Shown here: piece by piece, positions 1 to 64,000 of the stretch | Layout: every line of letters begins with the position of its first letter | How positions within the stretch are numbered: position 1 is the first letter of the stretch | Assembly (NCBI GenBank): GCA_025353105.1 | Contig: JANXRG010000094.1 | Coordinates: 1-64,000 of the forward strand | Origin: Verrucomicrobiota bacterium | GTDB lineage: Bacteria > Verrucomicrobiota > Verrucomicrobiia > Chthoniobacterales > SZAS-18 | Reading direction: 5' to 3' | Length of the DNA: 64,000 nucleotides | Made by a program: the position numbers and the translations under genes | Notes under the pieces: model-generated | Database searches by the model: none | What the model saw: only the letters and a program-made list of their open reading frames with translations | What the model was told of the DNA's origin: nothing

Positions 1-66
1 CCGTACCGGGTGAAAATGGTCGCTGATGTTTTGCACACCGTGCTGAAGTCGGCCGGGAAGACTTGA
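1..66 (+). CDS. 3' end of an unidentified gene
   Basis: Frame 1 is open from the window edge to a TGA at 64-66 and reads PYRVKMVADVLHTVLKSAGKT. The composition is protein-like (amphipathic, ending in a Lys-rich tail), but 21 residues are too few to recognise a family. It would be the last part of a gene lying mostly outside the window. It could also be chance, because no start or upstream context is visible. Confidence 0.4.
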   Translation, partial: PYRVKMVADVLHTVLKSAGKT

Positions 67-189
67 TCGGGCATCTCGGGATCCGGATCTACGAGTCTCA
101 GCGGGCCTTCACTTTCGCGCCCTTGCGTCTGTTTGACTTCAGCGTTGCGAAATCAATCCGTGGACGAAGTGTCCGGGTCGGTTCACGGC

Positions 190-828
190 TCACCTCCCCA
201 CCGCGAGTCCAACCACCTCTGGAAGCTGACGCAAATCCGGTGCGACGACAATCGGCGTCGGTGCGCCCGCCGGAACCGCCGCGCCCGCACGATTGGCCCA
301 ATAGACCGGCATCCCGACCGCGCCCGCTCCAGGCACATCGTGCGGCGAACCCGCGACGAAAAGCACGCGGCTCGGTGGCAACCCCAGCGCGTCCGAAGCG
401 GCCCGATAGGCTTCCGGCGCAGTCTTGTAGTGACCAGATCGTTCCGCGCTCATGATTAATTCAAAGTTGCCGGTCGTTGTCGCCGCCGCGATCTCAGCGA
501 GACGCTGGGAGCAATTCGTGACGATCGCGAGGCGCCGTCCGTGCAGGCACTGCAGTATTCCGGCTGCGTCCGGCCATGGTCGCAGATCAGACCAGCGCCC
601 CAGCAATTCGTCCGCCTTTTGACGGGCAATTCCAACATCGACGGCGGACTCGTGCACGATGTCGTCGTAGGGACGGTATGCGCCGGCGCTAGTGACCCGG
701 GTCAGCGACGCCATTCGCCACGCGCGTCCCCGATCTGCGTCACCCGCGACCGCGATCCAAAGCGACCAGCTATCGATCAGCGCGGTCAAGAGATCGAACG
801 CAATCGCATCGAATGGGGACGTTTTCAT
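190..828 (-). CDS. HAD-superfamily hydrolase, haloacid dehalogenase type II-like
   Basis: A 212-residue cytoplasmic protein with the layout of L-2-haloacid dehalogenases and related HAD phosphatases. Motif I is FDLLTAL with the nucleophile Asp12 kept. The usual FDAYGTL is altered, so the Gly-Thr pair is displaced. Motif II is in IVTNCS near residue 105. The motif III Lys is in HYKTAPEAY, and motif IV is AGSPHDVPGA in place of the usual SSNxxDxxGA. The length fits the family (about 220). The first ATG (828) opens directly onto the first beta strand, so this start is taken. Substrate cannot be read from sequence; dehalogenase or small-molecule phosphatase are both possible. The gene stands alone, with a 500-bp gap upstream. 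Confidence 0.8.
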   Translation of the reverse strand: MKTSPFDAIAFDLLTALIDSWSLWIAVAGDADRGRAWRMASLTRVTSAGAYRPYDDIVHESAVDVGIARQKADELLGRWSDLRPWPDAAGILQCLHGRRLAIVTNCSQRLAEIAAATTTGNFELIMSAERSGHYKTAPEAYRAASDALGLPPSRVLFVAGSPHDVPGAGAVGMPVYWANRAGAAVPAGAPTPIVVAPDLRQLPEVVGLAVGR

Positions 829-1347
829 CTTTCATTCCGAGGCTTCGACGTTGACGGGCTTCCGGTGAAAACGTCCCGTGCGCGAAACCTATTAGCAAGA
901 CAATCCGCCGGGCGAGGGACTCGCCGCGGGCGGTTCTGTGCGAAAGGCATGCTACGACGGACCTGCTGCAAATGACCCATGCCTTTGTGAATTTGTCCTC
1001 CCAAAATGGATTCGTTTTGTCCGTAGGGCGGTCGTTAGTCGTCTCGCTCAATGGTGACTTTCCGGGAAATGTCCTGGAGCCAGGCTGGCCGCTATGTCCG
1101 AGATCGAAATCAAAGCCCTGAGCGCCTCGCCGAAGATCTGCGAGATGCTGTGCGAGATCCTTCCGGGTTGGATGAGAAGCGGGGGTTCATCCGAGGCTAA
1201 GCCAGCATTTTTGGCGTAGCGATGACCGCGTGATAAACGGCGGACTCGATCCTGGTTCGGCATTGCGAATCCCGCGCGCGATCGCGAAGATTGCCCCATG
1301 ATTCGCGCGTTTCCAACGCGGACTCACCCAACCCACGACCTCCGCCG
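829..1347. other. intergenic gap without a recognisable gene
   Basis: About 520 bp between the divergent HAD hydrolase and metallophosphoesterase genes. Several short reading frames cross it on both strands, but none has a recognisable domain, a ribosome-binding site or a sensible start. The promoters of both neighbours must lie here. I see no clear -35/-10 pair, RNA gene or large repeat. Confidence 0.5.
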
Positions 1348-2088
1348 GTGATTCTCGCCCTCCTGTCTGACATCCACGGAAACCTTGAGGCCCTCAACGC
1401 CTGCCTCAAGCATGCGCGTAATGCGGGGGCGAAGCGATTCGCCTTTCTCGGCGATTTGGTGGGCTACGGCGCGGACCCGGCGGCCGTCGTGGAAATCATG
1501 ATGCACCAGGCGGCGGAGGGAGCAATCGTGCTGCGCGGCAATCATGACGACGCCGTCGCCAACCCCGCCTCGTACATGAACGACTCCGCCAAGGACGCGA
1601 TCGACTGGGCGCGGCAGGCGTTGTCGGAAAAGGAAAGAGTCTTCCTGGCCCGACTCCCACTGATCGCAAAGGAGGATTCAGCTTTCTTCGTGCACGCATC
1701 GGCGAACGCGCCGGAACGGTGGAACTATGTCGACTCCCCGGCCGCCGCACGGACTTGCGCCGAGGCGTCCGGCTGCCCGTACACGTTCTGCGGCCACGTG
1801 CACCACCAGATGCTTTACTTCCAGAGGCGCGAAGGCGCGATGTCGGCTTTTCGACCCGTGCCCGGGAGCGCCATCCCGATGCGGGGCCACCGGCGCTGGG
1901 TCGCCGTCGTGGGCTCGGTGGGACAACCACGCGACCGAACACCCGCTGCCGCCTACGCGCTTTTCGATCTCTCCCGCGGCGAGATCACCTTTCACCGCGT
2001 ACCCTACGATCAGCTGGCCGCAGCACAGAAGATTCGGGCGGCCGGTCTTCCGGCCTCGCTGGCGCGCCGGGTTGAGCTTGGAATCTAG
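1348..2088 (+). CDS. Metallophosphoesterase, YfcE/MJ0936-like
   Basis: A calcineurin-like phosphoesterase of about 246 residues. The full binuclear-metal motif set is visible in order: SDIHGN (DxH), GDLVGYG (GDxxxxG), GNHDD (GNHD), a VHAS histidine and GHVHHQ (GHxH). A GTG at 1348 places the first catalytic strand (VILALLSDIHGN) right at the N-terminus as is usual. The longer frame from a TTG at 1291 would add 19 Pro-rich residues and is less likely. Members hydrolyse phosphomonoesters or phosphodiesters, and substrates are usually unknown. The kinase gene follows after 23 bp on the same strand, so co-transcription is likely. A link to protein dephosphorylation is possible but not shown. Confidence 0.85.
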   Translation: MILALLSDIHGNLEALNACLKHARNAGAKRFAFLGDLVGYGADPAAVVEIMMHQAAEGAIVLRGNHDDAVANPASYMNDSAKDAIDWARQALSEKERVFLARLPLIAKEDSAFFVHASANAPERWNYVDSPAAARTCAEASGCPYTFCGHVHHQMLYFQRREGAMSAFRPVPGSAIPMRGHRRWVAVVGSVGQPRDRTPAAAYALFDLSRGEITFHRVPYDQLAAAQKIRAAGLPASLARRVELGI

Positions 2089-2111
2089 GTGCGGCCGATC
2101 CGGCAAACGAC

Positions 2112-3563
2112 ATGACCGAACGAATCGTCCCCGGGGCCAACATTGATGGGTTTGCGATCGGCGAGCGCGTTCACTCGGGCGCGATGGGCGATTTGTATCG
2201 CGTCACGCATCCGGAGCACGCGCAGCCGCTCGTGATGAAGGCGCCCCGCTTTCGGACGGGAGATTCGATCGAGAACCTGCTCGGCTTCGAGACCGAAAGT
2301 GTGATTCTGCCGCAACTGTCGGGCCCGCATGTGCCGCGGCTGATCGCGGCGGGCGACCTCACGCGCACGCCGTATCTCGTCCTGGAACTCATCGCCGGAG
2401 AAAACCTCGAGACCCGCATGCGGCGCGGGCAGCTTCCCGCGCCGGAGGTGGCGGGAATCGGTGCCTCGATCGCCGACGCGTTGCACGGCATTCATGGGCA
2501 GGGCGTCATTCACCTCGACCTCAAGCCCGACAACATCATGGATCGGCCGGACGGGTCGGTCACCCTGATCGACTTCGGTCTGGCGCATCACGCGCGTTTC
2601 CCGGATCTGCTTGCCGAGGAAAAACGCTACGCCGCCGGCTCAGCGCCGTACGTGTCGCCCGAGCAGGTCGAAGGCACCCGCCATGATCCGCGCAGCGACC
2701 TGTTCACGCTGGGCGTGGTGCTTTACGAAATGGCCACCGCCGAATTACCCTTTGGCATTCCGACGACGATGGCCGGCCTGCGCGACCGCTTGTGGGTCGA
2801 CCCGAAGCCGCCGCGCGCGCGGGTGCCGGCGATCCCGCCCTGGCTGCAGGAAATCATCCTGCGCTGCCTCGAAATCAATGTCGACGCGCGCTACCAAACC
2901 GCTGCGCACGTCGCCTTCGACTTGCGGCATCCAGACCAGGTCGCGCTCACGAGCCGGGCCCAAAAATCGCAACAGGCGGGAGTCTTCGCCCAAGTCGGCC
3001 GCTGGTGGCGCGCCCGGGAGCGCGACCCCGGCCGGGGCGCGCGGGTCGCGCCCGCGCTGAGCGCGACACCCGTTATCGTCGTCGCCATCGACACCGTGCA
3101 TCCGGACGACGAACGCCATGCCGCAATCCGGCGCGCGACGGAGCAGGTGCTTTCTGTCTCCGCAGAATTTAGATTGGTCTGCGTTTCCGTCCTTGGGGTG
3201 TTTGGAAAATCAGCCGACGCCGCTCCGGCGAACGCGGATTCGGATCTGCATCTTGAGCATTTGGTCCGTCTGCGGCACTGGGCGGATCCGCTCAAGCTCC
3301 CGACGCATCGTCTGTCCCTGCATGTGCTGGAATCGCTGAGCCCGTCTGCCGCGCTGCTCGAATTCGCGCGTCGCAATCACGCCGACCTCATCGTCCTCGG
3401 GGCGCCCGGTGCCGCCCAGCGCGGGATGGCCTGGTGGCGATCCGTCGCGTCGACCGTGGCGGCGCACGCGCCCTGCAGCGTGCACCTCGTGCGCGTCCCC
3501 GAGCGACGCACCCCCGGCCCAACGGATGACGCATTTATTTCCCTCGACGATCTCCCGCAGTAG
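2112..3563 (+). CDS. Ser/Thr protein kinase fused to a universal stress protein domain
   Basis: 483 residues with two domains. Residues about 12-270 are a Hanks-type kinase: the ATP-anchoring Lys43 in VMKAP, the catalytic loop HLDLKPDN at 134-141, DFG at 154-156 and APYVSPEQ in the activation segment. The Arg of the usual HRD is Leu here, so this is a non-RD kinase, and activation-loop phosphorylation may not control it in the usual way. Residues about 320-470 form a UspA fold. Its nucleotide motif reads GAPG, nine residues, then RS, so the third Gly of G-x2-G-x9-G-S/T is replaced by Arg and ATP binding there is doubtful. No membrane segment is seen, so the protein should be cytosolic. It probably forms an operon with the phosphoesterase upstream. 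Substrates are unknown. Confidence 0.85.
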   Translation: MTERIVPGANIDGFAIGERVHSGAMGDLYRVTHPEHAQPLVMKAPRFRTGDSIENLLGFETESVILPQLSGPHVPRLIAAGDLTRTPYLVLELIAGENLETRMRRGQLPAPEVAGIGASIADALHGIHGQGVIHLDLKPDNIMDRPDGSVTLIDFGLAHHARFPDLLAEEKRYAAGSAPYVSPEQVEGTRHDPRSDLFTLGVVLYEMATAELPFGIPTTMAGLRDRLWVDPKPPRARVPAIPPWLQEIILRCLEINVDARYQTAAHVAFDLRHPDQVALTSRAQKSQQAGVFAQVGRWWRARERDPGRGARVAPALSATPVIVVAIDTVHPDDERHAAIRRATEQVLSVSAEFRLVCVSVLGVFGKSADAAPANADSDLHLEHLVRLRHWADPLKLPTHRLSLHVLESLSPSAALLEFARRNHADLIVLGAPGAAQRGMAWWRSVASTVAAHAPCSVHLVRVPERRTPGPTDDAFISLDDLPQ

Positions 3564-3606
3564 CCTTCCGGTCCGCTTCGCTGCCCAGACAAATCGAATT
3601 CACCCC

Positions 3607-4056
3607 ATGCAAACCATCGACTTTTTGCTTCGCCGTCTTTTCGTTTCGTTTTGCGCCGTTGTGTTGCCCGTTGTCGCTGTCCCTTCGCACGCCGCCGAGG
3701 GGCAGGAGACGGTGGCCGAGGGATTTCAATTTGAAATGCGCGACCTCGCGGTGGCGCACCAAGGCGGCAACAGCTTGAACCTGAAGGTCAGCTATCAATA
3801 CAAACTCAGGTTGAAGGCTGACGAGTATCCGGACTTCACATTACTCAACCGGGCGTGCGAGGAGTTCTTCGCGGGCTATCCGAACCAGACGGATTTTTGG
3901 GAAATTCTGAATCTGAAACTCACCGGCGCGCTGCTGGAAAAATTCCCTGCCCTCGCGTCGATCACGATCGAAATCCGCGTTGCGCCCACGCCTCGCATTC
4001 CGTTCCCGCGTGCGAGCACCGTCACGCGAACGCGTGGCCAGGACGCAGAGCGATAA
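3607..4056 (+). CDS. Secreted protein with a tunnelling-fold (FolB-like) sequence pattern
   Basis: A 149-residue protein starting at the ATG at 3607. A signal peptide is clear: Arg-Arg, then a hydrophobic stretch, with cleavage near HA-AE at about residue 30. The mature part has the rhythm of dihydroneopterin-aldolase/pterin tunnelling-fold proteins: a leading beta strand (NLKVSYQYKL), YPDFTLLNRACEEFF, a helix ending LLEKFPALASITIEI, then VAPTPRIPFPRASTVT, which resembles the C-terminal strand of FolB. FolB is cytosolic, so a signal peptide on this fold would be unusual. The assignment is by pattern only and a different secreted alpha/beta protein is possible. The frame could extend upstream to 3409, but that part overlaps the kinase gene and is not credible. 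Confidence 0.45.
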   Translation: MQTIDFLLRRLFVSFCAVVLPVVAVPSHAAEGQETVAEGFQFEMRDLAVAHQGGNSLNLKVSYQYKLRLKADEYPDFTLLNRACEEFFAGYPNQTDFWEILNLKLTGALLEKFPALASITIEIRVAPTPRIPFPRASTVTRTRGQDAER

Positions 4057-4222
4057 CGGGCCTTGGGTCTGCCGAAGAGGATCCGATGCCCTGGCGCCAG
4101 GCGAAGGCGATACCGTCGGCTCCGTCGCGGCCGGGCGAGAATCTTCCGGCGGAAGCCCGGACGGGCCGCGCGAATGTGTCATCCGTTTTACAGAACCGGC
4201 CAGCCGCCTAGCGTTCCCGTCG

Positions 4223-5812
4223 ATGAGTGATCCAGCCATGCCCAATCCCGACGAATTGCAGCGCAAGCTTTCCGAGTTCATGCGCACGCAATTCGGCGAA
4301 CGCGTGAACGTTCAGACCGCCTTTGTGCCCACCGCGCCGGCCGATGCCGGTAGCGACGAGCCGCCGGCGGCAGATCCGGCGGAACCCGACGGATTCGAAT
4401 TCCATTATCGACCGCGCGATATCAAGGCGCATCTCGACCGCTTCGTGATCCGGCAGGACGAGGCAAAGAAGGTGCTCTCGGTCGCGATCTGCGATCATTA
4501 CAATCACGTGAACCACGTTCGCTCGCTCGCGAAGGAGGATGAAAAGAAGGCCGCGACGCTCGATTACTCCAAACAGAACGTGATCCTCCTCGGCCCAACT
4601 GGGGTCGGCAAAACCTACCTCGTGAAGCATGTGGCGGACCTGATCGGCGTGCCCTTCGTGAAGGCGGACGCGACAAAGTTCAGCGAGACCGGTTACGTCG
4701 GTGGGGACGTGGAAGATCTGGTGCGTGACCTCGTCAAGCGAGCCGACGGCGACGCGGAAATCGCGCAGTACGGCATCGTGTACATTGATGAAATCGACAA
4801 GATCGCGTCCGTGACAAATCTGGCGGGCGGTCGTGACGTCTCGGGTCGCGGCGTGCAGACTACGCTGCTCAAATTGATGGAGGAGACCGACGTGCCGGTG
4901 CGCAGTCCAATGGACATCCAGGCGCAGATTCAGGCGGCGATGGAAATGCAGCGTGGGGGCAGCGGCAAGCCGAAGCGCGAGACGATCAACACCCGCCACA
5001 TCCTTTTCATCGTCAGCGGCGCGTTTGGCGGACTGAAGGAACGCGTCGCGCGCCGGCTGCGGCAGAGCGCGATGGGCTTCGGGGCGGCGCAACAAACGCG
5101 CGAATACACCGACGCCGAAATTTTCGACGAGGTCACGACGAAAGATTTCATCGATTACGGCTTCGAGCCGGAATTCATCGGGCGCCTGCCGGTGCGCGTC
5201 TTTTGCGAGCCGCTCACGGCAGACGATTTGTTCGAGATTTTACAGCGTTCGGAGGGCAGCATCCTGCGTCAGTACGAGCGCGCGTTTGCGGCGTATGGGA
5301 TCGCGGCGTCCTTTCCGGAGGACGGGATGCGGGTGCTCGCGGATCGCGCAGGGACAGAGGGCACGGGCGCACGCGGGCTATTTACAGTCTGCGAGCGACT
5401 GCTGCGTGATTTCCAGTTCGAGCTTCCGGGCTCGGGGGCAGACGGACTCGTGGTCGACGCCGCACTCATTTTGAATCCCGCGGTCGCGCTGACGAAGCTC
5501 CTCGCCGGGGGCCAGACAAAGCTCGACGAGCAGCTGGCGAAAGAGGCGGATCATTTTGCCGCGGATTTCACCGAGCAACACGGGGTGGTGTTTCGTTTCG
5601 AGCCGGAAGCGAGGGTGGCGCTGGTGGCGAGGGCCCGGAGCGAGAACGCCAGCATGCGCGTGCTCTGCGAACGAATCTTCAAGGATTACCAATTCGGGCT
5701 CACGTTGATTCAAAAGAACACGAACCGCGCCGAATTCGTTCTGCCCGCCTCGGCGGTCGAGAACCCCGATAAATTCCTCAGCGATCTCGTCGTGGAGTCG
5801 TATCGGACCTAG
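4223..5812 (+). CDS. ClpX-like AAA+ ATPase without zinc-binding domain
   Basis: About 529 residues (ATG at 4223; an alternative ATG lies at 4238). The AAA+ core matches ClpX: Walker A GPTGVGKT 124-131, pore loop GYVGGDVE, Walker B YIDEID 187-192 and a large insertion before the sensor regions. The IGF loop that docks ClpP appears as MGF at 284-286 (AMGFGA). The N-terminal Cys4 zinc domain of classical ClpX is absent and replaced by an Ala/Pro-rich leader. The C-terminal small domain appears twice: a segment ending LLRDFQFELPG near residue 400 resembles a second ending IFKDYQFGLTL near 500. It could unfold substrates for ClpP or act alone. No clpP lies nearby. Confidence 0.85.
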   Translation: MSDPAMPNPDELQRKLSEFMRTQFGERVNVQTAFVPTAPADAGSDEPPAADPAEPDGFEFHYRPRDIKAHLDRFVIRQDEAKKVLSVAICDHYNHVNHVRSLAKEDEKKAATLDYSKQNVILLGPTGVGKTYLVKHVADLIGVPFVKADATKFSETGYVGGDVEDLVRDLVKRADGDAEIAQYGIVYIDEIDKIASVTNLAGGRDVSGRGVQTTLLKLMEETDVPVRSPMDIQAQIQAAMEMQRGGSGKPKRETINTRHILFIVSGAFGGLKERVARRLRQSAMGFGAAQQTREYTDAEIFDEVTTKDFIDYGFEPEFIGRLPVRVFCEPLTADDLFEILQRSEGSILRQYERAFAAYGIAASFPEDGMRVLADRAGTEGTGARGLFTVCERLLRDFQFELPGSGADGLVVDAALILNPAVALTKLLAGGQTKLDEQLAKEADHFAADFTEQHGVVFRFEPEARVALVARARSENASMRVLCERIFKDYQFGLTLIQKNTNRAEFVLPASAVENPDKFLSDLVVESYRT

Positions 5813-5890
5813 GCGCTGTCGAAGCGGGTGAAGTTCGGGCTGGTGCGGAACGGAGTCTTGAGCTTTTCTGCGGATTTCCCCCGCGCACCC

Positions 5891-6163
5891 ATGAGCCTTG
5901 CCCACTTCAATTCCATCATTCGCCAGCATCTTGCCTCGATCGAAATGGCCGGGGTCCTGATGCGCATCTTCAGCTTCAGCTTAGTGAGTTGGCTTGGGCC
6001 GGCGAGCCCGTTTCTCTTCGTCTGGATCTTCAACACGATCGATGCCGTGATGCTGTCGTGGTGCGCCGCGTTGAAAAGAGATCGCGCCTACACTGTGCTA
6101 AATGTTTTCTGGATCCTGGTCGGTCTGGTCGGGATTTTACGGGCGGGTCGCTTTGTGCACTAA
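5891..6163 (+). CDS. Small membrane protein, two or three predicted helices
   Basis: A 90-residue protein from the ATG at 5891. Hydrophobic stretches MRIFSFSLVSWLGP, FLFVWIFNTIDAVML and VLNVFWILVGLVGILR indicate two or three membrane spans, with positive residues (KRDR) in between. An upstream GTG at 5828 would add 21 residues that break the pattern, so the ATG is preferred. The family was not recognised. The 3' end overlaps the convergent pabB gene by 27 bp, which is unusual spacing but consistent with compact packing. Confidence 0.55.
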   Translation: MSLAHFNSIIRQHLASIEMAGVLMRIFSFSLVSWLGPASPFLFVWIFNTIDAVMLSWCAALKRDRAYTVLNVFWILVGLVGILRAGRFVH

Positions 6164-7309
6164 CTCCATCGCAGCCGACTCGAGGTAACACGACACTGCG
6201 CTTCGGATGCCGGTGCCCTTTTGCATGGTCTCGTCGAATTCGCGGGCTGGATCAGAATCCGCCGTGATGCCGGAGCCGACATGGTAATGCAGTTCGCGGC
6301 CGTCGCGCACCAGCGTGCGAATCGCGATGCTGAACGCCGCGTCGCCGTTGAATGCGAAGTAGCCGATCGCGCCGGTGTAGAGGCCGCGCGGGCATGGTTC
6401 CAAGCGCTCGATTGTTTCCATCGCCGTTTTCTTCGGCGCGCCGGTGATCGACCCGCCGGGAAAGCACGCGCGCAGTGCCTGCAGCGGCGTGACCTCGCGG
6501 CGCAGCCGGCCGCTCACCGTCGACACCAGATGATGAACCTGTGCGAATTTCTCCGGGCGCAGCAAATCGGGTACGGTCACACTTCCGAATTCGCAAACGC
6601 GCCCGAGATCGTTTCGCTCGAGATCGGTGATCATGATCAGTTCGGCGATCTCCTTTGGGTCCGTGATCAGCTCGTAAGCGAGCCGGCCGTCGCGTTGCGG
6701 ATCCCGGTCGCGCGGCCGCGTGCCTTTGATCGGCCTCGTGAGGATCTCGCGTCCCTCGATCCGCAGGAATAGTTCCGGGGATGCGGACAGGATTTGCCGC
6801 GTTCCCGTGTCGAGGAAGGCGCCGCCGGGCGCCGGGCTGCGAGCGAGCAGATGCTCGAAGAGCGCGTACGGATTGCCCTCGAAATCAGCGGCGAAACGCT
6901 GCGTGATGTTCACCTGGTAAACCTCTCCGGCCGCGATGCCATCATGGACGGCGCGGACGGCCAATTCGTAATCATCGCGCGTCATTCCTGCGCGCCACGC
7001 GCCGATGCGGGTGGGCGCTTCGTGCTCGTGCGAGCGGCGGGTCCAGCGCGCGGTCGGGATGCCCATGGGTTCGGCGTGCAGCTCGGGAAAGATGCCAAAC
7101 CAGAATGAACCGTCGTATTCGAAGTAGCCGACGGCCGCGCCGCACGGGTGGGGTGACGCGTCGGCGCGCTCCGCCCGATGGCGATCCAAGCCGCGCTCAA
7201 GCCGGTCCCAATCGTCGGGCCCACCTTCGATGACTTCGATCGGCTCTTCGCCCTGGTACATCCAGCCGGGAGCGACCCAGGAGTTGAGGGAGACAAACGG
7301 CGAGGGCAT
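6137..7309 (-). CDS. pabB: Aminodeoxychorismate synthase component I
   Basis: 390 residues of the chorismate-binding family. The enzyme turns chorismate plus ammonia (from PabA) into 4-amino-4-deoxychorismate for folate synthesis. The PabB-specific PIKGTRPR is present with Lys195, the residue that forms the covalent intermediate; anthranilate synthase has PIAGTR instead. Also visible are DLERNDLGRVC, HHLVSTVSGRL, CFPGGSITGAPK and the C-terminal YHVGSGITADSDP. The N-terminal tryptophan-binding-like part is short, so the protein is shorter than E. coli PabB (about 450) but typical of compact PabB-like proteins. No pabA or pabC is adjacent. It is convergent with the small membrane protein gene. 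Confidence 0.92.
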   Translation of the reverse strand: MPSPFVSLNSWVAPGWMYQGEEPIEVIEGGPDDWDRLERGLDRHRAERADASPHPCGAAVGYFEYDGSFWFGIFPELHAEPMGIPTARWTRRSHEHEAPTRIGAWRAGMTRDDYELAVRAVHDGIAAGEVYQVNITQRFAADFEGNPYALFEHLLARSPAPGGAFLDTGTRQILSASPELFLRIEGREILTRPIKGTRPRDRDPQRDGRLAYELITDPKEIAELIMITDLERNDLGRVCEFGSVTVPDLLRPEKFAQVHHLVSTVSGRLRREVTPLQALRACFPGGSITGAPKKTAMETIERLEPCPRGLYTGAIGYFAFNGDAAFSIAIRTLVRDGRELHYHVGSGITADSDPAREFDETMQKGTGIRSAVSCYLESAAMELVHKATRP

Positions 7310-7581
7310 GGCAGGGAGCCGGGAGATTCACGCAAAGCCCGAGTAAAGGCAAAGGTGGAACGCGATTGCCGAGTGCGTCGGCAGCTGGGTGGGGGCGACC
7401 ATTCTCGGTTGTCCCAAACTTTGCGGCTTGAGCGCGAGGGGCGGACGTCAGCTTCCATCGCCAGCGACGCGCCACTCGCGAAGCTTGGGTCCTTTCAGTG
7501 AAACATCCCTCCTCCCCTACTCAGTCGGACCAATCCACCTTTGCGCCGGCCGCAATCCGTGTTACCGAAACCCTCCCGCTC

Positions 7582-8478
7582 ATGAATACATCGGCCTCCG
7601 ACGAGAAAAACGTCCTCCACCTCGGCTTGCCCACTGGCAGTCTGCACGAGGCGACCCTGGCGCTTTTCGCGAAAGCGGGATTTGTGATCAGTGGCTCGAA
7701 ACGATCGTACAAACCATCCATCGACGACCCCGAGCTCCAGGTCCGGCTGCTTCGCGCGCAGGAGATCAGCCGCTATGTCGAGCAGGGCTTTCTCGATTGC
7801 GGCCTGACCGGCCGCGATTGGATCGAGGAGAATGGATCCGACGTGGAAGTCCTCTGTGATCTCCATTTCTCCAAGGCCACGTCCGCGCCCACGCGCTGGG
7901 TGCTGGCGGTGCCCGATCATTCGACCATCCGGACGCTCGACGATCTCTCGGGCAAGCGCATTGCCACCGAGGCGGTCGGCCTGACGAAGCGCTTTCTCGC
8001 TCGGCACGGCGTCGAGGCGCATGTCGAATTCAGCTGGGGTGCGACCGAAGTGAAGGTGCCAGATTTGGTCGATGCCATCGTGGACATCACCGAAACGGGG
8101 TCGTCCTTGCGAGCGAACAACCTGCGGATCGTGGCGACGCTGATGGAGAGCTATCCGCAGCTCATCGCGAGCCGGTCTTGCATGTTGGACGCGTGGAAGC
8201 GGGACAAGTTGCAGAGGCTGATAATTCTGCTCCAAGGAGCGATCGCGGCACGGGACAAGGTGGGTTTGAAGATGAATCTGGAGGAAAAGCAGTTGCAAAG
8301 CCTTCTCGCGACTCTACCGTCGCTCCGCCAACCGACCGTCTCTCCCCTTGCCACTCCGGGCTGGGTGGCCATTGAGACGGTCATTGACGAACGAATCGCC
8401 CGCGAAATCATCCCGACGCTGAAGCTCCTCGGAGCCGAAGGCATCATCGAATACCCCCTGAACAAGGTGGTTTATTGA
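7582..8478 (+). CDS. hisG: ATP phosphoribosyltransferase, long form
   Basis: 298 residues from the ATG at 7582; a GTG at 7498 would add 28 non-conserved residues. It catalyses the first step of histidine synthesis, ATP plus PRPP to phosphoribosyl-ATP. The N-terminal domains show [25 protein letters not shown] and the PRPP-loop-like [14 protein letters not shown]. The C-terminal 75 residues are the ACT-like regulatory domain found only in the long form, which works without HisZ and is feedback-inhibited by histidine. No other his gene is in the window. The small ribosomal protein gene follows after 37 bp. Confidence 0.93.
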
Positions 8479-8515
8479 TTCGCCGGACACTGCCAGCTGC
8501 CGACTAAAGCTATTT

Positions 8516-8620
8516 ATGGGTTCCCTTAAGAAGAGACGCAAAGCGAAAATCTCGAAACACAAGCGCCGCAAGCGGATGAAGGAAAACCGCCACAAGAAGC
8601 GTTTGCGCTACAAGTCGTAG
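8516..8620 (+). CDS. AURKAIP1/COX24-type small ribosomal protein
   Basis: A 34-codon gene starting at ATG 8516 and ending at TAG 8618-8620. The product begins MGSLKKRRKAKISKHKRRK and ends RHKKRLRYKS, so nearly half of its residues are Lys or Arg. This matches the AURKAIP1/COX24 C-terminal domain of small ribosome-associated proteins known in Bacteroidota, Verrucomicrobiota and mitochondria. The KxxKHKRRKRMKxNRHKKR core is characteristic. It lies between hisG and the TPR gene, each gap under 45 bp. The gene is short enough to be missed by automatic gene finders. Confidence 0.85.
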   Translation: MGSLKKRRKAKISKHKRRKRMKENRHKKRLRYKS

Positions 8621-8662
8621 GGTCTAGGCTGCCGCATGTTCGGAGCGAGGGGAGCGGCGAAG

Positions 8663-10492
8663 ATGGATCCAATTCACCGCGCGTTGGCCACGGTTTGCCT
8701 GCTGACCGCCGCAGCCTGCTGCCCGCGTCTCTCGGCGGCATCCGACAAACCCGCGAAGGCGCCCGCTCCGAACCCGGCGGTGACCCCGGCGCGTCCCGAT
8801 CGCGCCGACAAGAGCGAGCGCGCCGTCGTCTTCGACGATCGCTATCGGCCGCCCGCAAAGGATCTGCTGCTTAATCCTGGCAACGAACGCAAGGCGCAGG
8901 CCTACGCGTTTTTCATGCAGGGCACGATGGCCGAGGAGGCGGGCGAGCCGGACCGTGCGCTCACGCTCTATCTCAAGTCGCTCGCGGCCGATCCGACGAA
9001 CGTGACGCTGGGCCTGAAGGTGTCGAGCGAGCACGTGCGCCGTGGCGACACGAACGAGGCGGTTGAGCTGCTCAAGAGCCTCGTCAAAGCGGCGCCGCAG
9101 GAGTCTCAGCCGATGCTCGCGCTCGCGTACATTTATTTGAAGAGCCTGCGCAAGCCGGACATAGCGCAGAAATACGCGGCGCAGGCGCTCGATCTCGATC
9201 CCACCAATTATCTCGCCTACGCGTACCTGGCCGAGTCTTGGCAGCTGCTCAACCAGCCCGCCAAGTCCAACGCCGTGCTGGAACGCGCCATCAAGAGCAA
9301 CAGCCGCGATCCGAAATTTTGGCTGCGCATCGGGGAAATGTATTACCAGGCGTTCGTGCGCGAGGACGCAAAGAAGATTTCGCCTGAGGCGACGAAGAAG
9401 GTCAATCCGCTCTTTGCCAAGGCGGTTGAGCTCGCGGGCGATGACGTGGACGCGTTGAACCAGGCTGCGAATTATTTCGTGCTCTCCGGGCAGATTCCCG
9501 AGGCGATTCCGCTTTACCTCAAAGTGCTCGAGCTGAGCCCAAACCAGAACTCGGTCCGCGAAAAGCTGGCGTACAGTTACCTCCAGAGCGAACAGCGGTT
9601 GAAGGCCATCGAAGTGCTTGAGGCGATGATCAAGCAGAACCCGGCGCAGACGTACGCCTACGAGATGCTCGGCAAGATTTACGAGGACGAGAAACAGTTT
9701 GACCGTGCCATCGTGAACTATGAGCAGGCGCTCCTGCTCAACCCGAACCAGCCGGCGGCGTACGAGCGCATGGCGGAGATTTTTGCCGTCCAGTTGAAAA
9801 AGCCGGACAAGGCCATCGAGGTGCTCGCCGACGCGCGCCGCCGCTTTCCGGATCTGCCCGGATTCTCGTACCTATTGGCGCGCACGCTTTCGATGGCGAA
9901 GCGGAACACCGAGGCGCTCGCCGTGTTTGACCAGACGCGCCTCGAAGCCGAGCAATCGCAGGAGTCGTTGCTGAACGGATTGTTTTATTTTGACTGGGGG
10001 GCTAGCGCCGAGCAGGCGGGTCAATACGAGAAAGCCGCGGACCTGTTTCGGAAATGCCTGAAAATCGAGGATCGACCCGAGGTGATCGCGCAGGCGTCGA
10101 ATTACCTCGGCTACATGTGGGTGGATCGGAGTGAAAACCTCGAGGAGGCCGGCCAGTTAATCCAGCGCGCGTTATCGCTCTCTCCGAACAACGGCGCGTA
10201 TCTCGACAGCCTCGGGTGGTACTACTACCGGACCGGCAAATTCGACAAGGCATTGCTGGAGTTGCTGCGCGCCGTGGAGAACACGGAACCGCCGGATGCC
10301 ACGGTCTTTGATCATCTCGCCGATACCTATTTGAAGCTGAAGAACGAACAGCAGGCCGTCTCATTCTGGCAGAAGGCGCTCCAGCTTGATCCGGGCAACG
10401 AAAAGATCACCGCGAAACTGAACGACCTGAAGGCGAAGCAAGCGCCAGGTCCAGCCATTCCCCCGGTTCCGTCGCTCGTGCCGGCAAAGTAG
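8663..10492 (+). CDS. Secreted tetratricopeptide-repeat protein
   Basis: About 609 residues from the ATG at 8663 (ATG 8636 adds nine residues before the signal peptide). An N-terminal export signal (MDPIHRALATVCLLTAAACC) may be a weak lipobox or a type I site near LSA-AS. A Pro/Ala linker follows, then TPR units from about residue 90 to near the C-terminus, for example AYEMLGKIYEDEKQ followed by FDRAIVNYEQALLLNP. At least eight units are recognisable by the W/L-G-Y-A-P spacing. The tail is Pro-rich. TPR arrays mediate protein-protein contacts, and a periplasmic scaffold for envelope assembly or the nearby pilus apparatus is possible. The specific partner is unknown. Confidence 0.8.
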   Translation: MDPIHRALATVCLLTAAACCPRLSAASDKPAKAPAPNPAVTPARPDRADKSERAVVFDDRYRPPAKDLLLNPGNERKAQAYAFFMQGTMAEEAGEPDRALTLYLKSLAADPTNVTLGLKVSSEHVRRGDTNEAVELLKSLVKAAPQESQPMLALAYIYLKSLRKPDIAQKYAAQALDLDPTNYLAYAYLAESWQLLNQPAKSNAVLERAIKSNSRDPKFWLRIGEMYYQAFVREDAKKISPEATKKVNPLFAKAVELAGDDVDALNQAANYFVLSGQIPEAIPLYLKVLELSPNQNSVREKLAYSYLQSEQRLKAIEVLEAMIKQNPAQTYAYEMLGKIYEDEKQFDRAIVNYEQALLLNPNQPAAYERMAEIFAVQLKKPDKAIEVLADARRRFPDLPGFSYLLARTLSMAKRNTEALAVFDQTRLEAEQSQESLLNGLFYFDWGASAEQAGQYEKAADLFRKCLKIEDRPEVIAQASNYLGYMWVDRSENLEEAGQLIQRALSLSPNNGAYLDSLGWYYYRTGKFDKALLELLRAVENTEPPDATVFDHLADTYLKLKNEQQAVSFWQKALQLDPGNEKITAKLNDLKAKQAPGPAIPPVPSLVPAK

Positions 10493-10497
10493 GACGA

Positions 10498-10911
10498 ATG
10501 AAGACGCCGAAAATCGTCTTCTCGGAAAATCCGCAGGACGTCGATTGGGCCGCGCTCAAAGACGCGCTTACGGCCGATCGATTCGACAATGGCCGCACCG
10601 CCGACGAATTGCGCGAATCGTTCGTGAACAGCCGACACATCTGCCTCGCCTTTGAGCGGGGAAGATTGATCGGCACGGGCCGGTTGATGTCCGATGGCGT
10701 CTGCAATGCGTACCTGCTCGACGTCTGGGTGCTCCGCCAACACCGCCGCCGCGGGATCGGCGCACAACTCGTGGTACGCCTGCTTGAGGCCGTGCCCGGC
10801 CAGCACGTCTACCTTCAGGCCGACGACCCGCGCCTCTACACGAGCCTTGGATTCCGGCCCCAGCCCGTGGGGATGTCGCTCGTTGCAGGCCTTTCACGAG
10901 CGGTTCCCTGA
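10498..10911 (+). CDS. GNAT-family N-acetyltransferase
   Basis: 137 residues with a compact GNAT fold. Beta strands 2-4 are seen in HICLAFERGRLIGTGRLMSDG and AYLLDVWVLRQHRRRGIGAQLV. The acetyl-CoA pyrophosphate loop is RRRGIG. The last motif, DDPRLYTSLGFRP, has the Tyr-x3-Gly-Phe typical of GNAT enzymes. The length matches single-domain members such as YjdJ/ElaA-like proteins. The start lies 5 bp after the TPR gene stop, implying one transcript. Substrate is unknown. Confidence 0.8.
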   Translation: MKTPKIVFSENPQDVDWAALKDALTADRFDNGRTADELRESFVNSRHICLAFERGRLIGTGRLMSDGVCNAYLLDVWVLRQHRRRGIGAQLVVRLLEAVPGQHVYLQADDPRLYTSLGFRPQPVGMSLVAGLSRAVP

Positions 10912-11093
10912 AGCATGCGCGTCCAGACGGTCGGAAAACGTTGCCCGCCCCCCGTGCGGTGGGGATGTTGCTGGTGGTAGGCCCGTGGCTGGCGCGTCCA
11001 ATCTGAGGGCTCGACGGAAGGCCGGTTGGAGTTCAATCTGGAATGGCACTGAATTAGCTTCCAGACTGACTCTCCACTCCTCGGATTTTCCAA

Positions 11094-12173
11094 ATGGCAA
11101 GGATCGATGCGTTTTTTAAACTGATGGCCGAGCAAAAGGCCTCGGATTTGCACCTTTCGACGGGCAATCCGCCGATGCTCCGCATTAATGGCGACCTCGT
11201 GCGCGTGGATTACCCGCCGCTGCGCAACGACGACCTCAAGGCGATGGTCTACGAAATCGCCCCGGAAATGAAGACGAAGGTCTTCGAAGAAACCGGCGAC
11301 GTTGACTTCGGCTACGAGATTCCGGGCGTCGCGCGGTATCGCGCCAATTTCTACAACCAAAAATACGGGATCGGCGCCGCGCTGCGATTGATCCCGAGCA
11401 AGGTGCTCACGCTCGACGAACTCGGCCTTCCCCCGGTGCTCAAGCGTTTCCCGCTCCTGAAAAAAGGCCTCGTGCTCGTCACCGGTCCCACCGGCTCGGG
11501 CAAATCCACCACCTTGGCGGCGATGATCGATTACTCGAATCTGCACCGGCAGGATCACATCATTACGGTCGAGGATCCGATCGAATTCGTCCACAAGAGC
11601 CAGCAAAGCCTGGTGAACCACCGAGAGGTCGGGGTCCACACGCGCTCCTTCGCCTCGGCGCTGCGCGGCGCGCTGCGCGAGGATCCGGACATCATTCTCG
11701 TCGGAGAAATGCGCGATTTGGAGACCATCGAACTGGCGCTCACCGCTGCAGCGACGGGGCACTTGGTGTTTGGCACGCTTCACACGTCGAGCGCGGCGAA
11801 GACGGTCGATCGCGTCATCGACGTGTTTCCGACCAGCCAGCAGAACCAAATTCGCGCGACGCTGGCAGAGTCGCTCAAGGGCGTCATTTCGCAGAATCTC
11901 TTCCGTCGCGTGGATCGACCTGGCCGCGTCGCCGCGCTGGAAATCCTTGTCTTTGACACCGCCATTGCGAATCTCGTTCGCGAGGGCAAGACGCACCAGA
12001 TTCCCGGCATGATCCAGGTGGGCAAGAAGAAGGGCAATCTGCCCCTGGACGACGCCATCATGGAACATCTTCGTGCGGCGCGTATTTCGCCCGAGGAAGC
12101 GTATGAGAAATGCAACGACAAGAAGAAGTTCCGGCCGTTCCTGCAGACGCCGCCGGATGATTTGGACGAATGA
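11094..12173 (+). CDS. pilT: Type IV pilus retraction ATPase PilT
   Basis: 359 residues of the secretion-ATPase family. PilT powers pilus depolymerisation and twitching. The N-terminal PAS-like domain opens with KASDLHLSTGNPPMLRINGDL, the PilT signature. Walker A is GPTGSGKST near residue 130, the Asp box is EDPIEFVH, Walker B is IILVGEMRD and the His box is GHLVFGTLHTS. AIRNL-like residues near the C-terminus appear as DTAIANLV. It starts a three-gene run with the second ATPase (22-bp gap) and the receiver-like protein. A weak stem-loop (TCTGGAA 11037-11043 with TTCCAGA 11059-11065) lies just before the ATG. Confidence 0.93.
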   Translation: MARIDAFFKLMAEQKASDLHLSTGNPPMLRINGDLVRVDYPPLRNDDLKAMVYEIAPEMKTKVFEETGDVDFGYEIPGVARYRANFYNQKYGIGAALRLIPSKVLTLDELGLPPVLKRFPLLKKGLVLVTGPTGSGKSTTLAAMIDYSNLHRQDHIITVEDPIEFVHKSQQSLVNHREVGVHTRSFASALRGALREDPDIILVGEMRDLETIELALTAAATGHLVFGTLHTSSAAKTVDRVIDVFPTSQQNQIRATLAESLKGVISQNLFRRVDRPGRVAALEILVFDTAIANLVREGKTHQIPGMIQVGKKKGNLPLDDAIMEHLRAARISPEEAYEKCNDKKKFRPFLQTPPDDLDE

Positions 12174-12195
12174 TTGATCGGACCGACGTACGCCC

Positions 12196-13362
12196 ATGAG
12201 AAAGATCGAACTCGACGCTATTTTATCCGCGATGCTGCAAAGCTACGACGGCATCTCAGATTTGAATTTCTCGGTGGGCCGGCCGCTGCAGGTCGAGGCC
12301 TTTGGTCAGCTCCGGCCGATTTCGGTCGATCCGCCCATCCACGCGCTCACGCCGTACCAGACGGAGAGCGTCGCCCTGACCATGATCGGCTCGAACCGCC
12401 GCCTCATTCAGGAGTATCTGAAGAGCGGCTCCTGCGATTGCAGCTATCAGCTCGGCAACGAGGCGCGCTTTCGCGTGAACATTTTTCGCCAGCAAGGCAA
12501 CACCGCAATCGTGATGCGGAAGTTGAACTCGATCATCCCGACGCTCGAGGACCTGGAGCTGCCGGCCATCTTTCGCAACATCTGCAAGGAAAAGACCGGC
12601 CTCGTCCTCGTCACCGGAGCCACGGGCAGCGGCAAGACGACGACGCTGGCCGCGGTCATCAATGAAATCAACCGCACGCAGGCTGTACACGTGGTCACGC
12701 TGGAGGACCCGATCGAATTCCACCATCCGCATCAGTACTCAACGATCAACCAGCGCGAGATGGGCGTGGATTTCGACATCTACCCGATGGGCCTCCGGGC
12801 GGCGCTGCGCCAGGCACCGAAAGTCATTCTCATCGGCGAAATGCGCGATCGGGCCACGGTCGACATCGCGTTAACCGCGGCAGAAACGGGCCACCTCGTG
12901 CTCAGCACGCTGCACACGATCGACGCCGGACAATCCATCGGCCGTATTCTCGGCATGTTTGAACTCGATGAGGCGAAGCAGATCCGCCAGCGACTCGCGG
13001 ACACGATGCGTTACGTCGTCAGCCAACGCCTCGTGCCGCGGAGCGACGGGGGACGCCAGCTCATCCTCGAAATTCTCGGGCACAATCTCCGCACCAAGGA
13101 GGCCATCCTCCTCGGGGAAGAGGAAGGGCGCACGTTCTACGACATCATCGAGGCCAGCGAGACGTTCGGTTGGACGACCTTTGATCACGCCCTGCTTAAC
13201 GCCTACAAGGCTGAGCTCATCACCGAGGACACGGCACACCTTTACTCCACCAAGAAGGGTGTCGTCACCCGCGCCATCGACCTGTTGAAGAAGGCGCGCG
13301 GCAGTGAACTCGAACAAGCGTCTGGCCTGAAGATCGACTCGCTCGCCGCGAACCGCCGCTAG
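12196..13362 (+). CDS. Second PilT/PilU-family ATPase
   Basis: 388 residues, a paralogue of the preceding PilT. Walker A is GATGSGKTTT, the Asp box EDPIEFHH, Walker B VILIGEMRD and the His box GHLVLSTLHT. The N-terminus (ISDLNFSVGRPLQVEAFGQL) departs from the PilT signature KASDLHL, and the C-terminal 60 residues extend past the ATPase core and end in a basic segment. The pairing resembles pilT-pilU in proteobacteria, where PilU assists retraction under load. Whether it is a true PilU orthologue cannot be decided here. It is co-directional with both neighbours. Confidence 0.88.
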   Translation: MRKIELDAILSAMLQSYDGISDLNFSVGRPLQVEAFGQLRPISVDPPIHALTPYQTESVALTMIGSNRRLIQEYLKSGSCDCSYQLGNEARFRVNIFRQQGNTAIVMRKLNSIIPTLEDLELPAIFRNICKEKTGLVLVTGATGSGKTTTLAAVINEINRTQAVHVVTLEDPIEFHHPHQYSTINQREMGVDFDIYPMGLRAALRQAPKVILIGEMRDRATVDIALTAAETGHLVLSTLHTIDAGQSIGRILGMFELDEAKQIRQRLADTMRYVVSQRLVPRSDGGRQLILEILGHNLRTKEAILLGEEEGRTFYDIIEASETFGWTTFDHALLNAYKAELITEDTAHLYSTKKGVVTRAIDLLKKARGSELEQASGLKIDSLAANRR

Positions 13363-13384
13363 GAAACCCCCATCCCGTCCCACC

Positions 13385-13855
13385 ATGAGCGAACTCGAAT
13401 CGCGCTACGATATTTTTGAACCCGGCGACCTGACCGCGCTCGTGTGCGTGGAACAGCCGGATCCGCAGCAAAAAATCGTCCAGCACCTCACCAGCATGGA
13501 CTACAAGGTCCACACGGGCCTTTTTGCCGAGGACGTGTCGCTCAAGATTCGCTCGCACCCCTACGACGTCGTGTTCATCGATGAAAATTTTGGTGGGTTG
13601 CCCGTCTCGCAAAACCCGGTGCTCGCCGAGGTCATCCAGCTCCCGACGAGCCAGCGGCGCAATCAATTCATCATTCTTATCGGCAACACCGTCATGACGA
13701 ACGACGAGATGAGCGCCTTCATTTTCAGCGTGGATTTGGTCTTCAACGTCGGTGACCTGGCCAACCTTAAGCCCGTGTTGCGCCGCGGTGTCACGCGCCA
13801 GCGGGAATTTTACCACGCCTTTAAGGACAATCTGAAGACCCTGGGCGTGGCGTAG
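13385..13855 (+). CDS. Receiver-like protein linked to PilT ATPases
   Basis: 156 residues. The N-terminal 120 follow a CheY-like beta/alpha pattern: ALVCVEQPDPQQKIVQHL for strand 1/helix 1, YDVVFIDENFGG with Asp66 at the place of the phospho-acceptor, then FIILIGNTVMTND. The acidic pair after strand 1 is reduced to Asp26 or Glu23, and the Thr/Lys switch residues are not obvious, so phosphorylation is uncertain. It ends with a short basic helix and has no output domain. It lies 22 bp after the second ATPase, which suggests a role in controlling pilus retraction. That role is inference from position. Confidence 0.6.
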   Translation: MSELESRYDIFEPGDLTALVCVEQPDPQQKIVQHLTSMDYKVHTGLFAEDVSLKIRSHPYDVVFIDENFGGLPVSQNPVLAEVIQLPTSQRRNQFIILIGNTVMTNDEMSAFIFSVDLVFNVGDLANLKPVLRRGVTRQREFYHAFKDNLKTLGVA

Positions 13856-13910
13856 AATTCCGCGGGGAATTCACGGCTAAGTGGTTGCCTCCGCCGCACG
13901 GTGCAACCAC
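13855..13910. other. Two perfect stem-loops after the pilT operon
   Basis: GAATTCC (13855-13861) pairs with GGAATTC (13866-13872) around a 4-nt loop, and GTGGTTGC (13881-13888) pairs with GCAACCAC (13903-13910) around 14 nt. Both fall between the receiver-like gene and the next GNAT gene. No U-run follows either, so they are not classical intrinsic terminators. They may cap the pilT operon mRNA or affect the leader of the GNAT gene. Confidence 0.5.
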
Positions 13911-13922
13911 AATGGCGGTCGC

Positions 13923-14450
13923 ATGAAGATTTTTCACTGGTCCAGGTTCTGCTGGAGCGCCGACACGCTCGGCGAACAGACCCCGGGCAAACTGCCGGTG
14001 AATTGCGTGGTCCGGACCGCCGCCAAGCGCGATCTCGATGCAGTGCAACTCGTGATCGATGACAGCTTCACGCTGGATACCGACTGGGCCGAGACCTACA
14101 AGCGCTTTCGCACTTCGCTTGCCGATCTCGTGACGCGCGCCTTCGCGGAAACCGACGTGGGCTGTCTCGTCCTTGCGCACGGCAGTCGAATCATCGGCGC
14201 TTCGGTCTACTCGCTGGATCCGGCCGCGGAGAATCATCTTATTTCCGGTCCCTGCATCCTGCTCGAGTACCGGAATCGAGGACTTGGATCGGACACGCTC
14301 TGGCGCACGCTCCAAGCGTTGCGTCAGGCCGGATTGAAGAAAATGTACGGCGTGACGCGCAAGACGGTGCCGGCGGCCAAGTTCGTCTATCCCAAGTTTG
14401 GCGGGGTGGCTGAACCCTTCGAGTTACCGGTGGAACACGGTGTACCGTAA
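13923..14450 (+). CDS. GNAT-family N-acetyltransferase
   Basis: 175 residues from the ATG at 13923; the frame opens further upstream, but the second hairpin lies there. GNAT features are VVRTAAKRDLDAVQLVI (strand 1/helix 1), CLVLAHGSRIIGASVYSL (strands 2-3) and the acetyl-CoA loop region LLEYRNRGLGSDTLWRTL with RNRGLG. The N-terminal 35 residues are unusual for the family and rich in aromatic residues (FHWSRFCW). Substrate is unknown. It is convergent with the next acetyltransferase, with no spacer between the stop codons. Confidence 0.7.
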   Translation: MKIFHWSRFCWSADTLGEQTPGKLPVNCVVRTAAKRDLDAVQLVIDDSFTLDTDWAETYKRFRTSLADLVTRAFAETDVGCLVLAHGSRIIGASVYSLDPAAENHLISGPCILLEYRNRGLGSDTLWRTLQALRQAGLKKMYGVTRKTVPAAKFVYPKFGGVAEPFELPVEHGVP

Positions 14451-15014
14451 TCACTTACGTCGGCGAGTGCGGGCAAAGAGGCACATATCCGTCAGACGGC
14501 CACGCGGATCCCGGCGATGGTGCCGAAGCACCGCCTCGAGCGCATAGCCGGCGCGCTCGGCGACTTGTCGACTCCGAACGTTTCGGTGGTCGCAGAGAAT
14601 CTCGACCCGTGCCGCGGCCAGCACCTTGAACGCGAAACGATCAATCGCTTGGACCGCCTCGGTGATGTAGCCGTTTCCCGCGTGGCGCGTGACGACCCAA
14701 TATCCGATTTCGAGTCGCGGGACGCTCCAGTCGATCCGGTGCAAGCCGCTCGAGCCAACCAGCTCGTCCGTCTCCTTGGCGAAAAGAAGCAGCATCAAAT
14801 CGGTACCTAGGTGAAATTTTTCCGCCGCTTCACCGCAGAGCTTGTGGGTCTGGGCCAGGGTCGGCGGTTTCTGCGCCCACACCATCCACCGTTTCAACTC
14901 CGGAAATGATTCGCGGATGGCGGAGTTGAGCGCCGGGGCATCGCCCGGAACCGGCGCGCGAAGGATCAATCGCTCGCTTTCGAATTGGGGCGGAATCGTT
15001 TTTGGGCGCCCCAT
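14451..15014 (-). CDS. RimJ/RimL-type GNAT acetyltransferase
   Basis: 187 residues with the RimJ/RimL layout. FESERLILRAPVPGDAPALNSAI is the typical opening. LVGSSGLHRIDWSVPRLEIGYWV is the substrate-side strand pair, and HAGNGYITEAVQAIDRFAF holds the acetyl-CoA loop. NVRSRQVAERAGYALEAVLRHH is the conserved C-terminal helix. Members acetylate ribosomal protein N-termini or small amines; the substrate here is unknown. The first ATG at 15014 starts four residues before the conserved region. Confidence 0.85.
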   Translation of the reverse strand: MGRPKTIPPQFESERLILRAPVPGDAPALNSAIRESFPELKRWMVWAQKPPTLAQTHKLCGEAAEKFHLGTDLMLLLFAKETDELVGSSGLHRIDWSVPRLEIGYWVVTRHAGNGYITEAVQAIDRFAFKVLAAARVEILCDHRNVRSRQVAERAGYALEAVLRHHRRDPRGRLTDMCLFARTRRRK

Positions 15015-15054
15015 TTTCGACCGTGCCGCAACCCCGTCATCCCTGCAACCGCCG

Positions 15055-16998
15055 TCATTCGGTCCGGCGCCGGTGATAGAGCATCCATTCCAGCGCGCTG
15101 ATGCAGAGGGCGATGACCGTCAGATAAACCCAAGGTGGCCAGGCCCGGAGAAACGAGCCGCGGTACGTGGTCGCGACGCCGTCGCCCCCACCGGCAAAGG
15201 TCGCCGACGACGCGGCCTGGGAGAGATTCGCCGTATCGTCGTCGAAGGTGTTCACCGCGATCCACGCCTCGAGGCCCGCGGCGTCGCGGCGAAGATAAAA
15301 TCCGTTGCGGGACGGTGCAAAGGCCCCGTCGCCGCCCACCGTTTGGGCGTTCGCGATCTCGGTCGTCGGGGTGGTCCGCGGCGTGGTTTCCACCGACTCC
15401 CCCGGTCGCAGGCGGAGCGTCTCGCCCGCGCGGATGGCGTTGAGGCTTGTTGTCTCGCCTCCCGCTAACCACTGAACGGCGTTGTGGATGAAGAGCGGAA
15501 AGGCGATGCGCAGCGGCAGATCCGAATCGGTCACCCCGAATGCGAGCGCGACAAATCGCTGCCCACCTCGGTCACCTTCCGGCTCGCGTTCACCGGCGAG
15601 AATGAGTGCGCTGTCGAGCGAACGCAGCGGCGCACTGACCCGCCACGCCCCCCGTCGTTGCGGACCGCGTCGCGCGTCGAACGGGAGCCTGGCCGCTCTC
15701 AGAAAGTTCACCTCGCGCAAATCGGCGAGCTGCAGCAGCGGATGATCGACGTCAGCCTCGGTGACCAGCGGTCGGTCCAGTTCACCCTCGTTTAAGCCCA
15801 CCGGCGACTGCCGGATGAAGAGGAAGTTACCCGCGGGAAAATTCGCGAGGATGTCGCCCCCGGGTTTTTCCGGCTGGTCGAGAATCACGGCGTCGAAATT
15901 TACGGCCATAGCGGGTTCAAACACCGCAGGCGCGAGCAAATCGAAGCGGATCGAATCGTCCGCGGCGAGACTCCGCTCGAGGAACAGGTTTCCGGCGGTG
16001 ACCAGCAGAACCCGGCGGGGTCGAGGCAAGGGCGCGACCGCGTAGGCCACGTCATCGAGGGCGAGCGCGTCGGCCCGGCCGTCGCTGGGCAGCCAGCGCG
16101 CGGTGATCCAGCCCCGGGCGTTGCCGGGCAGGCGGTTGAGCGGCGGCGACGCCAGCACTTCGGTCCGCCGCTGGCCAGGTGCGAGATCCAATGAACGCAC
16201 GTCGAACACCCGCCCATCAAAAGCGAACTCAACGTTACCCGTTCGCGGACTCGATCCGTGATTCACGATCTCGAAAAGAATCTCCGCGTCCGCGGAACTC
16301 GTCGCGAGCCGTCGGACGGCCAGGCGCGTGAGGCCCACGTTGTCGCGCGGCGTGCCGACCGCGATCCATTCAATCGTTCCGGCGGCGGAATCCGGACGGG
16401 GCGGCGCGGCCTGATCGGTAATCACGACCACGCGCCGTGGCGCGGAGCGCGACGCAAGCAACTCGTTGGCGAGCACGAGCGCGTCGTCGAGGGAACCAGC
16501 GGCATCGTCCGCGGCGAGATTCTGAAGCGCGGAAAGCAGCGGGGCATCATCGGTCGAGAGAGGTACCAGGACACGTGGCCGCGCCCCGGCGGCCAGCAAC
16601 GCGACCTGATGGCCGGTCGACGCGCGGCGGAGGAAGCCGGCGGCAATCGTCCGCGCCACATCGAAGCGGGTGCCGCCGCTTTCCTCCCGTCCTTGCATCC
16701 GGGCGCGCACGTCGAACACCACCACGGTGGACGCGCCTCCGCCAAAAGAAAATGCGCCGAGCTCGGGACGCGCCAACGCGAAAAGGACGAGCGCCAGCAG
16801 GAACAGTTGCAGGAGCAGCGAGAGAGCGCGCCGCAGTTTTTGCCAGAAGGTGCGCCGGCGGTTATCGGTCGCGAGTTGCTGCCAGAACCGCAGCGTGGAA
16901 ACCACGGCATCGCGCCGGCGGATCTTCAACAAATAGAGCAGCACCACGATCGGGACGAGTGCGGCGAAAATGAAGGCAGCGGGATTAAGCAGCGTCAT
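15055..16998 (-). CDS. BatA-type membrane protein with a VWA-like domain lacking its metal site
   Basis: 647 residues. The N-terminus (MTLLNPAAFIFAALVPIVVLLYLLK) is the BatA anchor, a second membrane span (LLLQLFLLALVLFALARPEL) follows, then a VWA-like domain. The MIDAS motif DxSxS reads DVRAR at 96-100, so both serines that bind the metal are lost. Beta-rich domains follow, and a C-terminal span (WPPWVYLTVIALCISALEWML) ends the protein. In related loci a MoxR ATPase, a DUF58 protein and BatA/BatB proteins act together at the envelope. Here only DUF58 is adjacent, and the start codon overlaps its stop by 4 bp. Confidence 0.8.
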   Translation of the reverse strand: MTLLNPAAFIFAALVPIVVLLYLLKIRRRDAVVSTLRFWQQLATDNRRRTFWQKLRRALSLLLQLFLLALVLFALARPELGAFSFGGGASTVVVFDVRARMQGREESGGTRFDVARTIAAGFLRRASTGHQVALLAAGARPRVLVPLSTDDAPLLSALQNLAADDAAGSLDDALVLANELLASRSAPRRVVVITDQAAPPRPDSAAGTIEWIAVGTPRDNVGLTRLAVRRLATSSADAEILFEIVNHGSSPRTGNVEFAFDGRVFDVRSLDLAPGQRRTEVLASPPLNRLPGNARGWITARWLPSDGRADALALDDVAYAVAPLPRPRRVLLVTAGNLFLERSLAADDSIRFDLLAPAVFEPAMAVNFDAVILDQPEKPGGDILANFPAGNFLFIRQSPVGLNEGELDRPLVTEADVDHPLLQLADLREVNFLRAARLPFDARRGPQRRGAWRVSAPLRSLDSALILAGEREPEGDRGGQRFVALAFGVTDSDLPLRIAFPLFIHNAVQWLAGGETTSLNAIRAGETLRLRPGESVETTPRTTPTTEIANAQTVGGDGAFAPSRNGFYLRRDAAGLEAWIAVNTFDDDTANLSQAASSATFAGGGDGVATTYRGSFLRAWPPWVYLTVIALCISALEWMLYHRRRTE

Positions 16999-17924
16999 TT
17001 TAACATCCCCGCAAGTCGTAATGCCCGCAGCGCAAAATCCTCGAACGGCACGTCCGTCAGCCCGCGGATGTACGCGACCTGCCGCTGCCGTGCAAAACGC
17101 TCAACCGACGCAAGGAAAACCTCGAAGGAGCGTTCGTATTCGCGCAACAACGACTCGTCCGCCGTCACGTCGATGATCCCCTGACCTTCCACCTCGGCGA
17201 GCCGCAAATCGCCGAGCAGAGATGGGCGCAACTCCGCCGGATCGAGCACGTGGAGAAGTTGGACCTCGAATCCGTTGTAGAGCAAAAACTCGATGCCCTC
17301 GGTGTACTGGCCGGTCGGCTCGAGGAGATCGCTCACCAGCAGGACCAAACCGCGGCGCCGAACGGTGCCGCCAAACCGCCGGAGCGCGCGCGTCAAATCG
17401 ACCGATGCCGGACCGTTGAATTCATCGGCCCGCGTCAGGAACTCCAACGCGCGATGGAACTGCGCCTTGCCGCGTCCGAGGTCCAGCGCGCGGCCCGCGC
17501 TTCCGTCGGTGCTGAGCCAGTGCAAATGCACGTGGTCGAGATGCGCGAGCCCGATGTACGCAAGGGCGGCGGCGAGCCGGCGTGCGAGGTCAAACTTCCC
17601 CGGTCGCGACGCGATTGGTCGGCCGCGCTCATCGGTCGGCCGCCAGCGCATCGAGGCGCTGTCGTCGATCAGGATGTGAATCGGCAGCTCCTCCTCCTCC
17701 TCGAAAAGCTTTACGTAAAATCGATCCAGCCGTCCGTAAAGATTCCAGTCGAGCCGCCGCAGGTCGTCGCCGGGAGCGTAATCGCGGTAGTCGGCAAATT
17801 CGAGGCTCGACCCCCGCCGCCGCGAGCGGCGCTCGGCCCGTTGCTGCCCGCCGAAGGATCGGCGCGAAAGCAGCGAGAGCTGCTCGAGCCGGGCCAGAAA
17901 CGCGGAGTCAAAGAAGCCGGTCAT
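16995..17924 (-). CDS. DUF58 domain protein
   Basis: About 309 residues from ATG 17924; a GTG at 17933 would add three. The DUF58 core is clear: RRGSSLEFADYRDYAPGDD followed by LRRLDWNLYGRLD, then a VWA-like strand ILIDDSASM holding an intact DxSxS metal motif near residue 90. The C-terminal part is LVLLVSDLLEPTGQYTEG and a helical end. DUF58 proteins work with MoxR AAA+ ATPases, but no MoxR gene is in the window. It is translationally coupled (4-bp overlap) to the BatA-type gene downstream. Confidence 0.88.
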   Translation of the reverse strand: MTGFFDSAFLARLEQLSLLSRRSFGGQQRAERRSRRRGSSLEFADYRDYAPGDDLRRLDWNLYGRLDRFYVKLFEEEEELPIHILIDDSASMRWRPTDERGRPIASRPGKFDLARRLAAALAYIGLAHLDHVHLHWLSTDGSAGRALDLGRGKAQFHRALEFLTRADEFNGPASVDLTRALRRFGGTVRRRGLVLLVSDLLEPTGQYTEGIEFLLYNGFEVQLLHVLDPAELRPSLLGDLRLAEVEGQGIIDVTADESLLREYERSFEVFLASVERFARQRQVAYIRGLTDVPFEDFALRALRLAGMLK

Positions 17925-17969
17925 GGTGGTCACGTCCCGGCCGGGCGCGAGATCTTCGCGCGCGGCGCC

Positions 17970-18674
17970 TCACATTTGGTGGCTTTCGGGCTGTATCACG
18001 ATCTCGTTTAACACGAGGTGCGACGGCAGGTCGACGGCCGAAATCACCGCATCGGCCGCGACTTCGACGGGAATCATCCGGTCGCGCTGTACCGTCATCT
18101 GGAGGTTGTCCCAGAATGGCGTGTCGACGCCGCCGAGATGGAGCAGGCAGATGCGCACGCCGCTACGCTGAAATTCCAGCGCCATGGATTTGAGCATGCC
18201 GGTGACGGCGAACTTGCTCGCGGCATAAGCGGCCGCGTTGCGCATCCCGACGCGGCCGAGAATTCCGGGCAGTGTGATGAAAAGACCCTGCTTCTGGGCG
18301 GAAAAGAACCGGCACGCCTCGCGCGCCACCAGAAACGTCGCGCGCGCATTGACGTTCATCACGCGCGAAAATTCCGCATCGGTGGTCTCAAGCGTGGGCT
18401 TAATTAGCCCGACGCCCGCGCAATGAATGACGGCATCGAGTCCGCCGAGCTGGTCCTGCGCCGCTTTGAAGAGTCCCTCGACCACACCGGGCGTGGTGAG
18501 ATCGGCCGCGTGCACGACGCCGGTCCCGCCCGCGGCGATGCACTCGCCACCGACGGGACCAAGTCGCTCCGCCGACCGGCTGTTCAGGAGCAGCATCGCG
18601 CCGCGGGCCGCGAGCTTTTTTGCGACTGCTTTGCCAATGCCCGAGGAGGCGCCGGTGATCAGGAATTTCGTCAT
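17970..18674 (-). CDS. Short-chain dehydrogenase/reductase-like protein, catalytic Ser missing
   Basis: 234 residues with a Rossmann fold. TGASSGIG binds the cofactor, CAGVG is the NNAG-like motif, and YAASK supplies Tyr and Lys. The Ser normally 13 residues before the Tyr is Gly here (LPGILGRVG), so the classical Ser-Tyr-Lys set is incomplete. Arg in NSRSAE after strand 2 hints at NADP preference. The C-terminus lacks a signal or membrane segment. It may be a divergent oxidoreductase or a binding protein. It is co-directional with the DUF58 gene 45 bp downstream. Confidence 0.8.
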   Translation of the reverse strand: MTKFLITGASSGIGKAVAKKLAARGAMLLLNSRSAERLGPVGGECIAAGGTGVVHAADLTTPGVVEGLFKAAQDQLGGLDAVIHCAGVGLIKPTLETTDAEFSRVMNVNARATFLVAREACRFFSAQKQGLFITLPGILGRVGMRNAAAYAASKFAVTGMLKSMALEFQRSGVRICLLHLGGVDTPFWDNLQMTVQRDRMIPVEVAADAVISAVDLPSHLVLNEIVIQPESHQM

Positions 18675-18753
18675 GGGACTCGCGTTGGGGGGCTGCGGTC
18701 GACGATGGATGCGATCGCGCCGCGGAACAAGCGGCGGCGCACGGGGCTCAACG

Positions 18754-19320
18754 TCATTTCGGGCGTGGCGTGGGAGTGGCCGGTGGAACCTCGCGCAGGG
18801 TGCGCTTCATCATCGCGTCCACCTCGTCGGCTTGTGCGACTGAATCGGTGAGCGCACCGACTGAAATCCACCGCCCGCCCGCCGTGCGCACGACGTATTG
18901 CGTGAGGTAGTTGAGGATGCGGGCCGGGTCCGGTGCGGTGTGCCGGGTGTAGCGGAACAGTTTGCCGCGCGTGCCGGAGTCCGCCTGGAACTCGCGTTGC
19001 GTCAGCGTCTCCTTCATCGCGAGCTCGTCACCATCCATCGCCTTGAGGATTTGCCCAATCGCCTCCTTCTCGGCGATGCGGTCGCCGAGTTGCACGACTT
19101 GAATCGTGCCGCCCCTCGTGGTCAGCGCCGGCTGGCAGATCACCTGAACCAGACCCTGGTTGAGTTTGCGCGTGTTGATGCGGATCCAACCGGGGCCGGG
19201 TTCGAGCGAGAAGCCTGAGCCGGCAAAGCGGACCACGTCAGACTCCTGGGTCTCGGCGGGATTCGGCTTGCAGCCAGCGAGCGTCAGCAAAACCGCGAGC
19301 AAGAAGGAAAAGTTGCGCAT
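18754..19320 (-). CDS. Lipoprotein of unknown function
   Basis: 188 residues. The N-terminus MRNFSFLLAVLLTLAGC carries a clear lipobox (LAGC), so Cys17 should be lipidated after cleavage. The mature protein begins with an acidic linker and has mixed alpha/beta character (FAGSGFSLEPGPGWIRI, then ILNYLTQYVVRTAGGRWISVGAL), which is reminiscent of PsbP/DUF1795-like stress proteins, but this is not certain. The ATG at 19320 lies 11 bp after the stop of the P-type ATPase gene, so the two are likely co-transcribed. Confidence 0.7.
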   Translation of the reverse strand: MRNFSFLLAVLLTLAGCKPNPAETQESDVVRFAGSGFSLEPGPGWIRINTRKLNQGLVQVICQPALTTRGGTIQVVQLGDRIAEKEAIGQILKAMDGDELAMKETLTQREFQADSGTRGKLFRYTRHTAPDPARILNYLTQYVVRTAGGRWISVGALTDSVAQADEVDAMMKRTLREVPPATPTPRPK

Positions 19321-19331
19321 GGTCGGCCGGT

Positions 19332-22088
19332 TCACGCCTCCACCGGTCCGGCGGGAGTGGCGGCTTCGACGGAGGCGTCGACCGCGCGCCGCGCGAAGGT
19401 CCGGCGCCAAGCCTCGCACGCGAGCAACATCCCGAGGCCCATCGCCACGGCCATGGACGCGGCGGCGAGATAGAAATGTCGCACGGGATCGATGACGACG
19501 AGCTTCGACATGAAGGACTCCACCGCAAACATCCCCACGAACATCCCCACCAGCATGACCAAAAAATGTCCGAACGCGCGCCAATCGCCGCCGCGCGGCC
19601 ACATGGACAGCGACCCGACCAGCATGCCGAAATTCATCCAGTTCGCTAAGTGAAGCAGCCCCGCGCCCAGCGCCAATCGCGGGCAGGGGCAGAGGCAAAC
19701 GCCGTCGCGAATGATGGGGCCGAAATCCGCGTCCGCCCACCACCCGACCAGCATCGCGAGGTTTCCAAACGCGAACATCTCCGTCAGGCCGCGCCAGCGG
19801 TAGGCTTCGGCAAAGCGGTCGGATGTGCGCACGCCCGCGACCGGCGAAGCCAGCCACCGTGCGAGCAAGTATCCGCCAACGGTGAAGCTGGTCATCAAAA
19901 CGATCCATGCCGTCGCGCGGGCGGTCCCGTGCCAGGCGAGCAGCGCGCCCAGCGCCACGCAGGCCGCGCCCGCGGCGGTTGCGCGCGCATCGCGCAAAAA
20001 GCCGAAGTGCCGGCCGAAATTCTTCCCCATACCCTCGCTAGCCGGCGGTAAAAGATCCGTGAGCACCGCCTTGCGATTCGTGGCCGACAGCGCGCGAGTG
20101 GTCACGGTCACGCTCGACGCGAGCATGAGCAACGCCGCCACGACGGGATGAAGCACGCCAGAGACGGCGAGCGTGATACCGATCAAATTGTAACCGGCGG
20201 CAAAAAGCAGGTTGGTCCGCACGGCGCGCATCGTGGCGCGGCACGTCGCAATCGCATCCGGCACGGCGGCGAGATCACCGCCCATCAATTGCCCAGGGGC
20301 AGCTACGCGGCTCAGGCTTGCGCCGGAGGCCAGGGCGAGGCCGGCATGCGCCCGCGCCAGCGCGGCGGAATCGTTGAGACCATCACCCACGAAAAGGACC
20401 TTCCGGCCCGCGGCTTGCATGCGTCCGACGAGCTCCGCCTTTTCCGTCGGCAACATCGACACGTGAAGATGGTCCGCGGGTAGCGCGGAAAGTGCGAGCG
20501 CGGCGACATGCTCCGCGCGATCGCCCGTCATCACATGCAACTCAATGTGCGCCGCGCGCAATTGTTCGAGCGCCCCCGACGCGGAGTCACGCAGACGCTC
20601 GCGCAGCGCCGCGACGCCCACCACGCGGCCGTCGACCAAAACAAACAGAAGCAGCGCGGCGTTCGCCGCTGCATCGGGCGCGACTTGCGCTTCCAGCTTC
20701 GTGGCGAGCGCCTGATTGGACTCATTCTGGATAAGGCCGCGGTTGCCGATCGCAACCCGATGAGGCCGCCCGTCTTCATTCGCCAGCTCCGCGGCGAGGC
20801 CAATGCCCGGCAGTGTCTCAATGCGCGGGGCGTCGACAACGTCGCTCGGATGCCAGGCGCGGAACGCCCGCGCGACCGGGTGCGCGGTCGCGCCCTCGAT
20901 GCGGGCGATCCACTGCTTCAGGGTTTCGCGTTCGATGCCGCAGGATTCGTCCGTGACGAAATCGACGAGCGCCATGTCGTCATCGCTCAGCGTGCCCGTC
21001 TTGTCGAACACCACCGTGTCAACGCGGGCCAGCCGCTCGATGAGATCGCCCGATGAGGCGAGGATGCCGCGTTGGGCCAGATGGCCGAGGGCTCCCCAGA
21101 GCCCGATCGGCGTTGCCAATCCCAGCGCGCACGGGCACGCCACGAGCAACACGGAGAGCGCGTTGAAGACGCCCGTGATCCAGCCGGAGCCGATCGTCCA
21201 GCCGATCCCCGTGACGATCGCGATGCCCAATACCGCCGGCAGGAACCAAGCGACCATCCGGTCGGCCTCGCGCTGCAACTCAGACGGATGCATCTGCGCG
21301 GCGCGCACCGCGTCGAGGAGGCGATCGAGTTCCCGCGCCGAACCGGGCGAAGTCGCCTCGATGGTCAACGCCTGATCGAGGACATGCCCGCCGGCAAGAA
21401 TCTGGTCGCCCGGGCGTTTGACCACGGGAAAGGGTTCGCCGGTGATGGACGCCTCGCGCACGAAGGCCAGGCCGGTGACCACGCGGCCGTCGATCGGCAC
21501 GCCTTCACCGGGACGGACGAGGACGCGGTCCCCGACCTCGATGGCTCGCACGGCGACGCGGCTTTCCCCGCCGTCGCAGGCGATCTTTATGCATTGATCG
21601 AATTGCTCACGCAGTCCGTCGGCGGCGCGGCGGACGAGGTCACGCCGCTGGTCGCCGATGATGCGACCGAAGTTGTAAATCGCAAGGAGGATGGCGACGA
21701 TTTCGTAATAGATGGCGCCGTGGCCGGTGAGCGAGCAATGCACCGAAGCGCCGAACGCGCCGAGAATACCCAACAGAAACAATTGTTCGACCGCAACGCG
21801 GCCGGCCTTCAATTCCTCCCACGCCCGTCGGCAAAGCGGACCGCCCACCAGGAAAAATACGACGAGGGCAGACAGGGCGAGAATGCCGTGAAGCCAGGGC
21901 CGCGCCTCGGGGCCGGGCGGAGAGATATTGACCGCGAGGCTGAAGGTCATGCTCAGCATCGCCACGATCGCCGCAATGCCGATGCGCAGCCAATCTCCCG
22001 CGAGTCTTGCCGCATCGTTGCTCTCCGAATCCGGCGACGAATCGCGCGGCTCGTTCAAGTCGGGCGGGATGGTGCAGCAGGCGGACAT
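19332..22088 (-). CDS. Copper-type P1B ATPase fused to a C-terminal membrane domain
   Basis: 918 residues from ATG 22088; a longer frame to 22178 adds 30 non-conserved residues. The ATPase part has the A-domain loop SITGEPFPV, the transmembrane CPC at 318-320, DKTGT with Asp362 as phospho-acceptor, the HP locus ATAHPVARA, MTGDRAEH and VGDGLNDSAAL. CPC points to Cu(I) or Ag(I). The usual N-terminal GMTCxxC domain is absent, with only SACC near the start. After the last ATPase helix, about 220 residues add some six hydrophobic segments and a CLCPCP motif at 798-803. That extension is not part of standard CopA, CtpA or FixI. It may bind metal or couple export to another process. Confidence 0.88.
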   Translation of the reverse strand: MSACCTIPPDLNEPRDSSPDSESNDAARLAGDWLRIGIAAIVAMLSMTFSLAVNISPPGPEARPWLHGILALSALVVFFLVGGPLCRRAWEELKAGRVAVEQLFLLGILGAFGASVHCSLTGHGAIYYEIVAILLAIYNFGRIIGDQRRDLVRRAADGLREQFDQCIKIACDGGESRVAVRAIEVGDRVLVRPGEGVPIDGRVVTGLAFVREASITGEPFPVVKRPGDQILAGGHVLDQALTIEATSPGSARELDRLLDAVRAAQMHPSELQREADRMVAWFLPAVLGIAIVTGIGWTIGSGWITGVFNALSVLLVACPCALGLATPIGLWGALGHLAQRGILASSGDLIERLARVDTVVFDKTGTLSDDDMALVDFVTDESCGIERETLKQWIARIEGATAHPVARAFRAWHPSDVVDAPRIETLPGIGLAAELANEDGRPHRVAIGNRGLIQNESNQALATKLEAQVAPDAAANAALLLFVLVDGRVVGVAALRERLRDSASGALEQLRAAHIELHVMTGDRAEHVAALALSALPADHLHVSMLPTEKAELVGRMQAAGRKVLFVGDGLNDSAALARAHAGLALASGASLSRVAAPGQLMGGDLAAVPDAIATCRATMRAVRTNLLFAAGYNLIGITLAVSGVLHPVVAALLMLASSVTVTTRALSATNRKAVLTDLLPPASEGMGKNFGRHFGFLRDARATAAGAACVALGALLAWHGTARATAWIVLMTSFTVGGYLLARWLASPVAGVRTSDRFAEAYRWRGLTEMFAFGNLAMLVGWWADADFGPIIRDGVCLCPCPRLALGAGLLHLANWMNFGMLVGSLSMWPRGGDWRAFGHFLVMLVGMFVGMFAVESFMSKLVVIDPVRHFYLAAASMAVAMGLGMLLACEAWRRTFARRAVDASVEAATPAGPVEA

Positions 22089-22825
22089 GGCGGGGTAGTC
22101 GAAGGTCGAGGGTCGAGAGCCAAAGCCCGCCGGTGGATCAACCCGGCTGATTTTCCCGCCGTTTCGTATCGAGTGCAAGACTTGTCAGTGCCGCGACAGA
22201 CCTGCGAATTTCGCCCTCGTCGTTGATTCGATGGCGCGGACAGGAGCGGGAGGGGTGAAAGTTCAACGCGTCGAGGGCTTCCCCCGTCTGCTCCAAAAAC
22301 GCGTGGAAAGCGAAGGAGCAAAGGGGCGACCTTTCCTGGCGTTAGCCTAGTTGCCGCGGCCCCGCCCCGCAGTCGACTGAGCGTATGAGGAAGTCGAGCG
22401 GACGGCTGGCATGGAGCGGCAAGCGACAAGGGAGCAGCGGAAGCGAGGCACGAGCTTAAGCAGCGCACCGCTGCCAGGAAGAGGACGCGAGCGACCGGCC
22501 CGGGGCGGAACTCAAGGGAGCGGCGCGGCGAGTGCGTAAGCAGCTCGCCGTGACCAGCGACCGCCTTCGCACGGCACAGCGCGAGCGACGGCAGGACGGC
22601 TGCCTCTCTGCAGCCGGCGTGCCGGAGCGGCTCAGGCGGTTACGACCGGGGCTGGCGTTGCGCCGCCTCCCGCGCCAGCGGCCGCAACATCTGCGTGAAA
22701 TAGAGGCCTACTTTTCCCACAGAAGGTCTGTCCCTTGGTACTTTCGACAGGGGGCTGGCGCACGCCGCCTCGCGCGCCAGCGGCTTGACCGCAAAGTATG
22801 ATTAATGATGTCCCCTATTCGACCG
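22089..22825. other. 740-bp region without a convincing gene
   Basis: This stretch lies between the P-type ATPase start and the AT-rich Rhs island. A plus-strand frame at 22532-22801 encodes a Lys/Arg-rich, low-complexity product with no recognisable domain and overlaps the hairpin repeats, so it is not accepted. Composition shifts from high GC to AT-rich near 22800. The region holds the P-type ATPase promoter and two related stem-loops. Confidence 0.5.
22651..22781. repeat. Two related stem-loops
   Basis: GCTGGCG (22651-22657) pairs with CGCCAGC (22673-22679). A second copy, GCTGGCGC (22754-22761), pairs with GCGCCAGC (22774-22781). The loops share GCCGCCTC. The two copies are about 100 bp apart in the same orientation and lie at the edge of the AT-rich island. 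They may be remnants of an integration or recombination site. Confidence 0.5.
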
Positions 22826-23530
22826 CTATTTCCATGATCTCTCAAGCCACTCCCTGAAGCTTCGAACCTGCTCTTCAACCCTACGATACGCAGCTAAACG
22901 TGCGGTAGTGTTCCGACTCGTATTTTCCACTAGTTCAACGATGATCCGATTCAATCGCATATACGCTTCATGTTCGACAAATTGCGGCGGTGCCTCACCG
23001 CGCAACGTGCGACCACCCTTGTCTTTGGCAGCGAAATACAGGAACAAGCCATGAAGTTGAATCACGTTTGGCTCAGCCGCTTCTTTTCCCACCTTGGAAA
23101 GCAGTGTTAACCACAGTTGCCTAATTTCTTCAGCCGTCACGTCAGGCATGCTCTCGTCATTAGTACGTATATTAACGCGCCGAAGAGCACGCGTCGGACT
23201 CTGACGCTTATGTTTTGCGGCTGCAGCTACCCCTGTCATTTCCGGTTCTGCTATTGATACCCGCACACGTGATTCCCCTCGCTTACTTCTATACATCGAG
23301 ATCGCAACATCTTTGTCGTTGCTAATCTCCAAATATCGCACAAACCAATCTGTAGTACCGAATAGCTTATTGTGAATACTTATACTTACCGCTTTTCCTA
23401 GGGGCGGTACGGTATCAATATACTGAGGTGTTACAACGAGGTGCGGCGGGGCATCCTGACCGAGCGTTGTGATTGCAATTACTGCGGTGCCTACTGCAAT
23501 GCATATACTTTTGGTGAGTGGATAGCGCAT
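22826..23530 (-). CDS. Secreted hypothetical protein, candidate immunity partner of the Rhs tail
   Basis: 234 residues. A signal peptide is visible (MRYPLTKSICIAVGTAVIAITT, cleavage near LGQ-DA). The mature part has a beta-rich first half (HLVVTPQYIDTVPPL, AVSISIHN) and a helical C-terminal half, ending in VEEQVRSFREWLERSWK. The family is not recognised. The start is 1 nt after the Rhs stop, so translation of the two is probably coupled. This is the arrangement seen for polymorphic toxin and immunity genes. Base composition is visibly AT-richer than the rest of the window, suggesting horizontal origin. It could instead be unrelated cargo. Confidence 0.6.
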   Translation of the reverse strand: MRYPLTKSICIAVGTAVIAITTLGQDAPPHLVVTPQYIDTVPPLGKAVSISIHNKLFGTTDWFVRYLEISNDKDVAISMYRSKRGESRVRVSIAEPEMTGVAAAAKHKRQSPTRALRRVNIRTNDESMPDVTAEEIRQLWLTLLSKVGKEAAEPNVIQLHGLFLYFAAKDKGGRTLRGEAPPQFVEHEAYMRLNRIIVELVENTSRNTTARLAAYRRVEEQVRSFREWLERSWK

Positions 23531-23531
23531 A

Positions 23532-25151
23532 TTAGGGATAACGCCTGTACTCTCTGCGGGGTTCCAGCCCTTTTTCCTTTTGTGGAATTAGAACCAACAC
23601 TCTTTTCTCTTCCGATAACTTTGGGCCGCTGAATGCCATTGGAGCCTTTGACGACATGACACCTGCGATGTCGCCTTGTTTTCCGGTGGACGGTTCGTCA
23701 TATCGCGAATCACCGTGCACGTGAGAAGTCGCTGCGGGCGTGTTTCCCTTGCCGAGGTCGACCGTCTCGTTTCTCATCTTGCCTCCATCTGCAGTTGGGA
23801 CGATTTTTCCGAAATCCTGCTTAGTGTGATCAAGGTTTCCGGCCGAGTCCCGAAAATATACTATTGTCCGCGATAACCCGTCGCCCCGCGTCTGCTTTTC
23901 AGAATCGCCGTTTGCAAGCTGCGTTAAGGTGATGGTCATCCTAACAGCGAGGTTGAGTGCTTCTTTGTCATAAACCACATCTGTGAGCCCGAGTGGATCT
24001 TGACGGTTAACTGCATCATTGTGGCAGTAGCGATAGAGATTGTAATCTCTGGCTGCGAAATGCTTCGGGTCTGGCTGGAGGAAGCGGCCGAGCTCGGGGT
24101 TGTAGTGGCGGTGGCGGTAGTCGTACACGCCCAAGTCCCAAAGCCATTCTCGGCCGGTAAAGAGGAAGCGGTTGCCATAGGGTGAACCGGGACGCCCGCC
24201 GACCGTCAGTGCGGCGCCGGCCGTGTTGTACGCATAGACGCGCCCAAAGGCATCGTAGTCGTATTGTTCGATAATGTTCTGTCCCGTGCCGGTGAGCATC
24301 ATGCAATGCGTCCTGGCATCGTAGTGATGGTAGGCCACCACGCCACTCGTCACGACCTTGCTCCACACAATTTCATCGACGCGCGCGCCGTGGATGTACT
24401 GGCGGATCGGCTGATCGAAGCGGCTGCCTTCAGTGATGAGATTCCAACCGTCGTAATACAGGTAGGTCGACCCGAGGCTGTCCCAGCGTTTGACACAGCG
24501 ACCGAGGGGGTCGTACCCAAAGTTCAGACTGTTACCGCTGGCGCGGGCGTTGCCATACATCCAGTTGGGCTGGTTGAGCGCGTTGTAATTCGCGCTCATG
24601 TACCCGTCGGTCACGAGGTTCCCGTTGTTATGTCCGGGAGACTGCGGCGCGTAGCTGTCCTCGTGCGTAACCCACCCGGCCCACGGCGGCGTGTCCTTGA
24701 TTTGATTGAGCCCGTTGTCGCGCCCGGTCCACTGCTGCCAGCTGTTCCCATAGCGTGCCACCTGCTTGCGGTTGCCAAGCTGGTCGTATTGGAAATGGTC
24801 TTCGCGCTGATAACCGCTCGGTGCAGTAAGCGGATTCAACGCTTGGTACCCCGCGTCCGTGAGCTGGCCTTCCGCGTCGTACCAGAAATAGTCACCCCGG
24901 CCATTTTCCATCGGGTTGATGGACGCGTCGCTGCCCTTGGCAAAGGCGTAAATCCGGTCGCGGGCGTCGCGCACGTAAGTGCGGGCTGTATAGGTGCGGG
25001 AGCCCGGGGGCACCGTCGGGCCACCCGGGTTTGCGATGGTCTGATACTGTGGATTCGGATCCGTGGCGCCGGTAAGAAAGAGGGCGAAGGTGTTCAGAAC
25101 CTGATGCAGAGAGGGCCGGTGGTTTTGGCCAAAGGCACCTAGTGATACAGT
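23532..25151 (-). pseudogene. Truncated Rhs/YD-repeat gene with a polymorphic tail
   Basis: The frame is open from a stop at 25152-25154 to 23532, with no ATG near its 5' end; a GTG at 25013 is the first plausible start. Full Rhs proteins exceed 1000 residues, so this is the 3' part only. YD repeats are visible (YFWYDAEGQL, HFQYDQLGNR, FGYDPLGRCV, QYDYDAFGRV), then the Rhs core LGVYDYRHRHYNPELGRF, NLYRYCHNDAVN and DPLGL (339-343 counted from 25013). A 150-residue tail follows with SHVH at 430-433, Ser442 and Asp448, resembling the HxH...S...D metal site of JAB/DUF4329 domains. It may be an orphan tip left after recombination, still translatable only if an internal start is used. Confidence 0.7.
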
Positions 25152-25240
25152 TCAAAGGGCGGGGCGACCGCATGGAGCGCCCGCTATTAGCAATACGCGA
25201 AATTTGCTCCAGCCTTACAGCGACACGGACATAATCCGTT

Positions 25241-25277
25241 TCCCATCGTGGAATTACGCGATCATCGCCCGATGGGA
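25241..25277. promoter_or_regulatory. Inverted repeat upstream of the thioredoxin-like gene
   Basis: TCCCATCG (25241-25248) and CGATGGGA (25270-25277) form a perfect 8-bp inverted repeat with a 21-bp spacer. It lies in the 250-bp gap between the Rhs fragment and the thioredoxin-like gene, about 125 bp before that ATG. It could be an operator or an mRNA leader structure. Nothing else was seen in this gap. Confidence 0.35.
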
Positions 25278-25401
25278 ATAATCGGTTTGCTGCCCGGCGG
25301 CCCCAAGTCGCAGGTAAAAGTGCTGAAACGACTACCACGGTCATAAAACCGCAGTATCTTTCAACGCCGCGCCGTAGGCGTGGTCTCATCTCGCACTCCC
25401 C

Positions 25402-25845
25402 ATGAAGAAACTTCTCGCCCTGACCGCCTTGTTGGCCCTCTCCCTCGCGCCCGCGCTCCGGGCCGCCGACGGCAACTGGCAAACCGACCCTGAAAAGGCC
25501 CTCGCCAGCGCGAAGGGAACCAAAAAACTGGTCCTGATGGACTTCACCGGGTCCGACTGGTGCAGCTGGTGCATGAAGCTGGACAAAGAGGTCTTTTCCC
25601 AACCGGAATTTCAACAGTTCGCGAAGGATAACCTGGTGCTCGTCCAGCTTGACTTCCCGCGCGGGAAGTCGCAGAGCGCCGAGGAAAAAAGCCGCAATGA
25701 CGCCCTCGCCAAGAAATTCAAGGTGCAGGGATTTCCAACCGTGGTGGTCCTGAACGCCGACGGCAAACAGGTCGGCGAACTGGGCTACATGAAGGGTGGA
25801 CCGCAGGCCTTCATCGACGCGCTGAAGAAGATTCCGAACTCCTAG
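25402..25845 (+). CDS. Secreted thioredoxin-fold protein
   Basis: 147 residues. A signal peptide (MKKLLALTALLALSLAPALRA) is followed by a thioredoxin fold with DFTGSDWCSWC (Cys54 and Cys57, a CSWC active site) and the cis-proline segment QGFPTVVVLNADG. The pattern matches thioredoxin_7/DUF255-like periplasmic proteins rather than cytosolic TrxA. The role is likely disulphide reduction or exchange in the periplasm. It is monocistronic, convergent with the histidine kinase gene, with 5 bp between stops. Confidence 0.88.
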   Translation: MKKLLALTALLALSLAPALRAADGNWQTDPEKALASAKGTKKLVLMDFTGSDWCSWCMKLDKEVFSQPEFQQFAKDNLVLVQLDFPRGKSQSAEEKSRNDALAKKFKVQGFPTVVVLNADGKQVGELGYMKGGPQAFIDALKKIPNS

Positions 25846-25850
25846 CGCCG

Positions 25851-28475
25851 TTACGGCCGCGCGCCCGTTTCCGGCATGTCGAGAACCTCCTCGACCTTCC
25901 GAATCAGCTGATTCAAATCGTACGGCTTCGGCAGGAAGCCGGCGACCTGGCCCTCGAGTTGCGGGTCCGCCGTCACATCCGGCCCGTATCCGCTTGAAAT
26001 CAGGATTTTCAACGTCGGCTTCATCGTGCGCATGAGGTACGCGCATTCGGGGCCCGCCATCTTCGGCATCGTCAGATCGAGCACGACGAGATCGATGTCG
26101 AAATCCGCCCGCTGGAAAACCTCAAGAGCTTCCAGTCCATTGCTCGCGGTCAACACTTCCGTCGCAATATCCCCCAGGGCCGCCGCGCAGAATTCGCGGA
26201 GGTCGGGCTCGTCATCGACGACCATGATTTTCACCGGACGCCGGGCGCTGGGCGCACGGGGCGCCACGACCACCTCCTCGGTGTGCTCGACCTCGCGGGC
26301 GGGGATGAAGACGGAAAACTTCGTGCCGATTTTCTCGGCGCTGTTCACCTCGATGAAGCCGTTGTGCTTCTTGATGATGCCGTAGACCATCGCAAGACCG
26401 AGGCCGGTGCCCTTGCCGACGTCCTTCGTCGTGAAGAACGGCTCGAAGATGCGGTGCAACGATTCCTTGGGGATGCCGATGCCGTTGTCCTCGACCTCCA
26501 GGACCGCAAACGGCCGCACGGCGTTTTCCGCGGTGGCCTGCGCATCCACGCCGCGCCGCGTCGTGATCGTGATCTGGCCGCCGCCCTTCTTGCTCGAAAG
26601 CGCGTCGCGCGCGTTGAGGACGAGGTTGATGATCACCTGCTGAATCTGCGTCTCGTCGGCCTCGACGTACGGTAGTCCGCCTTGCGGCGTGAAGCGCATT
26701 TCAATCGTCGCCGGAACGGTCGACCGCAGCATGCCGTGCGTCTCTTCGATTAACTTGTTGAGGTCGAACAGCCGCAGGTTGGTGGGATTGCGGCGCGAGA
26801 ACGCGAGCAACTGTCCAGTAAGTTCCGCGGCGCGATTCGCACTGCGTTCGATCTGCAACAATTTCTGACTCGACGGGTCGTCGGGCGATGTCGCCCGCTT
26901 GAGCAGCTCGGTGTAGCCGAGAATGGTCGTAAGCAGATTGTTGAAATCATGCGCCACCCCGCCGGCGAGCGTGCCGATGGAATCCATTTTTTGGGAGTGG
27001 ATGATCTGGCGCTCCATCTCCTTGTCGTAGGTGATGTCGCGGAAGAAAAACATCCGGCCGAAAATGTGTCCGGTGCTGTCGCGGGCGGGCGCGGTGTAGC
27101 GATGCAGGATGCGGACGCCGGCGGTGGCTTCCGAGAGAATCATCTCATCGATGCGTTCGGAGGCGGGTTCGGCGAGGAGTCCCTCGAGAATCTTCATCTG
27201 CGCATCCCAATCGCGCAGGCTGGCGCGGATCAGATCCATCATCTCGCGCGGGCTGCCGCCGGCGAGCTTCGCCTTGGAGATGCCGAACAGTTCGCGGAAG
27301 CGCTGGTTGACCAGCGTGATGACCGGTTTGCCGGGGGTTGTCTGCTCGATCACCATCACGGCGATGTCCGAGGAATTGAGCAGATTGTTGAGATAGGTAC
27401 CGCGCTCGATCGATTGCTTGGCGAGTAAGCGGCCCTCGAGCGCGAGGCTCAACGTGGTCGCCAGATCCTCCAGCAGCATGGCATCCGACTCGCGCCACGG
27501 CGGTCCGCTCCGCTCGAACATCATTGCCCAGCGGTAGCCGGGATGCCCGGTCAGCGCGATCGCGAGGTAGTTGGATCGCGCGTTCGGATTGCCACCGGGC
27601 TGGAAAGGCGGCGGGACGTTGAAAACGGTCGCTCCGGTCGCGCGCAGGATCGGATCGAGATATTGAATCGCCCATTCGCGTGGCGGCGGGGTGTGCGTGA
27701 ACGGGTTCTGGTTGTGGCTCTGCGCGGCCGCTTCCGCGATGATTGTCTTGCGGCCCCAGTCCCAGATCGTGCCGAGATCCGGCGGCACCAGCCACAGGCA
27801 CGCGTGTTCCGCGCGCAACGACTCACAGAGCTGGCAGATCACTTCATTCTCGAAATGGATGCTTTCCGGAAGCACCCGCAGCAGCGTGCTTTCGATCGTC
27901 CGCCGCCGCATCGTGTAGTCCTCCGTCCCCGGCACTTCATTCTCGGGGCGGGGCGCCGACGGTGACAGGACAGTCGAAACGATGGGATTCGGAAGCTGCG
28001 GTTCGGCCTTCTCCGGTTCGGGCGCGCGGATGGCCCCGATTTCCTGCTCGGTGAACAGCTCCGGTTCGACCACCGTGGTGACGGCAGAAATGGATGACCC
28101 GGGTGCCGCGGGCGCCGGCAGCGGAGCGGGCCCGATCGTTGCCGGGGTGACCGGCACGGGGGCCGATTCTTGCACGCGTGCGGACGACGACGACCCCGGC
28201 AAATCGATCGACACCGCTTCGGATTCGCCCGGTTTTCGCTTCATCCACGGCTCAACGGCGGGCGGTGGGGTGTGGCTGCCGCGCAGGGAAACCACCCGGC
28301 CATTCGGCGCGCCGCCGGTCAGGTCGGCGGGCGGATCCGCGCTCGGGGACTCAACCGTCTCCACCTCAGCACCACCACCGAAGAGCGCGCTCAATCTCCG
28401 GAAATACGACGGGCGCTCCAGGCCGATGGACGGCGGGGAGGATTCCGAATCGAATTTTTTGGCGGGGGTGCCCAT
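25851..28475 (-). CDS. Hybrid sensor histidine kinase with PAS and receiver domains
   Basis: 874 residues, without obvious membrane spans. The first 170 residues are Pro/Ala-rich and disordered. A GAF-like region follows ([23 protein letters not shown] to about 380), then a PAS domain ([19 protein letters not shown] to [12 protein letters not shown]). The H-box [11 protein letters not shown] has His509, then HATPase with [21 protein letters not shown] and [14 protein letters not shown]-terminal receiver has Asp800 in VVLDLTMP and Lys in LPKPYD. Signals and partner are unknown, and no separate response regulator is adjacent. It should be cytosolic or associate with a membrane partner. Confidence 0.92.
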
Positions 28476-28505
28476 GTGCAGCCGGGAGCTGGAAAGTCTG
28501 TTCGA

Positions 28506-29300
28506 CTAAGCCGAAGATTTGGAAAGAAAATATCCGCGATCGCGCTCGGAAATCGCATGGCCAAGACGCTCCTTCACCTGGAGCATGTCTTCCCACGCTT
28601 TCCGTTTTTCGGAGAGCGCCTGATTTCGCAGGAGGTAGGCGGGATGGTAGGTCACCATCAGGGGAATGCCGCGAAAATCGTGCCACGCGCCCCGCAGTTC
28701 TCCCAGTGGTCGGGTCTGGCCCAGCAGGCCCTTCGCCGCGGTCGCGCCCAAGCCCACGATGACGCGCGGCTGGATGATTCCGACCTGCTCGGTTAGGTAA
28801 GGAAAACAAGTGCCCATCTCCTCCGGCGTGGGGGGCCGATTGCCGGCCGTCTGCCCGGGCGTGTCCGGCCGGCATTTGAGGATGTTGGCGATGTACACGT
28901 CTTCACGACGGTAGCCCATCGTCTGGATGATCTTGGTGAGCAATTGACCGGCGCGTCCGACAAAAGGCTCCCCCTGCGCGTCCTCTTCGGCACCGGGTGC
29001 CTCGCCCACAAACATGATTTCCGCCTCCGGATTCCCGACCCCAAAGACCACGGTCTTCCGGCTCGCGGCGAGGTGTGGACACTTCGTGCAAGCCGAGGCG
29101 ATCGCGTGCAGGCGGGCGAGACGTTGGGCCTTGGATTCCGGGTCGTCCGCCCGCGAGACTGGGGTTGGGGCTGGGGTGACCTCCGGAGTTTCGCGCAAAC
29201 GTACGAGGGCCGACTGGCTTGCGCCGCGGGTGTACCCGGTCTCCCGCGCGCGCTCGAGGTGACCGATGACCGCACGCAACGCTTCGGGAAATGCACTCAT
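28506..29300 (-). CDS. Uracil-DNA glycosylase, family 4, iron-sulphur type
   Basis: 264 residues. It removes uracil from DNA in base-excision repair. Four cysteines at 71, 74, 143 and 165 match the 4Fe-4S ligands of family 4 enzymes (CTKC, LKCRP, GTCFPYL). Motif GEAPG at 99-103 and the C-terminal TYHPAYLL with His219 form the catalytic pocket. The first 65 residues are a low-complexity extension seen in some bacterial members. The 5' end overlaps the pseudouridine synthase stop by 4 bp, so these two genes are translationally coupled. Confidence 0.92.
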   Translation of the reverse strand: MSAFPEALRAVIGHLERARETGYTRGASQSALVRLRETPEVTPAPTPVSRADDPESKAQRLARLHAIASACTKCPHLAASRKTVVFGVGNPEAEIMFVGEAPGAEEDAQGEPFVGRAGQLLTKIIQTMGYRREDVYIANILKCRPDTPGQTAGNRPPTPEEMGTCFPYLTEQVGIIQPRVIVGLGATAAKGLLGQTRPLGELRGAWHDFRGIPLMVTYHPAYLLRNQALSEKRKAWEDMLQVKERLGHAISERDRGYFLSKSSA

Positions 29301-30247
29301 GAGGTCGGCGCGGGGACGTGGTCGAGGTACGCAAGAAAATCGGCGGGCAAAGGCGCGACAAACCGCAGGGCTTCACCCGTGCGGGGGTGCGTAAAGGCGA
29401 GGATCCACGCGTGCAGCATCTGCCGACGGGGCCGCGGAGTCACGTCCGAAACAGGCCCGCCGTACAGCGTGTCCCCCAGAATCGGATGACCGAGGTGCTT
29501 GAGGTGCACGCGAATCTGGTGCGTCCGGCCGCTGTGCAACCGGCATTCCAGCAGCGAAGCGGCGAGGCCGATGTCACTGGGCTTGAGCCGCTGCAACAGC
29601 CGGTACGTCGTCAGCGCCGCCCGTCCGTGCCCGTCGGCTGCCACCGCCATTTTCTTGCGTTCGTGCCGGTGGCGGGCAATGGGCGCGTCGATCGATCCCG
29701 ATTCCACGCGGGGCCAACCACGGGCGAGCGCGAGGTACCGCTTTTCCATCGTCCGTTCGACGAATTGGGCGGCTAGCGCGGCATGCGCGGCGTCGTTTTT
29801 GGCGATGACGATGAGCCCGCTGGTGTCCTTGTCGAGCCGATGCACGATGCCGGGGCGCTCGGCGCCGGTGCCGCCAGAGAGAGCGGCGCTGTGGTGCAGC
29901 AGCGCATTCACCAGCGTGCCCTCCGCGTGACCGACCGCCGGATGGGTGACCAGTCCGGCCGGCTTGTTCACCACGATGATGTCCGCGTCTTCGAAAATGA
30001 TTTCCAAGGCAATGTCTTCGGGCTCGGCTCGCAGCGGCGGCCGCGGCGGTTCGCGGAGTGAAATGCGATCGTGGACGCGCACCGTCTCGCCGGGCTTCGC
30101 TGCGGGACGCGCGTTGAGCAGGACATCACCCGAGCGAATCAGCGATTGGATGCGCGAGCGCGAGAGGTGCGGCGCGGATTCACAAAGGAAATGATCCAGC
30201 CGCCCGCCGGCGCGATCGGCGGAAACTTCAAATTCGAGCGTCTCCAT
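29297..30247 (-). CDS. rluD: RluA/RluD-family 23S rRNA pseudouridine synthase
   Basis: 316 residues from ATG 30247; a GTG at 30262 overlaps the upstream stop. An N-terminal S4 RNA-binding domain (AGGRLDHFLCESAPHLSRSR) is followed by the synthase fold with the catalytic Asp in HRLDKDTSGLIVIAK, then RTHQIRVHLKHLGHPILGD. The S4 domain together with HRLDKDTSG favours RluD, which modifies 23S helix 69, but RluB- or RluC-like specificity cannot be excluded. It is part of a compact minus-strand run with PlsB-like and UDG genes. Confidence 0.85.
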   Translation of the reverse strand: METLEFEVSADRAGGRLDHFLCESAPHLSRSRIQSLIRSGDVLLNARPAAKPGETVRVHDRISLREPPRPPLRAEPEDIALEIIFEDADIIVVNKPAGLVTHPAVGHAEGTLVNALLHHSAALSGGTGAERPGIVHRLDKDTSGLIVIAKNDAAHAALAAQFVERTMEKRYLALARGWPRVESGSIDAPIARHRHERKKMAVAADGHGRAALTTYRLLQRLKPSDIGLAASLLECRLHSGRTHQIRVHLKHLGHPILGDTLYGGPVSDVTPRPRRQMLHAWILAFTHPRTGEALRFVAPLPADFLAYLDHVPAPTS

Positions 30248-30258
30248 GGGTGGTCCCT

Positions 30259-31698
30259 TCACGCCGCCTGCGCCGCCGCCTTTTGATGCGGCGGAAGCAG
30301 GTGCTCAAACGACCGGGCGTAATACTGCAGGACGAGAAGATCCTTCGCGCGGGCGCGGTATCGGCCGTTGTCCTCCTCGAGCAAGTGGCGGAGCGTCAGC
30401 ATGCGGAGGCCCGATTCGAGCGTGTACGAGCGGCTCTGACGCGGGATGTAGAGATGCGCGCCTTGCGCCTTCAGCTGCGCCATGAGCGCGTTGGCGCGCG
30501 ACTTCCATTCGAGGTCGTCAAGCCAGCGATCGCCGGCCTCGACAAACACCGCCGCGACGAGCGCAGCCGGAACCACGGGCACGATCGCCGCCACGGCGGT
30601 CATGAGGTCGCGCGCGAGCGTCCCGACCTTTTCGATTCGGTCCTCGCGCGACATATGCTGAAGGTGAAGGTTTCGCGCCGAGGAGTAATTCCGCAGGGAA
30701 ATCGGCGCGCCGAAGTTCACGACCGCGTAGCCGAAGCGATACCAGCCGCCCCGCAGGCGCAGCCAGACGTTGCGAGCGACAAAACGGATGAAGCCCCGCA
30801 GCGCTTGACCGCGCGAGAGGCGCGGTGCATCGGGATTCAGTTCCGAAAGGAGATTTCGATCCTCCAGGACGCGATCATAATTGACTGCCACCGGAATGAA
30901 GATCAGGTCGCGCGGGCCCTCGGAATCAAACCCACGCACCATGTAATCAAGGAGGCCAAGCTTGGGCGGACGGAGGCGGCCGTCGCGGCTGAGTCCGCCC
31001 TCGGGATAGACAACTTGCACGATGCCGCCCTCGGTCGCCATCTGGACGTAGCGCTCGAGCACGCGGCGATAGAGGGTGTTGCCCGAGCCGCGGCGCACGA
31101 AGAACGCGCCCATCGCGCGGACGAGCTGGCTGACGGGCCACACCTGCGCCCATTCGCCCACCGCGTAGCTCAGTGCGACCTGGTCCGCCGCGAGGTACGC
31201 GAGGAGAATGTAATCCATATTGCTCCGGTGATTCATCACGAAGACGACGCTCGCCTTGGGGTCGATCTTCGAGAGTTCGCCCACGTCGCTCCCACCCAGG
31301 CGCACGCGATAGAACGATCGCGCGATGAACTGTGCGAGCCAAGCGCCGACCCGGAAATAGATATACGGCCGGAACGCAGGCACGGTCTCTCTCGCGTACC
31401 TTTCCACGCGCTTCGAGACGACGGCCTGCGACTCGCCGGTCAAGCGGCGCTCCTCCTCGATCGCGTCGAGCACGCGCGGATCCGACACAAGTCGCCCGAT
31501 CAGTGAGTCGCGCCGCGCCATCTTGTACGTCGGGATGCGGAAGCTGAGCTTCTCGTTGAGCCGCTCGATTAGCCGCTGGGCGCGATTGCGCCAGTACCGG
31601 CGCCAGATGGGCCAGAGCGTGAGCGAAAGGACCGCCCAACTCGCGAGAATCCCGCCCGACCACACGAGCCAGAGCGGAAGCTGGACGGTCTCATTCAT
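30259..31698 (-). CDS. PlsB-like glycerol-3-phosphate acyltransferase
   Basis: 479 residues from ATG 31698. One membrane helix (LPLWLVWSGGILASWAVLSLTLW) anchors the N-terminus. Acyltransferase motifs are NHRSNMD with His157 and Asp162 (HX4D), FVRRGSGNTLYRR, and VYPEGGLSRDGRLRPPKLG, which is close to the PlsB motif EGGRSRTG rather than to PlsC. PlsB acylates sn-glycerol-3-phosphate in phospholipid synthesis. The protein is shorter than E. coli PlsB (about 800) and so belongs to the compact variants. It overlaps the hydrolase stop by 8 bp. Confidence 0.8.
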   Translation of the reverse strand: MNETVQLPLWLVWSGGILASWAVLSLTLWPIWRRYWRNRAQRLIERLNEKLSFRIPTYKMARRDSLIGRLVSDPRVLDAIEEERRLTGESQAVVSKRVERYARETVPAFRPYIYFRVGAWLAQFIARSFYRVRLGGSDVGELSKIDPKASVVFVMNHRSNMDYILLAYLAADQVALSYAVGEWAQVWPVSQLVRAMGAFFVRRGSGNTLYRRVLERYVQMATEGGIVQVVYPEGGLSRDGRLRPPKLGLLDYMVRGFDSEGPRDLIFIPVAVNYDRVLEDRNLLSELNPDAPRLSRGQALRGFIRFVARNVWLRLRGGWYRFGYAVVNFGAPISLRNYSSARNLHLQHMSREDRIEKVGTLARDLMTAVAAIVPVVPAALVAAVFVEAGDRWLDDLEWKSRANALMAQLKAQGAHLYIPRQSRSYTLESGLRMLTLRHLLEEDNGRYRARAKDLLVLQYYARSFEHLLPPHQKAAAQAA

Positions 31699-32380
31699 CG
31701 GAATTTGCGAGCTTGATGGCGTCCTCGCGGTCGAAGCGCCCGTGCTTGAGAAAGTGCACGACCTGATCCTGCACCAACGTCTTGTCCATGATGAACGTGT
31801 GGGTGTACGGCAGCGCGAGGAAGTCCGACATGCCGACAAGTTTTGTCCTTTCGACGGGCACGACGCCGTCGCTGGGCATGGTGGAGATGACAGGGCCGAA
31901 CACCGGGTTGCGGTTCACGGTCCCGGCGATAATTCCGAGCTCGAACTGCGCCGGCCCGAGCCTCGCCGGCAGCGCGCCGGCGTCGGTCCGCATTTGCCCG
32001 GACGCCGGCCCGAGGATCGCGCGCAGCATCCGGCCGAGCAGGGGCGCGCGCAGGTTGTAGAAATCAACGACTTCGGTTCCCTGGTTTGGTGGCGCCAGCA
32101 TCACGACGCGCCCGAGTCGATCGACCTTGTGCTGCTGAAGGTAGGCGCGCACGAGCATGCCGCCCATCGAGTGGGTCACGAAATGGACGGGCAGATCGGT
32201 CTTGGGGGCCCGGGCAAGCGCGCGCCCGATCACGCCGAATGCGAGTGGCTCGATCCGTTCCGTCCGGGACGGATAGTCCGTGTTGTCGACGGTGAATCCT
32301 TCCGCGTTCAGGCGGTGGGCGAGACGGCGCATGGAAAGCGATGTCCGCGCGAGGCCGTGAAGCAATATGATGTGGGACAT
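31691..32380 (-). CDS. Alpha/beta hydrolase, lipase-like
   Basis: 229 residues. The oxyanion region is LLHGLARTSLSM, the nucleophile elbow is THSMGG, the acid lies in PSDGVVPVE and the His in YTHTFIM. The cap region is short, as in small lipases and the EstA/PGAP1-like group. No signal peptide. It shares an operon with the PlsB-like acyltransferase, so a phospholipid or acyl-ester substrate is plausible. Substrate is unknown. Confidence 0.83.
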   Translation of the reverse strand: MSHIILLHGLARTSLSMRRLAHRLNAEGFTVDNTDYPSRTERIEPLAFGVIGRALARAPKTDLPVHFVTHSMGGMLVRAYLQQHKVDRLGRVVMLAPPNQGTEVVDFYNLRAPLLGRMLRAILGPASGQMRTDAGALPARLGPAQFELGIIAGTVNRNPVFGPVISTMPSDGVVPVERTKLVGMSDFLALPYTHTFIMDKTLVQDQVVHFLKHGRFDREDAIKLANSDE

Positions 32381-32400
32381 GAGGCCGCCGCCAGGCGGCG

Positions 32401-32928
32401 GAATGACGAAGAACGAAACCAGAATGACGAACGAATGACGAAACGGAAGTCCGATGAGGCGGGTGAAGTCGGTTAGCTTTCCGAACGATGCAGTATTGCC
32501 GCGAAAATGAGATTGAGCTCCCGCGCCTCACGCCAGAGAAGCCGAGCTTCCATTTCGATCAACGGATGCGCGCGTACGATCAACCGGAGAAAGTGCTTTG
32601 ATTCTCGGGACTCCTTTCGGCAGGTGCTGATTCGCATCCGAAACTCCTTTTTTGAGCCGGCGACATCCGCCTCGCAATGATTCGCGCCAATACTCGATGA
32701 GCAGCCGACCAGTTGCTCAATCAAGCGCGATCTGAGCGGCGACCGCGGAGCCTTTTTGAGCAGGTCAATGACCGCCTCGCCAAATCGCGCCGTTCGCTCT
32801 TCCAGATCAAACACCCTCTTGGCGCCGGCTGGTTTCTCACGCACGGACCAAGCCAACGGGTCGTCACTTACCACCCGATGCCGTTTCGTCATTCGTTCGG
32901 GCTTCGTCATTCTGGTTTCGTCATTCGG
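32401..32928. mobile_element. Inverted-repeat element carrying the four-helix-bundle gene
   Basis: The left arm at 32401-32446 and the right arm at 32881-32928 are inverted copies made of the words GAATGACGAA, CGAAACCAG and CGAATGACGAAACGG. They differ by two small indels. The four-helix-bundle gene fills the interior, and its start codon plus first residues (MTKPERMTKR) are encoded by the right arm. The unit sits between two minus-strand genes without disrupting either. No transposase is encoded, so mobility would need help from elsewhere. Confidence 0.65.
32473..32910 (-). CDS. Four-helix-bundle protein, 23S rRNA intervening-sequence type
   Basis: About 145 residues from ATG 32910 (32892 also possible). 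The core matches the family first seen in 23S rRNA intervening sequences: VFDLEERTARFGEAVIDLL, LIEQLVGCSSSIGANHCEADVAG, and RKESRESKHFLRLIVRA. Members resemble Avd of diversity-generating retroelements in shape; their function is unknown. The N-terminal residues come from the surrounding inverted repeat, which suggests that gene and repeat move or evolve as a unit. Confidence 0.85.
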   Translation of the reverse strand: MTKPERMTKRHRVVSDDPLAWSVREKPAGAKRVFDLEERTARFGEAVIDLLKKAPRSPLRSRLIEQLVGCSSSIGANHCEADVAGSKKEFRMRISTCRKESRESKHFLRLIVRAHPLIEMEARLLWREARELNLIFAAILHRSES

Positions 32929-32962
32929 AGCGGAGCGATGGACGCTCCAACCGCCCAATGAC

Positions 32963-34807
32963 TCAACTTTCCGCTCCACCGCCCCCCGCGTACATCGCAT
33001 CGATTTCCGACTTGTAACGCTCGAGGGCGATCTTCTTTTTTACCTTCAGTGAAGGCGTGAGTAGTCCGCCGTCAATCGTAAATTCCTCCGGGCAAATGAA
33101 GAATTTCTTGATCGTCTCAAACTTCGCCAGCTTCGTGTTCACGACATCGAGGTCCGCCTGCACCAACTCGCGGACCTTGGCCGACCGGGCGAGATCGGCG
33201 ACGGAACAATCGGCGCCAAGCCCAATCAATGGCAGCGCATCGCGGAGCTTTTCCTTGTCCACGCCGATGAGGGCCGTGGCGTAATTGCGCGTGTCGCCCA
33301 CGACGACGATTTGCGAGACGTATTTTTGCGCCTTCACCATGCCCTCGATGCGCTGCGGCACGATGTACTTGCCGCCGGAGGTCTTGATCAGGTCCTTTTT
33401 CCGGTCGGTGATCTTGAGGTAACCCTCGGGGGTGAATTCGCCGATGTCGCCGGTGTAGAACCAACCGTCCTTGATGGCCTCGGCGGTTGCCTCGGGGCGC
33501 TTGTAATACTCGGAGAACAGCGCCTCACTGCGGATCAGGATCTCACCGTCCCCGGCGATCTTGATTTCGGTGTGCGGGAATGGCTTGCCCACCGTGCCGG
33601 GGATTTGCTTGTCGGCGGGGTTGATGCAGCAGCCCGAGAGTGATTCGGTCAGACCGTAACCCTCCATGATGGTGAGGCCGAGGTTGCGGAGAAAATAGAT
33701 GATCTCCGGCGCGAGCGGCGCGCTGCCGCTGATGAAGAAGCGGAGGCGTCCACCAAACTTCTGCTGGATCTTCGAGAAGACGAGTTTGTGGGCGAGACCC
33801 TGTTTCCAGGTGAGGAAACCGCCCGGGGTTTCGCCGCGATCCCTGGCCGCATTAAACTCGTTCGCGGTCCGCAGCGCCCAATGAAAAATCGCCTGTTTGA
33901 GCCCGGAGCTCGCCGCGACCTGCTTGGTGATGCCCGCGTAGATTTTCTCGAGCACCCGGGGCACGGCGGCCATGATGCTGGGGCGGACGAGTCCGATGTT
34001 GCCCACCAACTTGTCGAGCGATTCGGCGAAGACCATCCGCCAGCCAAAGACCAGGATAAGAAAGGAATCCTGCCGGCCGTAGACGTGCGACAGCGGGAGA
34101 TAGGTGAGAATGGTGTCGCTTTCGCCCAGGTGCGTTCCCAGAAACTCGTGCGCACTCTGGAGATTGCGCGACCAGGCGTACTGCGTGATGACCGCGCCTT
34201 TCGGTTCGCCGGTCGTGCCGGAGGTGTAGATGATCGTGGAAATGTCCTTCGGCGGCTGTTCGCGAATCATGGTCTCGAACGCGGCCGGTTGCGCGTCCCT
34301 TTCGGCTTCACCCTCGCGCAACAGCTCGTCGAACGTGCAAATCTCCGGTCCACCCCTGGCCGCGAGAGCCTTCCGGAGCGACTCCCCGACCGGCGCAAAC
34401 GTGAGGAACAATTTTTGCCGCGGAATCTGGTCGAGAATCTTCAGCACCTTCGCGAACTGCGCCTCGTCCTCGATCACCGCCATGCAGCTCTCGGAATGGT
34501 TGATGATGAATGCGACTTCTTCGGGGAGGTAGCTCGGGTAAACCGGCACGACCACGCCACGCGCGGACTGGATCGCGAGGTCCATGAGATTCCACTCGCG
34601 CCGGGTGCTGCTGAGGATGGCGACTTTTTCCTGCGGTTGGAGTCCGCGCGTGCGCAGCGCCAGCGACAGACGTTCGACTGCGCCGCGATAGTCGGCATAG
34701 GTCCATTCCCGGACGACACCGTTTTCGATCCAGCCGATCGCCAGGCGGGTTTTGGATTTCTCGGTTCGTTCGAGGAAGAGCTGGGGGATGGTGTTCAGGG
34801 AGGACAT
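32963..34807 (-). CDS. Long-chain acyl-CoA synthetase (AMP-dependent)
   Basis: 614 residues from ATG 34807; the frame extends to 34915 without conservation. The adenylate-forming signature is TIIYTSGTTGEPKGAV. Others are LPLSHVYGR, GYGLTESLSGCCIN, the hinge GYLKITDRKKDLIKTSGGKYI and a C-terminal Lys region. It resembles the FadD15/Faa-type group with a long linker. It activates free fatty acids to acyl-CoA for degradation or lipid assembly. Neighbouring lipid genes (PlsB-like, hydrolase) support that. Confidence 0.92.
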   Translation of the reverse strand: MSSLNTIPQLFLERTEKSKTRLAIGWIENGVVREWTYADYRGAVERLSLALRTRGLQPQEKVAILSSTRREWNLMDLAIQSARGVVVPVYPSYLPEEVAFIINHSESCMAVIEDEAQFAKVLKILDQIPRQKLFLTFAPVGESLRKALAARGGPEICTFDELLREGEAERDAQPAAFETMIREQPPKDISTIIYTSGTTGEPKGAVITQYAWSRNLQSAHEFLGTHLGESDTILTYLPLSHVYGRQDSFLILVFGWRMVFAESLDKLVGNIGLVRPSIMAAVPRVLEKIYAGITKQVAASSGLKQAIFHWALRTANEFNAARDRGETPGGFLTWKQGLAHKLVFSKIQQKFGGRLRFFISGSAPLAPEIIYFLRNLGLTIMEGYGLTESLSGCCINPADKQIPGTVGKPFPHTEIKIAGDGEILIRSEALFSEYYKRPEATAEAIKDGWFYTGDIGEFTPEGYLKITDRKKDLIKTSGGKYIVPQRIEGMVKAQKYVSQIVVVGDTRNYATALIGVDKEKLRDALPLIGLGADCSVADLARSAKVRELVQADLDVVNTKLAKFETIKKFFICPEEFTIDGGLLTPSLKVKKKIALERYKSEIDAMYAGGGGAES

Positions 34808-34930
34808 GGCAATGTTGATGACGCCACGGCGTGCACCGGGCGGCGGGAACAAGAAAAGGGGGGAACCCAGCCAACGCGGCAGACTAAAGGGCCGGCGCGA
34901 GACGCGGCAATCCAAATCCCGGGGCGACGC

Positions 34931-35761
34931 TCAAACGCGTCCCGCGTAAAACGGATTGTTTTTCTTCTCCAGACCGACCGTCGTGAGCGGCCCATGTCCC
35001 GGGCAGAGAATGGTGTCGTCGGGCAGCGAGAAAATCTGCGTGCGATTCGCCTTGAGGGCGGCTGCGTACAACTCGGGTGCAACGCCGCCCATCGATCCCG
35101 CGAAGAGGGCGTCGCCCACCACCGCGAAGCGCTCGGGTAGGCCCTCGACAACGTAGGTCATGCCGCCGGGGGAATGGCCGGGGGTCGACCGCGCCCGCAC
35201 CTGCAAGGGGCCGGCGCCGCTCGAGCTTCCGGGCGCTATGCCGATGGTTTTCGGCTCGGTGAGCCGCTCCTCGATGCCCACAAAAATCGGCGCGCTGGTG
35301 TATTCGCGCAGCCGGCGCAAATCCGCGACATGGTCCGGGTGCGTGTGCGTCAGGAAAATCATGCCGATCTTCGCGCCCGCCGCCTTCGCCGCCGCGAGCA
35401 TTTTTGAGCATGTCGATCCGGTGTCGAACGCAATCGCCGCGCGCGCCTCGCTGCGCCAGAACAGGAAGGCGTTGACCGTCATGCCCCCGCCGTATGGCGT
35501 CGTGAACATCGCGAATCCGTCGGTCGGCGGAGTCACTTCCGGCCGGTAGCGATCCTCCGAAAGCGCAATCAAGGAATCCGCATGCAAATCCAGGATCTCC
35601 GCGAGGCGGGCCAAGGGCGCGCGCTCCGGATGCCCATTCTTCAGTCTCTGCACGACCCGGAGCGCCAGGCCCGATTTTTCCGCCAGCGTCTGGTCGGACA
35701 AACTCAAACCGCGCTGGGCCTTGGCGATGACGTCGGTGTAAAGGTCTTCGAGGGGAATCAT
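34931..35761 (-). CDS. HTH domain fused to a metallo-beta-lactamase-fold hydrolase
   Basis: 276 residues. The first 65 form a helix-turn-helix of XRE type (LSDQTLAEKSGLALRVVQRLKNG). The rest is a glyoxalase II-like MBL domain with THTHPDH (HxHxDH), STPGHSPGG, VGDALFAG and CPGHGP, so all zinc ligands are present. An MBL enzyme with its own DNA-binding head is unusual; it may sense a thioester or similar compound and act on its own promoter. Start ATG 35761 is 115 bp upstream-facing from a gap before the ankyrin gene. It is co-directional with the acyl-CoA ligase gene. Confidence 0.85.
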   Translation of the reverse strand: MIPLEDLYTDVIAKAQRGLSLSDQTLAEKSGLALRVVQRLKNGHPERAPLARLAEILDLHADSLIALSEDRYRPEVTPPTDGFAMFTTPYGGGMTVNAFLFWRSEARAAIAFDTGSTCSKMLAAAKAAGAKIGMIFLTHTHPDHVADLRRLREYTSAPIFVGIEERLTEPKTIGIAPGSSSGAGPLQVRARSTPGHSPGGMTYVVEGLPERFAVVGDALFAGSMGGVAPELYAAALKANRTQIFSLPDDTILCPGHGPLTTVGLEKKNNPFYAGRV

Positions 35762-35875
35762 GATCCAGAAAATCCAGCCCGGGTGGATCGCGTCGGGTCA
35801 ACGCGATCGCAAGAACTAACCGGCGGGTCCGCCAATTTCAACCGATCGTGCCGGTCGGGGTTTTCCGGGATGGGG

Positions 35876-37522
35876 TTACCGCTTGGTCGCCGTCGCCGGC
35901 TGGCGCATCGAGACGGTGATCACCTCGCCCGTGCCGTTCACCTTCAGCACGACCTGCGTCGGTCGGATGTCGAGCACCGTGTAGCGATCCGGGTCATTTG
36001 GCGCGAGCGAGAACTGTTGCTTTTCTTTCACCTGAACCTCGCGGTCCATGCCCTCCAGCGACAATACCGCCGTCCCTCCGGGCGAATTTGCCTGCATTGA
36101 CTTGATGAGGACGAGCTTCTCGCCGGATTCCGCGTTGACGAGCGTGAGCTCGGAGACGTCGATCGTTGTGCCGGATTTATCCACGCTCTTGCGCGGGCGA
36201 ATCGCGGCGATTTTCCATGATTCACCCGGAATGCGCGCGCCGACGGCGAGCACGTAGGGTTCAGACATCTGTCCGTGCTGAATCGAAATTGAAGCCTTCT
36301 TACCCTCGACGCCATCAAAGAGGACCGGGAACGGCTGCGCGTCGAGCTTCACCATGCGCAGCTTCGTGTAGAGCGGCGGATGGGAATTCGGATCATGGGG
36401 ATCGGTGCCGTACGCGATTTCCTCCGCGTCTGTCCACCCGTCTCCGTCGGAATCCTGGCCGGTATCGACCGCCAAAAGCGACTGCGGATCAACTTTCTTC
36501 TCACGCAACCACGCCTGTTCCATCCGGGCGGCAGCAGCGTCCTGTTCGTTCGTCGTGGGCGCGGTTTTTGGCGTCGTCGATCCGAGTAATTCGGGAGGCG
36601 CCGCCGGAGCGGCCGCGACGGTCAGGGCCGGTGACGTGGACGGGTTGGCAGTCGCCGGTGGGGCGGGCTTCGGCGCGACGGCCGACGCGGAGAGGGCCGC
36701 CGCGCGATTTGATGAGGCCGTCGCCGTCGCGGCAGCCGTGTCGATCAACTTGGCGATATCGGTGTGACCCTTTTGCAGCGCGATGATCGAAGCGGTGGAG
36801 CCATCCGCATTCACCATCGACGGATCCGCGCCGCGCGCCAGAAGGAGCTGCGTCATGTCCTTCTTGCCGGTCGACGCGGCAAACATGAGCGCGGTCTGCT
36901 TTTTCTCGATCGGCTTGTTGACCGGTGCACCCGCATCCAGAAGCGAGCGCGCGATTTCGTTGTGACCGAGCAGGGAAGCGACCATGAGTGCGCGAGCCAG
37001 TTGGTCTTCCTTCTGCAACGCGTCGCGGCTCGTCCTCAACATGACATCGGTGGTCTTTTGATGGCCCTGATAGACGGCCTTCATGAGCGCGGTCCAGTTC
37101 TTCCCGTTCTTCAAGTTCACGTCGGCATTCGCCTCAATCAGCAGACGGACGCATTCAAATTGATCGTTCCCGGCCGCGGCGATGACCGCCGTGTTGCCGT
37201 CGGTGGTCTGCAGGTCCGTCTTCACGCCCTCCTGCAACAAAGCACGCACGACCTCCTTGCGACCGTTTTCCGAAGCCTGGATCAACGCCGTGTAGCTGCG
37301 GGCATCCTGCGCGTTTCGGTCCATGCCGGCCTGCAGAAACAGGCCGACCAGTTCGACGTCACCCTGACCAGCCGCCTTGACGAAATCATCGGGCGTGAGC
37401 GACTGCCCGGCGCGGGTCAATCGTTTCAGGGCGTCCTCGGCGGGTTTGGTGCAGGCCGGCAACGTCAACACGGCCAGCGTCACGATAAAATAGATGAGAA
37501 GGGAACGCAGGGACAATTTCAT
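35876..37522 (-). CDS. Ankyrin-repeat lipoprotein with a thrombospondin type-3 motif
   Basis: About 548 residues from ATG 37522 (GTG 37528 possible). The lipobox LPAC near residue 24 predicts a lipid anchor. Seven or so ankyrin repeats span about 45-280 (for example YTALIQASENGRKEVVRALL, WTALMKAVYQGHQKTTDVML). An Ala/Pro/Thr linker follows, then a calcium-binding motif DSDGDGWTDAEEIAYGTDPHD near residue 360 and a beta-rich C-terminus (YTVLDIRPTQVVLKVNGTGEVITVSM). The role is likely envelope protein binding. No partner is known. Confidence 0.82.
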   Translation of the reverse strand: MKLSLRSLLIYFIVTLAVLTLPACTKPAEDALKRLTRAGQSLTPDDFVKAAGQGDVELVGLFLQAGMDRNAQDARSYTALIQASENGRKEVVRALLQEGVKTDLQTTDGNTAVIAAAGNDQFECVRLLIEANADVNLKNGKNWTALMKAVYQGHQKTTDVMLRTSRDALQKEDQLARALMVASLLGHNEIARSLLDAGAPVNKPIEKKQTALMFAASTGKKDMTQLLLARGADPSMVNADGSTASIIALQKGHTDIAKLIDTAAATATASSNRAAALSASAVAPKPAPPATANPSTSPALTVAAAPAAPPELLGSTTPKTAPTTNEQDAAAARMEQAWLREKKVDPQSLLAVDTGQDSDGDGWTDAEEIAYGTDPHDPNSHPPLYTKLRMVKLDAQPFPVLFDGVEGKKASISIQHGQMSEPYVLAVGARIPGESWKIAAIRPRKSVDKSGTTIDVSELTLVNAESGEKLVLIKSMQANSPGGTAVLSLEGMDREVQVKEKQQFSLAPNDPDRYTVLDIRPTQVVLKVNGTGEVITVSMRQPATATKR

Positions 37523-37579
37523 GGACACCTCAGGTTAAGGTCAAAAAATCGAATAACAGTGCGAGTAATTACACCCAAG

Positions 37580-37598
37580 TTATTCACAGGTATTCACA
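37580..37598 (+). promoter_or_regulatory. DnaA-box-like pair in a divergent intergenic region
   Basis: TTATTCACA at 37580-37588 fits the DnaA box TTATNCACA, and GTATTCACA at 37590-37598 differs at one position. Both lie in an AT-rich stretch (about 37530-37680) of the gap between the divergent ankyrin and ABC exporter genes. That gap must also hold both promoters, which explains some of the AT content. No dnaA, gidA or cluster of further boxes is nearby. Confidence 0.35.
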
Positions 37599-37733
37599 AT
37601 TAGGCTTGGTGTTAGCGAATTGGCGGCGTGTTGTAAAGCGGAAACTAGCATTGTTTTAGAACAGTGTTTTTAGAGATTGAGCAACAGGATAGGACGTTGG
37701 CTGTTCTTGCTCTCCGGTTCAGCCGTAGTAAAT

Positions 37734-37740
37734 GGAGGAG
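37734..37740 (+). promoter_or_regulatory. Strong ribosome-binding site of the ABC exporter
   Basis: GGAGGAG lies 8 nt before the ATG at 37749. It decides this start over the in-frame upstream start at 37677. Confidence 0.75.
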
Positions 37741-37748
37741 CGCGTCCC

Positions 37749-39638
37749 ATGCCCGAAAAAACGAAACAATCCGTGGAGGCCGAGAAGGACGTCCCAGCGA
37801 AGGAAGTCGAGGCGAAGGTGCCGGTGAACAAGGAGACGCTCCGGCAGGCGGCCCGCGTTTTCCTTTATCTCCTGCCGTACAAGCGAAAGTTTTTCACGTC
37901 GCTCGCGTTTTTGCTAATTTCAAGCACGCTCAGCCTCGCGTTCCCCTTCCTGATCGGGAAGCTCCTCGACGGGACGCAGCCCGGCACCGGCGCGGGGAGT
38001 ATTGCCATCAATGGCATCGCGCTGACCCTGATGGCGGTGCTTGCCGCGCAGGCGCTGTTTTCGTTCTTTTCGTCGCTGTGGTTTGCGCAATGCGGTCAAC
38101 GCGGGCTCTTCGACGTGCGTTGCGAGGTGTATGCACGCTTGATTTCGCTGCCGATGAGTTTCTTTGCGCGCCGGCGGGTCGGCGAACTTTCCTCGCGGCT
38201 GTCCGCCGACCTCACGCAAGTGGAGGAGGCGCTGGTTTTCTCGGTCCCGCAGTTTCTGCGGCAGTTCATCCTCATGAGCGGCGCCTGCGTGCTGCTTGGC
38301 ATCACGTCGTGGCGTCTGACCCTGGTGATGCTGGCGTCGTTTCCGGTCGCCATCCTCGTCGCGATCTTCATCGGCCGGAAGATTCGCGGCTTCTCGCGCA
38401 AGGCGCAGGACCAGCTCGCGGAGAGCGGCACGGTGGTGGAGGAAACGCTGCAGGGGATCGCGAACGTGAAGGCTTTCGTGAACGAAGCCTACGAAACGAA
38501 GCGCTATTCGACCGCCCTCGGTGGCTTTCTCGCGATGACGCTCAAGGGCGCGGGTTACCGTGCGGCGCTGGTGGCGTTCATCATTTTTGCAATCTTCGGC
38601 GCGGTTGTGCTCGTGATGTGGGCGGGCGCGAAATTCCTGCAGGCCGGCGTGATCACGTTCGGCGATCTGGCGCGCTTCGTCCTCTACACGGTTTATGTCG
38701 GCGGTGCGGTGGCGTCGTTCGCAGATCTTTACAGCCAGATTCAAAAAACCGTCGGGGCGACCGCGCGCGTGCGCGAGCTGCTTGACGAGGTGCCGGAGAA
38801 CGTGCTGCCGCCCGATCAGGCGAAGCCGCCGAAACTCTCCGAGACCGCGCCGCAGCCCCCGGCCGAAGCGGGCGGCGCGGGCGCGCGCTTGCGCGGCGAC
38901 GTCGCCTTCGAGTCGGTCCATTTCAAATATCCCAGTCGGCCCGAAGTGCCCGTGCTGCGCGGCCTCTCGCTTAGCGGCGCGGCCGGCGAACGCATCGCCT
39001 TGGTGGGGCCCAGCGGCGCGGGCAAGTCGACGGTTGTGTCGCTCCTCCTGCGGTTCTACGAACCGGACGCGGGGCGGATTTTGATCGACGGGAAACCGAG
39101 CACCGATTACCCGCTGCGCGATCTGCGCGGTCAGATGGCGGTGGTGCCGCAGGAGGTGATTCTCTTTGGCGGCTCGGTGTTGGAGAACATCGCTTACGGC
39201 AAACCCGGCGCGACGCGCGCGGAGATCATCGAGGCGGCCAGAAAGGCCAACGCCCACGAGTTCATCGATCGATTCCCCGAGGGCTACGACACGATTGTCG
39301 GCGAGCGAGGCATGCGACTTTCGGGCGGACAAAAACAGCGTGTCGCCATTGCCCGCGCGATTCTGCGTGACCCGGTCATCCTCATTTTGGATGAGGCGAC
39401 GAGCGCCCTCGACAGCGAGAGCGAGCAACTCGTGCAGGAAGCGTTGGAGGGGTTGATGCAGAACCGCACGAGCTTCATCATCGCGCACCGGCTCGCGACG
39501 ATTCGGGAGGCGGACCGCATCTACGTGCTGAAGGACGGCTTCATCGCCGAAAGCGGCACGCACGATGAATTGCTGCTGAACGGCAGCGGGCTTTATCGCC
39601 GCCTGTCGGAACTCCAGTTCGATCTCGCCACCGCTTAG
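37749..39638 (+). CDS. ABC exporter, MsbA/BmrA-type half transporter
   Basis: 629 residues. A cytosolic Lys/Glu-rich N-terminus of about 40 residues precedes six membrane helices (FFTSLAFLLISSTLSLAFPFLIG onward) and an ATPase with Walker A GPSGAGKST, LSGGQKQRVAIARAIL, Walker B ILILDEATSALD and the His switch IAHRLATI. The permease domain carries the SRLSADLTQVEEAL motif of lipid and drug exporters. It should act as a homodimer exporting lipid or hydrophobic compounds. The stop TAG (39636-39638) is the first triplet of a repeat element. Confidence 0.9.
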   Translation: MPEKTKQSVEAEKDVPAKEVEAKVPVNKETLRQAARVFLYLLPYKRKFFTSLAFLLISSTLSLAFPFLIGKLLDGTQPGTGAGSIAINGIALTLMAVLAAQALFSFFSSLWFAQCGQRGLFDVRCEVYARLISLPMSFFARRRVGELSSRLSADLTQVEEALVFSVPQFLRQFILMSGACVLLGITSWRLTLVMLASFPVAILVAIFIGRKIRGFSRKAQDQLAESGTVVEETLQGIANVKAFVNEAYETKRYSTALGGFLAMTLKGAGYRAALVAFIIFAIFGAVVLVMWAGAKFLQAGVITFGDLARFVLYTVYVGGAVASFADLYSQIQKTVGATARVRELLDEVPENVLPPDQAKPPKLSETAPQPPAEAGGAGARLRGDVAFESVHFKYPSRPEVPVLRGLSLSGAAGERIALVGPSGAGKSTVVSLLLRFYEPDAGRILIDGKPSTDYPLRDLRGQMAVVPQEVILFGGSVLENIAYGKPGATRAEIIEAARKANAHEFIDRFPEGYDTIVGERGMRLSGGQKQRVAIARAILRDPVILILDEATSALDSESEQLVQEALEGLMQNRTSFIIAHRLATIREADRIYVLKDGFIAESGTHDELLLNGSGLYRRLSELQFDLATA

Positions 39639-39914
39639 GAGCCTGTTGAAATACTGGCATGGCCCGCGTTGCAGTCGATTTTTGGCTTGGGCAAGGAGCG
39701 CTCGAAGCGGCTGGATCCAGGGCGATCCTGCCCGAGCGCGGCGACACCGCCCAAGCGAAAAAGCGGCGCAACCCGGAGGGCGAGCGTGGCTTGAGTCGTC
39801 TGCCGGCGTTGCTCGTCGGTCACGGGGTTGATGGAACCCGCTCCCTCCTGGCGCCACCGCCCGCCAGCCCAAGCGACGCTTGTGCGGGCCATGCTGGTAT
39901 CTCAACCGGCTTCA
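39636..39914. mobile_element. MITE-like element, copy 1
   Basis: The left end starts TAGGAGCCTGTTGAAA at 39636 and its first triplet is the stop of the ABC exporter. The right end reads, in reverse complement, TTGAAGCCGGTTGAGA and ends at about 39914. Both ends continue into the shared segment GCATGGCCCGCG. The interior holds GGGGTTGATGGAACCC as in copy 2. Relative to copy 2 it carries about 105 extra bp (roughly 39715-39795). The right arm is diverged. No transposase gene is present. Confidence 0.75.
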
Positions 39915-39915
39915 A

Positions 39916-41217
39916 GTGAACGCATCACGCCGGCTGCTCCCCGTGCTGGGTCTCGCCATCGCGCTGGCGGCCATGGCGACCTCGAGCGATCTGAGCTTCC
40001 CGGGTCGCGCGGTTCGTTTCACCGGCGCCGCGCTGGTGGCGGGATTCTTGTTCTGGCTCGCGGCGGCCCGTTTCGATGGCTCGCGGCGCGTGCTCTGGAT
40101 CGGAGCGATTTTCTTTCGGGTGGTCATGTTGTTCGCCGAGCCGTCCGACGACTCGTCGCGTTACGTGTGGGAGGGGCGCGTGCAAATCGCGGGATTCAAT
40201 CCGTATGTCGATGGTCCGCTCAGTCCGAGCCTCGAACCCCTGCGCAACGCCGCGTGGGAGATGGTCAATCACAAGGAATTTGCCGCCGCGTACCCGCCTG
40301 GGGCGCAGCTTTTCTTTCGCGCGCTGGCGGCCGCCGGCGTCACGAGCCTGCTCGCGTGGAAGATCTTCTTTGCGCTTGCGGACCTGGCCGTGGTCGGACT
40401 GCTCGTCGCGTGGGCCGACGCGTCGCGCGCGGTCTGGTATGCCTGGAATCCGCTGCCGATTTTCACCTTCGCCGGCGCCGCGCATTTCGATGTGCTGATG
40501 GTGCTGCCGTTGGTGGGGGCCGCGTGGCTGCTGGACCGCGGATTGCGCGCGAACTCCGCGAGGTTGCTCGCGCTGTCGTCGTTGCTGCTCGGCGTTTCGA
40601 TCGCGATCAAGCTCGCGCCGATCGTCCTCGTGCCGGTGTGGTTCTTTTCGTTCGGCTGGCGTCGAGTCGTCCTGCTCACGCCGGCCTTGTTGCCCCTGCC
40701 GCTGCTCGCGCTGCAGTACGGCTGGCCGGCCGTTGACATCTTTGCGTCGGCCCGTGAATTCGCCCGCGTCGCGCGCACCAACGATGCCGTGTGGTGGCTG
40801 AGCGAGCGCTTGGTCTGGCCGAATATCGCGCAAAAAAACGACGTGTATCAACTCATTGCGGCGGGCGCCTGCGTCCTTTTAGCCGCCGCTTTCCGGCACG
40901 ACTGGAAGCGCGGCGCGCTTTGGGTGCTGGGCGCGGTGCTGCTCCTGAGTCCGGCTTTGCATCCGTGGTATCTCACCTGGATTCTTCCCTTTGCCGCCGC
41001 GGGCGGCGCGCGGGCGCGCGGCTGGGTCGTGCTTTCGGTGAGCATTTTTCTCTACTTCCTGCTGTGGACGCAGCCGTTGCCCTGGCGGGAACCGATCTGG
41101 CTGCGGCTCGCGATCTTCCTTCCGCCGCTGCTCTATGGCATGGCAACGCTGGTGGCCGATTCGAACGGACCGCCAAGAACGACCGCGGTCAGCGACCCCG
41201 GCGACAATGACCCATGA
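39916..41217 (+). CDS. GT-C-fold membrane glycosyltransferase, GT87/mannosyltransferase-like
   Basis: About 433 residues from GTG 39916, directly after the MITE-like element; an ATG at 39974 is an alternative. Ten or more membrane helices are visible. The catalytic loop after the first helices is AEPSDDSSRYVWEGRVQIAGFNPY, matching the D-x-RY-W-GR-x-G-NPY pattern of polyprenol-phosphate-dependent GT-C enzymes. YAWNPLPI is another conserved segment. It transfers a sugar from a lipid carrier outside the cytoplasm; the acceptor is unknown. The stop overlaps the queA start (ATGA). Confidence 0.78.
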   Translation: MNASRRLLPVLGLAIALAAMATSSDLSFPGRAVRFTGAALVAGFLFWLAAARFDGSRRVLWIGAIFFRVVMLFAEPSDDSSRYVWEGRVQIAGFNPYVDGPLSPSLEPLRNAAWEMVNHKEFAAAYPPGAQLFFRALAAAGVTSLLAWKIFFALADLAVVGLLVAWADASRAVWYAWNPLPIFTFAGAAHFDVLMVLPLVGAAWLLDRGLRANSARLLALSSLLLGVSIAIKLAPIVLVPVWFFSFGWRRVVLLTPALLPLPLLALQYGWPAVDIFASAREFARVARTNDAVWWLSERLVWPNIAQKNDVYQLIAAGACVLLAAAFRHDWKRGALWVLGAVLLLSPALHPWYLTWILPFAAAGGARARGWVVLSVSIFLYFLLWTQPLPWREPIWLRLAIFLPPLLYGMATLVADSNGPPRTTAVSDPGDNDP

Positions 41218-42200
41218 GCCTGCGCCTTTCCGATTACGCGTATGACCTACCGGACGAATTGATCGCGCGGTATCCGCCGCCGCATCGCGACGACTCCCGC
41301 ATGCTCGTCCTCCGCCGGGACACGGGCGCCACCGAGCACCGGCGCTTCACGGATTTCCCGGGTTATCTGGCTCCAGGTGATCTCTGCGTCATGAACGATG
41401 CGCGAGTGATTCCCGCGCGCGTCATCGCGCAGGAGCCGAAACTCGAGCTACTGGTCGTGCAGCGACCGACGCCGATGCAATGGATCTGCTGGGTCAAGCC
41501 AGGTCGCCGCGCGCGATTGCACCGCGAGATCCAGGTCGGCGGGATCCGCGGACGGGTCAGCCACATCCTGCCGGAGGGCGAGCGCGTGATCGATTTTCCC
41601 ACCGCGCCGGATCTCGACGCGATCGGACATCCGCCGCTGCCGCCCTACCTGGGCCGCGAGGCTGAGCCGGGCGATCGCGAGCGCTACCAGACGGTGTACG
41701 CGCGGGACGAAGCCGGCGCGATCGCCGCGCCGACCGCCGGGCTGCATTTCACGCCGGAAATCCTGGGCCGGATTTCCCATGCGTGCCTGACGCTGCAGGT
41801 CGGCGCGGGCACATTTCTGCCGGTGAAGACGGAGGACATCACGCAGCACCACATGCACCGGGAGAACTACGAGATTTCCGCCGGGGCGGCCGCCGCGATC
41901 AACGCCGCCCAGCGGATTGTGGCGATCGGAACCACGACCCTGCGCGTGCTCGAATCGTGCGGGCGCGACGGCAACGGGCACATGATGGCGCAAACCGGCT
42001 GGACCGATGTTTTCCTCCATCCGCCGGCGCAGATTCGCCGGGCGCACGCGCTGCTGACGAATTTTCACCTGCCGAAATCAACGTTGATGATGCTGATCAG
42101 CGCGATGGCGGGCCGCGAGCGGGTGCTGGCGGCGTATGCCGAGGCGGTGCGCGAGCGCTACCGTTTTTTCAGCTACGGCGATTGCATGCTGATTTTGTAG
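41214..42200 (+). CDS. queA: S-adenosylmethionine:tRNA ribosyltransferase-isomerase
   Basis: 328 residues. The enzyme adds the epoxy-cyclopentanediol precursor to preQ1 at tRNA position 34, in queuosine synthesis. Signatures are FDYxLP-like YAYDLPDELIARYPPPHRDDSRML, LCVMNDARVIPARV, PPYLG, YQTVYARDEAGAIAAPTAGLHFT and LTLQVGAGTFLPVKTEDI, ending with LLTNFHLPKSTLMML. It overlaps the GT gene by 4 bp. Confidence 0.96.
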   Translation: MSLRLSDYAYDLPDELIARYPPPHRDDSRMLVLRRDTGATEHRRFTDFPGYLAPGDLCVMNDARVIPARVIAQEPKLELLVVQRPTPMQWICWVKPGRRARLHREIQVGGIRGRVSHILPEGERVIDFPTAPDLDAIGHPPLPPYLGREAEPGDRERYQTVYARDEAGAIAAPTAGLHFTPEILGRISHACLTLQVGAGTFLPVKTEDITQHHMHRENYEISAGAAAAINAAQRIVAIGTTTLRVLESCGRDGNGHMMAQTGWTDVFLHPPAQIRRAHALLTNFHLPKSTLMMLISAMAGRERVLAAYAEAVRERYRFFSYGDCMLIL

Positions 42201-42232
42201 GGGACACCGCCAACGGGTCGTTTTTTGGTATT

Positions 42233-42249
42233 GTTAATGCTGCATTAAC
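42233..42249. promoter_or_regulatory. Perfect palindrome upstream of the pilin-like gene
   Basis: GTTAATGC, T, GCATTAAC is an 8+1+8 perfect inverted repeat, 65 bp before the pilin-like ATG and just 33 bp after the queA stop. It is AT-rich in a GC-rich genome. The size and symmetry fit a dimeric repressor or activator operator. Confidence 0.5.
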
Positions 42250-42314
42250 TTGCTGTCGACGATGATGGGGATGGCTCCGCGTCTCGCCGGCCAACCAACC
42301 ATCCCACGGTCCTA

Positions 42315-42713
42315 ATGCGAAATCGTTCGAGGCAAGGGTTTACGCTTATTGAAATCATGGTCGTGGTGGCCATTATCGCACTGCTGGCGGCGATTGGGCT
42401 GCCGGGTTATTTGCGGGCGCGCAAACGGTCGCAGGGCACCAGCATCAAGAACGACCTGCGCCTGATCGACGGCGCCATCGATCAGTATGCACTCGAATAC
42501 AATCTCGCGGTCGGCCCCGTGGCCTGGTCCGCCCTCGCGCGATATTTTAAACCGGGCACGCAGCTGTCGCAGGGAAATGGCATCCTCACCGGGGTGAATT
42601 ACTCGGCGGCGGCTTATGCCATCGATTCCGCTTTGATCGTGCCGAACGTCGCCTACACCGCCCTCAGCGACGTGCTGGAGGACTCGTTCTGGTCGCCCTA
42701 TCCGACGAGCTGA
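42315..42713 (+). CDS. Type IV pilin-like / pseudopilin protein
   Basis: 132 residues. A prepilin leader RSRQG is followed by FTLIEIMVVVAIIALLAAIGLP with Gly8 as cleavage site and Glu13 at mature position 5. The globular part (ALEYNLAVGPVAWSALARYFKPG) is short, with no Cys pair near the C-terminus, similar to GspG-like pseudopilins in Verrucomicrobiota. The PilT ATPases at 11-13 kb belong to the same general machinery. No pilin peptidase is in the window. Confidence 0.85.
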   Translation: MRNRSRQGFTLIEIMVVVAIIALLAAIGLPGYLRARKRSQGTSIKNDLRLIDGAIDQYALEYNLAVGPVAWSALARYFKPGTQLSQGNGILTGVNYSAAAYAIDSALIVPNVAYTALSDVLEDSFWSPYPTS

Positions 42714-42735
42714 TTGGGCTCGGCGAATTTGGGGT

Positions 42736-43254
42736 TCACTCGACCTCGGTCGCATCCTTGCCGCCGCGGCGCTCGCGAAAAAACCGCCGCAGCCGCTCCG
42801 CGCATTCCTCGCTGCGCACGTCCGCGGTGATTTCGCAGCGGTGATTGAGCGACGGATTCTGCAGCAGATTCAGCAACCCGCCCGCGGCTCCGCCCTGCGG
42901 ATCGGGGCAGCCAAAGATCACGCGTTTCAACCGCGCATGCACGGCCGCGCCGGCGCACATGGGGCATGGTTCCTTGGTCACGTAGAGCTCGCAGTCGGTG
43001 AGCCGCCAGTCGCCCACGGCGCTCTCGGCCTGCGTGATCGCAAGCATTTCAGCGTGCGCGGTGGCATCCTTCAGCGTCTCCACCTGGTTGAACGCGCGCG
43101 CAATGATGAGCCCCCCGCGCACGACGACCGCCCCGCACGGCACCTCGCCGGCCGCTTCCGCGCGCGACGCCTGCCGCAACGCCTCGCCCATGAAATGCGC
43201 GTCGCTGTGGAGGTCGATCACCGGTTCGGGGTCCGCGGCCATGTCCCCTTTCAT
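42736..43254 (-). CDS. tadA: tRNA-specific adenosine(34) deaminase
   Basis: 172 residues. Zinc motifs are HAE at 67-69 (catalytic Glu69) and PCPMC at 96-100. The opening FMGEALRQASRAEAAGEVPCGAVVV and the C-terminal NHRCEITADVRSEECAERLRRFF are typical. It converts A34 of tRNA-Arg(ACG) to inosine. ATG 43254 is used; 43242 is also possible. The start is convergent with the pilin-like gene. Confidence 0.93.
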   Translation of the reverse strand: MKGDMAADPEPVIDLHSDAHFMGEALRQASRAEAAGEVPCGAVVVRGGLIIARAFNQVETLKDATAHAEMLAITQAESAVGDWRLTDCELYVTKEPCPMCAGAAVHARLKRVIFGCPDPQGGAAGGLLNLLQNPSLNHRCEITADVRSEECAERLRRFFRERRGGKDATEVE

Positions 43255-43329
43255 AGCACGAACCCGTCAGGAGCGGAACGCCCGCGCGTTTGCGCTCGCC
43301 CGAAACTGCAACGGGGAATCAGACAGCGG

Positions 43330-43743
43330 TCAGCCGGCGGTTCCGTCCTTGCGGGAATGGAGGCAGAGGCGGTTGCCGGCGGGGTCCGCAATCCACGCCA
43401 TCCAGCAGACGCGGGTTTCAATCGGCTCAATCAGGATTTTGACTCTGCGCTTGCGGCACGCGGCGATTGCCCTGGGCACGTCATCGACGGCGAGTGCGAC
43501 GCAGGCCGCGCCCTGCCAGTTCCGTTTCGGCTTGTCGCTCGGTCCGTTCAGGCAAAGCGTGAGGGGCTCCGTCTGAAATTCGGACCAGAAATTATTCCAC
43601 TCGGCGCCCTTCCTGAGTCCGAATAGGCGTTGGTAAAAACCGCGCGTCTTTCTCATGTCCTTCGTGCAGTACATCACGAAGTCGACGGCGCGGACCGTGA
43701 TGGGGGACTTGCGGGTGGGGGATTTTCTCCGGGCTTTCGGCAT
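43330..43743 (-). CDS. VOC-superfamily (glyoxalase-like) protein
   Basis: 137 residues from ATG 43743. The frame is open further upstream only because the MITE-like element lies there. The fold shows RAVDFVMYCTKDMRKTRGFYQRLFGLR, then EFQTEPLTLCLN, AACVALAVDDVPRAIAACRKR and MAWIADPAGNRLCLHSR. The first metal-ligand position is Tyr or Cys rather than His, and the last is LCLH, so metal binding is uncertain. Function (glyoxalase, dioxygenase or resistance protein) cannot be told. An 8-residue basic stretch precedes the domain. The element 43753-43928 ends 9 bp upstream of the start. Confidence 0.7.
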   Translation of the reverse strand: MPKARRKSPTRKSPITVRAVDFVMYCTKDMRKTRGFYQRLFGLRKGAEWNNFWSEFQTEPLTLCLNGPSDKPKRNWQGAACVALAVDDVPRAIAACRKRRVKILIEPIETRVCWMAWIADPAGNRLCLHSRKDGTAG

Positions 43744-43752
43744 GGCAACGTT

Positions 43753-43928
43753 TAGGAGGCTGTTGAAATACTGGCATGGCCCGCGTTGCTGTCGATTTTT
43801 GGCTTGGGCCGTCTGCCGGCGTGGCTCGTCGGTCGCGGGGTTGATGGAACCCGCTCCCTCCTCACGCCACCGCCAGCCAGCCCAAGCGACGCTCGCGCGG
43901 GCCATGCCAGTATTTCAACGGGCTCCTA
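43753..43928. mobile_element. MITE-like element, copy 2
   Basis: 176 bp. The left arm begins TAGGAGGCTGTTGAAA and the right arm, read as reverse complement, TAGGAGCCCGTTGAAA; both continue ATACTGGCATGGCCCGCG, so about 31 of 33 positions agree. The interior contains GGGGTTGATGGAACCC, found also in copy 1. It sits directly upstream of the VOC gene and about 30 bp from the META gene stop, and so may have replaced the VOC promoter. No protein is encoded. Confidence 0.8.
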
Positions 43929-43961
43929 TCGAATCAGAACGCACACCGTCGCGGCAATCCC

Positions 43962-44306
43962 CTATTTCATCTTCCGAGATTCGAATCGAGCGAGCACTTG
44001 GTCGCCCTGGCGCAGCTCGAGCTTCTCGCCGTCGATGCGGTAGCTCGTCGACGCGTTGAGGGCCTCGATGAATTTCCTTTCCTGCGTCATCAACGATTCC
44101 TCGCACGCCATCATTGTCACGCCTCCCACTTTCAGCCGTAGCCCCGGGTCGGTCCCACTCTCACAGGTGCCAATCAGCCGGTTGCAGTCGGTCGAGCCGG
44201 CGATGCGGGTGCCCTCCGCCGTCAGGATGAAGTGCGCCTCGCGATTGTCTGGCAACAACGTTGCGGGCGCACCGCCTGGCTCCGTGAGCTTCCAGTAGGT
44301 ATTCAC
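43962..44306 (-). CDS. META-domain (HslJ-like) protein
   Basis: 114 residues from a GTG (44306) that overlaps the upstream stop. META features are YWKL at the start, GSTDCNRLIGTCESG, VTMMACEESLMTQERKFIEAL and YRIDGEKLELRQG. No signal peptide is present. In some proteobacteria a YbaY-like domain and an HslJ-like META domain occur in one protein; here they are consecutive frames that could join by a single shift. META proteins are linked to novobiocin tolerance and motility. Function is unproven. Confidence 0.72.
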   Translation of the reverse strand: MNTYWKLTEPGGAPATLLPDNREAHFILTAEGTRIAGSTDCNRLIGTCESGTDPGLRLKVGGVTMMACEESLMTQERKFIEALNASTSYRIDGEKLELRQGDQVLARFESRKMK

Positions 44307-44815
44307 CAGTGTGGCTGTGCCGCCGGCGGTTGGCTTTGCCGCGGCTCCGGTCGCGCCGGTCCCACCCCTCCGCCAATTTGCTGCAACACGATGTCCAGCT
44401 TCGTCCCTGTGCCGTGCGTCAGGATGCGATTCGACATGTTCGAGGCAAACCGCAGCCGGCCGTCGCTCGAAATTGTCGCACGCAGCACGTACGTCCGCGC
44501 CGGATCGATGTCCGCGACCTGGTAGGCCAGGTTGAACGGAATCGGCACCTGCTTGCCCGCGGTCGGAAATTTCTGCTCGGCAATGACCTTGACCCGCCCG
44601 TCCGCAAGCGAGATCTCCTGCAGGGCGACCATGACGATCGCATCGGGCGGCAGGGCGACGTGCTGAAGGTAGGTGACGGTGCCGGTAATCACCGCTTCGG
44701 GGCCTTCGCCCTCGGCACGGGCCCCACCGTCGGGGGCAAAAAGCGCGAGCAACGCGGCGAGAGAACAGGCAGTCAGCGGGCGGCTAACTCGGGCGGAGGG
44801 GATGGGGGACTTCAT
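44303..44815 (-). CDS. YbaY-family secreted protein
   Basis: 170 residues from ATG 44815. The signal peptide is LTACSLAALLALFAPDGGARAEG-like, but the Cys is not in a strong lipobox. The domain VITGTVTYLQHVALPPDAIV, then PIPFNLAYQVADIDPARTYVL and ILTHGTGTKLDIVL is the YbaY/YscW-like beta-sandwich. The C-terminus is Pro/Gln-rich. It ends 4 bp into the META gene, so the two act in one transcript. The role is probably envelope maintenance. Confidence 0.75.
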   Translation of the reverse strand: MKSPIPSARVSRPLTACSLAALLALFAPDGGARAEGEGPEAVITGTVTYLQHVALPPDAIVMVALQEISLADGRVKVIAEQKFPTAGKQVPIPFNLAYQVADIDPARTYVLRATISSDGRLRFASNMSNRILTHGTGTKLDIVLQQIGGGVGPARPEPRQSQPPAAQPHW

Positions 44816-44899
44816 GAATCGGGTGCTGTCCTGGAGTTGAGCGGGCGGGGACACCGATCTCAGGGGTGAATTTCTTCGATCGTTCTCCGGGCTGAAAGA

Positions 44900-45304
44900 T
44901 TAGCGGACCCGCACGTCAATCGTCACCGAGCGCTCGGGTGTCAGTTCCTTTTCAAATGGGCGGCGGTATTCGAATTGCAAGCGTTGTTCGCCAGGCGACG
45001 CCGCGCGGAAGCGCCAGGTCACGATCCCGCCGACGCCCACCGCGCCGGTCGAGGCGGGATCCGTGACGTAAATGGGTTCGCCCACGACCGCGAGCGGACC
45101 GGACATCGCGCCGGCCAAGGTCCACGAGAAGCCGGTGGTGCGGTTCGACTCGAGTGAGACCAGCAGGTCCGCGCCGCGGGTTATTTCGACGGTGCGGCGA
45201 TTATCGGCGGCCGTCAGAACAACGGGTTTTGGCGCCGAACATCCCGCCAGGACCAGGAAGATCAGCGGAAGAATCGTTCGTGTGGGGGAGGACAAGGGAG
45301 ACAT
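44900..45304 (-). CDS. Chagasin-like (I42) lipoprotein
   Basis: 134 residues from ATG 45304. The lipobox LAGC follows a hydrophobic leader. The mature domain shows LESNRTTGFSWTL (chagasin NPTTGYSW loop) and GVGGIVTWRFRAASPGEQRLQFEYRRPFE (GxGG and RPWE-like loops). I42 proteins inhibit papain-like cysteine proteases. The gene lies after the META/YbaY pair and is co-directional with them, so the three could form an envelope stress cluster. Confidence 0.78.
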   Translation of the reverse strand: MSPLSSPTRTILPLIFLVLAGCSAPKPVVLTAADNRRTVEITRGADLLVSLESNRTTGFSWTLAGAMSGPLAVVGEPIYVTDPASTGAVGVGGIVTWRFRAASPGEQRLQFEYRRPFEKELTPERSVTIDVRVR

Positions 45305-45409
45305 GACCACTTTTTACTTGAGGCCCGTCCTGATCGCGACGGAGAAATTGGCGGAATTGTCGCGCCTTTTTGCTGACGGCGGCCCCACCTCTGCGCTAAG
45401 TTCGCCTCC

Positions 45410-46072
45410 ATGCTTCCGACCCTGATTGCCCCTTCGATTCTGGCCTGTGATTTTGCACGCTTCGGCGAGGAGGCGGCCGCGGCGGAGCAGGCCGGTGGAG
45501 ACTGGCTGCATGTCGACGTCATGGACGGGCATTTCGTGGACAATATTTCGTTTGGTCCTGACGTCGTCGCCGCGCTGCGCAAGCACACGAAATTCCCGCT
45601 CGATGTGCATCTCATGATCTCGCGCCCGGATCATTATTTTCCGCGGTTTGTCGATGCCGGCGCGGACCGGATCACAGTCCACGTCGAGGCGCAGCATGAC
45701 GTGAGCAAGACGCTCGCCGGGATTCGCGCGGCTGGTTGCGGCGCGGGGCTGTGCCTGAATCCGCCCACGCCTTTTTCGGCGGCGGAGCCCTTTCTGGATC
45801 AAATCGATTTGCTCCTCGTCATGACCGTGAACCCCGGTTTTGGTGGCCAGAAATTCATGCGCGAATGCCTGTCGAAGGTGTCGGCCGGCGCGGACCGCCG
45901 CATGCACGAGGGGTTTTCGTTTCATCTCGAGGTCGACGGTGGCATCAACGTCGAGACGGCGGCCGAGGCGCGGCAGGCCGGCGCAAACGTGTTTGTCGCG
46001 GGCACGTCGTTTTTCGGGAAAGCGGATTACGCCGCGGCCGTTCGCGCGCTGCGCGGCGATTCGATCGGATGA
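45410..46072 (+). CDS. rpe: Ribulose-phosphate 3-epimerase
   Basis: 220 residues. It interconverts ribulose-5-phosphate and xylulose-5-phosphate in the pentose phosphate pathway. TIM-barrel signatures are IAPSILACDF, HVDVMDGHFVDNISFG, DVHLMI, VMTVNPGFGGQKFM and EVDGGIN, with the catalytic Asp in the second and in the last. The stop overlaps the next ATG by 3 bp. Confidence 0.96.
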   Translation: MLPTLIAPSILACDFARFGEEAAAAEQAGGDWLHVDVMDGHFVDNISFGPDVVAALRKHTKFPLDVHLMISRPDHYFPRFVDAGADRITVHVEAQHDVSKTLAGIRAAGCGAGLCLNPPTPFSAAEPFLDQIDLLLVMTVNPGFGGQKFMRECLSKVSAGADRRMHEGFSFHLEVDGGINVETAAEARQAGANVFVAGTSFFGKADYAAAVRALRGDSIG

Positions 46073-46467
46073 AGCGGTCTCGCTGGTGGTGGTTGTTGCC
46101 GTTTGCGGTGGCAGGCTTGGTCTTACTGATCGCGCCACCCGTGTCGCTCGACGACGCGGAGCGGCGACCGCTCAAAATCGACATCCGCACCGCGCGGCCG
46201 GAATCGATCGATTTGCCGGGATATGCCCCGCGTCCGGAATCGCCGATTCCGGCGGACGGCGACGCGACAAAGCCGGCCGCGCCGCGGACGCGCGCGGAGG
46301 TTTTGCAGGTGCGCGCCGCGTTGAAGGAGCGCGAGAAGAGATTGCTCGATCGTCGAAAGGGCCTGGATCCGAATGACCGGGCGGCGGCACAGGCGCTCAT
46401 CGATGAGATCGTCCGTTACAACGAGGACGTGCGCGCGTTCGAGGTGTCGTCGGCGAAGATCGAATAG
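46069..46467 (+). CDS. Small membrane-anchored protein, unknown function
   Basis: 132 residues from the ATG at 46069, overlapping the rpe stop. One N-terminal hydrophobic helix (WWWLLPFAVAGLVLLIAPP) is followed by a Pro-rich stretch and a helical, probably coiled-coil segment (VLQVRAALKEREKRLLDRRK). The family is not recognised. The TAG stop is the first triplet of the 200-bp repeat element. Confidence 0.6.
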   Translation: MKRSRWWWLLPFAVAGLVLLIAPPVSLDDAERRPLKIDIRTARPESIDLPGYAPRPESPIPADGDATKPAAPRTRAEVLQVRAALKEREKRLLDRRKGLDPNDRAAAQALIDEIVRYNEDVRAFEVSSAKIE

Positions 46468-46664
46468 GTGGAACGCGACCGGCGCGTTGCCAAATTTGAT
46501 GGAGATGAGCGTTCCCGCTCGTCCCAAACATCGCGGATGGGATTACGTCGCCGGGCATCGCAATTATCCAAGTTCAGGATCTGTCCCGCATGAATTTGGT
46601 ATGACTGGGGGCGGTCGTCCCTACCTGTTGCCAACGCGCCCAGAGGTCGCGTTCCACCTCCCTA
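46465..46664. repeat. 200-bp palindromic element between convergent genes, copy 1
   Basis: The left arm TAGGTGGAACGCGACC starts at the TAG stop of the small membrane protein gene; the right arm ends at the TAG stop of the tetrahaem cytochrome gene on the minus strand. Arms match at about 24 of 28 positions with a 4-nt insertion. GTCGTCCCTACC and CAACGCGCC inside the right arm are shared with the second copy. It is exactly as long as the copy at 55669-55868. A bidirectional terminator or mRNA-end function is plausible. Confidence 0.75.
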
Positions 46665-47969
46665 CCGCGCGGCGGTCTGCTTTGGCACCCCGTCATCAGG
46701 GCCGGCGTAGGCGAGCGATTTTTGGAAGGCGCGAAGCTGGTCCGCGAACTTTGCGGCGTCAAAATCCGCCCGCGCATCCATGGTCATGAACAGCTTTTGC
46801 ATTTCCTCCGACGGCTTCGCCCAGCGGCCCTTGTCCCGCGCCTGGAATGGGGCCATCAGCCGCGAGAGCGCCAACGTCAGGCGCACGGCCTTGTTCTGCA
46901 ATGCCAGCGGGGCCTCCTTGCCGGGGGCAAAATCACCGTCACTCGCCGCGAGCGTGTCCAGCACGCGGCGGGTCGTGGTCGCATCCCACGGCCGCGCGGA
47001 TGCGGTGCGAGCGAGCTCGTCCGCGGTGCCCTGCGCCCGGGCGAGATTGCCTGGCGACATCTCGATGTCCGTCAGGTATTCAAATTTCGGAAAGTCAGCC
47101 AGCGTATTGGTCGTCTTGCGCAACAGCCACAGCAGCGAGCGCCACTGCTCGCGTTCCAGATCGCCCGATGAGTCGCGCTTGTTCAGCGCCCAGCTGGTCT
47201 CGCGCAGCGCGGCCGCCTGGCCGACGAGCCAGGCCTGCGGTCCGCGCCAGTCGCCACTTTCCTTCCAATGCTTCGGTTCGGCGACGGATTGTGCGTCCAG
47301 CTCGAAAACGAGCGGCGGATGGCCGGCCTTCTGCAGATCCGGCGGCAGGACCTGATGGCACGCGATGCATGTGTTGGCGCGGACGTAAAGGCTCCCGAGG
47401 TCGCGCAGGCCGGTGGTGACATTCTGCGCATGGGTGAGGTCGCGCCGGGTGTGCGAGCGAATCCAGGATTTGGCGGGGCCGTGGCAGGATTCACACGAGA
47501 TGCCGTCCTCGACGCGCGAAAGGGGGCCGATGCGCGAGGCGTTGACGGCCTGCATTGGCGCGTGGCATTCGGTGCACCGCGCGGTCTCCTGGGGCTTGCC
47601 GGCGCCGATCGCGGCGGCCATGCGCGCGGAACGCTCGGTCGCCAGAGTGGCCCAGGATTTCGCGTGGGCGTCCCGCGTTTTCCAGATCGTGAAGGCGTTG
47701 CGGTCACCCACCACGACCGTGCTCGCCGTGATCGGGCTCGGGCCACCGCCGTGGCAAATCGATGAGCTGCAGCCCACCGCGCCGATGAAATCCGCGCTGT
47801 CGAAGTTGCGGAAGGTCCGCGCGGTGACGATCGCGGGCGTGGGCTCAGGCAGCGGGGCCGGCACTTGGGCTAGGACGCTGCCCGGCAGCGCGACGGTCAG
47901 GATCAGCCCGAGGGGCACGCCGATCCTTCCCAGCAAATAGCGCAAAGGTAGCGAGCGTGGAACTTTCAC
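46662..47969 (-). CDS. Secreted tetrahaem cytochrome c
   Basis: 435 residues from GTG 47969, just before the signal peptide (LGLILTVALPGSVLA). The frame runs on to 48671 but lacks protein character there. Haem sites are CSSSICH (a CX4CH), CTECH, CESCH and CIACH, so four covalent haems are likely. The C-terminal half is helical and haem-free. It resembles cytochrome c-554/NrfA-related multihaem proteins in style but is not one. It diverges from the cytochrome b/decahaem genes and may exchange electrons with them. Confidence 0.82.
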   Translation of the reverse strand: MKVPRSLPLRYLLGRIGVPLGLILTVALPGSVLAQVPAPLPEPTPAIVTARTFRNFDSADFIGAVGCSSSICHGGGPSPITASTVVVGDRNAFTIWKTRDAHAKSWATLATERSARMAAAIGAGKPQETARCTECHAPMQAVNASRIGPLSRVEDGISCESCHGPAKSWIRSHTRRDLTHAQNVTTGLRDLGSLYVRANTCIACHQVLPPDLQKAGHPPLVFELDAQSVAEPKHWKESGDWRGPQAWLVGQAAALRETSWALNKRDSSGDLEREQWRSLLWLLRKTTNTLADFPKFEYLTDIEMSPGNLARAQGTADELARTASARPWDATTTRRVLDTLAASDGDFAPGKEAPLALQNKAVRLTLALSRLMAPFQARDKGRWAKPSEEMQKLFMTMDARADFDAAKFADQLRAFQKSLAYAGPDDGVPKQTAAR

Positions 47970-48074
47970 GTTGCAGAAAATACCCGTTTTGTTCAAAACG
48001 AGTAAAGAGGATTTGTCGCCGACCTTTCTCCGCCCCCCCGCGCGACACCTCTCACCCATCACCACGGACGTATC

Positions 48075-48227
48075 ATGAGCGAGGAGTTCGAAATACTCGA
48101 GGGCGGGGTCCCGGCGACGGCGCAGCACGTCGATCGCCTTGACGATCCCCAGGATATTATACCGTCCAAGGACTCGAAAACCCAACCTGCCTTCGGGCCC
48201 GTTTCGGTCCTTCGCCTCACGCCCTAG
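48075..48227 (+). CDS. Possible 50-residue small protein before the cytochrome b-like gene
   Basis: A short frame from ATG 48075 to TAG 48225-48227 (50 codons) reads MSEEFEILEGGVPATAQHVD at its start and is acidic. It lies 12 bp before the cytochrome b-like start, so it would be the first gene of that operon. There is only a weak upstream purine stretch and no known domain, so it may be chance. Confidence 0.3.
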   Translation: MSEEFEILEGGVPATAQHVDRLDDPQDIIPSKDSKTQPAFGPVSVLRLTP

Positions 48228-48239
48228 CCGCAAGAAGCC

Positions 48240-49169
48240 ATGCTCGTCAACGACTCCCACCGCAGTTGGGCTTGGGCCACCGCCCTCGCCACGCTGGTGT
48301 CGATTGCGCTCTACGTGTTGTGTTTCCACCCGGAGTTGGTCCCATTCAAGTATCGACTCCCGGGTTGGTTCGCGATCAATCCGCGGCCGCTGCATTTCAG
48401 CATCGGCAACAGCCCGCTCGGCCTGACGTACGGCATCGCTTCGTTCGTCATCTTTCTTTTTGCCGTGCTGTTGTCGGTCCGCCGCAAATTCCCCATCTGG
48501 CCGATCGGCCGCGTCCAGCACTGGCTGCGGGCGCACATCTGGCTGACGATCCTGACCATTCCGCTCGTGCTCATGCACGCCGCCTTCCGCTTTGGCGGCC
48601 CGCAGACGTCGATCGTGATGTGGCTCTACATTGCGGTGATGGTGAGCGGGTTCTACGGACTCATCCTGCAAAATTTACTGCCGCGCATCATGAAGGATCG
48701 GGTGCCCCTGGAGACTGTCTTCGAGCAGATTCCATATCTCACGGAGCAGCTTCTCGGCAACGCCACGCGACTGCGCGATGACGTCAAGCTGGCCCACAAC
48801 GCGCCGCTCGCGGCGGGTGGCGCGGCGCACGCGGCCGTGGAGGAGCCGGATCCATCAGCCCTGACGCTATCCGAGTCCCTCGAGCGCGAAATTCTGCCGT
48901 ATCTCGGCGCTTCCGGCGTCGGGAAGGGCCGCCTCGCACAACCGCGCTCGGCGGAGGAATTTTTCAATGTGTTGCGCCTGACGGTGAAGCCGGAGTTCCA
49001 CGAGCGCGTGAATGCCCTCGAGGGTTGGTGCGAGGAGCGCCGGCAAATGGATGTGCAAGCGAAGTACCAGCACTGGCTGCACGGTTGGATCCTTTTTCAT
49101 GCGCCCGCCAGCTTCCTGCTGGTGATTGTCACGGCCTGGCACGCGGTCGCCTGCCTCGTGTTTTATTGA
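48240..49169 (+). CDS. Membrane cytochrome b-like protein
   Basis: 309 residues with five or more membrane spans. Candidate haem-ligand histidines are in HWLRAHIWLTILTIPLVLMHAAF and in the last span HWLHGWILFHAPASFLLVIVT with WHAVACLVFY. A cytosolic or periplasmic loop of about 110 residues separates these groups. It resembles cytochrome b561/ferric-reductase-like membrane subunits that pass electrons from the quinone pool. The decahaem gene follows after 9 bp, so the two probably form a complex. Confidence 0.72.
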   Translation: MLVNDSHRSWAWATALATLVSIALYVLCFHPELVPFKYRLPGWFAINPRPLHFSIGNSPLGLTYGIASFVIFLFAVLLSVRRKFPIWPIGRVQHWLRAHIWLTILTIPLVLMHAAFRFGGPQTSIVMWLYIAVMVSGFYGLILQNLLPRIMKDRVPLETVFEQIPYLTEQLLGNATRLRDDVKLAHNAPLAAGGAAHAAVEEPDPSALTLSESLEREILPYLGASGVGKGRLAQPRSAEEFFNVLRLTVKPEFHERVNALEGWCEERRQMDVQAKYQHWLHGWILFHAPASFLLVIVTAWHAVACLVFY

Positions 49170-49178
49170 TTTGCCGCC

Positions 49179-50732
49179 ATGCCGTTCTTCAAACGCACCC
49201 AAAAATCGGTCGCCGCGCGGCTGCAGGGCAACCTGGAGTATTACTCGCACCCGTCGCTGCTGCGGCGGATGCGCGGCTGGCTTTATTTCCTGAGCATCCT
49301 CGTCGGATTTGGCGTGGTTTACGGCTATTACAAGTTCAAGGGCCCGGAAAAAATCTTCAATCCCGGCCCAATTTCGCGCGCCCACTCGCCCATCGCCAAC
49401 GATTGCAACGCCTGCCACCCGCAGCTCGCGCAGATCCGGGCGCAGCGGAACGAGGTCGGCCGCATCATCAAGGAACCCTACTGGGAACGCATCGACCAGT
49501 CGTGCCAGACCTGCCACCTGGGCTTCAACCTGCATGTCCCGAACACGATCAACACCGACTCGGCCACGCTGAAGGGCGCGGCCGAGACCAGCTCATGCAC
49601 CTCGTGCCACCGCGAGCACCTGACGGCAAACAAGATGGTCGAGCCGACCGAGACCAATTGCGCGGCGTGCCATAACCGCGCCGATCTGATGAAGGCGTCG
49701 TCCGATTTTGGACGCACGATTGCTTCGGCCAAATTCCCGGGGCGGAAACCGGATGGACTCGTGTATTTCCAAAAGAAGCGTCCGGCGCAGGGGTACACGC
49801 AGGTGTTTGCGAAGTTCGACCAGGGGCACCCGACGTTCCAGATTCACGAGGAGAAGCTCAAGGATCCGAATCCGCTGCGCTACAACCACTGGCGCCATGA
49901 GCAGGTCGATATCCCGCCCATCCTTGACGAAAAGACGAACGCGCAGATCAAGCTTCAGGGGAACTGCAACTACTGCCACAAGCCCGACGGCCGCGGGAAT
50001 TTCCAAAAGCTGACCTTCGACAGCAACTGTCGCGCGTGCCATGCCATCAAGTTTGACCCGAACACGCCTGGGATCGAGGTCCCGCATGGTCGGCCCGGTG
50101 AGGTGCGCGAATTTCTGCGTGCGCTCGACATCAAGTACCTCGAGTATTTCACCAAGCGCGAGGGCCCGGTGAAGGCGCGCGAGTACGCCGCGAACGCCCT
50201 CCGGTCGCTCATCCAGACCTACGGTGTCGCTTCCGGTGACGGCAGCTTCGGCAAGCTGGAGTCGCAGGTTTTCTACAACGGCGTGGCGCCGAGCGGCGGC
50301 AACAACCCGTTCAACCGTAATCTGAACATCAACGAGCGCGCGCAGTTCACCGGCTGTGCGTATTGCCACACGGTTTCGCCGCCGCAGACCAATGCCACGC
50401 CCGTCCTCGCCAAGACCGTCATTCCCGACCGCTGGCTCTTCAACGGTGAATTCAATCACGCCAAGCACGGGATGCAGGGCTGCGCGGAATGCCACCAATC
50501 CATTCCCAAGAGCCGCGACACCGGCGACATCAACATTCCCACGCAACAGAGCTGCACCGACTGCCACAACTCCGGGCCCAAGGGCGTGAAGAACGACTGC
50601 AACTCGTGCCATCATTATCACGCGCCCGGATTTAAGACCGTGATCGCGCCCAAGCTGACCGACGGTTCCAACGCGACCGAGGGGCCCACCTTTATCCAGT
50701 CGACCAAGCGAATGATGCTGGGCACACGGTAG
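49179..50732 (+). CDS. Membrane-anchored decahaem cytochrome c
   Basis: 517 residues. One N-terminal helix (GWLYFLSILVGFGVVYGYY) anchors it. Ten CxxCH sites are visible in order: CNACH, CQTCH, CTSCH, CAACH, CNYCH, CRACH, CAYCH, CAECH, CTDCH and CNSCH. Many extra His residues could be distal ligands. The layout (uncleaved anchor, many haems) fits a periplasmic electron relay like NrfB/CymA-type partners. It is in an operon with the cytochrome b-like gene and adjacent to the divergent tetrahaem gene. Terminal acceptor unknown. Confidence 0.9.
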   Translation: MPFFKRTQKSVAARLQGNLEYYSHPSLLRRMRGWLYFLSILVGFGVVYGYYKFKGPEKIFNPGPISRAHSPIANDCNACHPQLAQIRAQRNEVGRIIKEPYWERIDQSCQTCHLGFNLHVPNTINTDSATLKGAAETSSCTSCHREHLTANKMVEPTETNCAACHNRADLMKASSDFGRTIASAKFPGRKPDGLVYFQKKRPAQGYTQVFAKFDQGHPTFQIHEEKLKDPNPLRYNHWRHEQVDIPPILDEKTNAQIKLQGNCNYCHKPDGRGNFQKLTFDSNCRACHAIKFDPNTPGIEVPHGRPGEVREFLRALDIKYLEYFTKREGPVKAREYAANALRSLIQTYGVASGDGSFGKLESQVFYNGVAPSGGNNPFNRNLNINERAQFTGCAYCHTVSPPQTNATPVLAKTVIPDRWLFNGEFNHAKHGMQGCAECHQSIPKSRDTGDINIPTQQSCTDCHNSGPKGVKNDCNSCHHYHAPGFKTVIAPKLTDGSNATEGPTFIQSTKRMMLGTR

Positions 50733-50739
50733 GCGGTCG

Positions 50740-50792
50740 GGAAATGCCGAGGAGCGAAGTCCGAATGCCGAACGCAGAATTGCGAATTGCGG
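50740..50792. repeat. Single arm of short repeated words
   Basis: The segment repeats GAAATGCCGA, GAATGCCGAA and GAATTGCG variants between the decahaem and Hsp70-like genes. It looks like one arm of the inverted elements elsewhere in the window, but I find no inverted partner nearby. Confidence 0.4.
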
Positions 50793-50820
50793 AGTGGGTG
50801 GGTGAGGTCGATGGGATGGC

Positions 50821-52647
50821 ATGATTGTCGGGATTGATCTTGGCACCACGAACTCGCTCATCGGCGTGATGGAGGCAGGTTTTCCCGTGCTGCTCGCGGA
50901 CGCGGAAGGCCGGCGCCTCACGCCGTCTGTGGTGTATTTTCCCGCCGACGGATCCGCGCCACTCGTCGGTGCGCCCGCGGCGCGGATGCGCCTGCTCGAA
51001 CCGGCGCGCACCGTGCATTCGGTCAAACGATTCATCGGGGCGCGGAGCGGCGAGGATTCGACCACGACGGATGCCGCGCGGGTGCCTTATGAAGTGGACG
51101 ACGCGACGCCCGGCGCACCGGTGAGCATGCGGATGGACGGGCGCATCCACACCCCGGAAGAAATTAGTTCACACATCCTCGCGAAGCTCAAGACCGACGC
51201 TGAACGTGCGCTCGGGCAGATGATTTCACGCGCGGTCATTACGGTACCGGCCTATTTCAATGAGGCGCAGCGCGCCGCCACGCGACGGGCCGGCGAGCTC
51301 GCCGGGTTCAAGGTCGAGCGCATTCTCAACGAGCCCACCGCAGCGGCTTTGACCTACGGGCTCGAGCGGCTCGGCGAAAAATCGAGGGTCGCGGTTTTCG
51401 ATTTCGGGGGCGGAACATTCGACCTTAGCATCCTCGAGCTGAGCGATGGTCTCTTCCAAGTGCTCGCCACGAACGGTAACACGCATCTCGGCGGCGATGA
51501 CATCGATCGGGTGCTCGCGGCGCAGCTGCTCGAGCGGTTTCAAGAACAGTTTCCAGCGGCGGACGTGACGTCTCCGATCCTGCTTTCGACGCTGCGCGAT
51601 GCGGCGGAACGCGCGAAGATGCTGTTGTCCACTGCGATGGAAACCCGGGTGGAAATTCCGTTCGCCGCGGGCGCGGAATCGCTCGTCGCGACCATCACGC
51701 GCGACGAGCTCGAGTGGCTGGCGCGACCGACCGTCGAGCGCTGCCGCTTTCATTGCCTGCGCGCGTTGGAAGACGCGAAGTTGAAGCCGTCCGATTTGCA
51801 GGCGGTTGTGCTGGTGGGCGGATCGACGCGCATGCCGATGGTCCGCGCCCTGGCGGGCGAGATCTTCGAGCGCGAGCCGGACACGACGCAGCATCCGGAT
51901 GAGGCGGTTGCGATGGGCGCGGTGATCCAGGCCGGGATCCTTTCCGGCGCGGTGCAGAACGTGACGCTGCTCGATGTCACGCCGCTTTCGCTCGGGCTCG
52001 AGACTTTCGGAGGATTGATGAACGTGCTCATCCCGCGCAACTCGACCATTCCCACGAAGGCGGGCGAGATGTTCACGAACGCGGCCGCGAACCAGCGCGC
52101 GATGCGCATCCATGTGGTGCAGGGCGAGCGGGAAATGGTGCGCGACAATTTTTCACTGGGCCAGTTCGAGATCGAGTTTGAGCCTGCGCCGCGCTACCAG
52201 GCGCGGGTTGGCGTGCAATTCGAGATCGACGCGAACGGCTTGCTGAAGGTGCTGGCGCGCGACACGAAGACCGGGCTCGAGCGCGTCGTCGAATTGAAGA
52301 GCGCGGTCGACGTGGCGGACGAGCGCGTGGGGAAAATGATCGCCGATTCCGTCGAGCACGCTTTTGACGATTTCCACGAGCGGCGTCTGATCGAGGCGAG
52401 GCTGAAGGCGAACGAGATGAAGCCCGCCGTGCGCCACGCGCTTGACGCGGCCGGATCCGAATTGTCCGCGGAGGAGCGGGCGGACATCGAGCGGCGGCTT
52501 GCGGACCTGAATCGCGCCCTGGGCGGCGAATCGCTGCCGGCGCTGCAGGAAGCCACGTCCGCGCTGGATGACGCAACGCAAACGCTGGCGACGATCTTGA
52601 TGGAGCGCGCGATGGAGGATGCGTTGCGGAAAAAGGGCGTGATCTGA
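50821..52647 (+). CDS. Hsp70-family chaperone, HscA-like
   Basis: 608 residues. ATPase signatures are GIDLGTTNS, TVPAYFNEAQRAAT, NEPTAAALTYGL, FDFGGGTFD and VLVGGSTRMP. The substrate-binding domain begins at LLDVTPLSLGLETFGG, and a short helical lid ends in ALRKKGVI without the EEVD or acidic DnaK tail. HscA-type proteins have this compact form and serve iron-sulphur assembly, but no isc genes or DnaJ-type partner are adjacent. It may serve haem protein or Fe-S maturation, given the cytochrome genes upstream. That link is inference. Confidence 0.9.
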   Translation: MIVGIDLGTTNSLIGVMEAGFPVLLADAEGRRLTPSVVYFPADGSAPLVGAPAARMRLLEPARTVHSVKRFIGARSGEDSTTTDAARVPYEVDDATPGAPVSMRMDGRIHTPEEISSHILAKLKTDAERALGQMISRAVITVPAYFNEAQRAATRRAGELAGFKVERILNEPTAAALTYGLERLGEKSRVAVFDFGGGTFDLSILELSDGLFQVLATNGNTHLGGDDIDRVLAAQLLERFQEQFPAADVTSPILLSTLRDAAERAKMLLSTAMETRVEIPFAAGAESLVATITRDELEWLARPTVERCRFHCLRALEDAKLKPSDLQAVVLVGGSTRMPMVRALAGEIFEREPDTTQHPDEAVAMGAVIQAGILSGAVQNVTLLDVTPLSLGLETFGGLMNVLIPRNSTIPTKAGEMFTNAAANQRAMRIHVVQGEREMVRDNFSLGQFEIEFEPAPRYQARVGVQFEIDANGLLKVLARDTKTGLERVVELKSAVDVADERVGKMIADSVEHAFDDFHERRLIEARLKANEMKPAVRHALDAAGSELSAEERADIERRLADLNRALGGESLPALQEATSALDDATQTLATILMERAMEDALRKKGVI

Positions 52648-52795
52648 GGAAAACTGGAAGCTCGAAATTCGAAACTCGAAGAAAGCGTCGAAAATAATTA
52701 AAATGGGAAAACTCTCTGGGTTGGCCTTGTGAGCTTTCTTCGCCTTTCCGACTTAAACTTTCTTCGAGTTTCGAGTTTGAATCTTCGAGTTTTCC
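52648..52795. repeat. Inverted-repeat element without a gene
   Basis: A 38-bp left arm (52648-52685) and a 38-bp right arm (52758-52795) match as inverted copies at 33 of 38 positions. Arms are built from words TCGAAA, TTCGAAAC and CTCGAAG. A 72-bp AT-rich loop separates them. The element lies just after the Hsp70-like stop. It mirrors the layout of the four-helix-gene element but has no gene inside. Confidence 0.7.
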
Positions 52796-52914
52796 AATCG
52801 TCCATCGGTGCAATCGGAGCATGGTTTCGTACGCGGCCCGTGGGATTCTTCTTCCAATCTATCCCGCTATTGGGATAGGCTCAGTCCCCCGTCAGCTCAT
52901 AGAACCCCCATTCT

Positions 52915-55671
52915 ATGCGTGCCTTCATTCCTGCCATCGTCAGTCTTGCCCTGGGCGGCTTGCTCTACCCAGTCCACCCCATTTGGGCCCAGACGGCCCC
53001 CTCCGGCACCGTCATTACCATCGTCGGAAACGGAATCGCCGGCTTCTCCGGCGACGGCGGGCCGGCCCTCAACGCGAGCCTAGCTAACCCAGAGGGCGTA
53101 ACCATCGGTCCGGACGGCACTCTTTATTTCTCCGACGCCAGCAATTTTCGCATTCGCGCCCTCTCCCCGGTCACCGGATTCATCACCACCGTCGCCGGCA
53201 ACGGCACGAGCGGCAACACCGGCAATGGCGGACCGGCGGTCGATTCGGCGCTTTCGGGGGTGCCGTCTATCGCCGTGGATCGCGCTCGCCATGCCCTCTA
53301 CATAGTTGACCTCAGCAACAGCTGGATCCGCAAAGTGAACCTCACTACCGGCCTGCTCACCCTCTATGCCGGCTCGGGCGAATTCGGCTTCAGCGGAGAC
53401 GGCGGACCGGCCACGGCGGCCACTTTGAGCTTCCCCTTTGGCGCCGGCACCGATGGCGCGGGCAAGCTTTCCATCGCCGACACCTTCAACGATCGGGTTC
53501 GGCAAGTCGATCCAGTCACCGGCATCATTACGACGATCGCCGGCAACGGCGTGACGGGCTACTCGGGCGACGGTGGACCGGCCACGGCAGCTTCTTTGAA
53601 TACCCCGGAGCAGGCGGGGGCCGATTCCGCCGGCAATGTGTTCGTCTTTCACTACGGCAATGCGAACGGCTACCTCCGTCGCATCGATGCCACCAGCGGC
53701 ATCATCAACACGGTGGCCGGCGGGGGCAACCAGCTCCCTGGCAACGGGCCCGCCACGAGCATGAACCTGCAAAACAGCTACACGCTGGCCGTGGATCCGT
53801 CGGGCACGAAAGTGTACCTCAACGGCGGTGACAGGGTGGGCTTCACGGGCCATCAAGTATTCGTCCTGGACGTCACCACCGGGCAGCTCTCGTTGTTCGC
53901 CGGCACCGCCGTAAACGGGTTCTCCGGCGATGGCGACCCGGCGCTCGCCGCAGAGTTCAGACCCATCGAGGGCCTGGCGCTGGTGCCCGGCGGAGGGTTG
54001 GTCATCGCCGATACGGACAATCAACGCATCCGCTATGTCGCGCCGGATTCCGTCAACCTTTCGGGCGACAGCCAGCAAACGGCATTCTATCTGCCATGGG
54101 TGAGTTCGTTGACTGGGGATTTCATCGTCGCGAATAACCCGAACTTGACGATCGTTAGCGCAGCATCTCTCACGAGTGTGGGTGGCACCGTGAACGCTTC
54201 AGCAAATGCGCTCGTGACGACGGTGAACCTCGGCTCGCTCACGATGGCCGGAGGCAGCGTCAATGTCGACTCCAATTCGGCCGCGACGACAGTGAACATC
54301 GGCTCGCTCACAATGGCCGGAGGCAGCGTCAACGTCGACTTCAATTCGGCCGCGACGACGGTGAACCTCGGCTCGCTCATGACTGCCGGCGGCGCCGTGA
54401 ACGTCAGCGGCAACACAAGCACAACCACGGTTGATCTCGGAAATCTCACAAGTGCGGGCGGCGCCGTGAACGTCAGCGGCAACACAAGTACGACTACCGT
54501 CGGTCTGGGAAGTCTGACGACGGCCAGCGGGAGCGTAAACGTGAGTGGCAACACGTCGGCGACTACAGTCGACCTCAGCTCTTTGACGACTGTCGGTGGC
54601 GGGTCCGGCGCCAAAGCCAATGAGGTGGCCAAAACCGTGGTCGGCAACAGCGGCCCGATGAGTGCCGGTGGCAGCCTGGATGTCAGCGGCAACACCGCGG
54701 CAATGCTTATCAATTTGAGATCCCTGACCACGGTGGTCGGCAATGTCACGATCGCGTCAAACGCCCCGAACGTTTCGGTGAATCTCAACCGCCTAACGAG
54801 CGTGGGCGACGGCATCAACCCGGCGACGATCAGCTTGCAGCGCGGGACGTTTACCTTCGCGGGTGGTCTGAGTGTGGGCCCGCTCGTCTCGCTCACGGGC
54901 GTGGGGACGCTCGCGGGCAATGTTACGAATGCCGGCAAGATTTCCCCCGGTTCGTCGCCCGGGCGCTTTGACATCACGGGCAGCCTCGCCCTCGCGAACA
55001 CCTCCGAGCTGCGCATGGAGATTGGCGGTTTCTCTCCCGCGCAAATCGATTTTCTCAATGTCGCGGGCAACGTCACCCTGGGAGGCGCCCTCATGGTCAG
55101 CCTGATCAATAATTTTCAGGCTCTGATGACAGCTGGCGCGAGTTTTACGCTGCTGGCCAGCGCGAATCCGCTGAGCGGCGCCTTCGCGAATGTGGCTAGC
55201 GGCGGGTCGCTGACCACGACCGATGGCTATGCCCGATTCATGGTGGTCTACGCGGGCGCGAACACCGTGCAACTGACCGGTCTGTTGATCCTGGACACCG
55301 ACGGCGACGGCATGCCCGACTGGTGGGAGGATCAGTTCGGCTTCAACAAGGCAAGCGGCGGAGATGCCGCGCTTGATTCTGATGGCGACGGCATGTCCAA
55401 TCTCGCGGAATTCCGCGCGGGCACGGACCCGCGCAATCCCGCCTCGAGTTTTCGGGTCACCTCGCTTGCGCCGGCCGGTCCGGGGGCGATGATGATCGCG
55501 TGGCAGAGCGTGGCGGGGAAGAATTACACCGTGGAGCGCTCGGTGGATCTGCAGTCATTCGCGACGGTAAGCGGAAGCGTGCCGGCGGCCGGAGCGCAAA
55601 CGAGTTTTACGGATAGCGCGATGCCGGCCGGCGCGCCGAAGATTTTCTATCGCGTTCGGCTGGCTCCGTAG
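52915..55671 (+). CDS. Large secreted NHL/solenoid protein with thrombospondin type-3 motif
   Basis: 918 residues. The signal peptide ends near WA-QT. Residues about 30-380 hold six NHL-like blades of teneurin type (ITTIAGNGVTGYSGDGGPATAASL is typical). Residues 435-570 are at least five 23-residue repeats (TTVNLGSLTMAGGSVNVDSN), probably a beta-solenoid. A passenger-like region follows (SGSLALANTSELRM, LTLLASANPLSGAF), then a calcium motif DTDGDGMPDWWEDQFG and GTDPRNPAS near 795-845 and a beta-sandwich C-terminus. No PEP-type anchor or transporter domain is seen. It is a surface or matrix protein, binding partners unknown. Confidence 0.8.
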   Translation: MRAFIPAIVSLALGGLLYPVHPIWAQTAPSGTVITIVGNGIAGFSGDGGPALNASLANPEGVTIGPDGTLYFSDASNFRIRALSPVTGFITTVAGNGTSGNTGNGGPAVDSALSGVPSIAVDRARHALYIVDLSNSWIRKVNLTTGLLTLYAGSGEFGFSGDGGPATAATLSFPFGAGTDGAGKLSIADTFNDRVRQVDPVTGIITTIAGNGVTGYSGDGGPATAASLNTPEQAGADSAGNVFVFHYGNANGYLRRIDATSGIINTVAGGGNQLPGNGPATSMNLQNSYTLAVDPSGTKVYLNGGDRVGFTGHQVFVLDVTTGQLSLFAGTAVNGFSGDGDPALAAEFRPIEGLALVPGGGLVIADTDNQRIRYVAPDSVNLSGDSQQTAFYLPWVSSLTGDFIVANNPNLTIVSAASLTSVGGTVNASANALVTTVNLGSLTMAGGSVNVDSNSAATTVNIGSLTMAGGSVNVDFNSAATTVNLGSLMTAGGAVNVSGNTSTTTVDLGNLTSAGGAVNVSGNTSTTTVGLGSLTTASGSVNVSGNTSATTVDLSSLTTVGGGSGAKANEVAKTVVGNSGPMSAGGSLDVSGNTAAMLINLRSLTTVVGNVTIASNAPNVSVNLNRLTSVGDGINPATISLQRGTFTFAGGLSVGPLVSLTGVGTLAGNVTNAGKISPGSSPGRFDITGSLALANTSELRMEIGGFSPAQIDFLNVAGNVTLGGALMVSLINNFQALMTAGASFTLLASANPLSGAFANVASGGSLTTTDGYARFMVVYAGANTVQLTGLLILDTDGDGMPDWWEDQFGFNKASGGDAALDSDGDGMSNLAEFRAGTDPRNPASSFRVTSLAPAGPGAMMIAWQSVAGKNYTVERSVDLQSFATVSGSVPAAGAQTSFTDSAMPAGAPKIFYRVRLAP
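54217..54561 (+). repeat. 69-bp tandem coding repeats
   Basis: Five consecutive units of 69 bp (54217, 54286, 54355, 54424, 54493) encode 23-residue repeats. The first three are most alike at DNA level, which suggests recent duplication. Number of units may vary between strains. Confidence 0.8.
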
Positions 55672-55868
55672 GTGGAACGCGACCTCCGGGCGCGTTGGCG
55701 AAATTGGTAGGGACGTTTCGCCGAAACGTCCCAAATTGACCGGAACAACGTCACAACGGATGAGGCCGTCCGATCCTCGAAGCGCATCCAACGGATAAGT
55801 TTGGGACGACCGAGGACGGTCGTCCCTACCTTTGTCAACGCGCCCGGAGGTCACGTTCCACCTACCTA
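55669..55868. repeat. 200-bp palindromic element between convergent genes, copy 2
   Basis: The left end TAGGTGGAACGCGACC begins at the TAG stop of the secreted protein; the right end reaches the TAG stop of dps on the minus strand (55866-55868). About 45 bp of arm on each side pair. Two internal hairpins are present: GGGACGTTTCG with CGAAACGTCCC (55710-55732) and GGGACGACCG with CGGTCGTCCC (55803-55825). Length and ends equal the copy at 46465-46664. Confidence 0.8.
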
Positions 55869-56393
55869 CGCCTGCACGTGCGCCTCGAGGAACCAGAGGG
55901 CCTGATCGAGCGTACGCGAGACCGCCGTGAAAAGATCAGCCGTGTCGGCGTCGCCGGCCTTGTCGGCTTTGTCGATCGCTGCACGCGTCGACTTCGCGGC
56001 CAGGGCATAGCGTTGGATCAACGCGCTGACGTGCGCAAAACCATCGTCCGTGCCGATCGGATACTCCGGCAACGAACTCGCGCCGCCGGCGGCGCGAACC
56101 GTGCCGACCGCGGTGCCGCCGAGCGATTGCGCGCGTTCAGCGATGACGTCGATGTGTTCCTCGACCATGTCGGCGAGCTTGTCGAAAAGCTCATGCAGCA
56201 TGATGAAGTGCCGGCCCTTCACATTCCAATGCGCCTGTTTGGTCTGGCTGTAGAGATCGAAGGTATCCGCAAGCTGCTGGTTCAGGAGCGCGATCACCTT
56301 GGTGCGCGTGGCGGCGGAGAGATCATTTTTTGTCGCGTGGAGGGTTGTGTGTTTCCGGACGGCGGCTTTGCGTTTGGGTGCGGAGGATTTCAT
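55866..56393 (-). CDS. dps: Dps-family DNA-binding ferritin-like protein
   Basis: 175 residues from ATG 56393; the frame extends to 56507 without conservation. The ferroxidase region is QTKQAHWNVKGRHFIMLHELFDKLADMVEEHIDVIAERAQSLGG with His, Asp and Glu ligands in place. A basic N-terminal tail (KSSAPKRKAAVRKH) can bind DNA. Dps stores iron and protects DNA from peroxide as a dodecamer. It is convergent with the secreted protein gene, and the two stop codons lie in the same repeat element. Confidence 0.92.
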   Translation of the reverse strand: MKSSAPKRKAAVRKHTTLHATKNDLSAATRTKVIALLNQQLADTFDLYSQTKQAHWNVKGRHFIMLHELFDKLADMVEEHIDVIAERAQSLGGTAVGTVRAAGGASSLPEYPIGTDDGFAHVSALIQRYALAAKSTRAAIDKADKAGDADTADLFTAVSRTLDQALWFLEAHVQA

Positions 56394-56500
56394 ACGTAAT
56401 TGGTAGACAGGATTTGCAGTATCCGGCCGCCGCGGACGTAGGCAAATGAAGATCGTGTCACCCGCAGGAATGACGACAAGAGGAATGACGGCAAGACTTT

Positions 56501-56603
56501 GAACCACAGATTAACGCAGATTTTCGCAGATTTTTTTGAGAGAGGTGGTTACGCGGCCAGTTTTCGAATCCCTGTCTTTCCGAATCTGCGTTAATCTGCG
56601 GTT
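56501..56603. repeat. Inverted-repeat element with CAGATTAACGCAGATT arms
   Basis: AACCACAGATTAACGCAGATT at 56502-56522 is matched in inverted form at 56583-56603 with one mismatch in 21. TTCGCAGATT variants continue inside the left arm. The roughly 60-bp interior has no gene. It lies between the divergent dps and M32 carboxypeptidase genes, so it may influence both promoters. Confidence 0.7.
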
Positions 56604-56627
56604 TAACCTCGTGGCCTTCCTTTTAAG

Positions 56628-58103
56628 ATGAACGATCCCTACCAGAAACTCATCCGCCGCAGTCGTGAAATTGCCCTGCTCGAAGGCACTGCCAGCCTGC
56701 TGCATTGGGATCAGGAAACCGGCTTGCCCAAGAACGGCATTCCGTGGCGCGCGGAGGAACTCAGCCACCTCAGCGGCATGACGCACCGCCTGTTCACGGC
56801 GCCGGAAGTCGGCGGGTGGATCAGCGAATGCGAGGCGAAAACCTACGCGCCGGAATCCAGCGAGGCGGCGAATGTCCGCGGCTGGCGGCGCAATTACGAT
56901 CGTGCGACAAAGATCCCGGTCGAATTGGTCGAGGAACACACGCGCACAACTTCCCTGGCCAATTCGATCTGGATTGAGGCGCGGAAGCGGTCGGACTTCT
57001 CCCATTTCGCGCCCATTCTCGCGAAAATTTTCGATCAGGTCCGCCGGATGGCCGATTGCTGGGGCTATGAGGACTCGCGGTACGATGCGTTGCTCGAGGG
57101 CTACGAGCCGGGCGCCCGGTCGAAGGACCTGACCACGCTCTTCGCGGCGTTTCGGCCCCGGTTGGTCGACGTGCTTGGTCTCGCACTTGAAAAATCGAAA
57201 TTCGCGCCCGTCCTCGAGGGCGACTTCCCCATCGCGGCCCAGGTGGCCTTCAACGAGGAGGTCGCGCGCGCCATCGGATTTGATTTCGATGCGGGTCGGA
57301 TCGACGAGACCACGCATCCGTTCTGTACGCGGCCGGGTCCGGGAGACACGCGGCTAACCACGCGGTACGACCCGGGCAACTTCCTCTCGTCGTTGTTTAG
57401 CGTGATGCACGAGGCCGGTCACGGCATGTACGAGCAGGGCGTGGATCAGGACGCGTTCGGCACGCCGATGGGCTCGGCCATTTCTCTCGGCATCCACGAA
57501 TCGCAATCGCGGTTGTGGGAGAATCTGGTCGGTCGTACGCCGGACTTCTGGAACTTCTGGTACCCGCGCGCGGCGGAGCATTTCCCCGCGCTGCGAAAAT
57601 ACGCGCCGGACCAGGTGTGCGCGGCGGTGAACCGGGTGTCGCCCTCGTTCATCCGGGTGGAGGCCGACCAGGTGACGTACGATTTACACATCATGCTGCG
57701 CTTCGATTTGGAGCGGCGGATGCTTGAGGGCGACGTCGCATTGGCGGACGTGCCCGCGGTGTGGAACGAGGAATTTGAGAAATCGTTCGGGCTCAAGGTG
57801 CCGGACGACTCGCATGGCTGCCTGCAGGACATTCACTGGAGTGCGGGATTGATCGGTTATTTCGCGACCTACAGCCTTGGCAATCTCAATGGCGCGCAGT
57901 TGTACTCGACCGCGCTCCGCGAAAAGCCGGGAATCGCCGGTGAACTGAAGTCGGGCCACTACACCACGCTGTTCCAGTGGATGCGCGACAAGGTGCATCG
58001 AAAGGCCAGCGCACTTCTCCCGCAGGAACTGATGGCGTCCGTCACGGGCCGGCCGACCGGAACCGAGGATCATCTCGCGATGCTGCGAGCGAAATACTCG
58101 TAA
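56628..58103 (+). CDS. M32 metallocarboxypeptidase
   Basis: 491 residues of the thermostable carboxypeptidase family (Taq-type). The zinc motif HEAGH has His261, Glu262 and His265 (MHEAGHGMYEQG), and a second zinc-side motif appears as IGFDFDAGRIDETTHPF and GIHESQSRLWENL. The enzyme removes C-terminal residues from peptides with a broad range. Cytosolic. With the M3 peptidase and peptide-binding lipoproteins after it, a peptide-use block is likely. Confidence 0.94.
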   Translation: MNDPYQKLIRRSREIALLEGTASLLHWDQETGLPKNGIPWRAEELSHLSGMTHRLFTAPEVGGWISECEAKTYAPESSEAANVRGWRRNYDRATKIPVELVEEHTRTTSLANSIWIEARKRSDFSHFAPILAKIFDQVRRMADCWGYEDSRYDALLEGYEPGARSKDLTTLFAAFRPRLVDVLGLALEKSKFAPVLEGDFPIAAQVAFNEEVARAIGFDFDAGRIDETTHPFCTRPGPGDTRLTTRYDPGNFLSSLFSVMHEAGHGMYEQGVDQDAFGTPMGSAISLGIHESQSRLWENLVGRTPDFWNFWYPRAAEHFPALRKYAPDQVCAAVNRVSPSFIRVEADQVTYDLHIMLRFDLERRMLEGDVALADVPAVWNEEFEKSFGLKVPDDSHGCLQDIHWSAGLIGYFATYSLGNLNGAQLYSTALREKPGIAGELKSGHYTTLFQWMRDKVHRKASALLPQELMASVTGRPTGTEDHLAMLRAKYS

Positions 58104-58146
58104 GGGTCGCGGCGCGAATGATCTTGCGCCCCCTTGAAAGAATGAC

Positions 58147-58160
58147 TTCAACAGGCTCCT
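58147..58160. repeat. Remnant of a MITE-like end
   Basis: TTCAACAGGCTCCT is the exact reverse complement of AGGAGCCTGTTGAA, the left end of the element at 39636. Only this 14-bp end is present, between the two peptidase genes. Confidence 0.4.
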
Positions 58161-58188
58161 TGCGCCGCTTATTTGTCTCATCCCACAT

Positions 58189-60366
58189 ATGCTGAAGTTA
58201 CGTCTTTCCCTCGCCGTCCTGGTGGTCATGGCCCTCGCGCATTCGGTTCGAGCGGCGGATTTGGGCAAGGTCGAGGACTTCCAGGCAGAAACGGCGAAGT
58301 TCAATTCCGTCCTTACGATTCCGACGTTCGAAACGACGCCCGAGGCGGTGGCCGCGGCGGCCGATGCGGTGCTGAAGGAAGCCGACGCGGCGCTCGACGA
58401 AATCGGAAAGCTGCCCCCCAAGGCGGTGACGTTTGCCAACACGATTGGCGCTCTCGATGCCATCGGTTACAAGGTTGGCACGGTGGCCAACCGGCTTTCA
58501 CTCACGAAGGAGACCAGCCGCGACGCCATGGTGCGCGAGGCGGCGGAGAAAGCCGTGACCAAGATTGAGAAATGGTCGGTCGGACTCGACTACCGCGAGG
58601 ATGTTTACAAGTCGGTGCAGGCGTTTGTCCGGACGAAGGCCAAGCTGGCGGGCGAATCGGTGCGGCTGCTTGAGCACACGCTGCGCGACTACCGTCGGGC
58701 GGGCTTGAGCCTGCCGCCGGAGAAGCGCCGCGAGGTCGAGAAGCGCCGCAAGGAACTCGCGGACCTGACGAACACCTTTCAAACCAATGTCACCAACGCG
58801 ACCGCGCCGGTGGAGTTCACGCGCGCGGAACTGGACGGCGTGCCGGACGATTTTCTCACCTCGCCCCAGATCAAAAAATCCGACGACGGCCAGACGATCA
58901 CCATCATGGCGAACGAGGCCTACCAGGCGCAGGCGGTGCTCGACAACGCGCGCAACGAGGTCACGCGGCGCAAGGTCTATGTCGCGCGGGATTCGCTTGC
59001 CTCCAACGTCAACGGCCCGCTGCTGAACGAGGTCATCACGCTGCGCTTCGACATCGCACGCCGGCTCGGTTATGCGTCGTGGGCCGATTACCAGACGGAA
59101 ACGAAGATGGTGAAGAACGGCGCCGCGGCGGTGAAATTCCTCGATGAATTGATCAAGGGCATCCAGCCCAAGTTCGCGGCGGAGGTGGAGGAGATGCGAA
59201 AGTTGAAGGTCGCCGACACGAGCGACGAGAAGGCGAAGATTTATGTCTGGGACTGGCGTTACTACAACAACCAGCTCAAGAAGCGCAAATACACGGTGGA
59301 TGCCGAGGCTCTCCGGGTTTTCTTCCCGATGGAGAAGACGATGGCGGGCATGTTCCGGATCTACGAAGGGATCTTCGGCCTCAAATTCACGCAACTCGAG
59401 GCGCCGTACAAATGGGTCGACGATCTCCAGCTCTGGCTCGCGACCGACGCGCAGACGGGCGAGCCGATGGGGCTGTTCTATCTCGATCTGTATCCGCGCG
59501 AGGGGAAGTACAATCACTTCGCGCAATTCGGCATTATCGAGGGCAAGCTGCTGGCCGGCGGAAAATACCAGCGGCCGACGGTCGCGCTGGTTTGCAACTT
59601 CCCGCCGCCCGGGGTCGACGAGCCTTCACTGCTCAGTCATCGCGACGTCGAGACGCTCTTCCACGAGTTCGGCCACGCCATGCATTCGATCCTGACCCGC
59701 GCGACCTTCTCGCGCTTTGCCGGGACCAGCGTGCCGCGGGATTTTGTCGAGGCGCCGTCGCAGATGCTCGAGAACTGGGTGTGGGACCAGAAGGTGCTCG
59801 ATTCCTTCGCCGCGGATTATCGCGATCCGACGAAGAAGATCCCGGCTGATTTGATCGATAAAATGAAGGCCGCGAAGCTCGCGACGATCGCGGTGACCTA
59901 CCGGCGCCAGTTTGCGTTTGGGGCGCTCGACCTCGCCATCCACGGGCCGATCAAGCTCGACAAGGAAGGCCACATCGACGCCCGCCTGATCGCGAACGCC
60001 ACGCTCGAGCGCGTGTTCCTGCCGATCGATCCGAAGACCGATTTCGCCGCCGGGTTCGGCCACCTGATGGGTTACGACGCGGGCTATTATGGCTACGCGT
60101 GGGCGGACGCGATTGCGGCGGACATGGCGACCGTGTTCAAAAAGGCGCCGGATGGATTCTTCGACAAGGATGCGGGCGCGCGTCTGCGCACGGAGATTTA
60201 TCAGCCCGGTAACTCGCGCGAGATCGACGCCTCGATCGAGAAATTCCTGGGGCGCAAACAATCCAACGGCCCGTTCCTCGAGAGTCTCGGGCTCGAGGCG
60301 AAGCCGGCCAAGACGCCCGTCGCGAAAAAACGCAAGCCCGCGCCGCCCGCGCCCACGCCACCGTAG
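58189..60366 (+). CDS. Secreted M3 oligopeptidase
   Basis: 725 residues with a signal peptide (LRLSLAVLVVMALAHSVRA). The zinc site is HEFGH with His492, Glu493 and His496 (LFHEFGHAMHSIL), preceded by the family helix-rich N-terminus. Length and motif match oligopeptidase A/peptidyl-dipeptidase Dcp. With a signal sequence the enzyme should work in the periplasm on short peptides. The C-terminal tail (KTPVAKKRKPAPPAPTPP) is disordered. Confidence 0.93.
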   Translation: MLKLRLSLAVLVVMALAHSVRAADLGKVEDFQAETAKFNSVLTIPTFETTPEAVAAAADAVLKEADAALDEIGKLPPKAVTFANTIGALDAIGYKVGTVANRLSLTKETSRDAMVREAAEKAVTKIEKWSVGLDYREDVYKSVQAFVRTKAKLAGESVRLLEHTLRDYRRAGLSLPPEKRREVEKRRKELADLTNTFQTNVTNATAPVEFTRAELDGVPDDFLTSPQIKKSDDGQTITIMANEAYQAQAVLDNARNEVTRRKVYVARDSLASNVNGPLLNEVITLRFDIARRLGYASWADYQTETKMVKNGAAAVKFLDELIKGIQPKFAAEVEEMRKLKVADTSDEKAKIYVWDWRYYNNQLKKRKYTVDAEALRVFFPMEKTMAGMFRIYEGIFGLKFTQLEAPYKWVDDLQLWLATDAQTGEPMGLFYLDLYPREGKYNHFAQFGIIEGKLLAGGKYQRPTVALVCNFPPPGVDEPSLLSHRDVETLFHEFGHAMHSILTRATFSRFAGTSVPRDFVEAPSQMLENWVWDQKVLDSFAADYRDPTKKIPADLIDKMKAAKLATIAVTYRRQFAFGALDLAIHGPIKLDKEGHIDARLIANATLERVFLPIDPKTDFAAGFGHLMGYDAGYYGYAWADAIAADMATVFKKAPDGFFDKDAGARLRTEIYQPGNSREIDASIEKFLGRKQSNGPFLESLGLEAKPAKTPVAKKRKPAPPAPTPP

Positions 60367-60419
60367 GTCGTGAGATCACTCGACGGACGAAACGTCTGCC
60401 TCCCCGACCCACCGATCGA

Positions 60420-62102
60420 ATGAAGAGGTATCACCTCATCCTACCGGCCATCGCAATCCTGATAACGGCGGCATTTGGCGCGACCGGATGCAGCAAGCGA
60501 GCCACCCGCGTGGCGCAGGGAAACAAGGAGCAGATCCTCCATTTGGGAAATTACGCGGAACCGGCCGACCTCGATCCGCAATCGGTCAGTGGCGTCCCCG
60601 AGTTTCGCATTCTGAAGGTGCTTTTCGAGGGTCTGGTGATGGCCGATCCGAAGGACCTGCATCCGGTCCCCGGCGTGGCCGAGCGCTGGGAGATGTCATC
60701 GGACGGACTGGTTTACACGTTTTATCTGCGGGCGAACGCAAACTGGTCGGACGGCGAGCCGGTCACCGCCGAAGACTTCGTGCAATCCTTTGAGCGCATC
60801 CTCAACCCGGCACTGGCGGCGCCGTATGCCGACATGTTGTACGTGCTCGCGGGCGCCGAGGATTACAACACGGGCAAGTTAAAGGATTTTTCCATGGTCG
60901 GGGCCGTGGCCCTGGCGCCGAAGACGCTGAAACTTACGCTGCGGACACCCACGCCGTATTTTCCCTTGATGCTAAACCATCACGCGTGGTTCCCGTCCCC
61001 GATGCGGACGATCGACAAGTTCGGCAGCCGCTACCGCAAAGGCAATCGGTGGACGCGTCCCGGCAACATCGTGAGCAACGGGCCATTTCTGCTGAAGCAT
61101 TGGAAAGTGCATGACGAGATCGTCGTCGTGAAGAACGAAAAATACTGGGATGCCGCCAAGGTGCGGCTCAAGGAGATTCACTTTTATCCAATCGAATCGA
61201 GCGACGTCGAGGAGCGGGCCTTTCGCGCGGGCCAGTTGCACGTTTCCTACCTCATCCCGTCGAGCAAACTTGACTCCTATCGGGCGGCCCAACCTTCGAA
61301 CCTTCGCCTCGAGCCGTATTACGCGAACGCCTATTATGCCATCAACGTCGATCCCAAGAAGCAGACGAATCCGGCGCTGCTGGACGTCCGGGTGCGACGC
61401 GCGTTGGCGATGACGATTGATCGCGAGTCGATCGTCAAGAATGTGATCCGCGCGGGCCAGATTCCGGCCTACTCCTTTGTTCCGCCTGGACCGGCAGGCT
61501 ACGAGGCGCGGAACCGCGTGATTTACGACCCGGAAGGCGCGAGGCGTCTGCTGGCCGAAGCGGGCTTTGCCGGTGGCAGCAGCGTGCCGAAGATCACGAT
61601 CTTGATCAACACCCTCGAACTGCACCGGTCCGTGGCCGAGGCGGTCCAGCAGATGTGGAAGAAGGAGCTGGGGATCGACGTCGAAATCGTGAACCAGGAA
61701 TGGAAGGTCTATCTCGCGGCGCAAAATAATCTGGATTATCAAATCAGCCGGGCGGCTTGGACGGCCGACTACGTGGACCCGAGCACATTCTTCGACCTCA
61801 TGCGGGCCCGGACGGGGAACAACAACACGGGTTACTCGAATCCCGCATTCGAAAAGCGGGTCAGCGATTCGCTTTCGGCGCCCGATGCCCCTGCGCGCGC
61901 CGGGATGCTCCAGGAAGCCGAAGACATGCTGATGGCCGACCTCCCCGTCATCCCGGTGTACTTCAATACCCGGTCGTATCTCATCCAACCCAGCGTGAAG
62001 GGCTGGTATTCAAATTTCCTCGACGACCATTCCTTGAAGGAAGTGTATCTCGATGATGATTCCGCCCCGGCCGACACTCCGCCGCCGAGCAACGCGTATT
62101 AA
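60420..62102 (+). CDS. Peptide-binding lipoprotein, OppA-like (first of three)
   Basis: 560 residues. Lipoprotein leader ends in ATGC-SKR, so Cys24 or so is lipidated. SBP_bac_5 signatures include AEPADLDPQSV, FEGLVMADPKDLHPVPGVAERWE, DFVQSFERILNP, and ARRLLAEAGF, with TADYVDPSTFFDLM near the C-terminus. It should capture oligopeptides for an ABC importer, but no permease or ATPase genes are in the window. It is about 65% alike to the next gene by eye, so a tandem duplication is likely. Confidence 0.93.
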   Translation: MKRYHLILPAIAILITAAFGATGCSKRATRVAQGNKEQILHLGNYAEPADLDPQSVSGVPEFRILKVLFEGLVMADPKDLHPVPGVAERWEMSSDGLVYTFYLRANANWSDGEPVTAEDFVQSFERILNPALAAPYADMLYVLAGAEDYNTGKLKDFSMVGAVALAPKTLKLTLRTPTPYFPLMLNHHAWFPSPMRTIDKFGSRYRKGNRWTRPGNIVSNGPFLLKHWKVHDEIVVVKNEKYWDAAKVRLKEIHFYPIESSDVEERAFRAGQLHVSYLIPSSKLDSYRAAQPSNLRLEPYYANAYYAINVDPKKQTNPALLDVRVRRALAMTIDRESIVKNVIRAGQIPAYSFVPPGPAGYEARNRVIYDPEGARRLLAEAGFAGGSSVPKITILINTLELHRSVAEAVQQMWKKELGIDVEIVNQEWKVYLAAQNNLDYQISRAAWTADYVDPSTFFDLMRARTGNNNTGYSNPAFEKRVSDSLSAPDAPARAGMLQEAEDMLMADLPVIPVYFNTRSYLIQPSVKGWYSNFLDDHSLKEVYLDDDSAPADTPPPSNAY

Positions 62103-62142
62103 CCGCGGCGCGAGGCCGGAACGAGTGGAGGTTCGCTTTCGC

Positions 62143-63825
62143 ATGAAACTTCGCGTGTCCCACCTTGCCGCGGTCTTGATTCTTTTGGGGCTGGCGCTGG
62201 GCGTGACCAGTTGCGGCAAACGGTCGACCCGCGTGGCGCACGGAAACAAGGAGCAGATTTTCCATCTCGGCAATTACGCAGAACCGGCGGATCTCGATCC
62301 GCAGATTGTCATCGGCGATTCCGAAAGCCACATTCTCAAGGCACTCTTTGAGGGATTGGTCATTGCTGGCCCAAAAGATCTGCGCCCGCTTCCGGGAGTC
62401 GCCGAGCGCTGGGAAGTGTCGGCGGATGGAAGAGTCTACACCTTTTTCTTGCGCGCGAATGCCGTCTGGTCGGATGGCGAACCCGTCGTCGCCGACGATT
62501 TCGTGAAATCCTACGAGAGAATTCTCAATCCGAAATTGGCCGCGCAGAACGCGGACATGCTATTCGTTTTGAAAGGCGGGGAGGACTACTACGCGGGAAG
62601 GCTGCAGGATTTCTCGAAGGTTGGCGTCAAGGCGCTGGATCCAAAGAGGCTGCAGATCAATCTCCGGACGCCGGTGCCGTATTTTCTGGCGCTACTCAAC
62701 CATCATTCATGGTCACCGGTGCCGGTGAAAATTGTCGATCAGCATGGGAACCGGTACGACAAAGGCAACCGTTGGACGCGCCCGGAAAATCTCGTGAGCA
62801 ATGGTCCCTTCCGGCTCAAGGACTGGAAGACGCAGCAGGAAGTCGTGGTGCAAAAGAACGACAAGTATTGGGATGCGAAACAGGTCCGCTTGAGGGAGAT
62901 CCATTTCTATCCGATCGAATCGCGCGACACCGAGGACCGCGCGTTCCGCGCCGGGCAGCTTCACGCGACCTACGAAATCACCGCGTCGAAATTTGACGCC
63001 TACAAGGCTTCGGCCGGATCGAGTCTGCGCGTCGACCCTTACTACGGAGTGTATTATTTGCGGGTCAATATCGACCCGGCGAAGCAGACGAACCCCGCGT
63101 TGAAGGACGTGCGAGTCCGGCGCGCGTTGTCGATGGCGATCGACCGGGAATCGCTGGTTCGCAACATCACGCGCGCGGGCGAGCGGCCAGCCTTTTCGTT
63201 TGTGCCGCCCGGGCCGGCCGGCTACGAACCGAGAGAAAAATTGACTTTCGACCCGGAGGAGGCCCGGCGGTTACTGGCAGAAGCGGGCTATCCCGGTGGC
63301 AAGGGAATGCCGAGGGTGACCCTGCTGCTTAACACCGATGAGCTTCACAAATCGATCACCGAGGCGTTGCAGCAGATGTGGAAAAAGGAGCTCGGGATTG
63401 AGGTCGAGATCATCAACCAGGAATGGAAGGTCTATCTCGCGACGGAAAACAACCTCGACTACCAAGTCGCACGCGCGGGCTACACCGCGGACTATGGCGA
63501 TCCGAATTCGTTCTTCGACGCCATGCGAACGCTGAGCGGCAATAACAACACGGGCTTCGCGAGCCCAGAGTACGACCGTTTCCTTACCGAATCGCTCTCG
63601 GCCCCGAACCCGGCGGCCCGGGTGGAGCTTCTGCAGCAGGCCGAGGCCGTACTCTTACGCGAGGTCCCGGTCATCCCGCTTTATTTCTACGCCCGGACCT
63701 ATCTGCTTCAGCCCAGCGTGAAGGGATGGGACGCAAACCTGATCGACCATCATCCGTGGAAGTACGTGTACTTGGATGAAAGCGGCATCCCGGAAAAGTT
63801 GCCCACGCTTGGCACGGCCCCCTGA
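62143..63825 (+). CDS. Peptide-binding lipoprotein, OppA-like (second of three)
   Basis: 560 residues from ATG 62143; the frame opens earlier but overlaps the upstream gene. The leader ends VTSC-GKR. It shares the segments KEQIFHLGNYAEPADLDPQ, FEGLVIAGPKDLRPLPGVAERWE and VYLATENNLDYQV with the previous gene. Ligand-pocket residues (YFLALLNHHSW against YFPLMLNHHAW) differ in places, so peptide preference may differ. Same length as the first copy. Confidence 0.93.
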   Translation: MKLRVSHLAAVLILLGLALGVTSCGKRSTRVAHGNKEQIFHLGNYAEPADLDPQIVIGDSESHILKALFEGLVIAGPKDLRPLPGVAERWEVSADGRVYTFFLRANAVWSDGEPVVADDFVKSYERILNPKLAAQNADMLFVLKGGEDYYAGRLQDFSKVGVKALDPKRLQINLRTPVPYFLALLNHHSWSPVPVKIVDQHGNRYDKGNRWTRPENLVSNGPFRLKDWKTQQEVVVQKNDKYWDAKQVRLREIHFYPIESRDTEDRAFRAGQLHATYEITASKFDAYKASAGSSLRVDPYYGVYYLRVNIDPAKQTNPALKDVRVRRALSMAIDRESLVRNITRAGERPAFSFVPPGPAGYEPREKLTFDPEEARRLLAEAGYPGGKGMPRVTLLLNTDELHKSITEALQQMWKKELGIEVEIINQEWKVYLATENNLDYQVARAGYTADYGDPNSFFDAMRTLSGNNNTGFASPEYDRFLTESLSAPNPAARVELLQQAEAVLLREVPVIPLYFYARTYLLQPSVKGWDANLIDHHPWKYVYLDESGIPEKLPTLGTAP

Positions 63826-63913
63826 CCGCCCGGCCACGCCGGAGTTGACCTCACGACCGTAAATCGCGACAACATTGCCCAATCGATCCCCCAGATTCGT
63901 TCCGAACCCGACT

Positions 63914-64000
63914 ATGAAGATTCGCCACTTTGCCCATGCCGCGACCGCGGTCCTTCTCGGTAGCACCCTCTTGACCACCGGATGCGTGAAAAGAGCCTCG
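63914..64000 (+). CDS. Third peptide-binding lipoprotein, 5' end only
   Basis: ATG 63914 opens a frame that reaches the window edge: a signal peptide and lipobox-like TTGC at residues 21-24, then VKRAS, parallel to SKRAT and GKRST in the two genes before it. Only 29 residues are visible. The position, spacing and leader suggest a third tandem paralogue. Confidence 0.75.
   Translation, partial: MKIRHFAHAATAVLLGSTLLTTGCVKRAS

Follow-up and report, generated by a model that had tools for sequence, protein, structure and literature searches.

The window analysed here, a stretch of 64,000 nucleotides, is part of contig 63 in a 3.72-Mb draft genome of 121 contigs that is 97.6% complete. A small element (32401..32927, minus strand) occupies the intergenic space between two minus-strand genes. 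Its center is the IVP/S23 four-helix-bundle gene P0001 (32473..32892, minus strand), identified as an open reading frame and by profiles and a structure model, which encodes 139 amino acids from the ATG at 32892 and has an alternative in-frame ATG at 32910. The left arm (32401..32446, plus strand), located 3′ of the gene, is an inverted array of the word GAATGAC/GAATGACGAA. The right arm (32881..32927, minus strand), located 5′ of the gene, carries the same word inverted and contains the start codon. Both arms were defined by arm comparison and word count. The limits of the element were set at the arms, and these boundaries were placed by analogy with empty sites elsewhere. The flanking open reading frames, one alpha/beta-hydrolase-like (31691..32380, minus strand) and one long-chain acyl-CoA synthetase-like (32963..34915, minus strand; both names read from the sequence), lie outside the element. 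In a genus mate, their matches are on separate contigs, and synteny at this position is not kept in the genus.

An earlier note on this DNA had described the two arms as closely flanking the gene. This was borne out when 32401-32446 and 32881-32926 were compared in inverted orientation, which gave 76% identity over 46 nt (92% in a core of 25 nt). Each arm contains GAATGACGAA three times. Six copies in the window compare with 0.11 expected by chance, and none was found elsewhere in the window. The same note derived the initial residues of the protein from the repeated words, and both in-frame ATGs (MTKPER.. from 32910 and MTKR.. from 32892) indeed lie inside these words. The relatives L064, L066, L067, and L069 also start with MTKD.. 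at this word, so this sub-lineage has kept its start codon within the repeat. An in-frame ATG inside the arm was present in only 19/102 armed copies, and a start within the repeat is thus not general. Outward of the GAATGACGAA arms in this genome, GGAGCGNAGCGACG was often observed, for example at window positions 32927-32940 and in L002, L003, and L024. The family therefore has a fixed outer motif in addition to the heptamers.

The profile searches placed P0001 above the cut-offs of both TIGR02436 (50.1 bits, cut-off 24) and PF05635 (36.3 bits, cut-off 33.8). Its AlphaFold model contains four helices, with pLDDT values of roughly 90 or higher across the bundle, and the best Foldseek matches of this model were the S23 structures 2rld and 2gsc. 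The earlier assignment of a four-helix bundle was thereby confirmed. The next clear structure matches were Avd proteins of diversity-generating retroelements (DGRs; 4dwl and 8ube), and the homology between PF05635 and Avd has already been remarked on (PMC10053308). A profile built from 27 members matched two PDB entries, 2rld and 2gsc (XCC0516 of Xanthomonas campestris), the latter being a pentamer of four-helix bundles (PMC4990558). Intact IVP orthologs at a chromosomal site in an Akkermansia-like genus (the name is a guess) showed a dN/dS of about 0.1 at 5-11% DNA divergence, which indicates that the protein is kept by purifying selection in this one ortholog set. The gene was truncated in 2/6 orthologs at this site. 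To our knowledge, the element contains no known recombinase or catalytic motif. Phage carriage was rejected, as phage records contained no relatives and viral contigs no relatives of P0001. The named relatives of P0001 suggest that the genome is from Verrucomicrobiota.

The family search found six IVP genes in this genome, and all six were framed by inverted arms. The arm words were GAATGAC (window), GTCGAAA, TTATTGG, GAATGCC, ATTTCAG, and GAAACTC. Every left arm fitted its own right arm better than the other five, and the same was true of the right arms. The comparison was extended to 130 IVP loci from this genome, its genus, and other Verrucomicrobiota, together with eight named loci, one of them from a Deltaproteobacterium. 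As controls, 177 stretches placed elsewhere in the same loci were used. With the scoring and threshold devised for this analysis, which counts a locus as armed from an arm score of 28 upward, 78.5% of the 130 IVP loci were armed, compared to 0.6% of the 177 controls. When arms from different loci were swapped, 0.7% of the pairs scored at least 32 (2.1% if both arms came from one genome). These swap and control tests reject the explanation that the arms are genome-wide repeats independent of the gene. The arms are periodic, with self-match values of 0.62, 0.62, and 0.54 at lags of 7, 14, and 21, respectively, compared to 0.23-0.36 at other lags, and the best lag was 7 in 76/95 arms. Read inward, the arms contain 13% C and 64% A + G. 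Several of the 28 sub-threshold loci retain weak 7-periodic arms, so truly unarmed members make up about 15-21%.

Although MAG assemblies are part of the data, complete plasmids and single-contig genomes gave the same picture. All 16 plasmid IVP genes were armed. They came from Cyanobacteriota, Gemmatimonadota (Gemmatirosa), Pseudomonadota (Azospirillum), and Bacteroidota (Riemerella). The Nostoc edaphicum plasmid copy, for example, has the word GTAGGGA and lies between nrdB and nrdA, while the Anabaena copy L181 has the word AGGTGAC and lies between cas6 and cas4. At 3/16 plasmid loci, one control stretch had a raised score because the heptamer arrays extend nearby. The check suggested in the earlier note, whether every member of the family has copy-specific arms, came out positive for the six genes of this genome and the 16 on plasmids, and for about 79% of the 130 loci. 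Members lacking detectable flanking repeats, which that note had listed as evidence against its reading, do exist as the minority estimated above and weaken it only slightly. The observation is also more general than had been guessed, as armed IVP genes occur beyond one genome, in five phyla and each with its own word. This suggests a widespread, little-recognized kind of mobile element.

Arm similarity between genomes climbed with IVP protein identity, from 0.18 (below 20% identity) to 0.40 (60-80%) and 0.93 (above 80%). Over between-genome pairs, the rank correlation between arms and proteins was 0.21, which exceeded all 500 permutations. The word of the window element was also found in the closest relatives of P0001 from other genomes, and IVP genes within one genome shared no words beyond what their protein identity gives. 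Word similarity thus tracks protein identity and not the host genome. This joint travel of word and protein is co-inheritance, which by itself is no proof of recognition.

About ten further positions in the genome carry the arms of the window element, and the family search detected no IVP gene at these positions. Gene-less copies were surveyed in 381 kb of this genome, a sample that was chosen to include contigs with known elements and was not random. It contained inverted heptamer pairs without IVP, typically of 90-210 bp. Twelve such copies were classified: five match the GAAACTC element and three the GAATGAC element of the window, while four match none. The earlier note had counted arms without genes against its reading. 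Such arms do occur, but in 8/12 of these copies the word is that of an IVP element present in the same genome, which is what non-autonomous derivatives would show. Heptamer pairs were absent from 800 kb covering three IVP-free relatives, and two other IVP-bearing genomes contained one gene-less pair each in 400 kb. The abundance of gene-less copies thus varies by host, as they are frequent here and nearly absent in these two genomes. Inverted repeats of two other families, AGGAGCCTGTTGAAATACTGGCATGGCC and AGGTGGAACGCGACCGCGCGTTG, also occur repeatedly in this genome (L217, L221, and L228) and may be ordinary REP repeats of Y1 transposases.

The insertions are located mainly between genes. The genes flanking the element were co-directional in 75/100 cases, compared to a background of 60% (p 0.003), and the element had the same direction as its flanking genes in 61/75. 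Several copies lie between functionally linked genes (nrdB/nrdA, cas6/cas4, and cas10/cmr3). On the cyanobacterial plasmids L181, L189, and L190, IVP elements were observed in CRISPR-Cas operons, twice between cas6 and cas4 and once between cas10 and cmr3. In the predicted RNA fold, both arms of the window element pair along their length (z -3.5), and a second fold prediction with paired arms gave a z of -5.5. The RNA-structured element proposed in the earlier note is compatible with this predicted pairing. The window had no Rfam match, and a known RNA family was therefore rejected.

That note also proposed a mobile unit, and suggested searching close strains for empty sites. Such sites are present in related plasmids. 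The Aulosira element L185 (query 727-1142) has copies with about 80% identity on Trichormus, Scytonema, and Nostoc plasmids. These matches lie in unrelated surroundings, and the similarity ends at the arms. The Aulosira flanks were found without the element in other plasmids, at 91-93% identity. The flanks of L186, the Scytonema copy, were found at about 97.5-97.9% identity on six plasmids that lack the element. The cleanest comparison, with 98% flanks, was that of L186 with the empty L318, which shows an insert of 409 bp. GTAAT occurs a single time in L318 and on both sides of the insert in L186. The clean duplication of 5 bp argues for movement as DNA, with the target cut in a staggered manner. 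Target duplication was clean at this one site only, as the other empty sites were too diverged or rearranged, and in the pairs L181/L317, L182/L199, and L184/L320 the intergenic sequences were too dissimilar to place the junction. Plasmid L319 carries a shortened, broken copy at the L186 site. In L317 (Dolichospermum pUHCC0315a), the flanks of the cas6-cas4 space are 99% identical to those of Anabaena L181, and the space holds no IVP element. It is occupied by about 200 bp of unlike sequence that includes GTTGGGTT as an inverted motif.

Presence/absence polymorphism was also found on a chromosome. At the Akkermansia-like site, many species are empty, with an arm-free intergenic space of 68-78 bp in which a terminator-like hairpin lies. 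An IVP element with AGTTAAT-type arms is present in six species, and three carry a related but distinct IVP type with different words. In L163 (G061), gene-less inverted ATTGACA arms surround a terminator-like hairpin. The common boundaries in different contexts, together with the empty sites, give good support to the proposal of a mobile unit.

The closest known counterpart is the S23p intervening sequence (IVS) of 23S rRNA in Coxiella, Leptospira, and Brucella, which is about 430 nt long and likewise holds an open reading frame of this protein family within inverted arms. In the Coxiella IVS, tandem GACAGAT heptamers precede the S23p reading frame, RNase III cuts at the first repeat, and expression of S23p is considered unlikely (PMC4990558). 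The window element resembles it in having inverted arms with heptameric repeats around an S23 reading frame. Whereas an IVS resides within a 23S rRNA gene (at helix 9, 25, or 45), the window copy sits between two protein genes. It and its relatives further differ in being intergenic and present in many copies, with differing words and gene-less derivatives, and in a protein on which purifying selection acts, as judged from the orthologs tested. Heptanucleotide tandem repeats are similar to the arms in their 7-bp words and intergenic position. They include the cyanobacterial STRRs, GGGAATC in Xanthomonas and GGGGA(C/T)T in Nostoc (PMC4692102), and TAACTGA in Beggiatoaceae (PMC4679880). Their descriptions connect them neither with IVP genes nor with a mobile unit (PMC4692102, PMC4679880). 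Two Xanthomonas genomes contain 70-75 convergent inverted heptamer pairs, and that study reported no general association of heptamer repeats with mobile elements (PMC4692102). Open-access full text, preprints excluded, yielded no description of heptamer arms that are specific to each copy and enclose IVP genes outside rRNA.

We consider it probable that this locus represents a single copy of a small mobile element, about 420-650 bp from end to end, which consists of an inward heptamer array, an IVP/S23 gene, and the same array inverted. The IVP protein, whose solved relatives are pentameric and which has the Avd fold, would recognize its own element by the arms, either at the DNA level or in the folded RNA, and would help the spread of this element and its gene-less derivatives. 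The arms may pair as a long hairpin in the transcript, in which case insertion inside an operon could be tolerated, much like that of the 23S IVS excised by RNase III. The label "non-autonomous" used in the earlier note may not suit the full element, since the IVP protein may assist mobility. We read the 23S intervening sequence as an element of this kind that inserted into rRNA, and the elements described here as its intergenic form. More tentative is the possibility that this four-helix-bundle protein, which is no known transposase or reverse transcriptase, recognizes the heptamer code of its own arms and moves both the element and the gene-less derivatives with the same word. As words diverge along with lineages, many element-protein pairs that do not cross-react would arise. 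These would then form a mobile class not previously recognized, of which the cyanobacterial and xanthomonad heptanucleotide repeats and the 23S IVSs would be parts or remains.

The mover could instead be an ordinary DNA transposase acting in trans on a MITE-like passenger, with the arms as terminal inverted repeats and IVP as cargo that benefits the host or as a hairpin stabilizer only. We regard this as somewhat unlikely, even though the elements are, like MITEs, short, with inverted ends, gene-less copies, and a 5-bp direct duplication that is clean at one site only, the IVP protein has no known catalytic motif, and the genome contains eight Y1 (RAYT-type) transposases. A transposase needs fixed ends, whereas the arm sequence varies from copy to copy. 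In contrast to MITEs, the ends are heptamer arrays that differ per copy, and full copies encode their own conserved protein. The occurrence of armed IVP genes in five phyla and the lack of heptamer pairs in the 800 kb of IVP-free relatives also argue against a passenger. In the RAYT/REP system, small intergenic palindromic repeats likewise spread with a small protein family, but RAYT is a Y1 transposase, whereas the protein here is a four-helix bundle of another family. None of the eight Y1 loci has heptamer arms, and RAYT as a cis-linked mover was therefore rejected. Spread via RNA, in which the transcript hairpin is copied into new sites by a reverse transcriptase acting in trans with IVP as an Avd-like partner, appears unlikely. 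It would fit the fold shared with Avd, the partner of the DGR reverse transcriptase (4dwl, 8ube), the published homology (PMC10053308), the excision of the 23S copy as RNA by RNase III (PMC4990558), and the predominant codirectionality of element and flanking genes. Against it stands the lack of any reverse transcriptase (PF00078) match in this nearly complete genome, which holds many copies. A DGR requires a reverse transcriptase with TR/VR near Avd, and the element is thus not a DGR.

A mainly regulatory role, in which an RNA hairpin between operon genes sets the processing or stability of the message and IVP binds this hairpin, seems distinctly doubtful to us. The excess of co-directional flanking genes, the copies between functionally linked genes, and the predicted RNA folding with paired arms would all agree with it. 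However, the variable presence among close relatives and sites and the truncation of IVP in 2/6 orthologs fit a selfish element better. We give hardly any credence to the explanation that the arrays are simple sequence repeats produced by replication slippage, with IVP genes nearby by chance. Heptameric repeats are over-represented in many genomes (PMC4692102, PMC4679880), but slippage does not flank a single gene family on either side with a shared word in inverted orientation. Nor does it agree with the difference between IVP loci and controls, the failure of swapped arms to match, or the movement of the element as a unit bounded by its arms.

The mobile element favored here brings together three separate observations: the S23/IVP family, which has solved structures and no function, the scattered 23S intervening sequences, and the unexplained heptanucleotide repeats. 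There is a real chance that it represents a new class of mobile element. An S23-encoding IVS was proposed to be a mobile element with an open reading frame for mobility, or its remnant (Ralph and McClelland 1993, as cited in PMC4990558). That proposal now predicts that every IVP protein recognizes its own word and that gene-less copies spread only where the matching IVP protein is present.

Two minor observations concern other parts of the sequence. At 6666-7270 of L228 (G000, contig 110), outward-oriented heptamer arrays enclose an AraC-like regulator gene, which may be located between two gene-less copies. In the window, a 69-bp tandem repeat with about 3-5 copies is located at 54216-54554.
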